Assembly (NCBI GenBank): GCA_009711785.1
Contig: VENA01000003.1
Coordinates: 62,001 to 126,000 of the forward strand
Length of the DNA: 64,000 bases
Origin: Bacillota bacterium
GTDB lineage: Bacteria; Bacillota; Clostridia; Tissierellales; MES13
Direction: 5' to 3'
Of the stretch, positions 1 through 64,000 are shown piece after piece. Every line of letters starts with the position of its first letter. Position 1 is the stretch's first letter. Made by a program: the position numbers and the translations under genes. The notes under the pieces are model-generated. The model was not told the origin of the DNA and ran no database searches. It worked only from the letters and a program-made list of their open reading frames with translations.

Positions 1-2368
1 GTAAAAATCGTCTTCTATGAAGTATAGTCTTAACATATCCATTTTTCTTTGCTTCTTTTACTATATCATCCATATATTTTTTTACTTCTTTATAATTTTC
101 GAAATACTTATCTATATATTTCTTTGCCTCTTTTCTACTAATTCCTAAGTCCCTAGATAAGCCATAATCACTAATTCCATAAACAATTCCAAAATTAACT
201 GCTTTTGCTCTACTTCTCATTAAAGAAGTAACTTTTTCTTTATCCACATCAAAAACCTCTGATGCTGTTTTTGTATGAATATCTTCGTTATCATAAAAAG
301 CATTTTTAAGTTTAAAATCATCTGAAATATGGGCTAATACTCTCAATTCGATTTGTGAATAATCAGCATCCACTAAAGAATAATTTTCATCTCGAGCAGT
401 GAATACTTTTCTTATTTTTCTTCCTTCTTCTGTTTTTATAGGTATATTCTGAAGATTAGGTTCAGTACTACTAATCCTTCCCGTAGCTGTTATTGTCTGA
501 TTAAAACTTGAATGAACCTTTTTTGTTTCACTATCTATTACATTTAACAAACCGTCAATATAAGTAGTTTTTATTTTAACTATTTGTCTATATTCTAATA
601 TTTTCTCTATTACTTCATGTTTGCCTTTAAGTTTTTCTAATACAGAAGCGCTTGTTGAATATCCTGTTTTTGTTTTTTTAATCGGCGGTAATTCAAGCTT
701 TTCAAATAATACCTTCCCTAGTTGTTTAGGGGAATTAATATTAAATTCTTCTCCTGATAGATCATAAATTGATTTTGTTAAATTATCTATCTTTTCTTGA
801 AATTCTTTCTCTAAACTTTCTAACTTTTTAATATCAACTTTAAAGCCATTAAACTCCATATCGGCTAAAACTTTAATTAGTGGCATTTCTATATTAGTAA
901 AAAGTTCTACCATATCATATTCCTCGATTTTTTCCATAATTGATTTTTCTATTTTTGAAATAACATTTACCTTAGTACAATGATATTCTGCTAACTTTTC
1001 TATTTCTAAATCTGTAAATTTCTTTTTCTTTTTACCTTTACCTAAAAGTTCTTCTTCATCTTTTATCTCTATATTAAGGTATTCATTACATAAAGATTTT
1101 AAATTATAATTATTTTGGGTTGGATTTATTAAGTATTGTCCTATAACGCTGTCAAAATATATACCATTAAGTTCTATATCATTTCTAAGTAATACTAAAA
1201 TATCTGTTTTTATATTATGTCCTGACTTTTTAATTGAATTATCTATAAAAATCTCTTTAAACGAATCTATAAAGCTACTAAATTTAATATTTTCATTAAA
1301 ATCAATATAATAAGAATCATTTTCACTTACCTTTATTGTTATACCTATTACTTTATCCTTTAGTGGGTTTTCGCCTTCTATTATAAATTTAAAATAGAAT
1401 TTTCTATTATTTAATATTTCCTTTTTTATGCTATCAATATCAGATTCTTTAGAAACAATATTAAATTTCGTACCTAACTTTTCTTTTTTCTTTTCTATAA
1501 CTTTTTTATCTATCTTATTTAAAAGACTTTTAAATCCAAGCTTTTGATATAAGTCATATAATCCCTCTTCATCAGGCTTTTCTAATCTTAATTTATTGAT
1601 ATCTACATCTATCGGCATATCAGTCACTATAGTAACTAATCTTTTACTCATGAAAGCTTGTGGTTTATTTTCTATTAATTTTTCCTTTAATTTTTTTCCT
1701 GAAACCCCTTCAATATTTTCATAAACTTCTTCTAAAGTATTGAATTTCTTTAATAACTTAATCCCAGTTTTTTCTCCAACTCCGGGAACTCCAGGAATAT
1801 TATCTGACTTATCGCCCATAAGAGCCTTAAGATCAATAAACTGCTTTGCAGATATTTCATATCTATTATACATTTCTTCTTCATCATATACTGATAAATT
1901 AGTTATACCTCTTTTAGTTATTAAAACTTTAGTCTTTTCACTTACTAGTTGTAAATAATCCTTATCTCCAGTTACTAAAATAACATCAAAGTCATTTTCC
2001 TCACCAATTTTTGCTACTGTACCTACTATATCATCCGCTTCAAATCCCTCATATTCTAATCTATTAATATTTAACTTATCTAAAACATCCTTTAATATTG
2101 GAAACTGCATTTTCAATTCATCAGGTGTTTTCTTTCTTCCTGCTTTATAATCTTCATACTCCTTATGTCTAAATGTTGGTGATTTTAAATCAAATGCTAC
2201 ACTAACATAATCAGGATTATGTTCATCTAATATTCTATATAGCATGGTTAAAAAACCATAAACTCCATTAGTATGTATTCCATCATTAGTTTTTAAAGGT
2301 GGTAAAGCATAAAACGCTCTATGTAATAAACTGTTTCCATCTATAAGCATTAACTTATCCTTTGACAA
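1..2368 (-). CDS. polA: DNA polymerase I (C-terminal end beyond window)
   Basis: Replicative repair polymerase that fills gaps and removes RNA primers. The first 789 codons are visible; the last part of the polymerase domain lies left of position 1. The N-terminal 5'-3' exonuclease (FEN-like, opening with LMLIDGNSLLHRAFYALPP) is intact. The middle 3'-5' exonuclease domain is degenerate: the first exonuclease motif, normally D-x-E, reads KFYFKFIIEGENPL and has no catalytic acids. The polymerase domain has the family signatures TATGRISSTEPNLQNIP, DADYSQIELRVLAH and the RSRAKAVNFGIVYG finger helix. I chose the TTG at 2366-2368, which has AGGAG upstream; the next in-frame ATG is eight codons later. 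Loss of proofreading residues is usual in Bacillus-type Pol I. Identity is certain; the exact start is likely. Confidence 0.97.
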   Translation of the reverse strand, partial: MSKDKLMLIDGNSLLHRAFYALPPLKTNDGIHTNGVYGFLTMLYRILDEHNPDYVSVAFDLKSPTFRHKEYEDYKAGRKKTPDELKMQFPILKDVLDKLNINRLEYEGFEADDIVGTVAKIGEENDFDVILVTGDKDYLQLVSEKTKVLITKRGITNLSVYDEEEMYNRYEISAKQFIDLKALMGDKSDNIPGVPGVGEKTGIKLLKKFNTLEEVYENIEGVSGKKLKEKLIENKPQAFMSKRLVTIVTDMPIDVDINKLRLEKPDEEGLYDLYQKLGFKSLLNKIDKKVIEKKKEKLGTKFNIVSKESDIDSIKKEILNNRKFYFKFIIEGENPLKDKVIGITIKVSENDSYYIDFNENIKFSSFIDSFKEIFIDNSIKKSGHNIKTDILVLLRNDIELNGIYFDSVIGQYLINPTQNNYNLKSLCNEYLNIEIKDEEELLGKGKKKKKFTDLEIEKLAEYHCTKVNVISKIEKSIMEKIEEYDMVELFTNIEMPLIKVLADMEFNGFKVDIKKLESLEKEFQEKIDNLTKSIYDLSGEEFNINSPKQLGKVLFEKLELPPIKKTKTGYSTSASVLEKLKGKHEVIEKILEYRQIVKIKTTYIDGLLNVIDSETKKVHSSFNQTITATGRISSTEPNLQNIPIKTEEGRKIRKVFTARDENYSLVDADYSQIELRVLAHISDDFKLKNAFYDNEDIHTKTASEVFDVDKEKVTSLMRSRAKAVNFGIVYGISDYGLSRDLGISRKEAKKYIDKYFENYKEVKKYMDDIVKEAKKNGYVKTILHRRRFL

Positions 2369-2480
2369 AATTATCAACTCCTTAATTTACTTCTTTTAGT
2401 ATTTGTTTTTTAAGTCAAGAAAATCCTCACATTTAAGTATATAGTAAAAAATATTTATAGTAAATAGGTTTTACTAACAT

Positions 2481-2515
2481 AAAAAAACCAGTGAATACTC
2501 TCACTGGCATTTTTT
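2481..2515 (-). terminator. Rho-independent terminator
   Basis: A 7-bp stem (CCAGTGA / TCACTGG, 2488-2494 with 2501-2507) is flanked by A and T runs. On the minus strand it closes the sigma/anti-sigma/SIMPL operon, separating it from polA. Confidence 0.8.
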
Positions 2516-2518
2516 ATG

Positions 2519-3250
2519 TTAATAATTATATATTACATTTACCTTTGCTTTTATTTCTAACTCTCCACTCTCTATAGGAGTTATATTACTTTTTAATTCA
2601 GATGAGTTATAATACCTATCAACAGAATATGAAACACTTGAAGATTCATTTATTTTATAAGGATCTCCTATTTTAACATCTACGGTTTCTGCTAACGCTT
2701 TAGCTTTCTTTTCAGCATTTTTAACTGCCTTTTTTAAAGCTTTTATATAGTATTCTTCCCTTTTATTAGTTCCAAATCGAATATTTCTTATATGATTTGC
2801 TCCTTTATCAGATACCTTATCTATAATGGTACCTATTTTTTCTATTTTATCTATTGTTATCTGAACTTCATTAATTACCCTATATCCTGTTATTTCATTA
2901 CTTCCATCTTCTTTATTATATTTTCTTAATGTGTGTATATTATATTTAATAGTTTTTATTGAGTCCTCATTTATTTCTTCATTTTTAAGTGCTTTAATTA
3001 TTTTTTCCATCTTTTCCTTATTTTCATTTTGTGCTAATTTACTATCTTTATTTTCTGTTTCTATACCAACATTTAAATAAGCCATATCAGGTTTTATCTT
3101 TACTGTAGCTTCTCCATTTACATTAATTGTATTAACCTCTTTATCATCTGCTATAACTACTTCATTAGAATTAAAATTCCCTGCTAAAAAGCCAATTCCT
3201 AATAAAAATATAATTACTAATGTAATACTTAAAGTCTTTATCTTATACAT
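2519..3250 (-). CDS. SIMPL domain (DUF541) exported protein
   Basis: A 243-residue protein with an N-terminal hydrophobic segment (about 7-24), probably a signal anchor or uncleaved signal. The remainder is a SIMPL/YggE-type domain, recognised by the opening INVNGEATVKIKPDMAYLNVG and the later GYRVINEVQITI and AKALAETVDVKIG stretches. Proteins of this family are outer-face or periplasmic and linked to oxidative or envelope stress in other bacteria; the biochemical role is not established. It is the third gene of an operon behind an ECF sigma factor and its anti-sigma factor, 10 bp downstream of the latter, so it is probably part of that envelope-stress regulon. Start ATG has AGGAGGGG upstream. 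Confidence 0.85.
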   Translation of the reverse strand: MYKIKTLSITLVIIFLLGIGFLAGNFNSNEVVIADDKEVNTINVNGEATVKIKPDMAYLNVGIETENKDSKLAQNENKEKMEKIIKALKNEEINEDSIKTIKYNIHTLRKYNKEDGSNEITGYRVINEVQITIDKIEKIGTIIDKVSDKGANHIRNIRFGTNKREEYYIKALKKAVKNAEKKAKALAETVDVKIGDPYKINESSSVSYSVDRYYNSSELKSNITPIESGELEIKAKVNVIYNY

Positions 3251-3260
3251 AAAACCCCTC

Positions 3261-4442
3261 CTAGGATTTATTTAATAAATACCTTCTTATAAGTATAAAA
3301 ATTACTAAAATAGCGCCTATCAAAATTAATAAAGGTGATATAGTTATTAAACCTATAATTACTCCTTCTATTCCTTTAGTAATTAAATTAACAGTTGATA
3401 TAAAGCCCTCCTTAGCTTTAAACCATAGTCCCTTATCAAGTGATTTTATTTCATTATTTAAATATTTAACCTCAGTAAGTTCTATATTTATAGTTGACAT
3501 ACTCACTAGTCTATCCCAGTTTTTTATAGCCCCTGTATATCTATCTATTTCTTTTCTTATTCTCCTTAATTCGTTTTCTATACGTAATATATCATCTATT
3601 TTATCTGCTTTTTTTAGTATTTCTCTTAATCTTTCTTCTTGGATTTTTAAATTTTTTATAGTATTTTTAGTATCAAAATATTGATTTGATATATCATTTC
3701 TAGTAACCCTTTTTGTATTTATCTTTCCTAAATCATCTAAATATTTTATAGTATCATCAAATTTATATTCAGGTACTCTAAGAGTCAAATTAGCTTTTTT
3801 AAGTGTGTCTTCACTATCTTTAGTCCTATAATCAATATCATATCCAGACCGGATATTTTCCATATATCCATTAACTTTTGTTATATAGTTATCTATTTTT
3901 TCTAAAGTATCATCATAGGATTTTATTTCTATTTGTAAATAAGCCTCTCTAATAATCTTTCTATTTGTGTTTATATTTTTCCCGCTATCATCATTTGTTG
4001 TTAAGTTTATTCTTTTTTTAGATTCACTTGTATTTTCATTCTGAGTAATACTACTATTTTCAGGAGCGGCCTGATCGTAACTAATTTCTTCATTCTTTGA
4101 TTCTTGCATTAATTTATCATTATTTAAATAATTATTATAAAGTGTTACTGACATTAATATTACTACTAACCCTGCTGCTAATCCCATAAATGGTTTAAAG
4201 TTTATTTTTCTAGAAGTCTTTTTCTCACTTTCTAATTTACTTCTTAATTCTTTTTTATAATTTTTGGGTAACTCTACCTCTTCTTCTTTTTTTACATAAT
4301 TTAATATTTTAACCATTTCTTTATATTCTTTCTTACACTTACTACATTCCTTTAAATGTTTTTTTAATTCATTCTTTTTATTTTCATCTAACATTCCATC
4401 TATATAAAGTGACATTTCTTTTTTAAAATCTTTACATTTCAT
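3261..4442 (-). CDS. Anti-sigma factor: zinc-finger HC2 plus DUF4349
   Basis: The 393-residue product begins with a zinc-binding anti-sigma domain (C3, H29, C33, C36 in an H-x3-C-x2-C arrangement), then has a membrane segment at about 85-102. A large extracytoplasmic DUF4349 domain follows (about 165-355, starting REAYLQIEIKSYDDTLEKI, with a long coiled coil around RLREILKKADKIDDILRIENEL), and a second membrane helix lies near the C-terminus (about 363-388). The zinc finger should hold the sigma factor encoded just upstream until an envelope signal is sensed. Spacing to the sigma gene is about 20 bp. Family assignment is firm; the inducing signal is unknown. Confidence 0.88.
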   Translation of the reverse strand: MKCKDFKKEMSLYIDGMLDENKKNELKKHLKECSKCKKEYKEMVKILNYVKKEEEVELPKNYKKELRSKLESEKKTSRKINFKPFMGLAAGLVVILMSVTLYNNYLNNDKLMQESKNEEISYDQAAPENSSITQNENTSESKKRINLTTNDDSGKNINTNRKIIREAYLQIEIKSYDDTLEKIDNYITKVNGYMENIRSGYDIDYRTKDSEDTLKKANLTLRVPEYKFDDTIKYLDDLGKINTKRVTRNDISNQYFDTKNTIKNLKIQEERLREILKKADKIDDILRIENELRRIRKEIDRYTGAIKNWDRLVSMSTINIELTEVKYLNNEIKSLDKGLWFKAKEGFISTVNLITKGIEGVIIGLITISPLLILIGAILVIFILIRRYLLNKS

Positions 4443-4463
4443 TTTATCCCTCCTTTCTACTAA

Positions 4464-5051
4464 TTAGACGAGCGAATCATTGTTTTGTTCCATTTGTTTA
4501 ATTATTATTTCTTTTAAGTTATCTCTTCCTCTTTTAATTCTTGATTTTACAGTTCCTAAAGAACAATCTAATATCTCTGATATTTCTTTATAAGAAAATT
4601 CTTGAATATCTCTTAAAATAATAACCGTTCTATGTATCTCATCTAACTTATTAATAGCACTTTGTACAAATTCTCTAGTTAGTTTTTTATCTAATATCTC
4701 CTTTGGGTCAGTAATCGATAAGTCAGTAATTTCTCTTTTAATCTCACCTTCCTCAGTCTGTATTGATTGATCTAGTGAGTAATTTTTTTTATTTTTCTTG
4801 ATAAAATCTATACATGTATTAACAACTATTCTGTATAACCAAGTGGAAAATGAAGATTTATGATTAAATTTTTTTATTGATTTAAAAACCTTTATAAAGG
4901 CCTCTTGAGAAACATCCATAGCATCATTAGGATCTTTCAGCATTTTAAGTGCAATATTATATGCCCTTTTTTCATGATTTTCTATTAGTTTTTCAAAGGC
5001 ATCGATATCTCCTTTTTTACATTTTTTGATTAATTTATATTCTGCTTTCAA
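4464..5051 (-). CDS. ECF RNA polymerase sigma factor (SigW-like)
   Basis: A group-4 sigma factor of about 195 residues with region 2 (DVSQEAFIKVFKSIKKF, then FSTWLYRIVVNTCIDFIKK) and region 4 (YKEISEILDCSLGTVKSRIKRGR helix-turn-helix). It directs RNA polymerase to envelope-stress promoters and is first in an operon with its anti-sigma factor and a SIMPL protein. The reading frame also opens at a GTG at 5060, but that GTG is inside the Shine-Dalgarno stretch GGAAGGGGTG; the TTG at 5049-5051, six bases downstream, is the better start. Confidence 0.92.
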   Translation of the reverse strand: MKAEYKLIKKCKKGDIDAFEKLIENHEKRAYNIALKMLKDPNDAMDVSQEAFIKVFKSIKKFNHKSSFSTWLYRIVVNTCIDFIKKNKKNYSLDQSIQTEEGEIKREITDLSITDPKEILDKKLTREFVQSAINKLDEIHRTVIILRDIQEFSYKEISEILDCSLGTVKSRIKRGRDNLKEIIIKQMEQNNDSLV

Positions 5052-5124
5052 TAAATTCACCCCTTCCTTAAACTCCTATTATCCATTAGACCTATTAAGT
5101 ATATAAAAAGTTCCATATTTGTTC

Positions 5125-5157
5125 AAAAAAACTTCCTGGAAATTCAGGAAGTTTTTA
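5125..5157 (-). terminator. Terminator of the L,D-transpeptidase gene
   Basis: Stem ACTTCCTG / CAGGAAGT (5131-5138 with 5145-5152), with a run of A on the left that gives a U tract on the minus-strand transcript. Confidence 0.85.
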
Positions 5158-5179
5158 TAATATAATTTTACCCATATAT

Positions 5180-6604
5180 TTACTTTTTATCTATAAATAT
5201 TTTAGTTAAATACTTATTCTTTTCAATACTAACCATATTTTCAATAGTTTTTAACTTTATATATCCTTCTCCATTAATATATTTAATATCTACTTTTTGA
5301 AAATTTAAATAAATAAACTGATTTTGATAAGGGTTTTTAACTAATATCTTACTGGGTATATAAATTTCATCTTCTATAATTTTTGCTTTAAATACATTAT
5401 CCTTATAATACACCAAAGGTTCTTTTGTAAGTTCTATATGCTTATCATAGGTAAATACTTTCATAGATAAACCCATTTTATTTTTTAAAGAATTTAAATC
5501 TATAAAAGGCTTTCCTTTATATTTTTTAATATCTATAGATTTATTGTCCTTTGTATTTACACTAATTTTATTATTTAATAAATCTATATTTAAATCTAGA
5601 GCTTTAACCATAGGAAACAATGAAAACTTAGGTTCATTGATTATGTCAACAATTTCTCCTATTAATAATTTATTATTTAATAATAAGTATGTAAAGTTTA
5701 AATCTATAGTTTGATTTAAATTATCTAACTTAAAACTACCCTTAAATAAATTGGTTATATCATCTAATAGAATATAACTTTTATTATTAATTGTTTTATG
5801 AGATAATCTGTAGCCATCAAGTATACTATATTCATCCCTATTATATATATTAACACTAAAAAAATTACTTAAGGCTTTTTTATTAATGTAGAATTTATTA
5901 TTATCCTTTATTATATCATTGCTTACATACCTACCATTAATAAAAAATACCCAATTATTAGAAAAAACTACCTTTTGCTTATCAACTAAACTATTTAAAA
6001 AATTTATCCTTTCTAAACCTATGGTTGATTCAAGATTTTCCTTTTTTAGTGAATTATTTATTTTAGATTCAATGTCATTTATTTTTCTGTAGTTATCCCT
6101 TTCTACTACAACAATAGAATTCTCTCCAAAAGTATCTTTTTGAATCTCTATAGGATTATACTCTACTACTACAGGGGTATTTAAATTTACAGTTTTATAA
6201 AGCTCTTGAACATCCCTTTCAAACATTCTTATACAACCACTTGAAGCATATGTTCCTATTGAATTTGGATTGCTATTACCATGAATCCCATAATGTTCTT
6301 TAAAGCCTAACCATCTACTTCCTAAGGGATTTAATATACTACCTCCGGGAATATCTTTCTTTCTGTAATAAGGGTCTATTACTTTATTTATTAACCTATA
6401 CTCTCCTAAAGGAGTTTGACTTACCGCTTTTCCCACCGCTACAGGGTACTCTTTTACAACTTTTTCATCTTTTATTAAACTTAATTTTCTAAATGGAATA
6501 TTAACTAAAATCTTATCCTTTGTATCATACTCCATTGCTAAACATACTTGGTTTATTAAAATTAATACAATTACTAAAATCATTATTACTATTTTCTTTT
6601 TCAT
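5180..6604 (-). CDS. L,D-transpeptidase (YkuD) with copper-amine-oxidase-like C-terminal domain
   Basis: A 474-residue exported protein: signal sequence at 1-23, YkuD catalytic domain at about 28-150, then a long C-terminal part with repeated beta motifs (INGRYVSNDIIKDNNKFYI, FIDLNSLKNKMGLSM, IYIPSKILV) like the copper amine oxidase N-terminal fold often found on clostridial cell-wall proteins. The catalytic block is present: H108 in GIHGN and C124 in SSGCIRM. The residue two before C124, usually His in SHGCIR, is Ser here. It should form 3-3 peptidoglycan cross-links or attach proteins to the wall. Monocistronic with its own terminator. Start ATG has GGGAGG upstream. Confidence 0.88.
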   Translation of the reverse strand: MKKKIVIMILVIVLILINQVCLAMEYDTKDKILVNIPFRKLSLIKDEKVVKEYPVAVGKAVSQTPLGEYRLINKVIDPYYRKKDIPGGSILNPLGSRWLGFKEHYGIHGNSNPNSIGTYASSGCIRMFERDVQELYKTVNLNTPVVVEYNPIEIQKDTFGENSIVVVERDNYRKINDIESKINNSLKKENLESTIGLERINFLNSLVDKQKVVFSNNWVFFINGRYVSNDIIKDNNKFYINKKALSNFFSVNIYNRDEYSILDGYRLSHKTINNKSYILLDDITNLFKGSFKLDNLNQTIDLNFTYLLLNNKLLIGEIVDIINEPKFSLFPMVKALDLNIDLLNNKISVNTKDNKSIDIKKYKGKPFIDLNSLKNKMGLSMKVFTYDKHIELTKEPLVYYKDNVFKAKIIEDEIYIPSKILVKNPYQNQFIYLNFQKVDIKYINGEGYIKLKTIENMVSIEKNKYLTKIFIDKK

Positions 6605-6720
6605 AAAAATCCTCCCTAATTTAACAAGTCATTTTATATTTATTTAAGTTAAAATCACTTTATGCACATGTAACACAATTGTTAAAAAAAGGACTTGCCC
6701 TATTAATTTTTTAATAATAC

Positions 6721-6750
6721 TTGACTAAATATGATATTTTATGGTAATAT
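6721..6750 (+). promoter_or_regulatory. Sigma-A promoter of tRNA-Leu
   Basis: TTGACT (6721-6726) and TAATAT (6745-6750) with 18 bp between them, ending 18 bp before the mature tRNA. Confidence 0.7.
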
Positions 6751-6768
6751 TATATTTGTCTCAAATAA

Positions 6769-6857
6769 GCCGAAGTGGTGGAATTGGCAGACGCGCCGGA
6801 CTCAAAATCCGGTGAGGTTTACCCCTCGTGTGGGTTCGAGTCCCACCTTCGGCACCA
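6769..6857 (+). tRNA. tRNA-Leu (CAA anticodon)
   Basis: Class II tRNA of 89 nt with encoded CCA. The acceptor arm GCCGAAG pairs with CTTCGGC, discriminator A. The anticodon arm CCGGA-CTCAAAA-TCCGG places C34 A35 A36 (CAA) after T33, so it reads UUG leucine codons. The long variable arm (GAGGTTTACCCCTC) is typical of leucine tRNAs, and the T arm GTGGG-TTCGAGT-CCCAC is complete. Confidence 0.97.
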
Positions 6858-6862
6858 TAGTA

Positions 6863-6896
6863 AAACCCTAGGTTAAATTAACCTAGGGTTTTTTTT
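6863..6896 (+). terminator. Terminator of tRNA-Leu
   Basis: Strong stem AAACCCTAGGTT / AACCTAGGGTT followed by eight T residues, directly after the CCA end. Confidence 0.9.
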
Positions 6897-7243
6897 GTTA
6901 TTTTTGCTAATCTACTAATTTCTATGTTCCTTTTATACAACAACTTCTAAATCTTCAATAAAAGATTTCCACCGATAAAGTTCCATAAACATGTAAATTT
7001 CCACATTTACAGATTTAACAATTTGACAATGTCCGTGTAGATTTATTTTTCAATTTATCTATTGATAGATTTGAACTTTTGTATTTCTAGTGATTTTCAT
7101 ACCATGCTTTTCTATAAACACTTTAATAATTGATATATTTTTCTATACTTGGTATCATATAGATAATATAATTTTATGAAAAAATGAAATTTTGCTAATA
7201 TAAAAAATATCTTTTAGAAAAAACATTTAAAAAGGAGAATAGC
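6897..7243 (+). other. Gene-free stretch
   Basis: About 350 bases with no credible reading frame or structured element on either strand. Interrupted short frames suggest it may hold decayed coding DNA. The only clear signal is the AAAAAGGAG ribosome site at its right end, which serves the next gene. Confidence 0.5.
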
Positions 7244-8059
7244 ATGACACATAAGCTTGCAGTTTCTGGTAGTACTATACTTTCAAACCCAGAAAAATTC
7301 GAGGAATTATTCTTAGAAAAAATAGATAGTATTGAAATCGGAGAATTTCCAGATGAAATAGCAGTTAAACATTTTTTAGACTTATGTAAAGAAAAAAAAC
7401 AATCCTTTGGTATCCATTCTCCATTATATCTTAATGAAAGTAAATATGATTTACTTAAAAAAGTACAATATAAACCTGAGTATGCGTGGAAACAATTAGA
7501 ACTTGAGGCTAAAAAAATGTCTGCTTTAGGAGCAGATTACATACTTGTTCATTTTCCATATTTTAAAGAACAAATATCTGGTAATGCTAATAAATTAATT
7601 GAAGAGGGTTTAATAAGATTAGAACAAATTCAAAAGAAGTATTCAATTTCAATAATTTGTGAACCTAAGTTAGGATTTAATCGTTCTACAGCAGGTATAA
7701 ATTATCTTCATACTTTTCCTATAGAAATATGGGATAAATATAACATAAAAATATGTATTGATATAGGCGATTACTTAATTGCAACCGAAAATGAAATACT
7801 AAATTATTTATCAAAGTTTAAAAAACATATTAAAATAGTTCATCTACATAATGTTGATTATATTAAAGATAAACACATCTGGATTCCAGTTCATCCCTCC
7901 CAAGAAACTAATGGAGTTAATTATAAAATAAAAAAAATAATTGACTTTTTATTACAATGTAAAGATATAACCTTTGTTTTTGAACATACTCCTCATAAAA
8001 TTCCTAGTGAAAGGTTCGTTAAGGAAGGATATCAATGGGTAAAGGATCTGATTAGCTAG
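7244..8059 (+). CDS. Sugar phosphate isomerase/epimerase-type TIM barrel protein
   Basis: A 271-residue protein with the AP-endonuclease-2/xylose-isomerase-like TIM-barrel fold. Metal-site-like acids and histidines fall at the ends of predicted strands: SFGIHSPLYL, GADYILVHFPYF, SIICEPKLGF, IKICIDIGDYL, KIVHLHNVD and FVFEHTPH. Members act on sugars, sugar phosphates or cyclitols, but substrate cannot be read from sequence. The gene stands alone behind AAAAAGGAG, flanked by non-coding or decayed DNA and next to a tRNA gene, a common insertion site. An endonuclease IV role is less likely because the full set of zinc ligands is not apparent. Confidence 0.75.
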   Translation: MTHKLAVSGSTILSNPEKFEELFLEKIDSIEIGEFPDEIAVKHFLDLCKEKKQSFGIHSPLYLNESKYDLLKKVQYKPEYAWKQLELEAKKMSALGADYILVHFPYFKEQISGNANKLIEEGLIRLEQIQKKYSISIICEPKLGFNRSTAGINYLHTFPIEIWDKYNIKICIDIGDYLIATENEILNYLSKFKKHIKIVHLHNVDYIKDKHIWIPVHPSQETNGVNYKIKKIIDFLLQCKDITFVFEHTPHKIPSERFVKEGYQWVKDLIS

Positions 8060-8086
8060 AATAAGCGGTCTTTAATCATAACCCCT

Positions 8087-8305
8087 TTAGAGTTCACTAT
8101 AAAGTATAATATCATGTATATCCCATCCTAATGACCTGCACATAAACCTTGATTTGATAATATAAAAACATGAATATTTGTAATCCGCTACACCAGATGT
8201 ATGAGTTAATAAATGATAAATATTTACCTCTTTTATAAAATTTAGAATTGAAATGGCAGTTACCTCTTCTTTGGTTTTATAATGTTTGTTTATATATTCT
8301 ATACA
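8087..8305 (-). pseudogene. Remnant of a beta-lactamase/PBP-fold serine hydrolase
   Basis: In the gap before the thioesterase gene, the minus strand carries an open frame of 70 codons with no start codon and no ribosome site. It contains HLLTHTSGVADY, the hallmark block that follows the active site in class C beta-lactamase-like serine hydrolases. The sequence around it does not keep the family pattern and the SxxK part is absent. I read it as a decayed fragment. A chance match is possible because only about 12 residues are distinctive. Confidence 0.45.
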
Positions 8306-8307
8306 AT

Positions 8308-8332
8308 AAAAAAGCCCCTTTAAAGGACTTTT
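8308..8332 (-). terminator. Terminator of the thioesterase gene
   Basis: On the minus strand AAAGTCC pairs with GGGGCTTT (one wobble) and is followed by a T run. Confidence 0.7.
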
Positions 8333-8347
8333 AGATTATGTTAATTT

Positions 8348-8767
8348 TTATCTTTCATTCTTAGCTCTAGAAATTAAACTCTTTTCCTCATCTGTGGTTG
8401 CTTCAGGTTGAGATAGATTATGTGGCCTTTTATTACCGTTTTCATCAACACAAACAAAAGTAATAAAACCATCAACTACACATTTTGTATCATTTACTTT
8501 TGTAACCTTTACATATACTTTTAAACTAGTTGTTCCAGTTAAAACTAATTTTGTTTCAATATTTATTATTTCTCCTTTATTAATAGGCTCATTAAATGTC
8601 AAACCATGTAATTTCTTACAAACTAAACTATCAGGTTTTCCTAAAATACTAGCTGCAGTAATAAATCCTCCCTCGATGAACCATTCAGCCATTCTTCCAG
8701 CAAATAAAGTTCCATGATGATTTAGATCCTCTGATTTAACTAATCTTGATATATTATGTGCTTGCAT
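8348..8767 (-). CDS. Acyl-CoA thioesterase, hotdog fold (YkhA/YciA type)
   Basis: The 139-residue protein is a single hotdog domain with the helix motif NHHGTLFAGRMAEWFIEGGF (about 16-35), in which the equivalent acidic residue and the HHGTLFAG loop form the thioesterase site. The strand FVCVDENGNKRP is also typical of the family. It hydrolyses acyl-CoA esters in the cytoplasm; chain-length preference is unknown. Monocistronic, with a TAGGAGG ribosome site before ATG and its own terminator. Confidence 0.88.
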   Translation of the reverse strand: MQAHNISRLVKSEDLNHHGTLFAGRMAEWFIEGGFITAASILGKPDSLVCKKLHGLTFNEPINKGEIINIETKLVLTGTTSLKVYVKVTKVNDTKCVVDGFITFVCVDENGNKRPHNLSQPEATTDEEKSLISRAKNER

Positions 8768-8919
8768 ATTAATCCTCCTACTAAAGTTATATTTGTTTTT
8801 TTAATCATATTATATATCCATTGATATAGCAAATAATTTTTTTACTCTTTCTATTATCTTAAAATTACTTACACATTATACTTCTTTTAATACTAAAAAG
8901 AGTGTTGCTATTTAAACAA

Positions 8920-8957
8920 AATTAAAACTTCTAATCTAAGAACTAGAAGTTTTAATT
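8920..8957 (-). terminator. Terminator of the RDD gene
   Basis: AATTAAAACTTCTA (8920-8933) pairs with TAGAAGTTTTAATT (8944-8957), a 14-bp perfect stem. Confidence 0.8.
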
Positions 8958-8976
8958 TTATATTCATAATGTAATT

Positions 8977-9597
8977 TTAGATATTAGTTTTATAATGCTC
9001 TATGTTTATAACTTGGGTAGAAGCTGCCATATCTCCTAACCTTCTCCCCTTTTCATTTGCTATTATAAGTATAGGTTCAACAAGCCAACCAATTATAGGT
9101 ACAAAGTTTAATAATACCATTATTAATCTTCTTATAGCAGACTCTCCCTTAGTACAAGGTGTATTATCCTTTAAATCAATTACCATAAGTCCTAATGCCC
9201 TTTTACCTATACTCTGTCCATTGGTAAAGCCATCCTTAATAAAAACATATATAGTTCTCCATAAAAATCCTAAGATTATTAAAAAAACACTTACAACAAA
9301 CATTACTGGAAAATCAGAAGAATATGTATAATAGTTGTTATACATCCCGTTATTTACTATAACAAAAAATAGTATTAATAACCCCGGTATTAATCCTACA
9401 ACCGAAATTCCCCAATCTATAAGTGCAGCTAAAATTCTTTTAGATAAAGATGCCTTCGGATAAACATTTATTAATCCTTCTGGATCTCTTAAATTCCTTT
9501 TTTCTAATTCCTTCATATCCTTTCCACATACAGGGCAATAATTACAATCTATATGTATTTTACTTTTACAGTGAGGACATATATATTCTTTATCCAT
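8977..9597 (-). CDS. RDD-family membrane protein with N-terminal zinc ribbon
   Basis: About 206 residues. A zinc ribbon at the N-terminus (C7, C10, C21, C24) is followed by an RDD domain (SKRILAALIDWGISVVGLIPG and later NGQSIGKRALGLMVID) containing three or four membrane helices. RDD proteins are poorly characterised; some act as cation antiporters, others as membrane accessory proteins. The frame is open further upstream to 9636, but the ATG at 9595-9597 has AAAGGAGGGG at the right distance and begins exactly at the zinc ribbon, so that start is preferred. Confidence 0.85.
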   Translation of the reverse strand: MDKEYICPHCKSKIHIDCNYCPVCGKDMKELEKRNLRDPEGLINVYPKASLSKRILAALIDWGISVVGLIPGLLILFFVIVNNGMYNNYYTYSSDFPVMFVVSVFLIILGFLWRTIYVFIKDGFTNGQSIGKRALGLMVIDLKDNTPCTKGESAIRRLIMVLLNFVPIIGWLVEPILIIANEKGRRLGDMAASTQVINIEHYKTNI

Positions 9598-9744
9598 AAA
9601 ACCCCTCCTTTCATTCCATATTATACAATTAAACATAAATAATAAAATTCCTTTTTATAGTAATAAATTTGACAACTTAAGTACGTTTAAATTATATTAT
9701 ATACATAAGTATTTTATGACCAATCAATTGAAAGTGGTGATGTT

Positions 9745-10656
9745 TTGGATTTTAGACAACTTGAAACATTTATAGAAGTAGTAAATATGAAAAGTTTTTC
9801 TAAAGCTGCAAATAAACTTTTCTTAACACAACCAACAATAACCAGTCACATACAAAATTTAGAAAAGGAGTTAGGCACCGTTCTTATTAATAGATCTTCA
9901 AAAAAAATAACACCTACAGGTGCAGGTAATCTCCTTTATAATTACGCTGTAAATATTGTTAATATGAGAGATACAGCAGAATTTAAATTACATGCATATA
10001 AAGGAAAAATTCAAGGACATTTAGAAATTAGTTCTAGTTCCATACCAAAACAATATGTACTTCCATACATTATAAAAGGATTTATTAAAAAACATCCTGA
10101 TGTAAGTGTAACTATATCTCATAATGATTCAAAGAAAGTAATAGAAAGTATATTAGAAGGTTACAATGATTTTGGTATAGTAGGTGCTAAATACCCATCT
10201 AAAAACCTTGAGTATATTGAACTTATCGAGGATAGACTTATGATAATTACTCCTAATAACGATAAGTATCCTTGGAAAAATTATAGTGAATTAGATTTAG
10301 ATTTTTTATTAAATGAAAAAATGATTTTAAGGGAAAAGGGTTCTGGTACTAGATTATTATTAGAAAACTCATTAAAAGAACAAAATCTAGATTTTGATTC
10401 TTTAAATGTCTCTGCATGTATTGAAGATAATGAGACAATTAAAAAATTTGTAGAGTTAGACTTAGGAGTTAGTGTAATTTCAAAAATGGCTGTTACAGAC
10501 CAAATTGAAAAAGGTTATATTAAAGGATTTTATGCTAAAAATTTAAGTTTAAAAAGGAAATTTTATTTTGTTTATCATAATAGTAGACACTTATGTCCAT
10601 TAGCCTATACATTTAAAGACTATGTAATAAATTATATAGAAAAAAGCGGTGATTAA
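9745..10656 (+). CDS. LysR-family regulator, resembling the selenium-metabolism subfamily
   Basis: A 303-residue LysR protein: winged helix at 1-60 (FRQLETFIEVVNMKSFSKAA, then a recognition helix in LTQPTITSHIQNLEKELG) and a periplasmic-binding-like effector domain (about 90-295). The stretch LEKELGTVLINRSSKKITPT followed by the GTR-type motif EKGSGTRLLLE is what I recall for the LysR group that co-occurs with selenium utilisation genes in clostridia. That subgroup call is from memory and is less certain than the family. TTG start with GTGGTGAT upstream. The neighbours do not reveal its targets. Confidence 0.85.
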   Translation: MDFRQLETFIEVVNMKSFSKAANKLFLTQPTITSHIQNLEKELGTVLINRSSKKITPTGAGNLLYNYAVNIVNMRDTAEFKLHAYKGKIQGHLEISSSSIPKQYVLPYIIKGFIKKHPDVSVTISHNDSKKVIESILEGYNDFGIVGAKYPSKNLEYIELIEDRLMIITPNNDKYPWKNYSELDLDFLLNEKMILREKGSGTRLLLENSLKEQNLDFDSLNVSACIEDNETIKKFVELDLGVSVISKMAVTDQIEKGYIKGFYAKNLSLKRKFYFVYHNSRHLCPLAYTFKDYVINYIEKSGD

Positions 10657-10668
10657 ACACCGCTTTTC
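10641..10668. terminator. Bidirectional terminator
   Basis: AAAGCGGTG / CACCGCTTT with A and T runs on either side, shared by the convergent LysR gene (+) and aminopeptidase gene (-). It overlaps the LysR stop codon. Confidence 0.8.
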
Positions 10669-12096
10669 TTATGCTTGATAAAAGGCCTTATATCCTTTAT
10701 ATGTCATGAATACATCTGCTTTACTTACAACTTCATAAGGTGCATGCATACTTAAAACAGGTACGCCACAATCAATAACTTCCATACCATATTTAGCAAG
10801 CATATAAGCGATTGTTCCACCGCCTCCTTGGTCAACTTTGCCAAGTTCACCCATTTGCCAGATTATATCATTTTCATTGAATATTCTTCTTATATCTGTC
10901 ATATACTCAGCATTAGCATCGTTACTTCCACCTTTTCCTCTTGCTCCTGTATACTTAACTAAAGTAACACCCTTTCCTACATAAGGCGCATTTCTTTTAT
11001 CTAAAACATTAGGAAAATTAGGATCAAAGGCAGCAGAAACATCTGCAGATAATACTCTAGAATTAGCTAAAGCTCTTCTTGTTTTTATTTCACTGTAACT
11101 ATCAGAAGTTAAATCTATTAACTCAGCCACTGTATTTTCTAAAAACCTTGATTGCATACCTGTGTTTCCAACACTTCCAATTTCCTCTTTATCAACAAAT
11201 AAGCCTACGCTTGTTCTATTTGGGTTATCTATTTCTAATATAGCCTTTAGTGAAGTAAATGCACATACTCTATCATCATGTCCATAGGCTGCAACAAGAC
11301 TTCTATCTAAACCTAGATCTCTAGCTTTACCAGCTGGAACAACCTCTAACTCGGCCGATGTAAAGTCTTCTTCTTTAATTCCATACTTTTCATTTAAAAT
11401 ATTTAAAACATTTAACTTTATTTTATTACTTAAATCATCTTCATTATAAGGCTTGCTTCCTACTATTAAATTTAGGCCTTCTCCTGTGATACCTTCTCCC
11501 ATTTTTTTACCCATTTGGTCCTTTGCTAAGTGAGGTAATAAATCAGTTATCATAAATACTGGATCATTTTCATCTTCTCCGATAACTATATTTACTTTAT
11601 CTCCATTAGATTTTATAACTAAACCATGTAAAGCTAATGGTTGTGATACCCACTGATATTTTTTTATTCCACCATAGTAATGGGTTTTAAATAATGATAA
11701 CTCTCCATCTTCGTATAAAGGATTTTGCTTTAAATCAATTCTTGGTGCATCAAGATGGGATCCTACAATATTCATTCCCTTTGTAATATCTTCTTTCCCT
11801 AATACAAACATAGCAACTGCTTTATTTTTGTTATTAACATAAATTTTTGTACCAGGTTTAACTTCCATATTTTTATTTATTACTTCATCTAATTCTATGT
11901 ATCCATTTTCCTTTGCTATTCTTATGATTTCTTCTGCTGATTCTCTTTCAGTCTTACCTACATCTAAAAACTTTTTATATTCATCGTTAAAACTTTCTAC
12001 CATTTTCTCTTCTGATGAATCCATATCTTTCCAAACGTTTTCCCACTTATGAGTTAGTTCTTTTTGTAATTTTTTTCCTTTAGTCTCATCTGCCAT
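10669..12096 (-). CDS. M18-family metallo-aminopeptidase
   Basis: A 475-residue cytosolic zinc aminopeptidase of the aspartyl aminopeptidase family. The metal and catalytic blocks are visible: GSHLDAPRIDLK, YGHDDRVCAFTSL, FVDKEEIGSVGNTGMQ, ADVSAAFDPNFPN, then GKGGSNDANAEY and the C-terminal CGVPVLSMHAPYEV. It removes N-terminal residues from peptides and is common in peptide-fermenting anaerobes. Monocistronic, ATG start with GGAGGGA upstream. Confidence 0.93.
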   Translation of the reverse strand: MADETKGKKLQKELTHKWENVWKDMDSSEEKMVESFNDEYKKFLDVGKTERESAEEIIRIAKENGYIELDEVINKNMEVKPGTKIYVNNKNKAVAMFVLGKEDITKGMNIVGSHLDAPRIDLKQNPLYEDGELSLFKTHYYGGIKKYQWVSQPLALHGLVIKSNGDKVNIVIGEDENDPVFMITDLLPHLAKDQMGKKMGEGITGEGLNLIVGSKPYNEDDLSNKIKLNVLNILNEKYGIKEEDFTSAELEVVPAGKARDLGLDRSLVAAYGHDDRVCAFTSLKAILEIDNPNRTSVGLFVDKEEIGSVGNTGMQSRFLENTVAELIDLTSDSYSEIKTRRALANSRVLSADVSAAFDPNFPNVLDKRNAPYVGKGVTLVKYTGARGKGGSNDANAEYMTDIRRIFNENDIIWQMGELGKVDQGGGGTIAYMLAKYGMEVIDCGVPVLSMHAPYEVVSKADVFMTYKGYKAFYQA

Positions 12097-12191
12097 ACTA
12101 TCCCTCCATCGATTTCGATATATTTCTAGACTCTAAATATAATGTTATATTTTGTTTTATTATTTGTCAATTAAATCCAAAATATTTTTCT

Positions 12192-12845
12192 TTATATTTT
12201 CTTAATATTATTTTTGTATGCAAATATAGCAGCTTGAACCCTATCTGATACTTGTATTTTCTTAAATATATTTGAAACATGATTTTTAACTGTTTTTTCA
12301 CTTATAAAAAGTTTTTCTGCTATTTCTCTATTATTCATTCCTTCTGCTATCAATCCAATTACTTCATATTCTCTTCTAGTTAATAAATCTTTCTTTGTCT
12401 TTTCTTTTTTATTATCTTCCTTTGTACTATACTTTCTTACAAGTAAACTAGCTAAATTAGGTTGTATATATGTTTCTCCCTCGTTTACATCTTTAATTGC
12501 CTTAATTAAAGTATCAGAATCTGAATCTTTTAATACATAACCATCTGCTCCTATATTTACTGTCTCATATAAGTATTCCCTATCATCATGTATAGTAAGC
12601 ATTATTATTTTAGAATCAGTACCTATATCTTTAAGTCTTCTTAATACTTCTATTCCTGTTATTTCTGGCATGTTTATATCTAATAATATAACATCAGGTT
12701 TCATACTGATTGTTTTATTTAATGCCTCTTTCCCATCAGAAGCTTGTCCAATTACGTCTATTTTATCTTCTAATTCTAGTATTTGTTTTAGTCCTTGTCT
12801 CATTAAAGAATGGTCATCTGCTATTAAAACTTTTATTTTATCCAT
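12192..12845 (-). CDS. NarL/DegU-type response regulator
   Basis: About 217 residues: receiver domain (D10, D11, phosphoacceptor D56 in ILLDINMP, Lys in YVLKDSD) and a C-terminal LuxR-type helix-turn-helix (LTRREYEVIGLIAEGMNNREIAEKL...). It partners the DegS-like kinase encoded immediately upstream; the genes overlap by 8 bp. An earlier in-frame ATG at 12857 exists, but AAGGATGAGG sits upstream of the ATG at 12843-12845, which also gives the standard receiver start MDKIKVLIADD. Target genes are unknown. Confidence 0.93.
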   Translation of the reverse strand: MDKIKVLIADDHSLMRQGLKQILELEDKIDVIGQASDGKEALNKTISMKPDVILLDINMPEITGIEVLRRLKDIGTDSKIIMLTIHDDREYLYETVNIGADGYVLKDSDSDTLIKAIKDVNEGETYIQPNLASLLVRKYSTKEDNKKEKTKKDLLTRREYEVIGLIAEGMNNREIAEKLFISEKTVKNHVSNIFKKIQVSDRVQAAIFAYKNNIKKI

Positions 12846-14013
12846 TATTAACCTCATCCTTTCTATTAATAGGTATTATTAAAACTATTTTAGTGCCATC
12901 TCCTGGATTTGAAATAATATCTAATTCTCCATTTAATAATTGGGCTCTTTCTTTCATTCCCATTAAACCGAATCCTCCATTTATATCGCTACTTTCATTT
13001 AAGGCTTTTTCTTTATTAAATCCTATTCCATCATCCTTTATTATTAAATTTAAGAATTTGTCTCCATTTTCAATATATATACTAACTCTAGCTGCATTAG
13101 AATGTTTTCTAACATTATTCAAAGCTTCTTGTATTATTCTAAAAACAGCTAGCTGAATTATAGAATTTATTTGTATTTCCTCATTAATAGCTCTTACTTC
13201 AACTTTAATATCAGTTTCCTCAGTAAAATCATAACCATATCTTTTTACCGTAGGAATTAATCCTAAATCATCTAAACTCATTGGTCTTAAATCATATATT
13301 ATCTTTCTAATATCTTTTAAACTTCCTCTTACTATACCTTTTAAATCTTTTAACTCCTCTTTAACTCTATTTTTATCTATATCTAATAATTTCTCGCAAA
13401 GTTCTGTTTTTAAAACAAGATTTGCCATAGATTGTGCTGGTCCATCGTGAATATCTCTAGCAACTCTTTGTCTTTCCTCTTCTTGCATTTCTATAACCTT
13501 TACTCCAAGAAACTGCTTTTTACTCATATCTTCAACTGACTCTACTATACTATCTAAATCCCCATTAAGATATTCCATTGCTACTCCAACCTGTGTTACT
13601 AGTTTTTCTGCTTTTTCTAAAGTCTTTAGTGAATTTTTAAGTCTTATTTCTAAATCATTTCTTCTTTTGATTAATTCCTTTTCCTCTTGTCTTTTAAGCA
13701 TCAACTTAATTCTTAAATTATTAGCGGTTTCATAGGCTTTTCTTATATCTTCTTCACTATATTTATCAAAGGATTCACTTACCTTTGATAATGTATTTCT
13801 ACTTATTCTTTCATCAACTTCTAATTTATCAACTTCATCTATAACTTTAGTTAAGTTGTTTTGTAAATCATTTAGTTGAGACTTAAGTATATCAACATCA
13901 GTTCTAGCATTTTCAGCAATATCGAACATTTCTTTTTTTCCTTCATCAATTGCAGATATAGTCTTTTTTAAGATTTTATTAATTCTTTTCACATCAAGAT
14001 TTTCTTTATCCAT
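12838..14013 (-). CDS. DegS-type soluble sensor histidine kinase
   Basis: A 391-residue kinase without membrane segments. The first 160 residues are a long coiled-coil DegS sensor domain. The HisKA_3 dimerisation box follows, with phosphoacceptor H189 in RVARDIHDGPAQSM, then the HATPase domain (ALNNVRKHSNAARV, DDGIGF, GGFGLMGMKERAQLL). It lies directly before and overlaps the DegU-like regulator, so the two form a cytoplasmic two-component system. In relatives such systems control exoenzymes, motility or competence; which applies here cannot be told. Confidence 0.92.
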   Translation of the reverse strand: MDKENLDVKRINKILKKTISAIDEGKKEMFDIAENARTDVDILKSQLNDLQNNLTKVIDEVDKLEVDERISRNTLSKVSESFDKYSEEDIRKAYETANNLRIKLMLKRQEEKELIKRRNDLEIRLKNSLKTLEKAEKLVTQVGVAMEYLNGDLDSIVESVEDMSKKQFLGVKVIEMQEEERQRVARDIHDGPAQSMANLVLKTELCEKLLDIDKNRVKEELKDLKGIVRGSLKDIRKIIYDLRPMSLDDLGLIPTVKRYGYDFTEETDIKVEVRAINEEIQINSIIQLAVFRIIQEALNNVRKHSNAARVSIYIENGDKFLNLIIKDDGIGFNKEKALNESSDINGGFGLMGMKERAQLLNGELDIISNPGDGTKIVLIIPINRKDEVNNG

Positions 14014-14140
14014 AATACACCTCTAAATATTTTTTGTAATTAGACTATATTAAAACTATATCGTATTTTTGTTATTATTACTATTATTTCCCCTCCTTTT
14101 ATTAGATATATCTATGTTATAAAATTATAGTCTATTAAAT

Positions 14141-14167
14141 AAAAAATCCAGATATCATCTGGATTTT
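14141..14167 (-). terminator. Terminator of the exported-protein gene at 14175
   Basis: AAATCCAGAT / ATCTGGATTT with an A run on the left (U tract on minus). Confidence 0.8.
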
Positions 14168-14174
14168 AGATTCT

Positions 14175-14648
14175 CTATTTAATTATATCAAACTTTTCTA
14201 TATAAAAACTATCCTCTAGTTTTACTATTTTTAGATTATATTTCTCTTTAATTTCCATTTTACCATTATAATCTTCAATGTTCCAAGTTATTAATAACTT
14301 AAAGTTTATCATATTATCCTTTATATCTATATTTTTAACTTCACTTACTTTAAAATCATGAACATAACAATAATCAGTAGGGTTCTTTCTAAAATTTTCG
14401 ATAACTTCGATATCCCAATCATAACAACTTCCTTTTTCTATTTTTTCCAATTCTTTTTTTACCAATGATAATTTCTTATTTTCATATATAGCATCATTCA
14501 TAACTTTTGTTCTCTTTTGTAATAATATCTTTGCCTCTTGCAAATATTCGTGCTTTTCTTCGCTTACAGCACTAACATTCAATGCAAATATTAAAGTTAA
14601 CATCATTAATATAACTAAACTTGTTATTAAAACCTTTTGTTTTTTCAT
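14175..14648 (-). CDS. Exported protein of unknown function
   Basis: I do not recognise this 157-residue protein. A signal peptide covers the first 25 residues (MKKQKVLITSLVILMMLTLI, then an ALNVSA-type cleavage site). The mature part is charged, with two cysteines about 35 residues apart and a C-terminal beta-rich portion (FKLLITWNIED, KIVKLEDSFYIEKFDI) of the kind seen in lipoprotein-like or NTF2-like domains. The ATG at 14646-14648 has AGGAGGAAAAG upstream; an earlier frame opening at 14675 would add nine residues without a ribosome site. A perfect 15-bp palindrome lies directly upstream and touches the Shine-Dalgarno sequence. Confidence 0.7.
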   Translation of the reverse strand: MKKQKVLITSLVILMMLTLIFALNVSAVSEEKHEYLQEAKILLQKRTKVMNDAIYENKKLSLVKKELEKIEKGSCYDWDIEVIENFRKNPTDYCYVHDFKVSEVKNIDIKDNMINFKLLITWNIEDYNGKMEIKEKYNLKIVKLEDSFYIEKFDIIK

Positions 14649-14657
14649 TCTTTTCCT

Positions 14658-14688
14658 CCTATACTTAAAGTTCAACTTTAAGTATAGG
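14658..14688 (-). repeat. Perfect 15-bp palindrome touching a ribosome site
   Basis: CCTATACTTAAAGTT (14658-14672) and its exact complement (14674-14688) flank a single base. On the minus-strand mRNA the 3' arm ends in the first AGG of the AGGAGG Shine-Dalgarno of the gene at 14175. It could be an operator for a dimeric repressor or an mRNA hairpin limiting translation. There is no U tract, so it is not a terminator. Confidence 0.8.
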
Positions 14689-14801
14689 ACAATCTTAATA
14701 AAAATTTTAGCACTTACTGCTAAAGGTTTTAATTTTTTCTTGACATTAGACTACAAGATTTTTGCCTAAAAATTATCGGTGTCATTATTTTACAATATAC
14801 A

Positions 14802-14834
14802 TAAAAATATGCCCCTTAGGGGACATATTTTTAT
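14802..14834 (-). terminator. Terminator after DUF3343 gene
   Basis: AAAAATATGCCCC / GGGGACATATTTTT, a long stem with one unpaired base, overlapping the stop codon of the upstream minus-strand gene. Confidence 0.75.
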
Positions 14835-15082
14835 GTAACTCTTTTTCTTTTTTCTAGTTTGTGTATACCCTCAGTTTTAATTTCTGGGTTTATTTTTAGT
14901 ATATTTTCTACTTTTTTAATATCATTTGGATCTATCATTATAGCTATACCACAACTTTTACTTAAACTTCTCGGTGTTGGAGTTATTGTATATTTTACTT
15001 TTCTTTCCTTTAATACTTTTTCTAATTTTAATCCATCAGTATGGGAAGGAAAAAGTATATATGCTTTAACTTGTTTTTTCAA
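14831..15082 (-). CDS. DUF3343 protein, putative Se/S carrier-like
   Basis: An 83-residue single-domain protein matching the DUF3343 pattern: VKAYILFPSHTDGLKLEKVL at the start and the conserved PTPRSLSKSCGIAI block with a single cysteine. The family has been proposed as a sulfur or selenium carrier because of its co-occurrence with selenium genes; this is unproven. The gene is 29 bp downstream of a double-cubane reductase and likely co-transcribed. Start TTG with AGGTGG upstream. Confidence 0.8.
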   Translation of the reverse strand: MKKQVKAYILFPSHTDGLKLEKVLKERKVKYTITPTPRSLSKSCGIAIMIDPNDIKKVENILKINPEIKTEGIHKLEKRKRVT

Positions 15083-15111
15083 ATTACCACCTAATCTTTT
15101 TTTCTTTTACT

Positions 15112-16386
15112 TTAATTTTCTAACATTTCAAAGAAAGCTTCTAATCTTGTTTTTATTTGACCAACATCTTGATTACTATAGTCAGTTTCAATCATAATTA
15201 CAGGTATACCCTCTTTATCTAATTCTTCTTTAACTCTCTTATATTCAATTGCATAGGTATTACAAAATGGTAAACTATAATATATAACCCCTTCTGCATT
15301 ATATTCTTTATATAATCTTTTGATATCATCTATTCTTCCATCATTTGGAGTAAAGCAAGCACAGTTTATACCCATATATCTATTACTAAGCTCTTTTAAT
15401 TGTTCATCTAAACTATTACAATCTTCATTGACTGTATTAGTAAAATATCTAGTTCCAATACATGTTTCTTCACAAACTACAGCCCCACCACTTGTTTCTA
15501 TAATATCATGCATTTTCCAGTTAGGTACTGCCTGGGGTGTACCTGTTACTAAAATTCTTTTTGTATCATCATTAAATACATTTACTTCATTTTTAACTCT
15601 TTCTTCTAATTCATCACATAATTCATTTACTTTTTCTGTAAATCTCTTAGGATCATCATAGAAAGCTATTTGTGTTATTAAAAGGGCATCTTTACCACTT
15701 ATAGGTAACTTTTCATTTTTTCTTAAATCATATAATCTTTGTAATGCTTTTCTTTTATCATTTATCATTTTTATAGATTCTTGTAATTTATCCTTAGTTA
15801 CTTTATTACCAGTCATTTTTTCAACTTTATCCTTAAATATTTCTAACTCTTCTTTCCAATGTTTATAATCCTTTTCTCTTTTCATCTGAGGAAGATCCAT
15901 AACATGCATTGGAGTGTACTCTCCTAATATTTCCCACGCTTTCTTTTTACCATCACAAGTTGTTTCCCCAACTAACATATCAGCTGAAGAAAAGTATGGA
16001 CATGTATTACTTATTCTAGCCCCTACAGAAGCTTTAATTAAAGGACAAGTATTTCTTGGTAATTCTTTCTCACCATCAGGTACCCAAAAGTCAGATCCAC
16101 CACAAAGTCCAACTCCTATACCATCTGCAGCAAATACTATCTCATCCGGTACAAAAACACAAAAACTACCAAATACCTTTCCACCTTTTTCTTTAAAATC
16201 TGCTAATTCTTTTATTCTTAGTCCATGAATTTCTGAAACTACAAAATTAAAATAATTCATTCCATCTGGTCTGTTTTCTTGAGAAAGATAAATATCTTCA
16301 TAAAACTCCGGTAATACAGCACACAATTTATCATGTTTTTCAAGATCAATATCTAATGATTTCCACAGTTCTTTATAATCAGCCAT
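15112..16386 (-). CDS. Double-cubane-cluster anaerobic reductase (2-hydroxyacyl-CoA dehydratase D-like)
   Basis: A 424-residue iron-sulfur protein of the HgdB/BcrB superfamily. Conserved cysteines fall in CGGSDFWVPDGEKELPRNTCP, ISNTCPYFSSADMLVGETTCDG, VCEETCIGTRYF and NCACFTPNDGR, the pattern of proteins holding a double-cubane [8Fe-9S] cluster. Such enzymes need an ATP-driven activase (BadF family), usually encoded next door, but none is in this window. The physiological substrate is unknown for most members. A DUF3343 gene follows in the same operon. Two ATGs start the frame; the second (16384-16386) has better spacing from GGGGAG. Confidence 0.87.
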   Translation of the reverse strand: MADYKELWKSLDIDLEKHDKLCAVLPEFYEDIYLSQENRPDGMNYFNFVVSEIHGLRIKELADFKEKGGKVFGSFCVFVPDEIVFAADGIGVGLCGGSDFWVPDGEKELPRNTCPLIKASVGARISNTCPYFSSADMLVGETTCDGKKKAWEILGEYTPMHVMDLPQMKREKDYKHWKEELEIFKDKVEKMTGNKVTKDKLQESIKMINDKRKALQRLYDLRKNEKLPISGKDALLITQIAFYDDPKRFTEKVNELCDELEERVKNEVNVFNDDTKRILVTGTPQAVPNWKMHDIIETSGGAVVCEETCIGTRYFTNTVNEDCNSLDEQLKELSNRYMGINCACFTPNDGRIDDIKRLYKEYNAEGVIYYSLPFCNTYAIEYKRVKEELDKEGIPVIMIETDYSNQDVGQIKTRLEAFFEMLEN

Positions 16387-16502
16387 CATAACTCCCCTTT
16401 CAATTATTCTAACTCAATTATAGTATATTTTTAAAAAAAATATTATAAATATAGATATAAACTATGGATAAATCAAAAGTATTGATAGAAATAATATTAT
16501 AA

Positions 16503-16534
16503 AAAAATAAAGCTGTATTAAAATACAGCTTTAA
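16503..16534 (-). terminator. Terminator of the DUF896 gene
   Basis: AAAGCTGTAT / ATACAGCTTT with a seven-A run on the left. It overlaps the stop codon of the upstream gene. Confidence 0.8.
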
Positions 16535-16701
16535 TCAACTATTTCTATTGAATCTAATTGCCTTTTGAAATTTTTTCTAAAAGCTTTAAGATATTCTTCC
16601 CTTAGCTTCTTTTGTTCTTTTTTCTCTTCTTTTGTTAATCCTTCATTCTTAGATTTTTTTGCTAATTCATTTATTCTAGATAATTTCTCTTTAGCTAACA
16701 T
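16531..16701 (-). CDS. DUF896 (YnzC-like) small protein
   Basis: A 56-residue helical protein opening MLAKEKLSRINELAKKSKNE, then GLTKEEKKEQKKLREEYLKA, the signature of the DUF896/YnzC family. The B. subtilis relative is encoded with SOS genes and forms a small helical hairpin; function unknown. ATG start with GGAGTG upstream. It is followed immediately by a terminator, so it is a single-gene transcript. Confidence 0.85.
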   Translation of the reverse strand: MLAKEKLSRINELAKKSKNEGLTKEEKKEQKKLREEYLKAFRKNFKRQLDSIEIVD

Positions 16702-16788
16702 AAATTCACTCCTTATATTATACTACATTTATATTTTAAAGTATATTGGATTACTTTTCAACATTAAGGAGTAAATAACTAAAAGAAT

Positions 16789-18318
16789 TTAATAATTTAG
16801 TGTTCCTACACTTTCTTCTACATCTTCGATTATAACATTTGACTTTACTAATTTTTCACATTTATTTATTTCTATATTCATTATTTTATCATCCACTAAT
16901 TTTTCAATTGTTTCTCTTACCTTAGTATATGCCTTATTAGTTCCTTTTCCTAATCCTTCATTTCCTCTTAAATCAATAGCTTGACATGCTGCTAAAAGTT
17001 CCATAGACAATACTTTTGTGGTATTATCTAATATCTCTCTAGCCTTTCTTGCAGCTATTGTTCCCATTGATACATGATCTTCTTGATTAGCCGAAGATGG
17101 TATAGAATCAACACTAGCAGGATGAGCTAAAACTTTATTTTCAGAAACTAATGATGCAGCTGAATATTGAACAATCATAAATCCAGAATTAAGTCCACCC
17201 TTTTCTACTAAAAATGCAGGTAGTCCACTCAATGAAGGATTAACTAATCTCTCAAGTCTTCTCTCTGAAGTATTTGCAAGTTCACTAATTGCAATTGCTA
17301 AAAAATCAAAGGGAAGTGCCATAGGTTGTCCATGGAAATTTCCACCTGATATTACTTCTTCCTCTTCAGGGAATATTAAAGGATTATCTGTAACAGAATT
17401 AATTTCTATTTCAATTCTTTCTTTTACATAGTTTAAAGCATCCTTACTAGCCCCATGTATTTGTGGAATGCATCTTAATGTATAAGCATCCTGAACTCTC
17501 AATTCACCTTGTTTTGTTGTCATTTTACTATTATCTAATATTGTTAATAAATTTTTAGCAGTATCTATCTGCCCTTTATGTCTTCTTAAATTATGTATCT
17601 TTTCATCATAAGGATTAGTAATCCCATTTAGTGCTTCAATAGTCAATGAAGCCGTTATATCAGCCATTTTTGAAAGGTTTATTGCGTCATTTATAGTTAA
17701 TAATCCTATTGCAGTCATTACCTGTGTACCATTTATTAATGCTAACCCTTCTTTTGATGTTAATTCTATTGTTTCTATATTAGCATTATCCATAGCTTTT
17801 TTACCAGGTAATCTTTCACCATTATATATAGCTTCTCCTTCTCCTAACATAACTAATACCATATGGGATAACGGTGCTAAATCTCCACTAGCACCTAATG
17901 ATCCTTTTTCAGGTATTATTGGATGTACTTTTTTATTTAACATAGATATCAATGTCTCTATAGTAGATAATCTTATTCCCGAATTACCCTTAGCTAATGC
18001 ATTAGCTCTAAGTAACATAATTGCTCTAACAATTTCTTCATCTAAGGCATCTCCTACTCCACAAGAATGGCTAAAAATCAGATTTCTTTGTAATCTTTTT
18101 GCCTCTTCTTTAGATATAAAAACATCACTAAACTTTCCAAATCCAGTTGTAATTCCATATACAACTTTTTCTTCATCTACAAATTTATCTACTAGCTTTC
18201 TAGACTCATTAACCTTTTTTTTAGCTTCCTTAGAAAGTTCCACTTGATAATATTTCCTAGAAACATTTACCACATCTTCTATGGTAAGATCATTTCCATT
18301 TATGATAACTTTCTTCAT
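16789..18318 (-). CDS. hutH: Histidine ammonia-lyase
   Basis: Converts histidine to urocanate and ammonia. The 509-residue protein has the Ala-Ser-Gly triad (143-145, in GSLGASGDLAPLSH) that cyclises into the MIO electrophile, the active-site YGITTGFG loop, and the GGNFHGQPMALPFD and SVDSIPSSANQEDHVSMG blocks. No urocanase or imidazolonepropionase gene is in the window, so it is an orphan copy here. An upstream ATG at 18327 lies inside the GGAGATG ribosome site; the ATG at 18316-18318 is nine bases from it and gives the usual N-terminus. Confidence 0.96.
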   Translation of the reverse strand: MKKVIINGNDLTIEDVVNVSRKYYQVELSKEAKKKVNESRKLVDKFVDEEKVVYGITTGFGKFSDVFISKEEAKRLQRNLIFSHSCGVGDALDEEIVRAIMLLRANALAKGNSGIRLSTIETLISMLNKKVHPIIPEKGSLGASGDLAPLSHMVLVMLGEGEAIYNGERLPGKKAMDNANIETIELTSKEGLALINGTQVMTAIGLLTINDAINLSKMADITASLTIEALNGITNPYDEKIHNLRRHKGQIDTAKNLLTILDNSKMTTKQGELRVQDAYTLRCIPQIHGASKDALNYVKERIEIEINSVTDNPLIFPEEEEVISGGNFHGQPMALPFDFLAIAISELANTSERRLERLVNPSLSGLPAFLVEKGGLNSGFMIVQYSAASLVSENKVLAHPASVDSIPSSANQEDHVSMGTIAARKAREILDNTTKVLSMELLAACQAIDLRGNEGLGKGTNKAYTKVRETIEKLVDDKIMNIEINKCEKLVKSNVIIEDVEESVGTLNY

Positions 18319-18460
18319 ATGTGTCATCTCCTTCGTCTAATAATATTTATCCTCTTAATATTATTCTAAATAAAATGTATATCTCCTTCTTATTATTTCA
18401 AAAAAATTAGAAAGCTTCAACAAATTTTAGTGATTTATCACTTTCCCTAAATAAAGCCAT

Positions 18461-19015
18461 TTATCCTTTAAGATTATATTTTTTAATAGGTGTATAAATT
18501 CTTTTTCCTTCTTTATATTCACTTTTCATTAAAGTTATAGTCTTTAGTTTAAAATTGTAACTTAACTCTTTTTTTATAAGTGTCTTTATATTGTAAAAAG
18601 TACTATCAAATAATATATTTCTCCCTAATGTTATATGGGGTTTAAATCTTTTTCTTTCCTTTGAAAACCCTATATTTCTCATATCCATTTCTACTTGTTT
18701 AAATAATTCTAATAATTCATTAGTCTCTCCATCTAAATTTAAATAAACTACTCTTAAAATATCTCTTCCTGGAAAAAAACCTAATTCCCCCAGTGTAAAA
18801 CTTAAAGGCTTATTTTCCTTAGCTATATTTCCTAAAACTGACTTTACATCCTCTATAGCTCTCTGTGTAGTATTACCTAAATATTTTAATGTTAAATGTA
18901 AGTTATCAACATAAACCCAACTACCTTTTTCTGATTTATCCTTTAATTTTAATTGTATTTTCCCTATATTATCTTTCAATTCTCTATCAAATTCCATTGC
19001 TATAAAAGTTTTCAT
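18461..19015 (-). CDS. thpR: RNA 2',3'-cyclic phosphodiesterase
   Basis: A 184-residue 2H-phosphoesterase of the ThpR/LigT family. The two catalytic H-x-T motifs are at H40 (NLHLTLKYLG) and H127 (FKPHITLGRN), about 87 residues apart as expected. It opens 2',3'-cyclic phosphates on RNA ends. Probably co-transcribed with hutH 140 bp downstream, although that gap leaves room for a separate promoter. Confidence 0.9.
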   Translation of the reverse strand: MKTFIAMEFDRELKDNIGKIQLKLKDKSEKGSWVYVDNLHLTLKYLGNTTQRAIEDVKSVLGNIAKENKPLSFTLGELGFFPGRDILRVVYLNLDGETNELLELFKQVEMDMRNIGFSKERKRFKPHITLGRNILFDSTFYNIKTLIKKELSYNFKLKTITLMKSEYKEGKRIYTPIKKYNLKG

Positions 19016-19082
19016 TAGTCCACCACCTATATTTTTTTATTATTCTATCAAGCAATACTCTTTTCCGCAAATATATAAAATA

Positions 19083-19106
19083 AAAAAGCAGCATAAGCTG
19101 CTTTAT
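19083..19106 (-). terminator. Terminator of the UPF0180 gene
   Basis: AAAGCAGC / GCTGCTTT with an A run on the left. Confidence 0.7.
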
Positions 19107-19360
19107 TTAAGCTTTCCTTGTAATTGATTTATTTGATTTAATATATCTTCAGCTGATTTATTTCTCGCATCAATTACTGGAGATTTTGTAACTGTGTTTG
19201 TAATTCCCATAAAATTCTTATCTTGTCCCGATACTACAATTGCATCATAATCTCCTAAATTATTTTTCTCAGAACTTAATTTACCAACTTCATAACCTTG
19301 ACCTAATAAAACATCCTTAACATTTGTCAAACTATCTTCAACTAATATTTTTCTATTCAC
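19103..19360 (-). CDS. UPF0180 (YkuS-like) small protein
   Basis: An 85-residue protein recognised by NVKDVLLGQGYEVGKL and the block DAIVVSGQDKNFMGITNTVT-K-SPVIDA, typical of the UPF0180/YkuS family of spore-forming Firmicutes. Function is unknown. The frame is open to an ATG at 19384, but the GTG at 19358-19360 sits seven bases after GGAGGTGAT and gives the family's normal N-terminus, so it is preferred. Confidence 0.85.
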   Translation of the reverse strand: MNRKILVEDSLTNVKDVLLGQGYEVGKLSSEKNNLGDYDAIVVSGQDKNFMGITNTVTKSPVIDARNKSAEDILNQINQLQGKLK

Positions 19361-19416
19361 AAAATCACCTCCAAATAGTATCAATTTTATTATTACTAAT
19401 TTGGAGATGTTTTATT

Positions 19417-20421
19417 CTATATTAATTTAAGACAACTATCTCTTTTCTGTATTTGAAAAGGCAAAGTAATATGTTCTTTTTCTATTTCCTCTTCCTTTAA
19501 CTCTTTAATAATTCTTCTTATTGCTACTGCTCCTATATCATAATAGGGCTCCTTTATAGTTGTAAGTCTCGGTCTAAAAACTGAAGAAAAATTTATATCT
19601 CCAAATCCAGCTATTGATACTTCTTCAGGGACTTTTATATTATTATCAGATAAGTAATTGCTAACACCTAAAGCAAGTTCATCTGTACTACAAAAAACTG
19701 CTGAAACTTCCTCTAAATCCTTAGCTATATCCTTAGCTATCTCATATCCATCCTCTACATCTATACCCTTTGCATCGTAAACTTTTTCTTCTCCATTTTC
19801 ATTTTCTTTAATTGCATCTTTATATCCATTATGTATACATCCCTCTACAGAGTTTGGTCCCATATCACTACTTACATATGCTATATTATCATGACCTAAA
19901 CTTTGTAAATATTTAGTCATTTCGTAGGCTGCTTGATAATTATTAATTGTTACTGTTGGGTATTTCTTTTCAAATGAATATCTACTTAGATATACAAATG
20001 GTTTTTTATACCTTCCTATAATCTCCTCAATATCATCATTTAACGAATTTGATATAAGTATTATACCTTCAACCTGTTTTCTATCTAGTAGATTAAAATA
20101 TTTAGCTTCAGCCTCTTTTTCTCCATATGTACTACATAGTAAAATATCATAATTATACATTTTACCTACTTCTTCAATTCCTCTAACCATATCGGCTATA
20201 TAAGAATTTCCTAAATCTGTAACTACCACACCTATTAAATATGACTTTTTAGTAACTAACGTTCTAGCTACTTCATTAGGTCTATATCCTAATTCATCTA
20301 TAATTTGAAGAACTTTTCTTTTTATTTCAGGACTAACTGGTTTTGAATTGTTTATTACTCTAGAAACGGTTGAAATTGAAACTCCAGCTTCCTTAGCAAC
20401 ATCCTTTATTGTCACTCCCAT
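19417..20421 (-). CDS. LacI-family transcriptional regulator
   Basis: A 334-residue repressor with an N-terminal LacI helix-turn-helix and hinge (TIKDVAKEAGVSISTVSRVI ... YRPNEVARTLVTKKSYLIGVVV) and a periplasmic-binding-like sensor domain with the conserved end CSTDELALGVSNYL, VPEEVSIAGFGD and RPRLTTIKEPYYDIG. No sugar transport or catabolic genes are adjacent, so the effector and targets are unknown. It may be a global regulator like CcpA, but I see no proof. ATG start with GGAGGTG upstream. Confidence 0.93.
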   Translation of the reverse strand: MGVTIKDVAKEAGVSISTVSRVINNSKPVSPEIKRKVLQIIDELGYRPNEVARTLVTKKSYLIGVVVTDLGNSYIADMVRGIEEVGKMYNYDILLCSTYGEKEAEAKYFNLLDRKQVEGIILISNSLNDDIEEIIGRYKKPFVYLSRYSFEKKYPTVTINNYQAAYEMTKYLQSLGHDNIAYVSSDMGPNSVEGCIHNGYKDAIKENENGEEKVYDAKGIDVEDGYEIAKDIAKDLEEVSAVFCSTDELALGVSNYLSDNNIKVPEEVSIAGFGDINFSSVFRPRLTTIKEPYYDIGAVAIRRIIKELKEEEIEKEHITLPFQIQKRDSCLKLI

Positions 20422-20486
20422 TAAAACACCTCCACTAGATTTATTAATTAGTATGCCAAAAATATATTATAACTATGTAAAGTGAC

Positions 20487-20933
20487 TTACTCAACTTCCT
20501 TCATAGCAGTATGTAAGGATTTTAAATTTTTCATTAAAAATTCTTTATCCTCTTCTTTAAATCCCTTTAATTTTTCAGTAAGAAAATACCTTCTTTTATC
20601 TAAAACTTCTTGTACTAGTGTATGGCCCTTTTCTTTTACCTTAATTCTTACTACCCTTTTATCATTTTCATCCTTAGTTCTTACTACTAATTTGTTTTTT
20701 TCCATTCTATCTATTAGATCAGTTATTGTACTACAAGCTAAAGACATCTTCTTACTTAATTCACCAATAGTTAAATCACCTTCATTTATAAGCCATTGTA
20801 GTGCTATAAATTGAGGTGCAGTAATATTAAAATCTTTAAGTATTTCTCTACCTTTTTGTCTTATAATATTATCTACTTTTCTTAAACTTTTCTCGATTTC
20901 AATAACACTTTTCTCAAACTTTACATCAGCCAT
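20487..20933 (-). CDS. MarR-family transcriptional regulator
   Basis: A 148-residue winged-helix regulator: recognition region in LTIGELSKKMSLACSTITDLIDRMEKNKLVVR and wing TKDENDKRVVRIKVKEKG. The start at 20931-20933 (MADVKFEK) has GGAGGT upstream; the frame is open to 20972 but without a ribosome site. An inverted repeat overlaps the predicted -35 box, suggesting autoregulation. It is divergent from the peptidase-bactofilin operon, which may be another target. Confidence 0.92.
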   Translation of the reverse strand: MADVKFEKSVIEIEKSLRKVDNIIRQKGREILKDFNITAPQFIALQWLINEGDLTIGELSKKMSLACSTITDLIDRMEKNKLVVRTKDENDKRVVRIKVKEKGHTLVQEVLDKRRYFLTEKLKGFKEEDKEFLMKNLKSLHTAMKEVE

Positions 20934-20962
20934 TTTTTTACCTCCATTTATCATATATCTAA

Positions 20963-20997
20963 ATTTTAGCATTAATATTTAACTTTAGTCAACTAAA
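20963..20997 (-). promoter_or_regulatory. marR promoter with palindromic operator
   Basis: On the minus strand TTGACT (20987-20992) and TAAAAT (20963-20968) are 18 bp apart. The inverted repeat TTTAGT-CA-ACTAAA (20984-20997) covers the -35 box. MarR proteins bind such palindromes, so this is a likely autoregulatory operator. Confidence 0.6.
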
Positions 20998-21121
20998 ACC
21001 CTTTTAAATATTGAATTCCAGTAATTGTTAATGTAAAAACAACAACTTAAAAAAGGATTCTGTGCATTTTTATAGAATAATTAAGAGTAGCTTAATTCTA
21101 AAAAAGCAAAGGGTGACTGTT

Positions 21122-22060
21122 TTGAAACATGATCACATAAAAAACAAAAAATCTAAACACTTTACTTTACTTATTGTACCCCAATCTGATAAAGTAAAGC
21201 AAATGAAAATGCCAACATGGTTACCAAAAACCATAATTTCCTTCGTAATAATAAGCTTAGTAATAGCTACAGTTTATACTTGGAATTTGTATAACGAATA
21301 TACCTATATAAAAAATAATTACCAATCAAAAGTAGAGAAAATTAATACTTTAAAGGCTGCAAATGAAAAACAACATGCCGAAATAATTGATTTAAAACAA
21401 AAAACATCGGAAGTTGAAAAAAAGCTTAAAACTATATCAGACCTTCAAAAAACTGTAAAAGAAATGGTTGGTCTTGAAAGTAATGTCTCAAAAAATACTA
21501 GTAATTCCAGAGGCGGAGAGCGTATTGTAGATAAAACTGTAGATTTATTAAGTGAAGAAAATTTCGAAACAAAAATGGATGTATTATCAAAGGAATTAGA
21601 TAAAGGAAAATCAGATTTAAGTGATTTAATAAGTGATGTGGAGAAAAGACTAAGGTTTTTAGAAGCAAAGCCGGACTTGATGCCAACAACCGGTAAAATA
21701 TCATCAGGCTATGGTTATAGAAGAAACCCCTTTGGGAGAGGTTCTGAATTTCATTATGGAATTGATATATCTAATAACTACGGTATTAAAATTAAAGCTG
21801 CTGGTGAAGGTATAGTAACTTATTCTGGATATAATGGTGGATTCGGCCGTATGATTATTATAAGCCATGGTTATGGTTATCAATCAATATATGGCCATAA
21901 CAATAAATTACTTGTAAAGGTAGGTACAAAAGTAGAAAAAGGACAGATTATAGCTGAGATGGGTAATACAGGTAAAAGTACAGGACCCCATCTTCATTTT
22001 GAAGTCAGATATTATGGAAAACCTGTTAACCCTACTAAAATATTAAGAACCTTTAAATAG
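21122..22060 (+). CDS. M23 (LytM) peptidoglycan endopeptidase, membrane-anchored
   Basis: About 312 residues: a cytoplasmic basic N-terminus, one membrane helix (about 35-55), a coiled coil (65-125), and a C-terminal LytM domain. The zinc ligands are present (HYGIDIS, ISHGYGYQSIYGH, HLHFEVRYYG). It should cleave peptide cross-bridges in the wall. It sits 13 bp before a bactofilin gene, a pairing known from bacteria where bactofilin scaffolds position M23 enzymes for cell shape or sporulation. The frame opens at 21062, but the TTG at 21122-21124 follows AAAGGGTGAC and is the better start. Confidence 0.88.
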   Translation: MKHDHIKNKKSKHFTLLIVPQSDKVKQMKMPTWLPKTIISFVIISLVIATVYTWNLYNEYTYIKNNYQSKVEKINTLKAANEKQHAEIIDLKQKTSEVEKKLKTISDLQKTVKEMVGLESNVSKNTSNSRGGERIVDKTVDLLSEENFETKMDVLSKELDKGKSDLSDLISDVEKRLRFLEAKPDLMPTTGKISSGYGYRRNPFGRGSEFHYGIDISNNYGIKIKAAGEGIVTYSGYNGGFGRMIIISHGYGYQSIYGHNNKLLVKVGTKVEKGQIIAEMGNTGKSTGPHLHFEVRYYGKPVNPTKILRTFK

Positions 22061-22073
22061 AAAGGAGATTAAA

Positions 22074-22463
22074 ATGTTTGGAAAAAAAGAAATTAATAAT
22101 GAGAAAATAGATACTTTAATAGGTAAAAACACAAGATTAGAAGGTAAAATTCAAGCTAGCGGTACTATTAGACTAGATGGTGTGCTAGATGGTGATATAA
22201 CAATAGAAGGTAATGTAATAATAGGTAATGAAGGAAAAGTAAAGGGTAATATAAGATGTAGTAGTATTTTAGTTTCTGGTGTTGTAGAAGGTAATATTAT
22301 TGGTAGTGAACAATTAAGAATAACAAATACAGGTAAAGTCTTTGGTGATATTCAAGTTAACAACTTTATAGTTGATGAAAATGCTACCTTTGAAGGAAAC
22401 TGTAAAATGAAACAAACTACTTCAGAAACTAAAAAAGAAACTAAAAAAAGTAAAACAAAATAA
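22074..22463 (+). CDS. Bactofilin (polymer-forming cytoskeletal protein)
   Basis: A 129-residue protein with the bactofilin beta-helix core: repeated short strands such as KNTRLEGKIQASGTIRLDG, LDGDITIEGNVIIGNEGKV, then SGVVEGNI and TGKVFGDIQVNN. It has a charged, lysine-rich tail (KKETKKSKTK). Bactofilins self-assemble into filaments without nucleotide and scaffold envelope enzymes. Here it is directly behind an M23 peptidase (AAAGGAG ribosome site), a conserved functional partnership. Confidence 0.93.
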   Translation: MFGKKEINNEKIDTLIGKNTRLEGKIQASGTIRLDGVLDGDITIEGNVIIGNEGKVKGNIRCSSILVSGVVEGNIIGSEQLRITNTGKVFGDIQVNNFIVDENATFEGNCKMKQTTSETKKETKKSKTK

Positions 22464-22465
22464 TT

Positions 22466-22528
22466 TTAAAAAAGTAGTTCATTTTGGAAATGAAAAATAA
22501 AATACTCCAAAACGAACTACTTTTTTAT
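22466..22528. terminator. Bidirectional terminator
   Basis: Long stem AAAAAAGTAGTTC... (22468-22488) pairing with 22506-22526 through 20 of 21 positions, placed between convergent bactofilin (+) and lipid kinase (-) genes. Confidence 0.85.
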
Positions 22529-23418
22529 TTCTTCGATGTAAATATTCTAAAACTGTTAGGAAGTATTTCAAATTCAGCAGGTAATACCCCAGCATACTCT
22601 CCATCTATATCAATATGTACTTTTTCTAGAGTTTCTATTTTAATTTTTCTAGTTTTAAAGTATTCAACCTTTGGATGTTTAACATGTTCTCCACTGAGAA
22701 TCTTTACAAATATAGTTATTATATCTTGTATCTCAGACTTCTTAATTAAAATGCAATCAAGAAAACCATCCTTAACCTCCGCATCTGGAGCTAATTTTTT
22801 AAACCCTCCTATAGATGAACTATTAGAAATTAAAAATAATAATATTTCATCTTCACCTGTATATTCTTTACTGGTTACCTTTACTTTTATAGGTTTAAAT
22901 TTTTGTTTAGGTATTTCTTTTAAACCTTCTAAATAATAAGCCATCCTCCCTAAAAGAGTTTTTAATTCCGATGGCACCTGATGTGCTACATTAGTTAAAA
23001 GACCACCTGCTGCAACATTTACAAAATACTTCTCGTTTAATTTTCCTAAATCTACATCAGTAATGTTTTCATCTTCTATCATCTTACAAAATTCCTTAGG
23101 AGTCCTAGGAAGAGACATAAAATTTGAAAAATCATTTACAGTTCCGGAAGCCAAAATAGCAATTGGAATTTTTCTACCTCCCTTTACTATCCCAGAAGCT
23201 ACTTCGTTAACAGTACCATCTCCTCCACAAGCTATTATAATATCCCAGTCCTGTTTACAACATCTTATGGTTTCTTCCATGGCATCATTTTTCTTTTTAG
23301 TAGCATATTTTCCTATAACATAACCTTTATCCATTAATATTTTACAAATAGCATCAATTTTTCTATGTAATAGTTGTCTCCCTGAAGAGGGATTATATAT
23401 TATTCTTACCTTCTTCAT
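22525..23418 (-). CDS. Diacylglycerol kinase-family lipid kinase (YegS/BmrU type)
   Basis: A 297-residue cytosolic lipid kinase: the N-terminal nucleotide-binding domain has NPSSGR (9-14) and GGDGTVNEVASG (65-76), followed by the characteristic ASGTVNDFSNFMSLP and the beta-sandwich C-terminal domain (DGFLDCILIKKSE, IDGEYAG). Members phosphorylate diacylglycerol or related lipids; without structural data the substrate is open. Monocistronic; ATG with GGAAGGA upstream. Confidence 0.9.
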   Translation of the reverse strand: MKKVRIIYNPSSGRQLLHRKIDAICKILMDKGYVIGKYATKKKNDAMEETIRCCKQDWDIIIACGGDGTVNEVASGIVKGGRKIPIAILASGTVNDFSNFMSLPRTPKEFCKMIEDENITDVDLGKLNEKYFVNVAAGGLLTNVAHQVPSELKTLLGRMAYYLEGLKEIPKQKFKPIKVKVTSKEYTGEDEILLFLISNSSSIGGFKKLAPDAEVKDGFLDCILIKKSEIQDIITIFVKILSGEHVKHPKVEYFKTRKIKIETLEKVHIDIDGEYAGVLPAEFEILPNSFRIFTSKK

Positions 23419-23532
23419 TATATTCTTCCTTCCTACCTTTTTTTAAATATATTATATCTAAGAATCATTATAATACAAACTATTACCAATGTATATGATA
23501 CTTTTAAAAAAGTATTATTCCAATAATTATAA

Positions 23533-23556
23533 AAAAGACCCAAAAAGGGTCTTAAA
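23533..23556 (-). terminator. Terminator of the small gene at 23559
   Basis: AAGACCC / GGGTCTT with six A on the left. Confidence 0.75.
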
Positions 23557-23558
23557 TA

Positions 23559-23753
23559 TTATTTCCTTCCTTCTTTTTTATCTAATATTGCTTGTAATCT
23601 TCTTGCTTGCATTCCTGACTCCTCAGCAAACATTTTAAAAGTTTCACCTAATTCAGTATCCCTTACTTGTTTTGAGAACATTTCATAATCCCTTACCATT
23701 TCCTGAGAGTCTGCTATTTTCTTTTTAATCATATCTAAAGTGTTTTGTTTCAT
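23559..23753 (-). CDS. Small helical protein of unknown function
   Basis: A 64-residue, mostly helical protein (MIKKKIADSQEMVRDYEMFS; ELGETFKMFAEESGMQARRL). The pattern of two amphipathic helices resembles one hairpin of a rubrerythrin-like bundle, but no metal ligands are arranged to support that. It has a strong AGGAGGTG ribosome site and its own terminator, so it is a real gene. Unrecognised otherwise. Confidence 0.7.
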   Translation of the reverse strand: MKQNTLDMIKKKIADSQEMVRDYEMFSKQVRDTELGETFKMFAEESGMQARRLQAILDKKEGRK

Positions 23754-23917
23754 TACTTACACCTCCTAAAAAAAAATTAAAATTAAATACAACTCTTATT
23801 TATTATTTGAAAAAACAACTTAAATATGTAATTATTCTTATATAAACTTAAAATATAAAGGATTTTTATTTAGTATGTCGAAATAATTATATTAGATTTA
23901 TTTTTTGGAGGGATTTT

Positions 23918-25669
23918 ATGGGAAGTTTTAAAACGTTAAAAAGTTTCTTTCTAAAACATAAATGGAAATATGTTTTAGGAATAATATGGTTAATAATTGT
24001 TGATGTAATTCAACTTATCGTACCTCAAATATTAAAAAGAGTTACTGATTTATTAGAAAATAATATGATTAACATTACTGGTTTAGCAAAATATGGATTC
24101 TATATAATATTAACAGGAGTTTTTATAGGAATCGGAAGGTACTTTTGGAGAATATACATAATGGGTACTTCTAGAAAATTAGAATATTACATCAGAAACA
24201 AATTATTCAAACATCTACAATCTCTATCAACTAATTACTTTAATAAACATAAAACTGGTGATCTAATGGCTCATGCTACAAATGACATAAACGCTATAAG
24301 AATGGCATTAGGACCAGGAATAGTAATGATTACTGATGCAATTTTTATCACAATTGCAGCTTTAATTATGATGATTAAAACAACTAATTTAAAATTATCG
24401 TTACTTGCTTTATTACCTTTACCATTTCTAGCATTTTTAATTGGTAAATTAGGTAAATTGATACATAAACGTTTCAAATTAGTACAAGAATCTTTTTCTA
24501 ATCTTTCTGATAAAGCCCAGGAAAATTTTGCAGGCATTAGAGTCGTTAAATCCTATGTTCAGGAAAAAAAAGAAATAGAGAAGTTTACTGAAGCCAATCA
24601 ATATAATTTTGATATGAATATGAATCAGATAAAAATCCAAGGATTATTTGAACCCTTAGTAAGATTTATTTCAGGCCTAAGTTTTTTAATTGTTATATGG
24701 TATGGTGGAATATTAGTAATTTCAGGAGATATAACCCTAGGAGAGTTTGTTGCCTTTAACAGTTATCTAACGTTATTAGTATGGCCTATGATGGCTATAG
24801 GTTGGGTTATAAACTTACTTCAAAGAGGAGCAGCCTCTATGGATAGAATTAACAAAATTTTATCTGAAGAACCTGAAATCATAGATAGTGAAAATACTAG
24901 TAGTAAAAGTATTATAGATGGAACTATCGAATTTAAAAATGTTTCTTATAAGTACTTAAATACTAACAAATATGTGCTTAAAGATATAAATTTAAAAATA
25001 CCAAAGGGATCTACTTTGGGTGTAGTTGGAAAAACAGGCAGTGGAAAAACAACTCTAGTCAACTTATTATTAAGATTATATGATATCAACGAAGGTAAAA
25101 TTTTAATAGATGGACTAGATATTAAAGACTATACTTTAAAAACATTAAGGGAAAATATTGGTTATGTTGCCCAAGATAACTTTTTATTTTCTAATACATT
25201 AAAGGAAAATATATCCTTCGCTTATGAAAATGAAATCAGTGCTACAAAAATAGAGAAAGCAACTAAAATGACTGAAGTATTTGATAATATAATGGACTTT
25301 CCTAATAAATTCGATACTTATTTAGGTGAAAGGGGTATAACATTATCTGGAGGTCAAAGACAGCGTACAGCCATGGCAAGAGCTATTATTAAAGATCCTA
25401 ATATACTTATTTTAGATGATAGTTTATCTGCAGTTGATACCCAGACTGAAGAAAAAATACTTAATAATTTAAAAGATACAATGGATAAAAAAACAACAAT
25501 TATTATTGCCCATCGAATATCAACTGTAAAAGATTCAGATAAAATAATTGTTCTTGATGAAGGTAGTATAGTTGAAAAAGGTAAACATAATGAACTTCTT
25601 GAAAATAATGGCATCTACAGAGATATTTATGAAAAACAACTATTAGAAGAAAAACTTAAGAACAAATAA
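23918..25669 (+). CDS. ABC exporter half-transporter, BmrC/YheI-like
   Basis: 583 residues: six-helix exporter membrane domain (about 15-310) and a nucleotide-binding domain. Walker A is GKTGSGKT and the signature is the canonical LSGGQ, but Walker B reads ILILDDSLSAVD, with Asp where the catalytic Glu should be. The following gene has the complementary pattern. This is the known asymmetry of heterodimeric multidrug exporters such as BmrCD, in which one ATP site is degenerate. Strong ribosome site (TGGAGGG) and 14 bp spacing to the partner gene. Confidence 0.92.
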   Translation: MGSFKTLKSFFLKHKWKYVLGIIWLIIVDVIQLIVPQILKRVTDLLENNMINITGLAKYGFYIILTGVFIGIGRYFWRIYIMGTSRKLEYYIRNKLFKHLQSLSTNYFNKHKTGDLMAHATNDINAIRMALGPGIVMITDAIFITIAALIMMIKTTNLKLSLLALLPLPFLAFLIGKLGKLIHKRFKLVQESFSNLSDKAQENFAGIRVVKSYVQEKKEIEKFTEANQYNFDMNMNQIKIQGLFEPLVRFISGLSFLIVIWYGGILVISGDITLGEFVAFNSYLTLLVWPMMAIGWVINLLQRGAASMDRINKILSEEPEIIDSENTSSKSIIDGTIEFKNVSYKYLNTNKYVLKDINLKIPKGSTLGVVGKTGSGKTTLVNLLLRLYDINEGKILIDGLDIKDYTLKTLRENIGYVAQDNFLFSNTLKENISFAYENEISATKIEKATKMTEVFDNIMDFPNKFDTYLGERGITLSGGQRQRTAMARAIIKDPNILILDDSLSAVDTQTEEKILNNLKDTMDKKTTIIIAHRISTVKDSDKIIVLDEGSIVEKGKHNELLENNGIYRDIYEKQLLEEKLKNK

Positions 25670-25683
25670 CTGGAGGTTTTTAT

Positions 25684-27765
25684 ATGAGAAATATTCATGA
25701 AGAAGAAACTCTGGGTAAAGCCTATGATTCAAAATTAATGAAAAGATTATTATCCTACGCTAAGCCCTACTTTAAATATATACTATTATCTCTTATTTTA
25801 CTTATCTTTGCTACTATAGTTTTATTAGCAAGACCTTATGTTATGCAAATTGCTATTGATGACTATATAACAGCTTATAAAAAGCCTATGTATGTATTTG
25901 ATAAAGGAAATGCACCCATAGAGGGAATCTCTTATAAAAATAATATATATGTAAGGGAAAATAAATTAACAGAAAAAGAAAAAAGTAAGTATTCTGATAA
26001 AAAAATTAAGTCAATATACAAATTTAAAGGTGAGTTTTATTTAATTAATGGCTCAATTAAAAGTCCAAAGGAAAATGTGACTCTAAAGACTAATGGTAAA
26101 GAAACTATATTCAAAACAAGTGATAATTCCTTTAATGCTACACTTTTATCAAAGGATGAATATAAAACATTTAGACAAAATGATATAGATAATCTATCAA
26201 AATTAGGTATAATATATTTAATTTTGATCACTATTGGATTTATAAGTCACTATGCTCAGAAGTATATACTTAATTATTCTAGTAAAAAGATTATTTTTAA
26301 TATTAGACAAGAGATATTTTCACACCTTCAAAAGATGTCGCTATCTTTTTTTGATAATAATCCGGTAGGAAGATTAGTAACTCGTGTGGCTAATGATACT
26401 GAAAAACTAAATGAAATGTACTCTCAAGTTTTAGTAAAATTAATTAATGACATATTATTACTCCTTGGTATAGTAGTTATAATGATTAAAATGAATTATA
26501 AATTAGCTTTATTAAGTTTCTCTGTTGTTCCGATAATATTAATAGCTTCTGCTATATTCAGATCAAAAATTAGAAAAATATATAGAATTGTTAGAGTAAG
26601 ATTAGCTAAAATTAATTCAACTTTAAATGAAAATATAACAGGTATGAAAACCGTCCATATTTTTAACAAACATAATAAAAAATTCAAAGAATTTGATAAA
26701 ATAAATCAAAGCTATCTAGATGCTACAAAAAAAGAGATAAGAGTATACGCCCTTTTTAGGCCATCAATTGAGATAATAAGGTCTTTAGGCATAGCTTCAA
26801 TCATTTATTATGGTGGAGGTCAAGTGGTCTCAGGAGCCATAGAATTCGGAGTATTATATGCATTTATAAACTACTTACAACAATTCTTTAGACCTATAAT
26901 GGAAATGACTCAAAAGTATAATATATTACAGTCTGCAATGGCTGCATCTGAAAGATTATTCCAAATACTAGATAAAGAGGCTGATATAAAAAATAATAAA
27001 AAACCTATTTCATTTAATAAACTAAAAGGTAAGATAGAATTTAAGAATGTCTGGTTTGCCTATGAAAAAGATAATTGGGTTTTAAAAGATGTAAGCTTTA
27101 CAATAAATCCTGGGGATTCAGTAGCCTTCGTTGGTGCTACAGGTGCAGGGAAATCTTCAATAATTAATCTAATTAGTAGGTTTTATGATATTCAAAAGGG
27201 TGAAATTTTCATAGATGATATAAATATTAAAAATTTAGATAAATTTCAGCTAAGAAAACGAATAGGAATAGTTTTACAAGAAGTTTTCTTATTTACTGGA
27301 GATATTAAAGATAATATAAGATTAAATAACAAAGGCATTTCAAAAAAAGAAATAAAAGAAATTTCAAAATATGTTAACGCTGAAAAATTTATAGAAAATT
27401 TACCTAAAAAATATGAGGAACCAGTAATGGAAAGAGGCGCAACCTTATCTGCTGGACAAAAACAGCTCTTAGCATTTGCAAGAGCATTAGCTTTTAACCC
27501 AGATATATTAATTTTAGATGAAGCTACTTCTAATATAGATACAGAAACAGAGTTACTTATACAAGATGCTTTAGTAAAGCTTATTAAAAATAGAACCTCA
27601 ATAGCTGTAGCCCATAGATTATCAACTATACAACATTCTGATAAAATAATAGTCCTACATAAAGGTGAAGTTAAAGAACAAGGTACCCATCAACAACTTT
27701 TAGATAAAGGTGGATTTTATTACGACCTTTATAGATTACAATACAAAGATGACTTTAATGACTAA
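25684..27765 (+). CDS. ABC exporter half-transporter, BmrD/YheH-like
   Basis: 693 residues, longer than its partner because of an insertion of about 90 residues between the first two membrane helices (about 70-165), as in BmrD. The nucleotide-binding domain has Walker A GATGAGKSS, an altered signature LSAGQ and a canonical Walker B ILILDEATSNID with the catalytic Glu. Paired with the upstream protein, one composite ATP site (this protein's Walker B plus the partner's LSGGQ) is competent and the other degenerate. It probably exports drugs or lipid-like compounds. Terminator directly follows. Confidence 0.92.
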   Translation: MRNIHEEETLGKAYDSKLMKRLLSYAKPYFKYILLSLILLIFATIVLLARPYVMQIAIDDYITAYKKPMYVFDKGNAPIEGISYKNNIYVRENKLTEKEKSKYSDKKIKSIYKFKGEFYLINGSIKSPKENVTLKTNGKETIFKTSDNSFNATLLSKDEYKTFRQNDIDNLSKLGIIYLILITIGFISHYAQKYILNYSSKKIIFNIRQEIFSHLQKMSLSFFDNNPVGRLVTRVANDTEKLNEMYSQVLVKLINDILLLLGIVVIMIKMNYKLALLSFSVVPIILIASAIFRSKIRKIYRIVRVRLAKINSTLNENITGMKTVHIFNKHNKKFKEFDKINQSYLDATKKEIRVYALFRPSIEIIRSLGIASIIYYGGGQVVSGAIEFGVLYAFINYLQQFFRPIMEMTQKYNILQSAMAASERLFQILDKEADIKNNKKPISFNKLKGKIEFKNVWFAYEKDNWVLKDVSFTINPGDSVAFVGATGAGKSSIINLISRFYDIQKGEIFIDDINIKNLDKFQLRKRIGIVLQEVFLFTGDIKDNIRLNNKGISKKEIKEISKYVNAEKFIENLPKKYEEPVMERGATLSAGQKQLLAFARALAFNPDILILDEATSNIDTETELLIQDALVKLIKNRTSIAVAHRLSTIQHSDKIIVLHKGEVKEQGTHQQLLDKGGFYYDLYRLQYKDDFND

Positions 27766-27782
27766 ATATTTAGTAATAAACG

Positions 27783-27808
27783 AAAAGCAACCCAAATGGG
27801 TTGCTTTT
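27783..27808. terminator. Bidirectional terminator
   Basis: AAAAGCAACCCA / TGGGTTGCTTTT, a 12-bp perfect stem between the convergent exporter (+) and zinc-ribbon (-) genes. Confidence 0.85.
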
Positions 27809-28049
27809 ACATTTTAACTCTCTTTACTTCAAATCTTTTATCTCTATTACATTTAATGCATTTAAAAATATGTACACATTTATCATTATTAGCTCCATCT
27901 ACCTTTTGTGTTATATCGTTAGATAAATAAGGGCTATATTCATCCATATAATCAACAACTGCTCCCCTATCTATCATTTCACCACCACATTGTGAACATT
28001 TTTTACTCCATTTATCTAATCCATTACAAAGTGGACATACAAATTCCAT
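27807..28049 (-). CDS. Small zinc-ribbon protein, function unknown
   Basis: 80 residues with four C-x2-C-type knuckles: CPLC (5-8), CSQC (about 18-21), and a C-terminal C-x3-F-K-C-x2-C group, enough for two zinc sites. No enzyme or DNA-binding motif is visible. Real gene by its AAGGAAGGG ribosome site and shared terminator. Function cannot be assigned. Confidence 0.75.
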   Translation of the reverse strand: MEFVCPLCNGLDKWSKKCSQCGGEMIDRGAVVDYMDEYSPYLSNDITQKVDGANNDKCVHIFKCIKCNRDKRFEVKRVKM

Positions 28050-28228
28050 ACTATCTATCCCTTCCTTTTAAGTTTGACTAAAATATAAATATTAAAATAA
28101 TTAATTTACTAACTTATAATTATTTTTTCCAAACTTTAAGTAATTATTATTTAATATGAAATAAGTAAGTAATAATAGTTTGATTTTAGAATATTTATAT
28201 ATAGAAGTATAAACCTAGAGGTGATAGT

Positions 28229-29770
28229 TTGAAAAAGTCGAATTTTATATATGGTTCTATAATTCTTGCAGGAGTAAATTTTATTGTTCGTTTAATTGGC
28301 TTTAGTTATAGAATAATTTTATCTAAATTAATAGGACCTGAAGGTATAGGTCTATTTCAAATGGTATTTCCTGTACTTATGGTTTTTATAACTATTACTA
28401 CTGCAGGTATTCCCATTGCAGTATCAAAATTAGTTGCAAAACAAAATTCAATTTACAATTACAACGGTACAAAAAAAATATTTAAAGTAGCTACAATTCT
28501 AACACTATTAATATCATTATTGTTAAGTTCTATACTCTTAGTCTTTGGTAAATATATAAGTTATGAAATATTAGAAAATGAAAATATATTATATTCTATA
28601 TATTTTCTAGCGCCTGCAATAATTGTAATTTCACTTTCATCTGTTATAAGAGGCTTTTATTATGGACTTAAAAGAATAGCTCCTGCTGGTATTGCACAGA
28701 TAATAGAACAACTTACTAGAATTATTTTTGTTCTTTCATTTATCCATTATATGTCTCCATTAAAATCTGAAGCAGGTGCTTTTATAGCAGTATGTGGGAT
28801 AACAGTTGGTGAAATTTTTGGGTTAATATGGTTAGTATTTAATTATCGAATTATAAAGTTTAAAGACATCAAAACAACAAAAAAATTAAAGACATTCAAA
28901 ATACTATCTCAAATATCCTATATTTCTATACCTATAACGATATCTAGAATAGTAAATGTCTCTATGCAATTAATAAATGCCATATTAATACCCCAAAGAT
29001 TAATAGTTTCTGGTCTATCAAACCAAGAAGCTATAGAAACTTTTGGTAGATTAGTAGGTATGTCTATGCCATTAATTTTTCTTCCCTTTATTGTTACATC
29101 AGCTTTAGTAATTAATATTATACCTAATTTATCAGAAGAACTTGAACTTAAAAAATTTAAAACAATAAGAGAAAATATATCTTTATCAATTAGAATTACT
29201 TTAGTTATATCAATACCCATAACAGCAGTTTATATCTTCTTTTCTGACCCTTTAGCATTATTTTTTTATGATGATATAACTGTGGGAAGATATATTGGTA
29301 TTTTAGGATATTCCACTGTGTTTCTTTCATTACATCATACTCTTTCTGGAATTTTACATGGTTTAGGAAAACAAGTAATTACAACGATTAATTATCTAGT
29401 AGGTATGACTGTCCAAGTTGTAGCAGTTTATTTTCTTGTAGCCAATCCTCGTTTTGGAATATATGGCTTCTTTATAGGTTTTATTGTAAGTATAATTATA
29501 ATATGTATCCTTGATTATATAGCAGTTAATAAATTTATAACTTTTAAAATAAATTATTTTAATTTTATTTTAAAACCGATATTAGCAAGTGCCATAATGA
29601 TTATAATAATCTTTATTATAAGATCATATCTAATTAGCATAAATTCAAAGGAGTATATAACCATTATCAGTTCTTTTCTTGGTGGAGGCTTATTTTATTT
29701 AATAATATTATTTATTACTAAGGGATTACCTCCTTATTTAATTAAAAGATTAATAAGAGGTATTCATTAA
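28229..29770 (+). CDS. spoVB: SpoVB-like polysaccharide flippase (MOP superfamily)
   Basis: 513-residue membrane protein with about 14 helices, opening GSIILAGVNFIVRLIGFSYR and GPEGIGLFQMVFPV, which are typical of stage V sporulation protein B and its relatives. The group moves lipid-linked oligosaccharides across the membrane; SpoVB is needed for spore cortex formation. The family has paralogues (YtgP, MurJ-like), so the sporulation role is likely but not proven. TTG start with AGAGGTGAT upstream. Confidence 0.82.
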   Translation: MKKSNFIYGSIILAGVNFIVRLIGFSYRIILSKLIGPEGIGLFQMVFPVLMVFITITTAGIPIAVSKLVAKQNSIYNYNGTKKIFKVATILTLLISLLLSSILLVFGKYISYEILENENILYSIYFLAPAIIVISLSSVIRGFYYGLKRIAPAGIAQIIEQLTRIIFVLSFIHYMSPLKSEAGAFIAVCGITVGEIFGLIWLVFNYRIIKFKDIKTTKKLKTFKILSQISYISIPITISRIVNVSMQLINAILIPQRLIVSGLSNQEAIETFGRLVGMSMPLIFLPFIVTSALVINIIPNLSEELELKKFKTIRENISLSIRITLVISIPITAVYIFFSDPLALFFYDDITVGRYIGILGYSTVFLSLHHTLSGILHGLGKQVITTINYLVGMTVQVVAVYFLVANPRFGIYGFFIGFIVSIIIICILDYIAVNKFITFKINYFNFILKPILASAIMIIIIFIIRSYLISINSKEYITIISSFLGGGLFYLIILFITKGLPPYLIKRLIRGIH

Positions 29771-29781
29771 CCAAAAAAACA

Positions 29782-29813
29782 CAAAACCCTTAAGCTAAAA
29801 CTTAAGGGTTTTC
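29782..29813. terminator. Terminator of 6S RNA (and likely spoVB)
   Basis: AAAACCCTTAAG / CTTAAGGGTTTT, a 12-bp perfect stem. On the minus strand it is followed by TGTTTTTTTGG, ending the 6S transcript; on the plus strand the T run is short. Confidence 0.8.
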
Positions 29814-29815
29814 CC

Positions 29816-29990
29816 ATGATGCCGCATATCCTCATAATTCACACCCGCTTCTCACTTAAGTGGGTGCCCTGCCAATAGCTTTTGACTTCCTAACTAGTAG
29901 GCTCGTCATACACTACCGGACGCAAGCTCCCGGATGTCATATGTCGGTTGAATTATTAAGGTTTAACGAACACCTCAGGATTTGTTCTGT
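29816..29990 (-). ncRNA. ssrS: 6S RNA
   Basis: The minus strand between spoVB and ftsH has the 6S layout. Its 5' side reads AATCCTGAGGTGTTCG and its 3' side GGGTGTGAATTATGAGGAT; ATCCT pairs with AGGAT to close the long imperfect stem around a central bubble. Internal hairpins (CCGG around AGCTTGCGT; CACCCACTT...GGGTG) fit the clostridial form. The region is clearly richer in G+C than its flanks, has no reading frame, and is bracketed by a promoter and a terminator. 6S RNA binds sigma-A RNA polymerase by mimicking an open promoter. Ends are approximate. Confidence 0.85.
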
Positions 29991-29996
29991 AATAAT

Positions 29997-30030
29997 ATTA
30001 TACTACAAAACTCTTATTTTTAAAAATACT
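29997..30030 (-). promoter_or_regulatory. 6S RNA promoter
   Basis: On the minus strand a perfect TATAAT (29997-30002) lies about 8-10 bases before the predicted 6S start. The -35 region (TTTTAA-like) is weak. Confidence 0.55.
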
Positions 30031-30130
30031 TTATTTGCAATTATTACATATTATAAGCAATTATATTATATTATGTTAACTTTCTTGGCATTTTCTTTCA
30101 TATCCAACGCTTGACAATTTATAATTTTTA

Positions 30131-31897
30131 CTATAGAAAATCCTTATTATCTGTCAGTTCATTTATTTGATCTTCATCTAGTGTCTCATGTTCTAATAAT
30201 TCTTTAGTTAATTTTTCTAATAATTCTTTATTGTTACTTAGTAACTCTTTTGTTTCTTCATAGATTTCATTTAAAAGAGTTTTTGCTCTTTTAATTATAT
30301 AGCCATTAGCTCTTACATCTCCTCCTATGGCTTCATAGTTAATTAAACCTGCTTCTTTATCCATACCTAAACTACCTATCATTGATACTACCATTTTAGT
30401 AGCTTTCTCTAAATCATTAGATGCTCCACTTGTTATTTTATCTTCTCCAAAAATTAATTCTTCAGCTACTCTACCTCCTAGAGCAGTCATAATAGTATTT
30501 TTAATTTCTTCTTTAGTCTGATACATCTTATCAGGAGGTATATTCATACTAAAACCTCCAGCTCCCTTAGTACTTGGTATTATTGTTATTTTAGTTACCC
30601 TATTTTTTGGTGAATTAAGTTTTGTAACTAGAGCATGTCCTGCTTCATGGAAAGCCGTTATTTCTTTTTCCCGGTAAGAGACTGAACTTCTATCTTTTTT
30701 CTCTTCGCCTGCAATAACAGTATAAAATGCTTTATCTAAATGATTTTTTCTTATTTTCTTATCGTTTTTTCTAGCGGCTATCATTGCTGACTCATTCATA
30801 AGATTTTCTAATTTTGCCCCACTAAAATAGACTGTTTCATAAGCTACTCTTCTTAAATCAACATCTTTACTTAGTGGCTTATTTCTACCATGAAGTTTTA
30901 ATATCTTATGTCGTGCATTAATATCTGGTAAACCTACTTCTATTTGTCTATCAAATCTTCCAGGTCTTAATAATGCTTCATCTAAAGTATCTATCCTGTT
31001 AGTTGCAGCAATAACAATTATACCTTCATTTCCGTTAAAACCAGACATTTCAGTTAAAAGTGAATTTAGAGTTCTATCACTTTCATCATTTCCTCCTCCT
31101 GATGCTCCACCTCTTCTTTTCTTACCTAAAGCATCAATCTCATCTATAAATATTACACATTTACCTGCATTTCTTGCTTTTTTAAATAAATCCCTTATTC
31201 TACTTGCACCTAAGCCTGCATAAACTTGAATAAAATCAGATCCTGAGACAGCATAAAATGGTACATTTGCTTCTCCTGCTAAGGCTTTAGCAAGTAAAGT
31301 TTTACCAGTTCCCGGCGGTCCATATAGTAATACCCCTCTAGGAATTCTAGCACCATATCTTTCATATTTATCTGGATTTTTTATAAAGTCAACAAGTTCT
31401 TTTAAATTTTCTTTTGCTTCTTCATTACCTGCTACATCATCGAAATTTGTTTTGTCAGAACCTCCGTTGTTATTGTCAATAGTTGACATTTGTGTAATTT
31501 CCTTTTGTGCTTGCTTTGCAGTATTTTTATTTATAAAAAACGCTAATAAAGCAAATCCACCTAAGAAAAGTACAAACATTACAACATCTTTAATTGTTGT
31601 GTTACCATCAGATTCTTTAACTTTAACATCAGAAAGTAAAAGAATTTCTTTAAAGTTTTCAGTTCTTGGATTGTCAGTCTTAAAAAGTGTACCATCTTTA
31701 AATGTACCCTTTATCTTTGAGTTTTCACTTAATATTACTGTATCTATTTTTCCTTCATCAACTAAAGTTGTAAATTTACTATATGGAATGTTTTTATGCT
31801 CTTCGGTATTAGAAAATTTGTAATAACCTATAGATGCTACTATTAAAATTGCCAGTATGGACACTAATATAATCTTTTTCTTTTTTGTAAATTTCAC
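30131..31897 (-). CDS. ftsH: ATP-dependent zinc metalloprotease FtsH
   Basis: Membrane AAA+ protease of about 588 residues. Two N-terminal helices (about 8-27 and 100-125) flank an extracytoplasmic domain. The ATPase domain has Walker A GPPGTGKT, Walker B CVIFIDEIDALGKKRRGG and the SRH arginines (ALLRPGRFDRQI), and the protease site is HEAGH. It degrades membrane and short-lived regulatory proteins. It is slightly shorter than the usual 600-650 residues because the C-terminal tail is brief. The frame opens with ATG at 31903 directly on GGGGG; the GTG at 31895-31897 is better spaced. An additional FtsH may exist elsewhere in the genome. Confidence 0.93.
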   Translation of the reverse strand: MKFTKKKKIILVSILAILIVASIGYYKFSNTEEHKNIPYSKFTTLVDEGKIDTVILSENSKIKGTFKDGTLFKTDNPRTENFKEILLLSDVKVKESDGNTTIKDVVMFVLFLGGFALLAFFINKNTAKQAQKEITQMSTIDNNNGGSDKTNFDDVAGNEEAKENLKELVDFIKNPDKYERYGARIPRGVLLYGPPGTGKTLLAKALAGEANVPFYAVSGSDFIQVYAGLGASRIRDLFKKARNAGKCVIFIDEIDALGKKRRGGASGGGNDESDRTLNSLLTEMSGFNGNEGIIVIAATNRIDTLDEALLRPGRFDRQIEVGLPDINARHKILKLHGRNKPLSKDVDLRRVAYETVYFSGAKLENLMNESAMIAARKNDKKIRKNHLDKAFYTVIAGEEKKDRSSVSYREKEITAFHEAGHALVTKLNSPKNRVTKITIIPSTKGAGGFSMNIPPDKMYQTKEEIKNTIMTALGGRVAEELIFGEDKITSGASNDLEKATKMVVSMIGSLGMDKEAGLINYEAIGGDVRANGYIIKRAKTLLNEIYEETKELLSNNKELLEKLTKELLEHETLDEDQINELTDNKDFL

Positions 31898-32003
31898 AAA
31901 CATCCCCCTTTCGGTTTACATAATCAGCTATTCTATTATAGCACATCCTTTATAATAAGTCTAGTTCATAGCATTTATTGGTTTGCATAACATTTATTCC
32001 GGT

Positions 32004-32031
32004 CAAAAAAAGTAAGGCTTTTGCCTTACCC
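32004..32031 (-). terminator. Terminator of the lysA operon
   Basis: GTAAGGC / GCCTTAC (32012-32018 with 32023-32029), with seven A on the left. Confidence 0.8.
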
Positions 32032-32958
32032 TTTTAACGTTGGTGTATCATCTATTAATAACTTTCCCTTTTCAGAATCCATTTCTATCTCTATACCTAA
32101 TGGAATAGTCATAGTAGGATTACAATGACCAAATTTCACATTGTATACAGTAGGTATATTAAGGGGCTTAATAATATCATTAATTACCTCCATCAAAGTT
32201 AAGCTATTCTCTCTTTTATTAGGTATGCAATTATTAAAATCCCCTAATATAATACCTTCTGCATCTTTAAGTTTTCCAGATAATCTTAATTTATTTAACA
32301 TTCTATCTATTCTATAGGGTTCTTCATCAATATCTTCTAATATAAGAATTTTGCCCTTAGTATCTATTTCATAATCAGTTCCAATGGTCGATGTTACTAA
32401 GGCTAAATTTCCCCCTGTAATCTTTCCCTTTGTCCTACCTTTAACTAAACACTTTATCTTTTCATCTTTAGGATTTTCTAATTTCTTTTTACCTTCTTTT
32501 AATAAATTATCAAATAAATAATCATAAGAGTATCTTTTAAAATCCTTTATCATATCACTAGAAAGCATTGGTCCATGAAATGTAATCAAATCAGATAGTT
32601 GATTTATTGCTATGTGTAAAGCTGTTATATCACTATATCCTACAAAAACCTTAGGATTATTCTTAATAATTTCATAATCTATTAAATCTATTATTCTAAC
32701 GCTACCATAGCCTCCTCTTAAACATATAATACCATCTACTTCGTCATCTTTGAACATATCATTTATATCTTTTGCTCTTATTTCATCACTACCTGCTAGG
32801 TATCCATAACTTTTATAACAACTTTTTCCCATTTTTACCTTAAATCCTTCACTAATTAAAAATTTCTCTGCTAAATGAGTTTTTCTTATATCATCACAAC
32901 TTGATGGAGCTATAACTCCTATTGTTGCTCCCCTTTTTAATCTTTTTGGTTTAAGCAA
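32026..32958 (-). CDS. LD-carboxypeptidase (peptidase family S66, MccF/LdcA-like)
   Basis: 310-residue serine peptidase of family S66: the N-terminal IGVIAPSS, the nucleophile elbow FVGYSDITALHIAI (Ser in GYSD) with FHGPML, and the C-terminal acid/His residues (ILILEDIDEEPYRIDRML; FGHCNPTMTIPLG). It should remove the terminal D-Ala from tetrapeptides in peptidoglycan recycling, or inactivate microcin-type compounds. It is encoded 18 bp after lysA and is probably co-transcribed, which links wall recycling with diaminopimelate/lysine supply. Start TTG. Confidence 0.88.
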   Translation of the reverse strand: MLKPKRLKRGATIGVIAPSSCDDIRKTHLAEKFLISEGFKVKMGKSCYKSYGYLAGSDEIRAKDINDMFKDDEVDGIICLRGGYGSVRIIDLIDYEIIKNNPKVFVGYSDITALHIAINQLSDLITFHGPMLSSDMIKDFKRYSYDYLFDNLLKEGKKKLENPKDEKIKCLVKGRTKGKITGGNLALVTSTIGTDYEIDTKGKILILEDIDEEPYRIDRMLNKLRLSGKLKDAEGIILGDFNNCIPNKRENSLTLMEVINDIIKPLNIPTVYNVKFGHCNPTMTIPLGIEIEMDSEKGKLLIDDTPTLKG

Positions 32959-32976
32959 AATATATCCCCCTTTTTT

Positions 32977-34305
32977 CTAAACAGATCTCCTTTCATTAAC
33001 TTCAGTATCTTGAAATCTAGAAGGTAGTTTCTCTCTTATTAATAAATCTTTATAAGTTTCTCTTCTTACTATAAGTTCACTTTCCCCATCATTTACTAAA
33101 ACAACAGCTGGTCTAGTATTTTTATTATAATTATTTGCCATAGAATGATTATAAGCTCCTGTACTTGATACAGCCAAAATATCACCTGATTCAACCTTTG
33201 GTAATGCTATATCCTTAATTAGTATATCCCCAGATTCACAACACTTACCAGCAATTGTAACAACCTTATTTTTCTTTTTGTTTACTTTATTAGCAATTAC
33301 TGCATTATACTTAGCTCCATATAGTGCAGGTCTAGGATTATCTGTCATACCACCATCCACTGCTACATAAGTTCTTATGTTAGGAATTTGTTTAATTGAT
33401 CCTATGGTATATAAAGTTATACCTGCTTCTCCTATAATCCATCTTCCTGGTTCTATAATAACTTTAGGAATTTTAAGCCCTTGACTTTTGCACCTATCAT
33501 TAATTAAATCCATTATAGAGTCTGTAAAATAATTTAACGGCTTTCTTACATCATCTCCGGAGTAATATATTCCAAAACCTCCACCTGTATTTAATTCTTT
33601 AGTTACAAAATCATATTCATCATTTGCTTTTTTTATTAATCTAAGTGCTACTTCTACTCCAGCTAAATGTGAAGAATTATCAAATAATTGACTTCCAACA
33701 TGAAGATGAAATCCTAAAAGGTCTATTTCTTCATATTTCATACCCTTTTTAACAGCCTCTGAAATTATTTCTTCATTTAGTGGTATACCAAATTTAGAAT
33801 CCTTCTGTCCTGTTGTTATATACTCATGGGTATCACTTTTAACTCCTGGTGTAATTCTATAAAGTATCTTTACCTTTTTGTTTAAACGCTTTGCTATTTT
33901 TCTTATAAGTTCAAGTTCATAAAGATTATCTACAACAATTCTTCCAACTTCATATTCTATTGCCATATTTAACTCTTCAACCGTTTTATTATTCCCATGG
34001 AAAATAACCTTATTTAAGGGAAAATTAGCCTTTATTGCTGTGAAAAGTTCTCCCCCTGAAACTACATCTAACCCAAGACCTTCACTTTCAATAATTTTAC
34101 ACATTGTAAGGGTCAAAAAAGCTTTACTTGCATATACTGCTGTTACATTTTTATATTTATTTAAAAAATCATCCTTTATTTCAGTGCATCTATCCCTAAT
34201 TATTTTTTCAGATATTACATAAAGAGGAGTTTTATATTCCTTTGCAAGTTCGACTGTATCGCATCCTCCAAATATTAAATTATCATCTCTTTTTATATTA
34301 TTCAT
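32977..34305 (-). CDS. lysA: Diaminopimelate decarboxylase
   Basis: Final step of lysine synthesis (meso-DAP to lysine). The 442-residue fold-III PLP enzyme has the Schiff-base lysine in YASKAFLT, the HGNNKT and LGFHLHVGSQ blocks, the phosphate-binding NTGGGFGIYY, EPGRWIIG, and the active-site cysteine of GKCCESGDIL. The frame is open to 34443, but a TGGTATAAT promoter at 34345-34353 and AAAGGAG before the ATG at 34303-34305 show that translation begins there. The upstream extension (rich in Cys and Trp) is not coding. Confidence 0.95.
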   Translation of the reverse strand: MNNIKRDDNLIFGGCDTVELAKEYKTPLYVISEKIIRDRCTEIKDDFLNKYKNVTAVYASKAFLTLTMCKIIESEGLGLDVVSGGELFTAIKANFPLNKVIFHGNNKTVEELNMAIEYEVGRIVVDNLYELELIRKIAKRLNKKVKILYRITPGVKSDTHEYITTGQKDSKFGIPLNEEIISEAVKKGMKYEEIDLLGFHLHVGSQLFDNSSHLAGVEVALRLIKKANDEYDFVTKELNTGGGFGIYYSGDDVRKPLNYFTDSIMDLINDRCKSQGLKIPKVIIEPGRWIIGEAGITLYTIGSIKQIPNIRTYVAVDGGMTDNPRPALYGAKYNAVIANKVNKKKNKVVTIAGKCCESGDILIKDIALPKVESGDILAVSSTGAYNHSMANNYNKNTRPAVVLVNDGESELIVRRETYKDLLIREKLPSRFQDTEVNERRSV

Positions 34306-34347
34306 AAAATCACTCCTTTTTTTCCTTTGTAATATACACTTGCAACT

Positions 34348-34356
34348 ATTATACCA
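34348..34356 (-). promoter_or_regulatory. lysA extended -10 promoter
   Basis: TGG-TATAAT on the minus strand (TATAAT at 34348-34353), an extended -10 element, giving a leader of about 35 nt. No lysine riboswitch fits in so short a leader. Confidence 0.65.
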
Positions 34357-34407
34357 AATAATTGGACAACAATCATATCCATATATTAAGCAAAAAACTA
34401 ATATTTC

Positions 34408-34441
34408 CATCCCTAGGTATTTTCCGCAAAGGTGGACCCCC
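34408..34441. mobile_element. Possible solitary end of an IS21-type element
   Basis: A short GC-rich island (CCATCCCTAGGTATTTTCC followed by GCAAAGGTGGACCCCC) in otherwise AT-rich DNA. The GTCCACCTTTGCGGAAAAT part resembles the repeated motif found at the ends of IS21-family elements as I remember them. No transposase is near and no second copy is visible, so this would be a remnant. Confidence 0.3.
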
Positions 34442-34510
34442 ATAAAATATTTATATATTATTTAATAAATAATACTAGTACAAGCCTATATATACACTTA
34501 TTATAGTATT

Positions 34511-34545
34511 AAAAAATACAGTTCGTTTTACCGAACTGTATTTCT
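34511..34545 (-). terminator. Terminator of the sigma-54 activator gene
   Basis: AAATACAGTTCG / CGAACTGTATTT (34514-34525 with 34532-34543), a 12-bp perfect stem with an A run on the left. Confidence 0.85.
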
Positions 34546-34559
34546 GAAATGCGGAGTTT

Positions 34560-36392
34560 TTATTTTAAATTATATTTTTTCAATTTTTCATAGAAACTGG
34601 TTTTTCCTATTTTCAATATTTTCATTGCTTGTTTCCGATTTCCATTTGTCCTTTCTAAAGCTTTTTTAATTGCTTTCTTTTCTGCTTCCTTTACTACATC
34701 CTTTAAAGATTCTACCTCTCTATCCTCTGAATTAATTCTAATATGATGGGGTAATATTATATCACCTTCAGTTAGATTAATAGCCCTTTCTAAAATATTT
34801 TCTAACTCTCTTATATTACCAGGCCAATTATATTTAATTAACTTATTTAATGCATCTACTGATATTTCTTTTTTGTTACTTCCCACTTTATTACATATGT
34901 TTGGTAGCAAGGTATAGACAAGGGAATAAATATCTTGTTTTCTATCCCTTAGTGGTGGTAAGGTTATAGGGAATACATTTATCCTATAAAATAGATCTTC
35001 TCTAAATCTACCCTTTATAACCTCATTTTCTAAATCTTTATTAGTTGCAGCTATTACTCTTAGATTAACATCTATTTTTTTAGTCCCTCCAACCCTATAA
35101 AAAGATTTAGATTGTAACACACTAAGCAATTTAACCTGCATAGATGGTGGCATTTCTCCTATCTCATCTAAAAATATTGTACCACCCATTGCCATTTCAA
35201 AATATCCCCTTTTCCCTTCATTTTTAGCCCCTGTAAATGCTCCTTTTTCATAACCAAATAATTCACTTTCTAAAAGGTTTTCTGGTATAGAGGCACAATT
35301 AAATTCAATAAAAGCCCCCTTTTTATTGTTACTTTCATTATGAATCTCTCTAGCTAATAAACTTTTCCCTGTTCCGCTTTCTCCTAATATTAAAAGTGTT
35401 GAGTTTGTTTTAGAAGCCTTTAATGCTAGTTTTTTAACTTGATTGATTTGTTCACTTTTTCCTACTAATTCTGGAAATATATTTTCTAAATCAGTACTAT
35501 TTTTTAATTTTCTTTCTAAAACTCCTAATTTAAACAAAGCTTCATCTCTTTGTTTTGTAAGCTTTTTTAATTCAGATATTTCTTTAACTTTTAAAAGTGC
35601 TCCTATTCTTTTACTATCATTATCTATAGGGATAAGACTACATAAAGTAGGTCTACCATTTATTTCAACGAACTTATCTTCATATGAAATATTTTCACCT
35701 TTAGCTGCTTTATAAAACTTTTTTATAGCTGAAATATATCCATGGGTTTCAAATATATCTTTACCTATTACATTTAAAATATCAGATTCTTTTCCCTTAG
35801 CACTGAAAGGTCTTTTAAAAAGTATTTCTTTAAGGCTTTCCTTTCTAATTGTATAGCCTTTAGCTTGATAAAATTTAAGTTTTTTATTTTTACCATTTAT
35901 TAAAACCATATGTCCTACTGAATTTATATAATCAAATCTATACTCCTTTTTATCTATATCTATTATTATATTTTTTTTATGAAAATTAATCTCTATATAA
36001 ATATTTAAACCTAAATAATTAGTATCTAATATTAAACTATTATTTTTACTTTTATCATATCTATAAGAAGCTTTTTTTGTTTTATCCTTATATAATCCTA
36101 CAGCCACTATAGCATCATTTTTAGATATATTTTCATCTTCAATTCCTATTAGAGATAAATCCTTAGATATAAGTCCTCCATCATCCCTTCCTAGACAATT
36201 ATCAGCAATAATTACTATATCACCTATAGATATTTCACCTAAACTATGGCCCTCACCTTGTTCGTATATAACCCCAAATATTTCTTTAGCTCTTTTATTA
36301 TAAAGTTGTATTTTCCCATTATTATCAATAAATATTAATCCCTCAGATACATTGTCTGTAAATGCCTTAAGTAAAGGGTTATCTCTAAACAT
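34560..36392 (-). CDS. Sigma-54-dependent transcriptional activator with PAS domains
   Basis: About 610 residues. A PAS domain at the N-terminus ([30 protein letters not shown]) is followed by an unusual spacer, a second PAS-like region (about 225-280), a coiled linker and the AAA+ domain: Walker [15 protein letters not shown] loop contacting sigma-54, Walker [11 protein letters not shown], and R-finger segment. The C-terminus is a Fis-type helix-turn-helix ([29 protein letters not shown]). It activates -24/-12 promoters on a signal sensed by the PAS domains. I found no convincing -24/-12 promoter in the window, so targets are unknown. Start at 36390-36392 follows AGGAGTG; the frame opens nine bases earlier. 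Confidence 0.93.
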
Positions 36393-36450
36393 AAATTTCA
36401 CTCCTAATCTTTAGTGTCTTATATATAATTTTATCATATTTTTATTAAGT

Positions 36451-36480
36451 AAAATAGACCGTCAAATGACGGTCTATTTA
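36451..36480 (-). terminator. Terminator of the gene at 36481
   Basis: AAATAGACCGTC / GACGGTCTATTT, a 12-bp perfect stem. Confidence 0.8.
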
Positions 36481-36819
36481 CTACTCACTTTCTTTTAATA
36501 TTTTTAATATCTTATCTAACTTTTTAGCTTGCTCTTCATTTAGCATAGGACGCAATTTTTCTAATTTTTTTACTTTCTTCATAAAGTCTTCTTTATTTCC
36601 ATCTTCTATAAGTTTTTTATTAAAATTAATTATCTCAACAAATATATCCTCTTCTGATTTATCAGAATATTTTTCAGCCATTTTTTTCATTTTCTCATAT
36701 TGTTCATCTGATGGATCGAATCTGTCTTTCATTTTTTCTAATACATCTTCAACTTTTTTGTTCTTTTTACTATTGTCATTACCTTCATTAATTTTTACAT
36801 CATTATCTCCACTGCTCAA
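36481..36819 (-). CDS. Small charged helical protein of unknown function
   Basis: 112 residues, very rich in Lys, Glu and Asp with no membrane segment. The N-terminal 30 residues look disordered (SSGDNDVKINEGNDNSKKNK); the rest is predicted helical (ILEKMRPMLNEEQAKKLDKI-like repeats of leucines every three or four residues). Divergently transcribed from the unknown gene at 37033, which is also acidic and helical; the two share a 213-bp intergenic region. I do not recognise the family. Confidence 0.65.
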   Translation of the reverse strand: MSSGDNDVKINEGNDNSKKNKKVEDVLEKMKDRFDPSDEQYEKMKKMAEKYSDKSEEDIFVEIINFNKKLIEDGNKEDFMKKVKKLEKLRPMLNEEQAKKLDKILKILKESE

Positions 36820-37032
36820 TTAAAATCCCCCCTTATTATATATATATATTAGTATGTAGTTATTTTGTGATATATTACACTCTTAACTTGTTATGTTAAC
36901 AGAAAAGATCTTAATGAATTACCCTTTTTAAATCTTTAAAGTAATTTTAAGTATTTGTCACAAGAATATAAGCGAATACATATTATAATATACAGAGTTT
37001 TATTTAAAGTAAATCGCAAAGGAGGCTCTCTA

Positions 37033-37722
37033 GTGAATGAAATAACGAAAATATCCTCTCCAAAAATAAACAAAAGTCCCTTTAATAATAATTTATTAAT
37101 CCTAGGTGTGTTAGCAATACCTATTTTGAAAAATACTTTTTTTAAAAACAAATCCATAGATAGAATAATCGGTGATGTAAATATTCGCTCTATCCAAAAT
37201 AAAGTTGAAATAGTAAAAAAAGTGGGCCCTTATCTTCCTGAACAAGTTGTCTCTACAATAAATACTTATATGCCAATGTATGAAAAAATAAGTAGTATAA
37301 TCGGGCTAATGGAAATATTAAATAGCAATAAAAGTTTTACTCCAATTAAACCTGTTACAAATTTAAATCAAAATGATAAAATGAATAAAATTTTCACTTT
37401 AGTTAAAGACGAACTCCCTAATGATACATTAAAAAGCGTTAAACCTTTATTAGATATAGTTACAAATATTGATAAATATAAAGTTATCCTTGATTTATTA
37501 GCCTCATTTAATGACCCTAATAAAAAATCCTTTAATATGGAAAATTTAATTGATGTTATCGTTCCTCTTATGGGAGGAGCTGATAATAAAAATGCTGAAA
37601 AAATGCAAGATATGGTAAAGATGATGGAGCTTGTAAATATATTAAATAGTGATGATGATAAGGATGATGAAGATGCAGAATCAAAGAAGGAATCTAATAA
37701 AGAAAATGATGAAGATAAATAG
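37033..37722 (+). CDS. Helical protein with acidic tail, function unknown
   Basis: 229 residues from a GTG with AAAGGAGG upstream (the frame is open earlier but without a ribosome site). A short hydrophobic segment (about 20-33, LLILGVLAIPIL) may be a membrane anchor. The central part is helical with leucine/isoleucine heptads and phrases such as IIGLMEILNSNKS and DVIVPLMGGADNKNAEKMQDM. The last 30 residues are almost all D, E, K and S. No known domain is recognised. It could be a spore or membrane-surface protein, but this is a guess. Confidence 0.65.
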   Translation: MNEITKISSPKINKSPFNNNLLILGVLAIPILKNTFFKNKSIDRIIGDVNIRSIQNKVEIVKKVGPYLPEQVVSTINTYMPMYEKISSIIGLMEILNSNKSFTPIKPVTNLNQNDKMNKIFTLVKDELPNDTLKSVKPLLDIVTNIDKYKVILDLLASFNDPNKKSFNMENLIDVIVPLMGGADNKNAEKMQDMVKMMELVNILNSDDDKDDEDAESKKESNKENDEDK

Positions 37723-37775
37723 TTATTGTTATACATAAATTTTTACCTAGACTTAATAATACATCCCCCTAATAT

Positions 37776-37803
37776 TAAATGAACCCTAAAAAGGGTTCAT
37801 TTA
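37776..37803. terminator. Bidirectional terminator
   Basis: TAAATGAACCCT / AGGGTTCATTTA, a 12-bp perfect stem between convergent genes at 37722 (+) and 37806 (-). Confidence 0.8.
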
Positions 37804-37805
37804 AA

Positions 37806-38057
37806 TTAGTAATCTAATTCTGTAAAAACATTTACTTTATTTTCTTTCTCTATATGGTCAATATGTGTATCATGGGGTTTACCTATATCGTGTCTTTTTT
37901 CAAGATAAAACTCTACTATATCACAGGCTATATCCTTATTTATTTTTTTATAAGACGAATAATATATATCCTCAGGTATTTCTAATGTTAAACTATATTC
38001 ATCGTCCCTGATTCTATGCCTAATTTCACTAATTTTACTTAGATTTATCCCTTTCAT
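37806..38057 (-). CDS. Small protein of unknown function
   Basis: 83 residues, soluble, mixed alpha/beta, with a His-rich patch near the end (KRHDIGKPHDTHIDHIEKE). Its start overlaps the end of the upstream small gene by 23 bp, so the two are translationally coupled. No family is recognised. Confidence 0.6.
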   Translation of the reverse strand: MKGINLSKISEIRHRIRDDEYSLTLEIPEDIYYSSYKKINKDIACDIVEFYLEKRHDIGKPHDTHIDHIEKENKVNVFTELDY

Positions 38058-38181
38058 TTCTATCCTCCTGTAGTTTTAACTGCTTTGTTTTATCCCATTG
38101 GCCTGTTGCTTGCATCGTATTTATTTGACTCATGTCTATCCCTATTTTTCCTGATTTTTTTTCATTAATTTTTTCCTTCAT
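38035..38181 (-). CDS. Small charged protein of unknown function
   Basis: 48 residues from the ATG at 38179-38181, which has TGAGGTGATT upstream; the frame opens at 38229 without a ribosome site. The sequence is hydrophilic (GIDMSQINTMQATGQWDKTK, then a K/D/E/R tail) and reminiscent in composition of small acid-soluble spore proteins, but no SASP motif is present. It overlaps the next small gene. Confidence 0.55.
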   Translation of the reverse strand: MKEKINEKKSGKIGIDMSQINTMQATGQWDKTKQLKLQEDRNERDKSK

Positions 38182-38255
38182 AAAAATCACCTCAGTTTTA
38201 GTATGGAAGGAAATATAATAACTATTCATTATCTATTACCTCTTTTTACTTAATA

Positions 38256-38286
38256 ATAAAAAACTCCCACCTTTAGTGGAAGTTTA
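38256..38286 (-). terminator. Terminator of the SRAP gene
   Basis: On the minus strand AAACTTCCAC pairs with GTGGGAGTTT and is followed by TTTATT. Confidence 0.8.
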
Positions 38287-38287
38287 A

Positions 38288-38878
38288 TTATATCTTCTTA
38301 AAAATCAAATCATTATTATCATTTTTATTTACTAATTCTTTTAGTTTATTATAATTTTCTATCTCTTTAAGCCAAATCTTCTCATCTGATTCATTTAAAA
38401 TTACTGGCATTCTTCTATGTATTTTTTTCATTTTATTATTAGCATTAGTAGTTAATATAGTAAAAGCTTCAATTTCATCCCCATTTTTATCTTTATAGAA
38501 ATCATAAATCCCTGCCATAGAAAATATGTTTTTATTCTTTATTTCGATTTTATACTTATAGCTATTTCCATTAACTTTTTCCCATTCAAAAAAGCTACTT
38601 GCTGGAATTAAACACCTTCTTCTGATAAATGAATTTTTAAATAATCTTTTCTCATTTACTGTTTCAGCCCTTGCATTTATTATTAAACGTTTAGTAAAGG
38701 AAGGTGAAAATCCCCATTTCATTTTTCTAATTTCTTTTTTTTCTCTATTTATTATAATAGGAACCTTATTTGATGGAAATATCTCTTTCATTACAGTAAA
38801 ATCAAAATCTATTTTTCTTATCCTATATCTTTTTAACAAATTTTCTATTCCATAATTAAGTGAATATCTACCACACAT
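38288..38878 (-). CDS. SOS response-associated peptidase (SRAP/HMCES/YedK family)
   Basis: 196 residues with every family landmark: MCGRYS with catalytic Cys2, NARAETVNEKRLFKNSF, RCLIPASSFFEWEK, the ILTTNANNKMKKIHRRMPVIL block with the active-site His. The enzyme cross-links its own N-terminal cysteine to abasic sites in single-stranded DNA, shielding them. ATG is fixed by the need for Cys at position 2; the ribosome site is weak. The neighbourhood also holds NHEJ genes a few kb away, but not in the same operon. Confidence 0.93.
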   Translation of the reverse strand: MCGRYSLNYGIENLLKRYRIRKIDFDFTVMKEIFPSNKVPIIINREKKEIRKMKWGFSPSFTKRLIINARAETVNEKRLFKNSFIRRRCLIPASSFFEWEKVNGNSYKYKIEIKNKNIFSMAGIYDFYKDKNGDEIEAFTILTTNANNKMKKIHRRMPVILNESDEKIWLKEIENYNKLKELVNKNDNNDLIFKKI

Positions 38879-38965
38879 ATTTACCTGATTAGAAAATATG
38901 AATGCTTTCTAACCAGAGTTTCACCTCCTTATAAATATTTAAATAATTTTGTAAAGTAATATCTT

Positions 38966-40111
38966 CTAGAATCTTGCTAATATTTTCATAAGTAACGGTC
39001 TATAAATATTGACAGCTTCCTTAGGGCAAAGCTCCTGACAACAAAAACATCTTATACATTTATCTAAATCAACTATAGGTTTTTTATCAACCATCTCTAT
39101 TACCTTTGGTGGACAATTTTTAGCACAATCCCCACAGCCAACACACATTTCATTATCAAAAACTGGTTTTGGCTGAAGCATTTTATTTATTGTATTTCTT
39201 AAAAATTTAGGTAAATTATCCCCTATTAAATTCAAATTTCTTATTTCAGGTATCTTAAAATCATCGATATAAAAATCATCTATATTTCCTAAAAGTTCAA
39301 TATCATTTAAATCTCCTTTACAAATATTTCTTTCAATACATCTTGCTACAGTAGGTACCTTCTTTGGATCTAATCCTATAATCTTAGTTGCGATAACATC
39401 TAAATGATATGGACTTGAAGATGCTAAAACTGCTCCTATTTTCCTAGGATTTCCTGAAGTTGGTCCCTCTCCTTCCATGCCTACTATGCCATCCATAAAG
39501 GATAAAATAGGCTTTCCTGTTAAACAAATATCTACTAAAGCATTAGAAAAATCTTTTATTTCAGGCATCTTATAATGATATTCTGCTTTTAATATCCCTG
39601 GTATTATACCAAACATATTTTTAACAGCTCCAGTAAACATTGTCATACCATGAGTTTTTAATTTAGAAACGGAAATAACTTTATCTACATCCTTTAGCAT
39701 TTCAGTTACTGTTAAGCTTTTTAAAATTTTCCCTTTATCGTTTTTAACTTCCATACTATTAGTATTGAAATTTAGTTTTATATTAGTATCTTTTATAATC
39801 TCTTCAAAACCACAACCTTTATATATACTTCTTAGCATACCTTTATTAAATGGTCCTCCTGGTGAATCTCCTATAATTACCTCTGCACCATAATCTATTA
39901 AAACTTCTGCTAAAGCTTTAGTAAATAAAGGATGGGTTGTTGCTGCTTCTTCTGGCCCTTTTTTTATTATTAAATTTAATTTAAGTAATACTTTATCACC
40001 TTTATTAATATATTTATTAATTCCTCCTAAATTTTTAAAACTATTTATTATTGATTTTTTTAAAAAATCGTAATCGTAATTTTCACACTTAATTAACGAA
40101 ACCTTTTCCAT
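38966..40111 (-). CDS. DUF362 iron-sulfur protein with 2x[4Fe-4S] ferredoxin tail
   Basis: 381 residues. The DUF362 domain (VLLKLNLIIKKGPEEAATTHP, VIIGDSPGGPFNKG, VDKVISVSKLKTHGMTMFTGAVKNMFG) is followed by a C-terminal ferredoxin with two CxxCxxCxxxCP clusters (CVGCGDCAKNCP; CIRCFCCQELCP). Members are found in anaerobes and are thought to be redox proteins; the activity is not defined. It is divergent from the candidate selenoprotein gene at 40221, sharing about 110 bp of promoter DNA. The ATG at 40109-40111 follows TGGAGGT; an earlier ATG at 40126 lies in the ribosome site. Confidence 0.88.
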   Translation of the reverse strand: MEKVSLIKCENYDYDFLKKSIINSFKNLGGINKYINKGDKVLLKLNLIIKKGPEEAATTHPLFTKALAEVLIDYGAEVIIGDSPGGPFNKGMLRSIYKGCGFEEIIKDTNIKLNFNTNSMEVKNDKGKILKSLTVTEMLKDVDKVISVSKLKTHGMTMFTGAVKNMFGIIPGILKAEYHYKMPEIKDFSNALVDICLTGKPILSFMDGIVGMEGEGPTSGNPRKIGAVLASSSPYHLDVIATKIIGLDPKKVPTVARCIERNICKGDLNDIELLGNIDDFYIDDFKIPEIRNLNLIGDNLPKFLRNTINKMLQPKPVFDNEMCVGCGDCAKNCPPKVIEMVDKKPIVDLDKCIRCFCCQELCPKEAVNIYRPLLMKILARF

Positions 40112-40153
40112 TTTTATTACCTCCATATTCTATATTTAATTATAATATTTTAT

Positions 40154-40182
40154 TTGATAATATTAAAGTTTTTGCATTATAT
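40154..40182 (+). promoter_or_regulatory. Promoter of the TOBE selenoprotein candidate
   Basis: TTGATA (40154-40159) and TTATAT (40177-40182) with a 17-bp spacer, followed 39 bases later by the start codon and GGAGGTGATC. Confidence 0.5.
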
Positions 40183-40220
40183 TTTTTTAAATTGGTGAAA
40201 ATATAACTGGAGGTGATCTT

Positions 40221-40442
40221 TTGGAAGCAGGTGTTAGAAATAAATTAATTGGAGAAGTTGAAAACATAAAATACGACGATATGATGGCGCAAGTTGAAAT
40301 GTGACTTGGTGGCTGAGGCAAAAATGCCCCTCATATCACGTCCGTGATGACGCGAGAGAGTCTTGAAAAAGCAAATTTTAAAAAAGGCGATAATATTGAA
40401 GCTTTAGTAAAAGCAATAAATGTTGTCTTTGTTAAAAATTAG
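40221..40442 (+). CDS. Mop/TOBE-domain protein with two in-frame UGA codons (candidate selenoprotein)
   Basis: A 74-codon frame that is broken only by two UGA codons (40302-40304 and 40314-40316) and ends with TAG. With both UGAs read as selenocysteine (U) it gives 73 residues, a complete molbindin/TOBE domain: AGVRNKLIGEVENIKYDDMMAQVEM, then U28-L-G-G-U32-G, then HITSVMTRESLEKANFKKGD and ALVKAINVVFVKN. Ordinary Mop proteins bind molybdate; the U-x3-U loop lies where they have a short strand-turn of six or so residues. The gene has a TTG start with GGAGGTGATC, a promoter and a terminator. DNA between 40285 and 40360 is far richer in G+C than its flanks and folds into hairpins fit for a SECIS element. 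Both interruptions being UGA argues against a pseudogene. Neighbours: DUF362 gene divergent, LigD convergent. Confidence 0.8.
40314..40348 (+). other. Putative bacterial SECIS element
   Basis: Two hairpins follow the UGAs. TGAGG (40314-40318) pairs with CCTCA (40329-40333). Then ATCAC (40335-40339) pairs with GTGAT (40344-40348) around the apical loop GTCC, whose G lies 24 bases after the second UGA and 36 after the first. Bacterial SECIS loops usually begin with G within about 16-37 nt of the UGA, so a single loop could in principle serve both. Confidence 0.55.
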
Positions 40443-40474
40443 AAAAGAGGCATCCTTAAAGATGCCCCTTTTCT
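40443..40474 (+). terminator. Terminator of the TOBE gene
   Basis: AAAAGAGGCATC / GATGCCCCTTTT (one mismatch) followed by T-rich DNA. Confidence 0.85.
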
Positions 40475-40506
40475 ATTATTATATTATAAACCAGTTCATT
40501 TTTAGA

Positions 40507-40538
40507 CAAAAAAATAGGTGATCTCTCAATCACCTTTT
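40507..40538 (-). terminator. Likely terminator of the Ku/LigD operon
   Basis: AGGTGAT / ATCACCT (40516-40522 with 40529-40535) with seven A on the left. It lies 127 bases beyond the LigD polymerase stop codon, so the transcript would have a long tail. Confidence 0.6.
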
Positions 40539-40664
40539 AGGGAAAATTAATAGTTCTAAGTAGTCTTAAATTTTTTAACCATCTATATTATAAAATAAAC
40601 TAAAATATTTTTTGTTAATATTAAGCTAACTTTATGTTAACTTTTCGTTATAGTTTAACTTTTT

Positions 40665-41546
40665 TTAAATCCTTTTTAAAATATCATCTAAACTTTTATT
40701 ATAATCCTTTTCTAGATTAATAAATAAATCACTATATTCTTTTAAGCGTTTATTAACATTTAATAAATTAAAGTTCTTAGGATCTATACCCTTTTTTAAT
40801 TCACTCCATTTAATAGGCATAGATATACCTGCATATTCATTAGCTCTAGGTGAATATACAGACACTATAGTTTTTTTATTCCAAGTTTGTAAGTAATCAA
40901 AATAAAGTCTGTTATCCCTTTTTTTCTTATTTCTTTCTATAGTTATCCTATTTGAATACTTTTCACTAAAATACAAGCCGAAAAATTTATTTAATTTCCT
41001 AATATCATTATAATTATATTTATTATTAGTAGGGATATATATCTGTAGTCCACTTTTTCCAGAAGTCTTAACATAACTTTTAATCCCTAAAGCTTTTAGA
41101 GTATCATAAATTAAAAGTGAAATCTCAATAACTTCATTGAACTTTTGACCTTTAGATGGATCTAAGTCAAATACTAAATAGTTAGGATTATTATTTTGAT
41201 ATTTATTAAAAGTAACATGAAATTCTAATGAGGCAAGATTTCCAAGCCAGACTAAAGTAGCTCTTTTATTTAAATTAATATAATTACTTCCCTTATATTT
41301 AATTAAATCTATCCAATCTGGAGCATAATTTGGTACTTTCTTTTGATAAAATGATTTGCCCCTTACTCCATCTGGATATCTAATTACTGTTAATATTCTA
41401 TCCTTTGTATGGGGAATTATATAATTAGAAATCTTAATAAGAATATCTATATAATCAAATTTTTTAATACATAATTTAGGCCATAATACTTTATTTAAAT
41501 TTGTTAATTTAACTTTATACCCATCAATATCTATATAATCTTTCAT
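40665..41546 (-). CDS. ligD: LigD polymerase (primase-like) domain, stand-alone
   Basis: 293-residue NHEJ polymerase of the archaeo-eukaryotic primase family: LWPKLCIKKFDYIDILIKIS, RYPDGVRGKSFYQKKVP, catalytic acids in YLVFDLDPS, the KTSGKSGLQIYIP block, and the SVYSPRANEYAGISMPI end. It adds nucleotides (often ribonucleotides) at broken ends. In most bacteria this is fused to the ligase; here it is a separate gene whose ATG overlaps the ligase stop (ATGA). Operon: Ku - ligase - polymerase. Confidence 0.93.
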   Translation of the reverse strand: MKDYIDIDGYKVKLTNLNKVLWPKLCIKKFDYIDILIKISNYIIPHTKDRILTVIRYPDGVRGKSFYQKKVPNYAPDWIDLIKYKGSNYINLNKRATLVWLGNLASLEFHVTFNKYQNNNPNYLVFDLDPSKGQKFNEVIEISLLIYDTLKALGIKSYVKTSGKSGLQIYIPTNNKYNYNDIRKLNKFFGLYFSEKYSNRITIERNKKKRDNRLYFDYLQTWNKKTIVSVYSPRANEYAGISMPIKWSELKKGIDPKNFNLLNVNKRLKEYSDLFINLEKDYNKSLDDILKRI

Positions 41547-42475
41547 AATATAGTTTCCCTTCCTAAAGCCTTTTTATAATCTATATCACTAAATCCAATA
41601 ATCCTTGGATTTCTTAATAAACCATCATATGTCCATTCCATAAATTTAACCCAACAGGTAATAAAAGTTTTAAAATAAATTATAGAACCCTTTAAATTAA
41701 ATTTACTAAAATCTCCACCCTTTAATTTTGGAATATATTCTTTTATAAGATTTTTCTCTTTTTCATTTAAACCAATTGAAGCCTTCCCTATATAATTAAT
41801 TTCTCCTTTTTTATATAATCCTAAAATCAAAGACTTAGGATTATCTTTTTTTAGTTCAACCCCTAAAACAATAGCTAATATCTTTCTTGTTATTTTAATT
41901 TTATACCAATCATTATGTTTCTTTCCAGGTACATATTTACTACTTAAACGTTTAGATACTATACCTTCCCAACTTCTTTTTTTCATTAATTCAAAAAGTT
42001 TTTCACCATTATTAAAATCCTCTGTTATTGCTATCTTTTCATTTTCATTTAATTTTTCATTAAGCTTTTCTTTTCTCTCTATATAGGGAAAATCTCTTAT
42101 ATCATTATTATCAATCATTAACATATCAAATACTATATATTTAATAGGATATTTTTTCATATAGAAATTCAATCTATTTTTATTACTAACCTTTTGTCTT
42201 ATAAGACTATGTTTAAATGAAGGTTTTTCACCTTTGGATAAAACAATTATTTCCCCATCTAATATTGCTTTCTTTCCTTTAAGTAATTTTGAAAGTTCCT
42301 TTAACTCAGGATAATTTTCTGTAGTATTTTTCCCATTTTTAGTAAATACATTTACACTTTTTTTATCAATAAAAGTTATACCTCTTATCCCATCCCATTT
42401 TACTTGATGTATCCATTCTTTATCTTTTATGAAATTTGACTTTAAAATTGGATCCATAGGCTTTATAACTTCCAT
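41543..42475 (-). CDS. ATP-dependent DNA ligase (LigD ligase domain, stand-alone)
   Basis: 310-residue ligase. The nucleotidyl lysine is K26 in VKWDGIRG; other ligase motifs are LDGEIIVL, YIVFDMLMI, EGIVSKRL and WYKIKITRK, followed by an OB domain (IVLGVEL, LGLYKKGEINYIGKA) ending FMEWTYDGLLRNPRIIGF. It seals ends brought together by Ku. No phosphoesterase domain is present. The frame begins with GTG at 42484 within the ribosome site AGGTGG; the ATG at 42473-42475 is the better start. Confidence 0.93.
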   Translation of the reverse strand: MEVIKPMDPILKSNFIKDKEWIHQVKWDGIRGITFIDKKSVNVFTKNGKNTTENYPELKELSKLLKGKKAILDGEIIVLSKGEKPSFKHSLIRQKVSNKNRLNFYMKKYPIKYIVFDMLMIDNNDIRDFPYIERKEKLNEKLNENEKIAITEDFNNGEKLFELMKKRSWEGIVSKRLSSKYVPGKKHNDWYKIKITRKILAIVLGVELKKDNPKSLILGLYKKGEINYIGKASIGLNEKEKNLIKEYIPKLKGGDFSKFNLKGSIIYFKTFITCWVKFMEWTYDGLLRNPRIIGFSDIDYKKALGRETIL

Positions 42476-42484
42476 AGCTTCCAC

Positions 42485-43306
42485 CTAACTTGCAGTATCT
42501 TTTTTGGTTTTCTTTTTATTTGTCTTTTTTTTCTTTTTAGGTTTTGTTTCATCTATACTTGCTTTTAATGCTTCCATTAAGTCTATAACATTTTTTTCTT
42601 TCCCCTTTGGTGCAACTTTAATTTCCTTACCTTCAATTTTTTTATTAATCAATTCCTTTAAAGCCTCTCTATAATCATCTTTATATTTATCTGGCTTAAA
42701 AGAAGCTGTAAGATTATTAATTAATTCAGTTGCCATCTTAAGTTCATTTTTATTAGTATCTATTTTTTCAGGAATATTTGGAACCTGTTCTACAGATCTT
42801 ACCTCATCTGGATAATGAATTGTCTCTAATACAATTAAACCATTATATACCCTAACTGCTGCTAAAGTTTGTTTTGATCTTATTGTTATTTTGGCTATAG
42901 CTATCTTTTTTGTATCTCTCATTGCTTTTCTTAAAATATTATAAGCTTTTTCACCGGTTTCTTGGGGAGATAAATAATATGATTTATCAAAATATATAGG
43001 ATCTATTTCATTTAGATTTACAAAATCTAGTATTTCAACTGCCTTATTTTTATCAGGTTCTATAGATTCTATATCTTTATCTTCAATAATTACATATTTA
43101 CCTGGTTCATATTCATAACCCTTTACTATTTCGTCATATCCTACTTCCTTATTACATGTTGGACACATCTTTTTGTATTTTATTGGCGTATGACATTCCT
43201 TATGTAAGTTTTTAAATCTTACATCCTTATCCTCCGTTGCTGAAAACATACGAACTGGTATATTAACCAATCCAAAACTAATAGAACCTTTCCACATTGT
43301 ATGCAA
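42485..43306 (-). CDS. ku: Ku protein (NHEJ end-binding)
   Basis: 273 residues, first gene of the NHEJ operon. The core reads MHTMWKGSISFGLVNIPVRM, then CHTPIKYKKMCPTCNKEV (a C-x2-C pair), VKGYEYEPGKYVIIEDKDIESI, and LVVLETIHYPDEVRS-like DNA-ring segments; the tail is a lysine-rich extension (KPKKKKKTNKKKTKKD), which in some Ku proteins aids DNA binding. The TTG at 43304-43306 follows AGGAGGTG and yields the usual family start; an earlier GTG lies inside the ribosome site. In spore-formers this operon often serves germinating spores. Confidence 0.95.
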   Translation of the reverse strand: MHTMWKGSISFGLVNIPVRMFSATEDKDVRFKNLHKECHTPIKYKKMCPTCNKEVGYDEIVKGYEYEPGKYVIIEDKDIESIEPDKNKAVEILDFVNLNEIDPIYFDKSYYLSPQETGEKAYNILRKAMRDTKKIAIAKITIRSKQTLAAVRVYNGLIVLETIHYPDEVRSVEQVPNIPEKIDTNKNELKMATELINNLTASFKPDKYKDDYREALKELINKKIEGKEIKVAPKGKEKNVIDLMEALKASIDETKPKKKKKTNKKKTKKDTAS

Positions 43307-43418
43307 AACAAACACCTCCTAGCTAATAGTGTTTGTCTCTCTTTTTATTTTATACAGTTTTATGGATATCTTTGTATTACTATTAATAAAATATAACAAA
43401 GACTAAAGGAGGATTTTA

Positions 43419-43577
43419 ATGGGTATTATTTCTATTATTTTTATTTTATTAATACTATTCTTTATATCCTATATAGCTAGTATTAAGAACAATAATAAGT
43501 TTTTTAGATTGATTTCTTTAATATCTTTAATAGTTTCTTTATTACTTTTAATAATCTTTATTAAAAATTTTATATAA
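43419..43577 (+). CDS. Small membrane protein (52 residues)
   Basis: A short gene with an excellent ribosome site (AAAGGAGGATTTTA before ATG). The product is nearly all hydrophobic: helix 1 at about 2-20 (GIISIIFILLILFFISYIAS), a polar turn (IKNNNKFFR) and helix 2 at about 31-48. No family recognised. Function unknown. Confidence 0.6.
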   Translation: MGIISIIFILLILFFISYIASIKNNNKFFRLISLISLIVSLLLLIIFIKNFI

Positions 43578-43648
43578 TTGAAAATCCATATTTTATCACA
43601 TTGTCCTTTATTATTACATATTCTATAACACAAATAATAAAGGAGTGA

Positions 43649-43867
43649 TTGAATGAGAAAAATCATGATGAATATAAATTAGATTCTCATTCAGAGTGCT
43701 GTCCGTATTGCCCTTATTATTACTATAGGCGTAGATATGGTTATTGTCCTAGATATCCAAGAAAAAGACCTTTAAGAGGTCCTAGGTATAATCCAGACAG
43801 AGGCCCTAGATATGGTCCTGAAAGAGCTCCTAGATATGATCCAGATTATCCTTGTCCTTATAGATAA
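43649..43867 (+). CDS. Small Cys/Tyr/Pro/Arg-rich protein, possible spore coat
   Basis: 72 residues. The first part has HSECCPYCPYYYYRRRYGYC; the second is a repeat of G-P-R-Y-x-P-[DE]-R (three to four copies, 43770-43850). Such Tyr-Cys-rich repeats are typical of spore coat or crust proteins, but no family is recognised. The TTG at 43649 with AAAGGAG (spacing short) is the start; an ATG two bases later gives only nine codons. Location next to the NHEJ operon is compatible with sporulation expression. Confidence 0.55.
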   Translation: MNEKNHDEYKLDSHSECCPYCPYYYYRRRYGYCPRYPRKRPLRGPRYNPDRGPRYGPERAPRYDPDYPCPYR

Positions 43868-43898
43868 AAAAGCAAAGGATTTTCCTTTGCTTTATTTT
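43867..43898. terminator. Bidirectional terminator
   Basis: AAAGCAAAGGA / TCCTTTGCTTT (43869-43879 with 43883-43893), between the convergent coat-like and RluA genes. Confidence 0.85.
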
Positions 43899-44782
43899 TT
43901 ATAATATTTAATTACTTTATCCATATCAGTAGGTAATTTAGCTTTAATTTTTAAATTTTGATTAGTTCTAGGTTTATTAAATGTTAATGAATAGGAATGC
44001 AAAGCCTGTCTTTTTATTAACTCACTAGACTCATTATAAAGTGTATCTCCTATTATCGGATGATTTATATAATCAAGATGAACTCTTATTTGATGAGTTC
44101 TACCAGTGATTATCTCAACTTCTAAAAGTGATAAATCTTTATAGCTTTTTAATACTTTATATTTTGTTATGGATTCTTTTCCATCCTTAGATACAATATT
44201 TTTAATTGGATTCATTTTATCTTTTCCTATTGGTTTATCTATAGTCCCTGATTTGATTTGAAAGTTTCCTTTTACTAATGCTAGATATGTTTTTTTTACA
44301 CTCTTTTTTTCAAATTGTAATGCCATTTGTTGATGTCCAAAGGGATTTTTAGCAACTACTAATAATCCTGAAGTATTCATATCTAATCTATTAACAAGCC
44401 TTACTTTTTTATTTATATTATTTTCTTTAAAATAATATGCTATACCATTAGCTAAAGTATTGTTATTATTAGATTTACTAGGGTGTACGACTATATTAGG
44501 TTCCTTATTTATAATTAAAATATCAAAATCTTCGTAAACTATATCTAATGGTATATACTTAGGTGTATACACATTTTTCTCATCTTCCATAGTTATTTTA
44601 ATAATATCTCCCTTAGAACATAGTTTTCTTTTATTAACATATTTATCATTTACCTTTATTAATTTTCTTTTATATAATTTTCTAAATAATCTACCCGAGA
44701 AATTTAAATTATTTCGTAGAATTTCTTCTAATTTTAGTTCTTTATTAACTTTATAGACTATAGTATTTTCATTTTTTTGCAT
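43892..44782 (-). CDS. RluA-family pseudouridine synthase
   Basis: 296 residues: an S4-like RNA-binding start (GRLFRKLYKRKLIKVNDKYVNKRKLCSKGD) then the catalytic domain with VRLVNRLDMNTSGLLVVAKN (catalytic Asp in RLD), and GRTHQIRVHLDYINHPIIGDTLY. Modifies uridines in rRNA or tRNA; several paralogues are usual in Firmicutes and the target cannot be told. Divergent from NAD kinase. ATG with GGAGGAAG upstream. Confidence 0.92.
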   Translation of the reverse strand: MQKNENTIVYKVNKELKLEEILRNNLNFSGRLFRKLYKRKLIKVNDKYVNKRKLCSKGDIIKITMEDEKNVYTPKYIPLDIVYEDFDILIINKEPNIVVHPSKSNNNNTLANGIAYYFKENNINKKVRLVNRLDMNTSGLLVVAKNPFGHQQMALQFEKKSVKKTYLALVKGNFQIKSGTIDKPIGKDKMNPIKNIVSKDGKESITKYKVLKSYKDLSLLEVEIITGRTHQIRVHLDYINHPIIGDTLYNESSELIKRQALHSYSLTFNKPRTNQNLKIKAKLPTDMDKVIKYYKK

Positions 44783-44913
44783 AAACTTCCTCCATTTCTA
44801 ATTTTCTTAACAAAACCATATCTATATATTATAATTTTGTATATAATAGTATTATATACTATAATAATAATTACAAACAAGATTACATAGTTACTCTTAA
44901 GGGGGCTCTTTCC

Positions 44914-45729
44914 TTGACAAATAACACAGAAAATAAAAAAATAAACATTATACATAACAATAATACTGACTCCATTGAAACCGCATCAATTCTAGAAAAA
45001 AAACTAAAAGAAGAGGGCTTTTTAGTTCCTAAAGGATATAACTATGATGCCTTTTTAAACATATGTATAGGTGGAGATGGTGCCTTTTTAAGAACAGTCC
45101 ATAATTTTAATTTTCCTAACATTCCATTTATAGGAGTTAATACTGGTCATTTAGGTTTTTTTCAGGAATTATGTCCAGATAATTTAGATGATTTTGTTAA
45201 GGCACTTTCAGATGGGAATTATGATATTAATGAAATATTTTTAGTTGAAGCACAAGTATGCACTCGTAATAGTTGTATCGAACTTATAGGATTAAACGAA
45301 ATAGTTATAAAGGGAATTAACTCAAAAACAATACACTTAAATATATGTATAGACGATACCTACCTTGAGAAATTTAGTGGTGATGGTATATTAATTTCAA
45401 CCCCTATAGGAAGTACTGCCTATAATTTTTCTTCAGGGGGAAGTTTAGTATTTCCTTCATTAGAAGTACTTCAGGTTACGCCTTTATCTCCGATAAATTC
45501 CAAAGTTTATAGATCCCTAACAACTAGTGTTATTGTTCCTAATGATATGGTTATAAAATTACATCCTGAATATAGAGATGAAAATTCAATTTTAATTGTT
45601 GTAGATGGTAAACAATATAAATATGATAATATTATTGAAATTAATTTTAAAGTTTCTACTATGAAGATAAATAAATTAACTCTAGGTCATGATAACTTTT
45701 GGAGTAATGTAAGAAATAAATTTTTATAA
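44914..45729 (+). CDS. nadK: NAD kinase
   Basis: 271 residues. Phosphorylates NAD to NADP with ATP or polyphosphate. The signature GGDGAFLRTVHNFNFPNIPFIGVNTGHLGFF, the NE of GLNEIVIKG and the loop SGDGILISTPIGSTAYNFSSGGSLV are all present. TTG start with GGGGG at 13 bases. Its terminator follows at once, so it is monocistronic. Confidence 0.94.
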   Translation: MTNNTENKKINIIHNNNTDSIETASILEKKLKEEGFLVPKGYNYDAFLNICIGGDGAFLRTVHNFNFPNIPFIGVNTGHLGFFQELCPDNLDDFVKALSDGNYDINEIFLVEAQVCTRNSCIELIGLNEIVIKGINSKTIHLNICIDDTYLEKFSGDGILISTPIGSTAYNFSSGGSLVFPSLEVLQVTPLSPINSKVYRSLTTSVIVPNDMVIKLHPEYRDENSILIVVDGKQYKYDNIIEINFKVSTMKINKLTLGHDNFWSNVRNKFL

Positions 45730-45730
45730 T

Positions 45731-45756
45731 TAAACCCCAGTGTACACTGGGGTTTA
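45731..45756. terminator. Bidirectional terminator
   Basis: TAAACCCCAGTGT / ACACTGGGGTTTA, a perfect 13-bp palindrome between convergent genes. Confidence 0.8.
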
Positions 45757-45757
45757 A

Positions 45758-46321
45758 TTATATTTTATATTCAAGTATCAAATATTTATCCTCTTTTTTC
45801 TCAGTAACAATTAAAAAATTAGTAAAATTATTTTCACATAAATTTTCTAAATCAAAATAATCAACATTATCATTAACTTCATAAATATTTACATCTACTG
45901 ATAACCAACCTGATGATAATAAACTATCTACTGAATCCTTATTAAGTAATTCTTCAGGTACTGAGCCAAAAATATTACCATTTTCAACGCAGTTAGAATT
46001 CCAAAATTTATTATGCAAATCCAAGGTATTTGCTCTTTTTAACTCATCTGTACGTTGCATTGAAAAAGTCTCTAAATAATTTCCTTCATAATAATCCTTT
46101 TTAGTAACTGGTTTATATAAAAAGGGTACTGTAGTTAAATAAGAAATTTCTTCAAAATTGTCATTCTTAATTTCTTTATTATCATTTACTTCATTATTTA
46201 TACTAGAGGAAATATCAATGATTCTTTGCACTATTTCGTTGATTTTTTCCTTATTATATATATTTACATAAGATTCTAAGTCACTTACTGCTTTTTTCAA
46301 TTCATATATTTCTTCTCTCAT
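45758..46321 (-). CDS. Protein of unknown function
   Basis: 187 residues, soluble and acidic. The first 45 residues form a coiled coil (REEIYELKKAVSDLESYVNI...); the rest is mixed with many Asn, Asp and Tyr residues and no motif I recognise. Strong ribosome site (AAGGGAG) and a shared terminator show it is a real gene. No functional clue from neighbours. Confidence 0.65.
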   Translation of the reverse strand: MREEIYELKKAVSDLESYVNIYNKEKINEIVQRIIDISSSINNEVNDNKEIKNDNFEEISYLTTVPFLYKPVTKKDYYEGNYLETFSMQRTDELKRANTLDLHNKFWNSNCVENGNIFGSVPEELLNKDSVDSLLSSGWLSVDVNIYEVNDNVDYFDLENLCENNFTNFLIVTEKKEDKYLILEYKI

Positions 46322-46433
46322 AATATCTCCCTTCTTGTTAATCCTTACCTATGTAGATTAGATATATATTATAACATTATTAAAATAATCCTCCAAATAC
46401 TTATTTTATCTTGAATTGTAATTTTATGCAATA

Positions 46434-46463
46434 ATAAAAGATTCCCAAATTGGGAATCTTTAT
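46434..46463 (-). terminator. Terminator of pepF
   Basis: AAAGATTCCCAA / TTGGGAATCTTT, a 12-bp stem overlapping the stop codon region. Confidence 0.75.
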
Positions 46464-48259
46464 TCTTTTATTGTTCTTTCCATTTCATCAACTAAATCTC
46501 TAAATAACTTTAATGCATTATTTACAGGTTTTACAGTAGTCATATCCACACCTGCTTTTTTTAGTATATTTATTGGATAATCATGACTACCTCCCTTTAA
46601 AAAGTTAATATATCTATCTACATTATCCTTATCTTTTAGTATCATCTGAGATAAACTAACAGCTGCTGAAAAGCCTGTGGCATATTGATATACATAATAA
46701 TTATAGTAAAAATGGGGTATTCTAGCCCATTCTATGGCTATTTCATCATCTATTACTATATCAGTACCATAATATTTTTCATTTAAGCTTTTATATATTT
46801 CACACAAACCATCTGCTGTTAAGGAACCTCCACTTTCAACTTTCTCGTGTATTATTTTTTCAAACTCTGCAAACATGGTCTGTCTATAAACTGTCCCTCT
46901 AAACTGTTCTAGATAATGATTTAGAAGATATAATTTTTCCCTTTTATTTTTTGCATTATTTAACATATAATCCATTAAAATTGCTTCATTTGCTGTAGAT
47001 GCTACTTCCGCTAGGAAAATACTATAATCTCCATATACATAGGGTTGATTCTTTTTAGTATAGTAACTATGAATAGAATGACCCATTTCGTGTGCTAGAG
47101 TAAACATATTATCTAAAGTATCTTGATAATTTAAAAGTATAAAAGGCTTTGAATCATAAGTTCCTGAAGAATAAGCTCCACTTGTCTTTCCTTCATTTTC
47201 ATATACATCTATCCATCGGGAATTAAAACCTTCTTTAACCTTTTTTATATAATCATCGCCTAAGGGTTTAAGTGCCTTTATAACTGTATCCTTAGCTTCA
47301 TCATAGGATATCTTCATATCAACATCTTTAACCATGGGAGTATATAAGTCATACATATGTAATTTTTCTAATCCTAATATTTCTTTTCTAAGTTTTACAT
47401 ACTTATGCATAGCATCTAAATTATTATGGACTGCTTCTATTAGATTATCATATACATCAGTTGGAATTTTATTTTCATCTAAAGCTGCCTCTAAACTTGA
47501 CTTGTATTTTCTCACCTTAGAGTAAAATACATCTTTTTTAACGTTAGAAGCAAGGGTCGATGCTAATGTGTTTTTATATTTATTATAGGTATCATACATT
47601 CCCTTAAATGCATCTTTTCTTACCTGTCTATTTTTACTTTCCATAAGCGGTATAAACTTACCATGGGTAATTTCTACTTTTTCTCCCTTTTCATTATTAA
47701 TTACAGGGAATTTGATATCAGCATTATTTAACATAGTAAAAATATCCTCTGGACCATTGGCTAATTCCCCTACTTGTGCTATAATTGCTTCTTCACTTTG
47801 AGTGAGAATATGTTCTTTCTTTCTAATAATCTGATTTAAAAAATGTTTATATATCTTTAATCCTTCAACACTTTCTATATAATATTTTAACTTTTCTTCA
47901 TCTATTGATAATATCTCTGGTTCAATAAAAGAAGTACTTTCTTTAACTTTAACAATCAAGCTAGAAGCTCTATCTGCTAAAGCTTGATATTTTTCTATAT
48001 TATTATTTTCATCTTTTCTCATCCTTGCATATGTATATACATTTTCAGCTATTCTAGAAATTTTAAACGCTAAATCAAGGACCTTTTTTAATGTCTTTCC
48101 ACTTTCTGATATATTACCTTTATATTCTTGTATTTCCTTTGATAACTTTCTAACTTTATTAAAATCCTCTTCCCAAAGAGTTTCATTTTGATAAAGTGAT
48201 TCTAAATCCCATTTATATTCCTTTTTAATATTTTCCCTCATATTCTGTTTTTCCCCCAA
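46460..48259 (-). CDS. pepF: Oligoendopeptidase F (M3 family)
   Basis: 599-residue cytosolic zinc peptidase cleaving peptides of moderate length. The zinc motif LAHEMGHSIHSYY is present with the third ligand in LAEVASTANEAILMDYML, and the C-terminal substrate site WARIPHFYYNYYVYQYATGFSAAVSL is typical. TTG start after AAGGGAG. Monocistronic. Confidence 0.95.
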   Translation of the reverse strand: MGEKQNMRENIKKEYKWDLESLYQNETLWEEDFNKVRKLSKEIQEYKGNISESGKTLKKVLDLAFKISRIAENVYTYARMRKDENNNIEKYQALADRASSLIVKVKESTSFIEPEILSIDEEKLKYYIESVEGLKIYKHFLNQIIRKKEHILTQSEEAIIAQVGELANGPEDIFTMLNNADIKFPVINNEKGEKVEITHGKFIPLMESKNRQVRKDAFKGMYDTYNKYKNTLASTLASNVKKDVFYSKVRKYKSSLEAALDENKIPTDVYDNLIEAVHNNLDAMHKYVKLRKEILGLEKLHMYDLYTPMVKDVDMKISYDEAKDTVIKALKPLGDDYIKKVKEGFNSRWIDVYENEGKTSGAYSSGTYDSKPFILLNYQDTLDNMFTLAHEMGHSIHSYYTKKNQPYVYGDYSIFLAEVASTANEAILMDYMLNNAKNKREKLYLLNHYLEQFRGTVYRQTMFAEFEKIIHEKVESGGSLTADGLCEIYKSLNEKYYGTDIVIDDEIAIEWARIPHFYYNYYVYQYATGFSAAVSLSQMILKDKDNVDRYINFLKGGSHDYPINILKKAGVDMTTVKPVNNALKLFRDLVDEMERTIKE

Positions 48260-48341
48260 TAGTAACTCTCCCTTCTAATTAAATTAATATTTTTTTATCA
48301 TTAATATTATTTTAAACTATTTTAATGATTTTTTCTACCCT

Positions 48342-49037
48342 TTAACTTTTTATATCTGAAAAAAACATCAAAAGACAACCTGCAGTGGTCCTTTGAGCTA
48401 ATGGTAAAGCACATAGGGTTATTTTATAGAATCTTTTATTATTACTTTCAATATCTCTAAAATGCTTATATATCTTTAATGAAATTTTTGAATTAAATTC
48501 AATGTATTTTTTTAAATCACTAAATATAATAGGTCTTTCTAAACTTCTAAATTCCTTTACCCTTTTATAAGTAAGCTTCACAAAGTTTTCATATTGTCTA
48601 TGACTATCTAATAATCTAATATTAACATGTTGAGGTATAGTCAAATCTTGAATTATATGAACTGATGCACCTAAATAAAACATAGCTTTTTTCTTATCTT
48701 TATTCCAGTTATATAACGCTTTTTTATAGTATTTTAAAGCTAATCCTAAGGCATGATTATGTCCATATAAGCCTTTTTTCTTTATAGGATTGTAAAAATG
48801 TCCAATACTTTTAAAATCTTGATCTGCCCATACTACGCCTTCATTAATATCTTCTAGGTATTTGTTTAAAATATTAAATTCTTCATCATAATTATATTTA
48901 TTTATTATTTTTAAACTTTGATAATTAATAAAACGATGTACTTTACATTCTGTTTTTATTATCTTCTTTTTAAAAGGATTTATAACCCATAATAAGGACC
49001 TGAAAGTTTTTCCATAGTATTTCTCTAATTTTAGCAT
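48342..49037 (-). CDS. Zinc-dependent phospholipase C / S1-P1 nuclease-fold protein, no signal peptide
   Basis: 231 residues matching the zinc phospholipase C domain: HRFINYQSLKII, WADQDFKSIGHFYNP, and the strong block FYLGASVHIIQDLTIPQHVNI, with zinc-binding histidines and Asp. Secreted toxins of this family need an N-terminal signal and the Trp1 zinc ligand; both are absent, so the protein seems cytoplasmic and may have a housekeeping role. Activity is uncertain. Confidence 0.75.
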   Translation of the reverse strand: MLKLEKYYGKTFRSLLWVINPFKKKIIKTECKVHRFINYQSLKIINKYNYDEEFNILNKYLEDINEGVVWADQDFKSIGHFYNPIKKKGLYGHNHALGLALKYYKKALYNWNKDKKKAMFYLGASVHIIQDLTIPQHVNIRLLDSHRQYENFVKLTYKRVKEFRSLERPIIFSDLKKYIEFNSKISLKIYKHFRDIESNNKRFYKITLCALPLAQRTTAGCLLMFFSDIKS

Positions 49038-49091
49038 ATTTTTACCCTCACTTTTCCATTCCTTATTATTATAATACCCTTTTTATATAAA

Positions 49092-49125
49092 AATAAAGAA
49101 GGAATGAAAAATCATCCCTTCTTTA
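49092..49125 (-). terminator. Terminator of the serine operon
   Basis: AAAGAAGGAATGA pairs with TCATCCCTTCTTT (one wobble); A/T flanks. Confidence 0.75.
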
Positions 49126-49128
49126 ATG

Positions 49129-50379
49129 CTAATCTGATAATCTATGAACAAATAATCCACTTCTTAATTTTGGTTCAAACCAAGTAGACTTTGGCGGCAT
49201 TACCTTTCCTGCATCTGCAACTTTAATTAAATCTTCAATAGCTGTAGGATACATTGAAAAAGCAACCTTCATTCCATCATTAACTCTTTTTTCTAATTCT
49301 TTAAGACCTCTTATTCCACCAACAAAATCAATTCTATCATTTGTTCTTGGATTTTCTATACCTAGTATAGGATCTAATAAGTTATTCTGTAATATAGCAG
49401 CATCAAGACTATTTACAGGATCTTCTTTATCAAAAGTACCTTCTTTACTAGTTAATTCATACCATTTATTATCTAAAAACATTCCAAACTTATGTTTAGC
49501 TTCTGGTCTATATTGACCTTCACCATCATATTCTTTTACTTCAAATTTTTCTTTTACTTTATTCATAAATTCAGTCTCACTATTACCATTTAAATCTTCA
49601 ACTACTCTATTATAATCCATAATAAATAAATCTTCATCAGGGAATATTACAGATAGAAAATAGTTAAATTCTTCTTCTCCGGTATAATCTGGATTCTCTT
49701 TACGTCTTTTTAATCCTACCTTAACAGATGAAGCTGATCTATGGTGTCCATCTGCGATGTATAGATAATCTATACCATCAAATATTTCACTAACTCTATT
49801 TACTGTTTCATCATCACATATATCCCAAACTATATGTGTTATTCCATCTTCTGATGTGAAATTATATAGAGGTTTATGGAATTTAATCCAATTATGGATT
49901 ATATTATTAACTTCATCATTTTTTCTATAAGTTAAAAAGATTGGTGCTGTATTTGCATCACAGTAATCAAAGTTATTAATTCTATCTTGTTCCTTTGCAG
50001 GTCTTGTAAACTCATGTTTTTTAATTATATCATTCATATAATCATCTATAGAAGTACATCCTACTAAACCTGTTTGTACTCTTCCATCCATAATTTGTCT
50101 ATATATATATAACTTAGGTTTATCTTCTTTAACTAAAGTACCTTCTTTAATGAATTCATCTAAATTATTTCTTGCTTTATTATATACAACCTCATCGTAC
50201 TGACTTATAGAATCATCTATATCTATCTCAGCCCTTACAACGTGTAGAAACGACTTTTTATTTCCTTCAGCCATTTTTTTTGCTTCTTCTCTATTCATTA
50301 CATCATATGGTAATGACGCTACATCTTCAACTAATTCTTTCTTTGGTCTTATAGCTTTAAAAGGTCTAACAACAGACAT
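49129..50379 (-). CDS. DUF1015 protein in the serine operon
   Basis: About 416 residues of the DUF1015 family (FKAIRPKKELVEDVASLPYDVMN; the block YIADGHHRSASSVKVG around residue 207; PEAKHKFGMFLD-type C-terminal). The gene overlaps the end of serA by 14 bp and follows serC-serA, an arrangement common in clostridia. The DGHHR motif resembles that in ParB/sulfiredoxin-fold proteins, a fold that includes the serine kinases SerK and SbnI, so a role in serine or phosphoserine handling is plausible. No direct function is known to me. Start at 50377-50379 follows AGGAGG. Confidence 0.85.
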   Translation of the reverse strand: MSVVRPFKAIRPKKELVEDVASLPYDVMNREEAKKMAEGNKKSFLHVVRAEIDIDDSISQYDEVVYNKARNNLDEFIKEGTLVKEDKPKLYIYRQIMDGRVQTGLVGCTSIDDYMNDIIKKHEFTRPAKEQDRINNFDYCDANTAPIFLTYRKNDEVNNIIHNWIKFHKPLYNFTSEDGITHIVWDICDDETVNRVSEIFDGIDYLYIADGHHRSASSVKVGLKRRKENPDYTGEEEFNYFLSVIFPDEDLFIMDYNRVVEDLNGNSETEFMNKVKEKFEVKEYDGEGQYRPEAKHKFGMFLDNKWYELTSKEGTFDKEDPVNSLDAAILQNNLLDPILGIENPRTNDRIDFVGGIRGLKELEKRVNDGMKVAFSMYPTAIEDLIKVADAGKVMPPKSTWFEPKLRSGLFVHRLSD

Positions 50380-51301
50380 CTGCAGTCCTCCTATCAAGAT
50401 TTTTCTTTATTTTTTCTATAACTTCTTTTCCTATTCTTGCTTGCGCTTCCTTAGTTGAAGCTCCTATATGGGGAGTTAATGAAACTCTTTCATGGGTATA
50501 TAACTCTTTATTTTCAGTAGGCTCTTTTTCAAAAACGTCAACTGCAGCTGCAGCTACCTTTCCTGAATCTAATGCCTTTAATAAAGCTTTTTCATCTACT
50601 ACTCCACCTCTTGCTAGATTAACAAGATAAACTCCATCTTTCATCATATTAAATTCATTTTCTCCAATAAGAGCTCCCTTTTCTTTATTAAATGGTACAT
50701 GTAGAGAAATAAAATCTGATTTTTTCAATAATTCTTCCATAGATACATAAGAATATTCATCATATCCATCTTTAGCACCTGATCTATTTGTATAAATTAT
50801 TTTCATTCCTAAAGCACTAGCTCTTTTTGCAGTCTCTTTTGATATTCTTCCAAATCCAACTAAACCAAGTGTCTTTCCTGATAATTCAATACCTTTATAT
50901 TGTTTTTTATTCCACTCACCATTTCTCATAGTAACATTAGCTATATATATATTTCTTGCTAATGAAAACATATGTCCAATAGCTAATTCAGCAACAGCCA
51001 AACTACTAGCTTTAGGTGTATTTGAAACGATTATTCCGTTATCTTCTGCATAGGAAACATCTATATTATCAAGCCCAACACCTGCTCTTACTATTAATTT
51101 TAAAGTGTCAGTTTCCTTAGCAGCATCTATAATTTCTTTTCTAATTTTAGTTGCAGAACGAACAACTAAAGCATCAAAGTTTTTTACCTGTTCTTTTAAA
51201 TCCTCAACTTCAAAATGTTTTTCTACAACTTCGTGTCCTAAATTTTTTAACTCTTTAACAGCTTCTTGATCCATTCCATCGGTTACTAATATTCTAGCCA
51301 T
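50366..51301 (-). CDS. serA: D-3-phosphoglycerate dehydrogenase, short form
   Basis: 311 residues. Oxidises 3-phosphoglycerate at the start of serine synthesis. The NAD-binding motif is GLVGFGRI, the catalytic residues are in LVRAGVGLDNID, ARGGVVDEKALL and LTPHIGAST. The enzyme ends there, with no C-terminal ACT or ASB domain, so it is the short form not expected to be feedback-inhibited through an ACT domain. Middle gene of the operon serC - serA - DUF1015. Confidence 0.92.
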   Translation of the reverse strand: MARILVTDGMDQEAVKELKNLGHEVVEKHFEVEDLKEQVKNFDALVVRSATKIRKEIIDAAKETDTLKLIVRAGVGLDNIDVSYAEDNGIIVSNTPKASSLAVAELAIGHMFSLARNIYIANVTMRNGEWNKKQYKGIELSGKTLGLVGFGRISKETAKRASALGMKIIYTNRSGAKDGYDEYSYVSMEELLKKSDFISLHVPFNKEKGALIGENEFNMMKDGVYLVNLARGGVVDEKALLKALDSGKVAAAAVDVFEKEPTENKELYTHERVSLTPHIGASTKEAQARIGKEVIEKIKKNLDRRTADVCC

Positions 51302-51324
51302 TATAAGCCCCCCCCTTAGATTCT

Positions 51325-52395
51325 TTATAAACCTAAAATGTCTTCTATATTTCTAAGTAATTCTTTTATTTCTGGTAATGTTGTATCAGCCATATGGGCT
51401 ATTCTAAATGCTTTGCCTTTAAGTTTTCCATATCCATTAGAAATCATAAAGCCTCTCATGCCTAATTTTCTATTTAATTCCTTTATATCTATATCTTTAG
51501 TATTTTTTATATTCGTTAATGTATTAGATGCATAGTCTTCATCTGCAATTAATTCAAAATGCTCTTTAGCCCACGCTCTAACATAATCAGCCATCTCTTG
51601 ATGTCTTTCAAAACGATTTTCTAAACCTTCTTCTAATATCTTATCTAATTGATAATCAAGAGCATACATATGAGGAATAGAAGGTGTTGAAGGATATTGA
51701 TGATCCTTCTTTTCTATGTATTCATAAAGTCTTAATAGATCTAGATAAAATCCTCTATTTTCAACTTCTTTAGCTGCTTCAATAGCCTTTTTAGAAATTG
51801 TACAAATCGCAAGTCCAGGAGGTAGTCCTAATGCTTTCTGTGTAGAGGTAATACAAATATCTACACCCCACTTATCTACTTCTATTTTAGCCCCTGCAGC
51901 TGAACTTACAGTATCTAAACAAAATACTACATCTGGATATTTTTTTACTACTTCACCAATCTCATCAACTGGATTCATAATTCCTGTTGATGTTTCATTG
52001 TGAGTTACTGTGATAAGGTCATATTCACCTGTTTTTAAAACTTCATCAACTTGTTTAGCAGTTGTAGGTTTACCCCATTCAACTTCAAAAAGGTCTGCAT
52101 CTACACCATTGGCAACTGCCATTTGATGCCATCTCTTTCCAAAGTTTCCAACAGCAAATACTGCAGCCTTTTTCCTAGTACAAGAACGTATCGCCGCTTC
52201 CATTAATCCAGTACCTGAGGATGTTGATAATAACACTTGATTTTCAGTATAAAAAAGCTTCATTACCTTTTCGCTGATATCTCTTTGTAGTTTAGATGCT
52301 TCCTTTGTTCTGTGTCCAATCATTGGAGTAGCCATCTTTTGTAATACATCTTCCTTAACCTCTACAGGTCCAGGTATAAACAATTTCTTATGCAT
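51325..52395 (-). CDS. Class V aminotransferase, phosphoserine transaminase type (SerC-like)
   Basis: 356 residues of the alanine-glyoxylate aminotransferase/SerC-like class V group: opening KLFIPGPVEVKEDVLQKMATPMIGHR, PLP lysine in ITSTQKALGLPPG, and HNETSTGIMNPVDEIG. Such proteins act as phosphoserine aminotransferase in archaea and clostridia; operon placement before serA supports that here. Upstream, a hairpin in the leader (52430-52465) could be an attenuator. ATG with AAGGGAGG upstream. Confidence 0.88.
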   Translation of the reverse strand: MHKKLFIPGPVEVKEDVLQKMATPMIGHRTKEASKLQRDISEKVMKLFYTENQVLLSTSSGTGLMEAAIRSCTRKKAAVFAVGNFGKRWHQMAVANGVDADLFEVEWGKPTTAKQVDEVLKTGEYDLITVTHNETSTGIMNPVDEIGEVVKKYPDVVFCLDTVSSAAGAKIEVDKWGVDICITSTQKALGLPPGLAICTISKKAIEAAKEVENRGFYLDLLRLYEYIEKKDHQYPSTPSIPHMYALDYQLDKILEEGLENRFERHQEMADYVRAWAKEHFELIADEDYASNTLTNIKNTKDIDIKELNRKLGMRGFMISNGYGKLKGKAFRIAHMADTTLPEIKELLRNIEDILGL

Positions 52396-52565
52396 TTTAT
52401 AGCCTCCCTTATTTAATCTAAATATATTTATTTAAAAACCTTTATTAGAATTAATTGCAAAGGTTTTCTCCATATTTAAGAATATCATATAAGTATAATT
52501 TTCTACAAGTGACAAACGACAAATTTACATTTAATTAATATTTGATTAAACCAACTCTACATTTT

Positions 52566-52599
52566 TCCAAAAAAATAAACCGCTTAAGCGGCTTATTTA
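52566..52599 (-). terminator. Terminator of the gerQ-like gene
   Basis: AAATAAACCGCTT / AAGCGGCTTATTT (one wobble), left-hand A run. Confidence 0.75.
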
Positions 52600-52995
52600 C
52601 TGAAATATTTTCACAAATTTTATAGAATATAAATCTGCTACAACTTTATCATCTGTTTCAGGTTCCTGTAATACTACATGGTCTACACCTACATCCACTA
52701 ATGTCCCTTCCTTATCAACAAAGGTATTAGTACCAATTAAGAAGTCAATCCTTACATAATTGCCTAAAAGAGTCCTTAAGTAACCTTGTAAAAATTCTGT
52801 ATCAGTTAACACAGGTGGTCCATCCTCTCTCCCTAAATCAGGTTGAGGCGCTGGAGCTGTTGGTGGCATTTGTGGCATTTGTGGCATTTGTGGCATTTGA
52901 TAAGGATTAAATGGCATAGGCATTTGTGGCATTCCCATATCAGGCATTGGTCTTTGTGGTCTTGGTATTCCAGGTGTTACATTTTTACTATTCAT
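52597..52995 (-). CDS. gerQ: GerQ-like spore coat protein
   Basis: 132 residues. The N-terminal half is a low-complexity Pro/Met/Gln region (PQM repeats); the C-terminal half (about 72-132, EFLQGYLRTLLGNYVRIDFL ... GVDHVVLQEPETDDKVVADLYSIKFV) looks like the GerQ domain, in which a conserved HV(I)L-x-(D/E)P segment recurs. The gene is 31 bp behind cwlJ, the partner whose spore localisation depends on GerQ in Bacillus, and this adjacency is the main support. ATG with AAAGGAGG upstream. Confidence 0.6.
   Translation of the reverse strand: MNSKNVTPGIPRPQRPMPDMGMPQMPMPFNPYQMPQMPQMPQMPPTAPAPQPDLGREDGPPVLTDTEFLQGYLRTLLGNYVRIDFLIGTNTFVDKEGTLVDVGVDHVVLQEPETDDKVVADLYSIKFVKIFQ
52865..52900 (-). repeat. 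Tandem 9-bp repeat in the gerQ-like gene
   Basis: Four copies of GGCATTTGT (the last GGCATTTGA) encode the PQM repeat of the protein; further looser copies flank it. Copy number may vary among strains by slippage. Confidence 0.85.
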
Positions 52996-53026
52996 ACAAT
53001 CCCTCCTTTAATTTATAAAAAACATC

Positions 53027-53470
53027 TTAAGTATCTTTATATAATTCTGTAGGGTCATAAAAACAATGTTTTCTTATTCTTGTATTGATAATTCCTGTTT
53101 TATTATATGGAAAGTTAGTTGGACAATCCGGTCTAAATGGATTCATATACCATAAAGATTTACCAATATTCCACACTTTATTACCTGCTAAAACATAATC
53201 AGCTATATCATAATGTATTTGTTCTGGATTGCTTGCCCATATAGTTTGAGGGTTTCTTCTACCTCCTATAATTCCTCTTACACAATCAAATTGACCTTCT
53301 TGATATATAACTTTTCGAAGATTCCCTTGGCCTAGTCTTTGATATTCACCATAGGGTACATGTACTCTATTCATTACAACGGTTCCCACCGCTTTCATTC
53401 CGGTATCTCCTTCTCCTCCTGCTTCACATTTAATAATTCTTGCTAATAGTTCACGGGCTGAATAAGGCAT
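53027..53470 (-). CDS. cwlJ: Spore cortex hydrolase CwlJ
   Basis: 147 residues, the length of CwlJ. It has the SleB/CwlJ catalytic domain: YSARELLARIIKCEAGGEGD with the catalytic Glu, MKAVGTVVMNRVHVP, and the YMNPFRPDCPTNFPYNKTGI end. It degrades spore cortex during germination. No signal peptide, as expected for CwlJ made in the mother cell. Followed by the gerQ-like gene in the same operon. Confidence 0.93.
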   Translation of the reverse strand: MPYSARELLARIIKCEAGGEGDTGMKAVGTVVMNRVHVPYGEYQRLGQGNLRKVIYQEGQFDCVRGIIGGRRNPQTIWASNPEQIHYDIADYVLAGNKVWNIGKSLWYMNPFRPDCPTNFPYNKTGIINTRIRKHCFYDPTELYKDT

Positions 53471-53554
53471 TTACACACCCCCTCTTAACTTATCTACTAT
53501 TAATATATTTATTAGACCTTTAAACTGATACAATTTTTTCATTATTAGTATTAA

Positions 53555-53588
53555 AAATAAAGAGTACGCATCTGCGTACTCTTTATTA
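53555..53588 (-). terminator. Terminator of the gene at 53586
   Basis: AATAAAGAGTACGCA / TGCGTACTCTTTATT, a 15-bp perfect stem. Confidence 0.85.
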
Positions 53589-53768
53589 GCTCCATTTTGG
53601 TTTATTAAAACCACTTTTACTATTCTTTATTCTTTTTGCTTCATCCTCTGAAATTATGTATGCTGAAACACCCTCATCAGCATATTGTTTTACCATATTA
53701 ATAGCTTCTGTTCTTTTCATTGGTTTTGAATAGTCATTATCAGTTTTTACAACATATTTTTCATCCAT
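53586..53768 (-). CDS. Small conserved-looking protein of unknown function
   Basis: 60 residues: EKYVVKTDNDYSKPMKRTEA, then an alpha-beta stretch (INMVKQYADEGVSAYIISED) and a basic tail. The pattern (helix ending in a short beta strand with a central Gly) recalls small SPOR- or DUF-type domains, but I cannot assign it. AAGGAGGG ribosome site and a strong terminator support a real gene. Confidence 0.65.
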   Translation of the reverse strand: MDEKYVVKTDNDYSKPMKRTEAINMVKQYADEGVSAYIISEDEAKRIKNSKSGFNKPKWS

Positions 53769-53900
53769 TTAAAACCCTCCTTAGATTTTAATATTATTCC
53801 CAATAATCGTATTTTTATCATATACAGTCATCCTAATTAGAATATAATTAAACTTCTGTGAAATACTAAATTAAGATTAATTTAATGCGAGGTGATTAAT

Positions 53901-54410
53901 TTGGAATTAAAAGAAGAAGATATTAAAGTACTAGATGAAATAATATCCAAATATGAAACTGAACAAGGTATGTTAATACGTATTTTACAAAAGTCTCAAA
54001 AACATTTTGGCTATTTACCCTTAGAAGTACAATCTTATATTTCTGAAAAATTAAATATTCCTATATCAAAAGTAAATGGTGTAGTAACTTTTTATTCCTT
54101 ATTTTCTGAAAAACCAAGGGGAAAATATACAATCGGAGTATGTCTTGGAACTGCTTGCTATGTTAAAGGTGCCCAGGAAGTACTTGATGCAATTAAAGAT
54201 GAATTGCAAATAAATGTTGATGAAACTACAATGGATGGATTATTTACTCTTAAAGCTACTAGATGTATAGGTGCTTGTGGTTTAGCCCCTGTTGTTACTA
54301 TTAATGATGAAGTACATGGTAGGCTTACTCCTTCAGATATCCCTAGTATTCTTTATAAGTATATTAAAACTCATAAGAAAAGTGATTTAGAAACCACGGA
54401 GGTGAAATAA
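53901..54410 (+). CDS. hydC: HydC: [2Fe-2S] subunit of bifurcating hydrogenase (NuoE-like)
   Basis: 169 residues: NuoE/thioredoxin-like [2Fe-2S] subunit with cysteines in GVCLGTACYVKGAQ and TRCIGACGLAPVV. First gene of hydCBA and translationally coupled to hydB (TAATG overlap). The GTG at 53892 falls in the GAGGTGAT ribosome site; the TTG at 53901 is the start. The trimer couples reduced ferredoxin and NADH oxidation to H2 formation. Confidence 0.9.
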   Translation: MELKEEDIKVLDEIISKYETEQGMLIRILQKSQKHFGYLPLEVQSYISEKLNIPISKVNGVVTFYSLFSEKPRGKYTIGVCLGTACYVKGAQEVLDAIKDELQINVDETTMDGLFTLKATRCIGACGLAPVVTINDEVHGRLTPSDIPSILYKYIKTHKKSDLETTEVK

Positions 54411-56302
54411 TGAAATATGCTCCCCTTAAATCTATAAATGACTTAAATAAAGTTAAAAATCAAACTTTAAAATCTATAGAAATGAGACTTACTGATGTAG
54501 AAAAAGAAATCGATAAATATCATATTCTAGTATGTGCTGGTACAGGTTGTACCTCCTCAAAGAGTAATGTTGTAAGAAATAGATTAATTCAAGAACTAAA
54601 AAAGCGGGGACTAAGTGATAAGGTTAAAGTATTTAAAACCGGTTGTTTTGGATTCTGTAAATTAGGTCCAATAATAGTTATTCATCCAGACCACACTTTT
54701 TATTGTAAAGTAGACCCTGAAGATGTTGATGAAATCATAGATAAACATATATCAAAGGGAAAAGTTGTTGAAAAACTTCTATACAGGTCCCCTAAGGATA
54801 ATATGTTAAAGAAAAGAATGGATGAGATGGACTTTTTTAATCATCAAAAGAGAATCGCCCTTAGAAATTGTGGCGTTATAGATCCAGAAGATATTAACGA
54901 ATATATTGCTATGGATGGTTATAAAGCTTTAGCAAATATATTAACTGAAAATAAAAATCCTGAAGATATAATTGAAGAAGTTAAAAAATCAGGACTAAGA
55001 GGCCGTGGTGGCGGTGGTTTTCCAACAGGCAAAAAGTGGGAATACGCAAAAAGTTATGAAAATGATAAAAAATTTGTATTGTGTAATGCTGATGAAGGAG
55101 ACCCTGGAGCTTTCATGGATAGATCCATCTTAGAAGGTGACCCTCATAGTGTAATCGAGGCTATGATTATAGCAGGCTATAGCATAAATGCCCAACAGGG
55201 ATATATATATGTAAGAGCTGAATATCCAATAGCAGTTGACAGATTAGAAATAGCCATCAAACAAGCAAAAGAATCAGGTCTTTTAGGTGAAAATATTTTA
55301 GGTTCATCCTTTAGTTTTAATTTAGATCTAAGATTAGGTGCTGGAGCTTTCGTTTGTGGTGAGGAGACTGCTTTAATACACTCTGTTATGGGCTTAAGAG
55401 GAGAACCCCACCCTAGACCCCCTTTCCCTGCTGAAGCTGGCCTATGGGAAAAACCTACACTTAATAATAATGTAGAAACCTATGCTAATATACCAATAAT
55501 ATTAAATAAAGGTTCTGATTGGTATTCAAATATAGGTACTGAGGATAGTTCAGGTACAAAAGTCTTTGCCCTTGCAGGTCAAATAAACAATACTGGATTA
55601 ATAGAAGTTCCTATGGGTACTTCTCTTAAAACGATTGTTTATGACATTGGCGGCGGCATAAATGATAATAAAGAATTTAAAGCAGTACAAACAGGAGGTC
55701 CTTCAGGTGGTTGTATTCCTAAATCATTAATAAATACTAAAATCGATTTTAAGTCCTTAACTGACATAGGTTCAATGATGGGTTCAGGTGGGATGATTGT
55801 TATGGATGAAACTGATTGTATGGTAGATATAGCTAGATTTTATTTAGAATTTGCCCAGGATGAGTCCTGTGGAAAATGTACTCCCTGTAGAGTAGGTACT
55901 AAAAAACTTTTAGAAATACTTGAAAAGATAACAAAGGGTAAAGGTTCTATGAAAGATTTAGAAATTCTAAAAAATCTCTGTTATGACATTAAAGATTCTT
56001 CCCTATGTGGTCTAGGTCAAACTGCACCTAATCCAATATTAAGTACACTACACTATTTTGAAGATGAATATATTTCACATATTAAAGATGAAAAATGTCC
56101 TGCTGGGGTTTGTAATGATTTATTAAAGGTAGTCATATCCGATGAAAAATGTGTAGCATGTGGTATTTGTGCAAGGGTATGTCCTGTAAATGCTATTACA
56201 GGAGAAACTAAAAAACCGCCATATAAAATACATCAAGATGTATGTATCAAATGCGGTGCATGTATACCTAAATGCCCTGTTGATGCTATATATAAAAGAT
56301 AA
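54410..56302 (+). CDS. hydB: HydB: NADH-binding flavoprotein of bifurcating hydrogenase (NuoF-like)
   Basis: 630 residues. An N-terminal thioredoxin-like [2Fe-2S] domain (HILVCAGTGCTSSK) is followed by the NuoF core (LRGRGGGGFPTGKKWEYAK for NADH/FMN, GAFVCGEETALIHS), an SLBB domain, the [4Fe-4S] motif ESCGKCTPCRVGTKKL and a C-terminal 2x[4Fe-4S] ferredoxin (CVACGICARVCP; CIKCGACIPKCP). This is the standard HydB architecture. It passes electrons between NADH, ferredoxin and HydA. Confidence 0.94.
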   Translation: MKYAPLKSINDLNKVKNQTLKSIEMRLTDVEKEIDKYHILVCAGTGCTSSKSNVVRNRLIQELKKRGLSDKVKVFKTGCFGFCKLGPIIVIHPDHTFYCKVDPEDVDEIIDKHISKGKVVEKLLYRSPKDNMLKKRMDEMDFFNHQKRIALRNCGVIDPEDINEYIAMDGYKALANILTENKNPEDIIEEVKKSGLRGRGGGGFPTGKKWEYAKSYENDKKFVLCNADEGDPGAFMDRSILEGDPHSVIEAMIIAGYSINAQQGYIYVRAEYPIAVDRLEIAIKQAKESGLLGENILGSSFSFNLDLRLGAGAFVCGEETALIHSVMGLRGEPHPRPPFPAEAGLWEKPTLNNNVETYANIPIILNKGSDWYSNIGTEDSSGTKVFALAGQINNTGLIEVPMGTSLKTIVYDIGGGINDNKEFKAVQTGGPSGGCIPKSLINTKIDFKSLTDIGSMMGSGGMIVMDETDCMVDIARFYLEFAQDESCGKCTPCRVGTKKLLEILEKITKGKGSMKDLEILKNLCYDIKDSSLCGLGQTAPNPILSTLHYFEDEYISHIKDEKCPAGVCNDLLKVVISDEKCVACGICARVCPVNAITGETKKPPYKIHQDVCIKCGACIPKCPVDAIYKR

Positions 56303-56317
56303 AGGTAGGTGATTATA

Positions 56318-58126
56318 TTGGAAAACTTAACTGAAAAAGAACAAAAAAATCTAAAAAATGAAAAAGTAACTATAAATATAGATGGTAGTGACTACGAAGT
56401 TAATAAAGGCTTAACAGTTCTAGAAGCTGCTAGATCAGTTAATATAGAAATCCCTAGTTTATGTTATTTAAAAGATGTAAATGAAATAGGTTCTTGTAGG
56501 GTATGTGTAGTAGAAATAGATGGAACTAGAAACTTACAAGCATCATGTGTTTATCCTGTTAGGGAAGGTTTGAAAATAAAAACAAATACAGAAAGGGTTA
56601 GAAGAGCAAGAAAAACTGCAGTCACATTATTATTAGCTAATCATCATAGAGAATGTACTACTTGTATTAAAAATTTAAACTGTGAACTTCAAAATGTTTC
56701 TGATAATTTAGGCATAAGAAATATTCCATTTACAGGGGAAATGAAAGATTATGGTCTTCATAATAACAACCCTGCCATACAAAGAGATTATAATAAGTGT
56801 ATAAATTGTAGAAGATGTGAAGCTATCTGTAGAAAAATACAAGAATGCAATGTATATTCTGCATTAAATCGAGGTCTTGATACCATTATAGCACCTGCAT
56901 TTCAAAAGGATTTAGCAGATGTTTCTTGTATAATGTGTGGTCAATGTGTAATCGCTTGTCCTACTGGTTCTTTAACTGATAAAGAATATATAGATGATGT
57001 TTGGGAGGTAATTAAAGATCCTAATAAACATGTTGTAGTTCAAACTGCTCCTTCTATTCAAGTTACAATTGGTGAATTATTTGGAATGCCCATTGGCTCC
57101 TTTGTAGCAGGAAAACTAGTAACTTCTCTTAAGAGAATGGGCTTTGATAAAGTTTTCGCCACTGATGTTACAGCAGATTTAACTATTATGGAAGAAGGTA
57201 GTGAATTAATCGAAAGAATAACAAAACATCCCGATAGTTTACCTTTATTATCATCCTGTTGCCCAGGTTGGGTTAAATTTGCAGAACATTTTTATCCTGA
57301 ATTTCTTCCTAATCTATCAACTACAAAATCTCCCCATGAAATGTGTGGAGCCTTAACTAAAACTTGGTATGCAAAAAAATATAATATAGATCCAAAGGAT
57401 ATAGTAAATGTTGGAATAATGCCTTGTACAGCAAAAAAATATGAAGCCCAAAGACCAGAAATGGTTTCTGATGGTTTTAGAAATGTAGATTATGTTTTAA
57501 CTACTAGAGAGCTAGGTAGAATGATAAGACAAATAGGGCTTGATTTTGCTAATTTACCCGATAGTGAGTACGATGAACCCTTTGATCAGTATAGTGGTGC
57601 AGGTATGATTTTTGGTGCTACAGGGGGGGTTTTAGAAGCTGCTGTTAGAACTGCCCATAAATTAATTACAGGTAAAGAAGCTAAAGTTCCTGATTTTAAT
57701 GATGCTAGAGGACAAAGTGGTCTTAAATATGGTGAAGTTACCCTTGGTGATAAAAATATTAAAATAGCCATTGCTCATGGAACAGGTAATGCTAAAAAAG
57801 CTTTAGAAATGTATAAAAGCGGAGAGAAGAAGTTTGATTATATGGAAGTTATGGCCTGTCCTGGTGGCTGCGTAGGTGGTGGTGGCCAACCTATTTTAGG
57901 TGGTAAAGACCATAAATATATTTCCCTAAGCTATAGACATAATAGGGCTGATACCCTTTATAATATAGAAAGAGGGAAAAACATAAGAAACTCCTATGAA
58001 AATCAAAGAATAAAAGAAATTTATAAAGAATTTCTTAAAAAACCTTTATCAGACATATCAAAGGAATATCTTCACACTAGTTTTATAAGTAGAAGTAAAA
58101 CTCCATATATGAAATCAGATAAATAG
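56318..58126 (+). CDS. hydA: HydA: [FeFe]-hydrogenase catalytic subunit
   Basis: 602 residues. N-terminal [2Fe-2S] domain (SLCYLKDVNEIGSCRVCVVEI), a His-ligated cluster (HHRECTTCIKNLNCELQ), two [4Fe-4S] clusters (CINCRRCEAICRKI; CIMCGQCVIACPTGS), then the H-cluster motifs SSCCPGWVKFAE, MPCTAKKYE and EVMACPGGCVGGGGQP. The first motif has Ser for the usual Thr. Maturases HydEFG are not nearby. TTG start after AAGGTAGGTGAT; the GTG at 56309 lies inside that ribosome site. Confidence 0.95.
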   Translation: MENLTEKEQKNLKNEKVTINIDGSDYEVNKGLTVLEAARSVNIEIPSLCYLKDVNEIGSCRVCVVEIDGTRNLQASCVYPVREGLKIKTNTERVRRARKTAVTLLLANHHRECTTCIKNLNCELQNVSDNLGIRNIPFTGEMKDYGLHNNNPAIQRDYNKCINCRRCEAICRKIQECNVYSALNRGLDTIIAPAFQKDLADVSCIMCGQCVIACPTGSLTDKEYIDDVWEVIKDPNKHVVVQTAPSIQVTIGELFGMPIGSFVAGKLVTSLKRMGFDKVFATDVTADLTIMEEGSELIERITKHPDSLPLLSSCCPGWVKFAEHFYPEFLPNLSTTKSPHEMCGALTKTWYAKKYNIDPKDIVNVGIMPCTAKKYEAQRPEMVSDGFRNVDYVLTTRELGRMIRQIGLDFANLPDSEYDEPFDQYSGAGMIFGATGGVLEAAVRTAHKLITGKEAKVPDFNDARGQSGLKYGEVTLGDKNIKIAIAHGTGNAKKALEMYKSGEKKFDYMEVMACPGGCVGGGGQPILGGKDHKYISLSYRHNRADTLYNIERGKNIRNSYENQRIKEIYKEFLKKPLSDISKEYLHTSFISRSKTPYMKSDK

Positions 58127-58156
58127 CCTAGTGACAATTCACTAGGCTTATTATTT
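58126..58156 (+). terminator. Terminator of hydCBA
   Basis: GCCTAGTGA / TCACTAGGC with TTATTATTTTA following. Confidence 0.85.
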
Positions 58157-58224
58157 TAATTGTAAATAACTAATATTTGTGTTAAAATATCTTAACTACT
58201 TAATTCTTAATTGGAGTGATGTTT

Positions 58225-58911
58225 ATGGTTAACTATAGTTCATTTGACATATTAGGGCCTATAATGATAGGACCTTCTAGCTCACACACAGCCGGTGCAG
58301 CAAGACTTGGTAAAGTTGCAAGATATATAGCAGGAGATAACTTTAATAAAGTTAAATTCTTCCTTCACGGTTCATTTGCAAAAACCTATAAAGGTCATGG
58401 TACAGATAAAGCTCTAGCTGCGGGTGTATTAGGTATGGAACCCTTTGATGATAATTTACCTAAATCTCTAGATATAGCTAAAGATTTAGGATATGATTTT
58501 ATTTTTTATGAAACTGAGCTTGAATACGAACATCCAAACACAGCAAAAATAGTTTTTACTGAAAATAATAATGAAATTTCAGTAACTGGCTCCTCTATAG
58601 GTGGAGGTAGTATAGTAATTACTAATATTGATGGATATGATGTAAACCTTACTGGAGAATATCCTACCATTTTTATTAGACATAATGATAAAAAAGGAAT
58701 TATAAGTGAAGTTACCACTGTTTTAGCTGGATTTGAAATAAATGTTGCTAAAATGCAGGTTAATCGTAAAAATAAGGGGAAATTTGCATCCATGGTTATA
58801 GAAACAGATGATAGTTTACCTAAATCTATGTTAGCATTACTTAAAGGACTTGAAGATGTACTTACAGTTAGGGCAATAAACCCAGTTAAAGAAGGTGATA
58901 TTAATGTTTAA
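58225..58911 (+). CDS. sdaAB: L-serine dehydratase, beta subunit
   Basis: 228 residues: the SDH beta fold (DILGPIMIGPSSSHTAGAARLGKV) followed by an ACT domain (IFIRHNDKKGIISEVTTVLAGFEINVAKMQV). Together with the alpha subunit it forms the oxygen-sensitive [4Fe-4S] enzyme that deaminates serine to pyruvate. The stop overlaps the alpha start by 8 bp. ATG at 58225 follows TTGGAGTGAT. It gives the cell serine degradation next to the hydrogenase operon and about 6 kb from serine synthesis genes. Confidence 0.95.
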   Translation: MVNYSSFDILGPIMIGPSSSHTAGAARLGKVARYIAGDNFNKVKFFLHGSFAKTYKGHGTDKALAAGVLGMEPFDDNLPKSLDIAKDLGYDFIFYETELEYEHPNTAKIVFTENNNEISVTGSSIGGGSIVITNIDGYDVNLTGEYPTIFIRHNDKKGIISEVTTVLAGFEINVAKMQVNRKNKGKFASMVIETDDSLPKSMLALLKGLEDVLTVRAINPVKEGDINV

Positions 58912-59773
58912 TACAGGTAATGAATTACTAGCATTAACAAAAGAAAATGATAAAAAAATATCTGAAATAGTTATTGAAAAGGAAATTAAAACTACCGGTC
59001 AATCTGAAAAAGAACTTAGGGAAAAAATGAAGAAAAATCTATTAGTTATGAAAGAATCTTCAGAAAAGGGCTTAAAAAAAGAAATTAAATCTATAGGTGG
59101 AATAATAGGTGGAGATGCTAAAAGGCTTAATAATTATATAAAACACAAGTCGCCCATTTCAGGGTCCACTATAAATAAAGCTATGGCAAGAGCTTTATCT
59201 TGTTCTGAAGTAAATGCTGCCATGGGAAAAATCTGTGCAGCTCCAACAGCTGGTTCCTGTGGAATAATACCAGCTACTATTATTACTACCTCTGAAGTAC
59301 TAAACTTAGAAGAAGATAAAATGATAAATGCATTATTTACAGCGTCTGGAATAGGTGAAATAATAGCTAAAAATTCTACATTAGCAGGTGCTGAAGGTGG
59401 ATGTCAAGCTGAATGTGGTGCTGCTAGTGCAATGGCTGCTGCTTCAATTGTTGAACTAGCGGGAGGCTCTTGTGAAATGTCATTAACTGCTGCTTCTATT
59501 GCAATAAAAAACATACTAGGTCTTATATGTGATCCAATAGCAGGTCTTGTAGAATCCCCCTGTGCTAAAAGAAATGCATCGGGTACTGTAAATGCAATAA
59601 CATCTGCTGATCTTGCCCTTGCTGGTATTGAAAGTGTAATTCCTTTTGATGAAGTTGTAGAGGCGATGTATAAAGTTGGTAAATCCCTACCTAAGGAATT
59701 AAGAGAAACTTCCCTAGGAGGACTAGCTGCTACTGAAACTGGAAAAAAAATAAAAAAAGATATATTTGGATAA
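58904..59773 (+). CDS. sdaAA: L-serine dehydratase, iron-sulfur alpha subunit
   Basis: 289 residues carrying the catalytic domain: GGIIGGDAKRLNNYIKHKSP, AAPTAGSCGIIPATI, ENALFTASGIG-type segment and the cluster cysteines in EGGCQAECGAASAMAAA and ICDPIAGLVESPCAKRN. Start ATG at 58904 with AAGGTGAT inside the preceding gene. A strong palindromic terminator follows. Confidence 0.95.
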   Translation: MFNTGNELLALTKENDKKISEIVIEKEIKTTGQSEKELREKMKKNLLVMKESSEKGLKKEIKSIGGIIGGDAKRLNNYIKHKSPISGSTINKAMARALSCSEVNAAMGKICAAPTAGSCGIIPATIITTSEVLNLEEDKMINALFTASGIGEIIAKNSTLAGAEGGCQAECGAASAMAAASIVELAGGSCEMSLTAASIAIKNILGLICDPIAGLVESPCAKRNASGTVNAITSADLALAGIESVIPFDEVVEAMYKVGKSLPKELRETSLGGLAATETGKKIKKDIFG

Positions 59774-59808
59774 AAAAGCACTGATTGCAATTGCAATCAG
59801 TGCTTTTT
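59773..59808. terminator. Bidirectional terminator
   Basis: AAAAAGCACTGATTGCAA and its exact complement, an 18-bp perfect palindrome between the convergent sdaAA (+) and C-S lyase (-) genes. Confidence 0.9.
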
Positions 59809-60976
59809 AAATTTCTTTTACAGCCTTTGCTATTCTCTCTAACCCCTCTTTTAAAATCGAACGGGGACAAGCTATATTCATCCTTTTAAAACCTTTACCT
59901 CCTGGACCAAAGTCTTCTCCATCATTTAAAGCTACCTTGGCTTTATTTATAATTAAATCTTTTAATTTTTCATCATTTAATTCTAATCCATTAAAATCAA
60001 TCCACATTAAATAGGTACCCTCTGGCCTTATAACATTAACATTAGGAATATCATCAATGAAATCCATAACAAATTTAACATTTCCTTCAAGATACTCTAA
60101 TAATTCCTCTAGCCATTTTTCCCCATAGTTATATGCAGCTTCTAATGCAACCATCCCAAATATATTAGCCATTCCTATATGTAAATTATCAATTTCTTTG
60201 TTAAATTCTATCCTTAGTTTTTCATTAGGTATAATAATTGAAGATGCAGATAATCCTGCAATATTAAAGGTTTTACTAGGTGCTAGACATGTTATAGTAT
60301 TATTAGCTAATTTATTTGATATATTAGAAATGGGTATGTGCTTAGAACCTTTATATATTATATCTGAATGTATTTCATCAGAAACTATTAATATATCATT
60401 TTTAAGACATATCTCCCCTAATTTCTTTAACTCCTCTTCATTCCATACCCTTCCTATAGGATTATGGGGACTACAGAGGATTAATAGTTTTACCCTAGAA
60501 TCTATTTTCTTTTCTAAATCTTCAAAATCCATTACATAACGTCCATTTTCTAACTTTAATTCATTATCTATTAATTGTCTTCCATTATTTTTTACAGATT
60601 CAGAAAACGGAAAATATACAGGTGATTGAATAATAACTTTATCCCCTGGTTTTGTATAGGCATTTATAGCTATATTTATAGCAGGAACAACTCCTGGAGT
60701 ATAAATTATCCATTCTTTTTTTATATCCCAATTATGTCTTTTATTAGTCCAATTAATTAAAGAATAATAAAAGGAATCAGGTCTTTTTGTATATCCATAA
60801 ACTCCATGTTCTGTTCTTTTCTTTATTGCCTCATTTATTTCTTTTGGTACTTCAAAATCCATATCAGCAACCCACATCGGAAGTAAATCCTTTTTCCCAA
60901 AGTATAAATCTACATGATCCCATTTTATACAATCAGAACCTTCCCTATCAATAACTTTATCAAAATTATACTTCAT
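59807..60976 (-). CDS. PatB/MalY-type PLP C-S lyase
   Basis: About 389 residues of the class I/II aminotransferase fold, PatB/MalY subgroup: WVADMDFEVPKEI, YTPGVVPAINIAI, LLILCSPHNPIGRVW, VSDEIHSDIIYKG and PLP lysine in LAPSKTFNIAGLSAS, with GTYLMWIDF at the end. It cleaves cystathionine or cysteine S-conjugates to a thiol, ammonia and pyruvate; some relatives also regulate. The ATG at 60974-60976 follows AAAGGAGC; the frame opens at 60994. Confidence 0.9.
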   Translation of the reverse strand: MKYNFDKVIDREGSDCIKWDHVDLYFGKKDLLPMWVADMDFEVPKEINEAIKKRTEHGVYGYTKRPDSFYYSLINWTNKRHNWDIKKEWIIYTPGVVPAINIAINAYTKPGDKVIIQSPVYFPFSESVKNNGRQLIDNELKLENGRYVMDFEDLEKKIDSRVKLLILCSPHNPIGRVWNEEELKKLGEICLKNDILIVSDEIHSDIIYKGSKHIPISNISNKLANNTITCLAPSKTFNIAGLSASSIIIPNEKLRIEFNKEIDNLHIGMANIFGMVALEAAYNYGEKWLEELLEYLEGNVKFVMDFIDDIPNVNVIRPEGTYLMWIDFNGLELNDEKLKDLIINKAKVALNDGEDFGPGGKGFKRMNIACPRSILKEGLERIAKAVKEI

Positions 60977-61119
60977 TATATCTGCTCCTTTCACATCTTT
61001 ATTTCACTAACTAACCCTTCTATAATACTTATTTATTTCCTTCTATTATATGTTAAAAAAAGTATAATTTATTATTAGATGACAATAATAAAAATAAATA
61101 TTAAATAGGGGGTTTTACT

Positions 61120-61755
61120 ATGAGAATTCCTAATCATATAGGCATAATACCCGATGGAAATAGGCGTTGGGCATTAAATAAAGGACTTAATAAACAAGAA
61201 GGATATATAAATGGACTTGACCCTGGACTTAAACTTTTTATGTTATGTAAAAACTTAGGTGTTAAAGAAATGACATACTATGGTTTTACAATGGATAATA
61301 CAAAAAGACCTTCTATACAAACTAAAGCCTTTACTAAAGCCTGCATAAAGGCTGTAAAAATGTTAAGTAAAGAAGATGCATCGTTACTAGTTATAGGAAA
61401 TACTGATTCTGCTAAGTTTCCTAAAGAATTAATTCCCTATACTAAAAGAAAAACTTTTGGTTCAGGGGGGATTAAGGTTAATTTTTTAGTCAATTATGGT
61501 TGGAAATGGGATCTAAATAATGCTTCTAAAGATAAATCTAAAAATATAATTAATGCTTTAAAATCTAATGACATTTCAAGGGTAGATTTAATTATAAGAT
61601 GGGGTGGTAGAAGACGATTAAGTGGATTCTTACCTGTCCAATCTGTGTATTCTGACTTTTATGTAGTTAATGAGTATTGGCCAGACTTTAAACCTGAACA
61701 TTTTTATGATGCAATAAAATGGTATGATAATCAAGATATAACCCTAGGAGGTTAA
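61120..61755 (+). CDS. Divergent undecaprenyl-diphosphate-synthase-family protein
   Basis: 211 residues, shorter than the usual 230-250. It keeps HIGIIPDGNRRWALNKG (the catalytic Asp of the DGNxRW motif) and LIIRWGGRRRLSGFLPVQSVYSDFYV, matching the RTSGEQRLSNFL region of UppS, but with RWGG for RTSG and other changes at the substrate-binding Arg/Glu. This suggests a paralogue with altered chain length or acceptor rather than the essential UppS, which should be elsewhere. ATG after AGGGGG. Confidence 0.8.
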   Translation: MRIPNHIGIIPDGNRRWALNKGLNKQEGYINGLDPGLKLFMLCKNLGVKEMTYYGFTMDNTKRPSIQTKAFTKACIKAVKMLSKEDASLLVIGNTDSAKFPKELIPYTKRKTFGSGGIKVNFLVNYGWKWDLNNASKDKSKNIINALKSNDISRVDLIIRWGGRRRLSGFLPVQSVYSDFYVVNEYWPDFKPEHFYDAIKWYDNQDITLGG

Positions 61756-61756
61756 T

Positions 61757-61795
61757 AGAACATGGAAGTTTTTTATTTTAAACTTCCATGTTCTT
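61757..61795. terminator. Bidirectional terminator
   Basis: GAACATGGAAGTTT / AAACTTCCATGTTC (61758-61771 with 61780-61793), a 14-bp perfect stem around a T-rich loop. Confidence 0.85.
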
Positions 61796-62432
61796 TATTT
61801 TTAATTGCTACAGCTCTAACCGGTGAACCATCAGCATCTAAAGTTTTTAAAGGTAATATACTTAAAATGAAATATTCAGTATCTATATTGTCTAATTTAG
61901 TTAAATTTTCAATAATTAATATATCTTTACTTAAAAGAATTTTATGTACATTAAATGATTCTGAATCAATTTTATCTATTGATATAGTATCTATACCTAT
62001 CCCCTTTAAATTAAATTCCTTTAAATAGTTAGCAGCTTCAATGCTTAATGATGGAAAATCTAAGAAATATTTTTCCCTTCCCCAGTATTTACTCCAACCA
62101 GTTTTTAAAATAATGAATTCGACTTTAGCTATTCTTTCTTTATATTTAGATATATCATTAATTTCGATATATTCTTTTTCTAGTTTTGTAAAATCTAATA
62201 TAGTTGCTTTTCCTATATACCTATCTATTGATAAATTATCTAAGCTACTTCCCTTACTTAACATATGTTTTGGAGCGTCTATATGGGTTCCAGTGTGGGA
62301 ATACATACTAAGTTTTGTTTCCATGAATCCATCCCTTTGATGAGTATTAGAAACTTTAAATACCGGTGGTTCAGTTTTTGGAAAGACTGGCATATTTGAG
62401 TGAATAGTATGTGTTAAATCTATGACTTTCAT
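61773..62432 (-). CDS. Cyclase-family metal hydrolase (kynurenine formamidase-like)
   Basis: 219 residues: VIDLTHTIHSNMPVFP at the start and the metal-binding block YSHTGTHIDAPKHML (H-x-G-T-H-x-D), with VEFIILKTGWSKYWG and FNLKGIGIDTISID later. The family includes kynurenine formamidase and isatin hydrolase; substrate is not clear. Next to a divergent amine oxidase (about 120 bp apart). ATG after GAGGAGGT. Confidence 0.88.
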   Translation of the reverse strand: MKVIDLTHTIHSNMPVFPKTEPPVFKVSNTHQRDGFMETKLSMYSHTGTHIDAPKHMLSKGSSLDNLSIDRYIGKATILDFTKLEKEYIEINDISKYKERIAKVEFIILKTGWSKYWGREKYFLDFPSLSIEAANYLKEFNLKGIGIDTISIDKIDSESFNVHKILLSKDILIIENLTKLDNIDTEYFILSILPLKTLDADGSPVRAVAIKNKEHGSLK

Positions 62433-62555
62433 AATATATACCTCCTCTATATTAATTAAATTTATTATATCATATACATTAAATTATATATTTGTATATA
62501 ATATGAAATTTCACTTCATATAATTTTATAAGAAAAAATATATGGAGTTGATTAT

Positions 62556-64000
62556 ATGAATATTAAAAGTGTTGAAAATCCTAATAATCCTTCTCGAGAA
62601 AAAAGATATGAATTACTGAAAAAAGGTTTAAAAGAAGCTAAAAGATTGGAAGACTTTGATAATATTATAAGTTTACTAGCTCCACCTATAGATATAAATA
62701 AAATTGCCTCTCCTGGTCAGTTTAAAGGCATTAAAATTGGAATTATTGGTGCTGGTTTAGCTGGGCTATCTGCTTGCTATGAACTAAGAAAATTAGGCTT
62801 TGATATAACTATTTATGAATCTTCAAAAGAAAGGGTAGGTGGGAGAGTTTATACTTATTACTTCGATAAATTAAAAAAACTATATGGTGAATTAGGACCT
62901 ATGCGTATTCCTGTATCCCATGAAGCTACATGGAAGTTTATAGACTTATTTAAATTAGATACTAACCCCTATATTCAGGATAATGAAAATGCTTTTATAT
63001 ATGTAAAAAATACAAGAACTAGAAACAACGAAAAAGATATAATGAGATATATCTATCCTAAATTTAATTTAACTTTAAAGGAAAGAAAAATCCCTATATC
63101 TACATATTTAAAATGGGCTTATAATTGTCCTATAATTAATTTACCCGTTGAAATAAGAAAAGAATTATTACAAGTTAAAAAAATTTATGATTATAGAATT
63201 AATAATCTTGATTTTATTAATTCAAGAAAAGCATTTCAGTACTTAGGATTAACAGAAGATGCTATTAATCTAGTACAAAGTGTAGCATCCTTTGAAAGTG
63301 GCATTTTTTATTATAGTTTATTAGAACTTTTAAGGGATGAATATTCAGTTAATTTCTCATATCTATATGAAATAACCGGTGGATTTTCAAAATTACCAGA
63401 AGCTTTTTATAATTCTTTAACCTCACCCTTTCCTAATGAATTAGAAAATATTAAAAAAAATGACCTAGGAGATGTTAAATTCAATTTAGGTTGTGAAGTT
63501 ACAGCAATATCTAAAACTTCTAATAAAATTACTTTAGAATATAATAATAAATTTCGTAAGTATAAAGATACAAAGGATTTTGATTTTTTAATATGCGCAA
63601 TCCCCTTTTCTAAATTAAGAAATGTAAAATTATATCCCGGTTTTTCTAATAGAAAAATGCAAGCTATAAGGGAGGTAAATTATCCCCCTGCTCAAAAGAC
63701 ACTTTTATTATTTAAGGAAAGATTTTGGGAGACTTATCTTAAAAAACCTATTATTGGAGGAGGATCTTTTACTGACCTTCCTATAACTTCTGTATGGTAT
63801 CCATCCCCTTCAATTGAAAATAATAAAAATAAGCCCGGTGTTTTACTAGCTTCTTATAATTTCAGTTTAGATGCAGTAAGACTTGGAAATATAGATGACA
63901 ATGATAGAATAGCTTTAATAATAAAACAATTAGAATTTATTCATAATTTACCTAAAGGTTATCTTAATTCTATTTTACTTGACTTTAAAACAATTCAATG
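62556..64000 (+). CDS. Flavin amine oxidase (L-amino-acid or monoamine oxidase-like), cut by window end
   Basis: At least 481 residues; the 3' end lies beyond 64000. The FAD dinucleotide motif is IGIIGAGLAGLSACYELRKLGFDITIYESS, followed by GGRVYTYYFD and GELGPMRIPVSHEATWKFI, which is typical of bacterial L-amino-acid or monoamine oxidases; EITGGFSKLPEAF marks the substrate domain. The N-terminal 55 residues are an extra helical region. Use of O2 would be odd for an anaerobe, so another acceptor may be used. ATG with TGGAGTTG upstream. Confidence 0.85.
   Translation, partial: MNIKSVENPNNPSREKRYELLKKGLKEAKRLEDFDNIISLLAPPIDINKIASPGQFKGIKIGIIGAGLAGLSACYELRKLGFDITIYESSKERVGGRVYTYYFDKLKKLYGELGPMRIPVSHEATWKFIDLFKLDTNPYIQDNENAFIYVKNTRTRNNEKDIMRYIYPKFNLTLKERKIPISTYLKWAYNCPIINLPVEIRKELLQVKKIYDYRINNLDFINSRKAFQYLGLTEDAINLVQSVASFESGIFYYSLLELLRDEYSVNFSYLYEITGGFSKLPEAFYNSLTSPFPNELENIKKNDLGDVKFNLGCEVTAISKTSNKITLEYNNKFRKYKDTKDFDFLICAIPFSKLRNVKLYPGFSNRKMQAIREVNYPPAQKTLLLFKERFWETYLKKPIIGGGSFTDLPITSVWYPSPSIENNKNKPGVLLASYNFSLDAVRLGNIDDNDRIALIIKQLEFIHNLPKGYLNSILLDFKTIQ

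Follow-up and report, generated by a model that had tools for sequence, protein, structure and literature searches.

The question raised by the locus at 40221-40442 of the window (the whole 64,000-nucleotide stretch of DNA analysed here, from a member of the Tissierellales) is whether a Mop/TOBE reading frame twice interrupted by UGA encodes a genuine selenoprotein and, if so, what selenocysteine (Sec) might contribute to such a fold. An earlier note, made from the sequence alone, had proposed a selenoprotein here, and direct reading bears out its coordinates, frame, two UGA codons, 73 residues and terminal TAG, together with the ribosome-binding site that it described, a GGAGG motif seven bases 5' of the TTG start. 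The features of the locus are the following:

40209-40218, forward strand: ribosome-binding site GGAGGTGATC, read directly
40221-40442, forward strand: putative Sec-containing Mop/TOBE coding sequence of 73 residues with UGA read through; TTG start, TAG stop (40440-40442)
40302-40304, forward strand: in-frame UGA, predicted Sec28, at the end of strand β2; retained in the U28+U32 and U14+U28 types
40314-40316, forward strand: in-frame UGA, predicted Sec32, in the β2/β3 hairpin; retained in every Sec type except the Syntrophomonas type
40314-40333, forward strand: hairpin 1, just 3' of UGA32; a SECIS candidate that would serve UGA28 on its 5' side
40339-40352, forward strand: hairpin 2, the core SECIS stem-loop CGUC-CGUGAU-GACG, identified by motif conservation, pairing and covariation
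40449-40466, forward strand: terminator-like hairpin of the Rho-independent type with a T-rich tail

The last of these agrees with the terminator that had been claimed; the promoter claimed alongside it is at chance level, with three matches found against 2.6 expected. The G+C-rich character ascribed to the sequence after the UGAs is upheld, as positions 40302-40370 have a G+C content of 49% against 27.7% for the window as a whole, a value reached by only 0.5% of 69-base windows. An Rfam scan of the Mop/TOBE locus returned only chance matches below threshold. The copy in a sister species differs from that of the window at 8 nucleotides, which flank the UGAs on both sides, and all 8 differences are silent.

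The host genome supplies the decoding apparatus whose presence the earlier note had made a test of its proposal. The window's own contig carries selB (398 bits), selA (642 bits), a tRNA-Sec with the anticodon UCA, and a selD gene that itself has an in-frame UGA in its N-terminus (TSGUAAK), indicating that the host is equipped to decode UGA as Sec. Furthermore, selB was recovered in all 34 other carriers of the gene that were tested, as against 157 of the 249 genomes of the order.

Homologues and the position of the UGA codons

A scan of 84,980 species yielded 58 related loci, which belong to Bacillota as far as their titles tell, and a survey of the order Tissierellales found a match in 13 of 249 genomes, those closest in sequence having two UGAs or one. 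The UGA-bearing gene is present across many genera, in dozens of anaerobic Bacillota, and UGA occurs at fixed sites in 42 of the 58 loci, namely at residues 28 and 32, at 32 only, or at 14 and 28. These comprise 18 loci of the U28+U32 type, 16 of a one-Sec type with the predicted Sec at 31-33, six of the U14+U28 or Syntrophomonas type and two partial loci with a U-x3-U pair; the other 16 loci are Sec-free (14 full-length and two fragments). The in-frame stops in 54 homologues are exclusively TGA (66 instances, with no TAA or TAG), as expected by the earlier note for a selenoprotein. Carriers available in culture include Clostridium drakei, C. ljungdahlii (with the U32-only form), Alkaliphilus peptidifermentans and Syntrophomonas wolfei.

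Examination of the homologues at residues 28 and 32 thus recovered UGA at fixed sites, and neither the one-Sec forms nor any of the 14 full-length homologues without Sec has Cys at the Sec positions. Cys homologues at the Sec position are usual, though not obligatory, for bacterial selenoproteins. Their absence from all homologues found suggests that Sec is not a simple upgrade of Cys in this family, and leaves a classical diselenide or dithiol redox motif unsupported. Likewise, the lack of U28 in the 16 one-Sec loci, taken together with the U14+U28 arrangement of the Syntrophomonas type, indicates that U-x3-U is not a conserved core. The existence of Sec-free homologues without Cys further suggests that Sec is dispensable for the basic role of the fold.

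In a tree with Mop outgroups, built from 73 columns and hence without a firm root, the Sec forms group together (97/86) with the Sec-free members outside, and U28 appears to have been lost or gained more than once. The simplest reading of these relationships is that Sec was gained a single time, the alternative being one loss. The U14+U28 type is present twice in Thermosyntropha lipolytica (L088 10884-11084, equivalent to G268 C51:92884-93084, and L061).

The stem-loops downstream of the UGA codons

Bacterial SECIS elements are stem-loops situated shortly after the UGA, with a G in the apical loop. The core hairpin of the present locus has this form: it follows soon after the UGAs, with a G in its apical loop, which begins 26 nt past UGA32 and 38 nt past UGA28. 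The residues TSVMT, which it encodes, are specified in the Sec forms by the codons ACG TCC GTG ATG ACG with almost no exceptions. Synonymous identity at these codons is 0.81-1.00 in the Sec forms, whose later codons have 0.23-0.87; for the same residues (Met aside) the Sec-free homologues have 0.22-0.34. Each Sec gene has the 14-mer CGTCCGTGATGACG exactly once (a genome with two copies of the gene has it twice), and it occurs nowhere else in 20 genomes, with its reversed control having zero occurrences in the same search; one genome with a Sec form (G250) has a one-base variant. It is missing from four of the five tested genomes with Sec-free forms, the fifth (G274) having a Sec copy too. The core stem continues into outer pairs, including one that covaries (CG 22, UA 11, UG 2), and stem pairing amounts to 86% in the Sec forms versus 39% in the Sec-free forms. 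The near-invariance of CGTCCGTGATGACG in the Sec forms, its confinement to this gene and the synonymous decay in the Sec-free homologues together argue for a SECIS, and the foldable element surmised by the earlier note can be equated with this conserved, covarying hairpin. The RNAalifold consensus prefers a short stem, UCAC/GUGA, overlapping that of the SECIS, but the longer stem better matches the contrast between Sec and Sec-free forms.

Hairpin 1 is more stable than its synonymous recodings in the two-Sec genes (mean z -1.41, n=19), as opposed to the one-Sec genes (-0.09) and the Sec-free genes (0.27). This restriction of the excess stability to two-Sec genes suggests that hairpin 1 may serve as the SECIS of UGA28, for which the evidence is moderate across the family and, where the window copy is taken by itself, weak (z -0.39, not significant).

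Three further observations concern individual relatives. The U14+U28 loci (e.g. L056, L064 and L065) show by eye a short hairpin of the form GAY-GNN-GUY, some 12 nt past UGA14, which could be that codon's own SECIS. A UGA-free relative (L014 1501-1626; G180 C172), in a locus cut by the contig end, has Lys at 28 and a gap at 32 and retains ACGTCCGTAATGACG, possibly the remnant of a SECIS in a gene that lost its Sec recently. Another copy (L082 6001-6105; G224) is shortened, with the SECIS core present and UGA at a new place, and is probably a decaying gene.

Taken together, these comparisons make it almost certain that the Mop/TOBE gene encodes a real selenoprotein, whose UGAs would be decoded by SelB and tRNA-Sec at a SECIS hairpin lying within the coding sequence just downstream; the presence of Sec in the protein itself is what we infer from the nucleotide sequence. 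That the gene is a decaying pseudogene with UGAs arising by chance, as the shortened L082 copy with its misplaced UGA might suggest, has a negligible probability and is rejected for the family, given the UGA-only stops at fixed sites across genera, the silent differences from the sister species, the synonymous conservation of the SECIS and the distribution of CGTCCGTGATGACG. The reading of UGA as another amino acid such as Trp, via a changed code or a suppressor, would account equally for a frame that stays open whatever residue UGA encodes, but it merits next to no credence and is rejected in view of the complete Sec system with its tRNA-Sec(UCA) and the SECIS-like behavior of the downstream element.

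Fold and oxyanion site

The read-through protein is recognized by the TOBE profile PF03459 (E 2e-5, over the cut-off) and by the Mop profile TIGR00638 with an E-value of 5e-11 at 42.4 bits, under the 55-bit cut-off that some relatives exceed, for example in Thermosyntropha (66.5 and 60.3 bits). An AlphaFold2 model with a mean pLDDT of 87 shows the strand order of the TOBE domain, and its best matches in the PDB are MopII, the Sporomusa Mop and tungbindin, in keeping with the domain assignment made at the outset. MopII of Clostridium pasteurianum and Mop of Sporomusa ovata are of like size and share the TOBE fold (TM about 0.76-0.83), the R/N at 6-7, the site Lys and the helix serine with the Sec-Mop protein. 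However, they have S-A-R-N or S-G-R-N where the Sec-Mop family has G-V-R-N, and lack both the Sec and the Sec-bearing hairpin insertion predicted in the latter.

Tungbindin (Tub) of Eubacterium limosum (PDB: 9BEB) is, like the Sec-Mop protein, a single TOBE domain, and its buried tungstate site is formed by Ser4, Arg6, Ser40, Lys60 and Ala61 (PMC11980592). Alignment to this type-2 site gives Gly4, Arg6, Thr44, Lys64 and Ala65 in the Sec-Mop protein, four of the five positions thus being kept or conservatively replaced, with Thr44 as the counterpart of Ser40 (PMC11980592). The replacement of Ser4 by Gly throughout the family suggests that the ligand or the affinity may differ. Tub also differs in having no Sec and in its demonstrated function in tungstate storage (PMC11980592).

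In the AlphaFold2 model, Sec28 closes strand 2 and Sec32 lies in the following loop. The register of the hairpin would place residues 14 and 28 on one side, and the U14+U28 and U28+U32 arrangements may therefore be spatially alike.

Genomic context and possible function

About a dozen loci have, within 6 kb or less, genes for YedE, YedF, a Sec-lyase-like enzyme, SelD, or the double-cubane protein (DCCP) with its activase, a set tied to selenium in a 2015 study (PMC5322559). On a rough estimate, chance alone would put the single yedE of a 3-Mb genome into a locus of this size in about 0.4% of cases. The selenium-gene neighbors (YedE, YedF, Sec lyase and SelD) occur beside both Sec and Sec-free members. 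In one locus (L031) the gene has Sec lyase/YedE on one side and, on the other, a tungstate/molybdate ABC operon that encodes WtpC-like, ModB-like and ModA-like proteins and has a Moco riboswitch. The second Thermosyntropha copy is about 1.7 kb from a selenium-dependent molybdenum hydroxylase (SDMH) cluster, with genes for XdhC, YqeB, YqeC/MocA and molybdenum hydroxylase. The yqeB gene, which is a mark of the SDMH enzymes, is present in 18 of the 35 carriers tested, including the window's genome, and C. ljungdahlii (G252) had no yqeB match; YedE is over the cut-off in 21 of 35 and moaA present in 34 of 35, with no moaA match in the window's own assembly (88% complete) and one in the sister species. 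No conserved operon partner was found across the family, nor any selenium or molybdenum transport gene adjoining the Mop/TOBE gene in the window. Most loci are without selenium or molybdenum neighbors, so that the case for a functional link comes from a minority of the lineages.

The best explanation as a whole is probably a Sec-containing molbindin-type protein at the junction of selenium and molybdenum/tungsten metabolism. The product would be a small TOBE/Mop protein of the predicted fold, probably assembling as the usual Mop hexamer and binding an oxyanion at the inter-subunit site, most of whose residues are kept. Its likeliest task would be to buffer or present molybdate or tungstate, or a selenium oxyanion, where the two metabolisms meet, its clients being Sec- or selenium-containing molybdenum/tungsten enzymes. 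The Sec side chains on the face of the β-hairpin would serve as a ligand or nucleophile specific to selenium, and not as one partner of a Cys-like redox couple. The conjunction of such buffering with such a role for Sec is a tentative proposal, to which we assign somewhat less than an even chance.

The strongest competitor holds that the ligand is instead a selenium compound (selenite, selenate or selenophosphate), for which the TOBE site was re-tuned. It would fit the selenium-gene neighbors, found also at Sec-free members, and the Gly in place of Ser4, but is rather unlikely when set against the retention of R6, T44 (for Ser40), K64 and A65 of the oxyanion site (PMC11980592) and the molybdenum/tungsten transporter and SDMH neighbors elsewhere. 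A little less likely still is a selenium-sensing translational switch, in which the UGAs gate synthesis of a molybdenum/tungsten-binding protein and Sec has little chemistry of its own. The shifting Sec position (14, 28 or 31-33) without Cys replacement looks as if the codon outweighs the residue, and selenium-dependent molybdenum hydroxylases and Sec formate dehydrogenases, as potential clients, require both elements; against this, residue 32 is the predicted Sec in all Sec forms except one clade, and many genes use two UGAs, apparently with one hairpin each, which would be costly for a mere switch.

The molbindin-type selenoprotein favored here appears to be new. Among the 119 families of prokaryotic selenoproteins in a 2026 review there is no TOBE/Mop protein, and most of the characterized ones have a thioredoxin-like fold (PMC13188914). 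The known bacterial families with one or two Sec resemble Sec-Mop in UGA decoding, an in-frame SECIS and the number of Sec, but unlike it none has a TOBE/Mop domain (PMC13188914). The openly accessible literature, as distinct from subscription papers, yielded no Sec-containing TOBE/Mop, molbindin or molybdopterin-binding selenoprotein, in agreement with the earlier note, and NCBIfam had no Sec-specific model for the family in June 2026. Annotation pipelines which terminate genes at UGA would overlook or shorten a Sec-Mop gene. Sec-Mop can be regarded as a genuine family of selenoproteins, of which the searched sources contain no description. That it is the first Sec-containing oxyanion-binding Mop/TOBE protein, with Sec gained, by way of no Cys stage, in a Mop subfamily already working with selenium genes, and coupling selenium to molybdate/tungstate handling (e.g. 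in loading selenium-dependent molybdenum hydroxylases or Sec formate dehydrogenases), is conceivable but still the less probable outcome. The family bears on how cells unite selenium with molybdenum or tungsten and offers a concrete gene for study, in that a predicted Sec-bearing protein of molybdenum/tungsten-binding type lies near YqeB/YqeC, YedE/YedF and molybdenum/tungsten transport genes in some lineages; the selenoproteome would also gain a fold in which Sec seemingly does not replace Cys.

Some other genes in these neighborhoods may be recorded. In L031 (9391-11402), two genes, for proteins of 245 and 277 aa, flank the Moco riboswitch; their products have no NCBIfam match at the threshold used and are possibly molybdenum/tungsten handling proteins. 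Adjoining the Mop/TOBE gene in the window, on the reverse strand at 40665-43315, inspection of the sequence suggests a trio of LigD-polymerase-like, ATP-ligase-like and Ku-like genes of bacterial end joining. At 15121 on the reverse strand, the window also encodes a homologue of the double-cubane-cluster reductase (39% identity over 387 aa), which recurs beside the family elsewhere.
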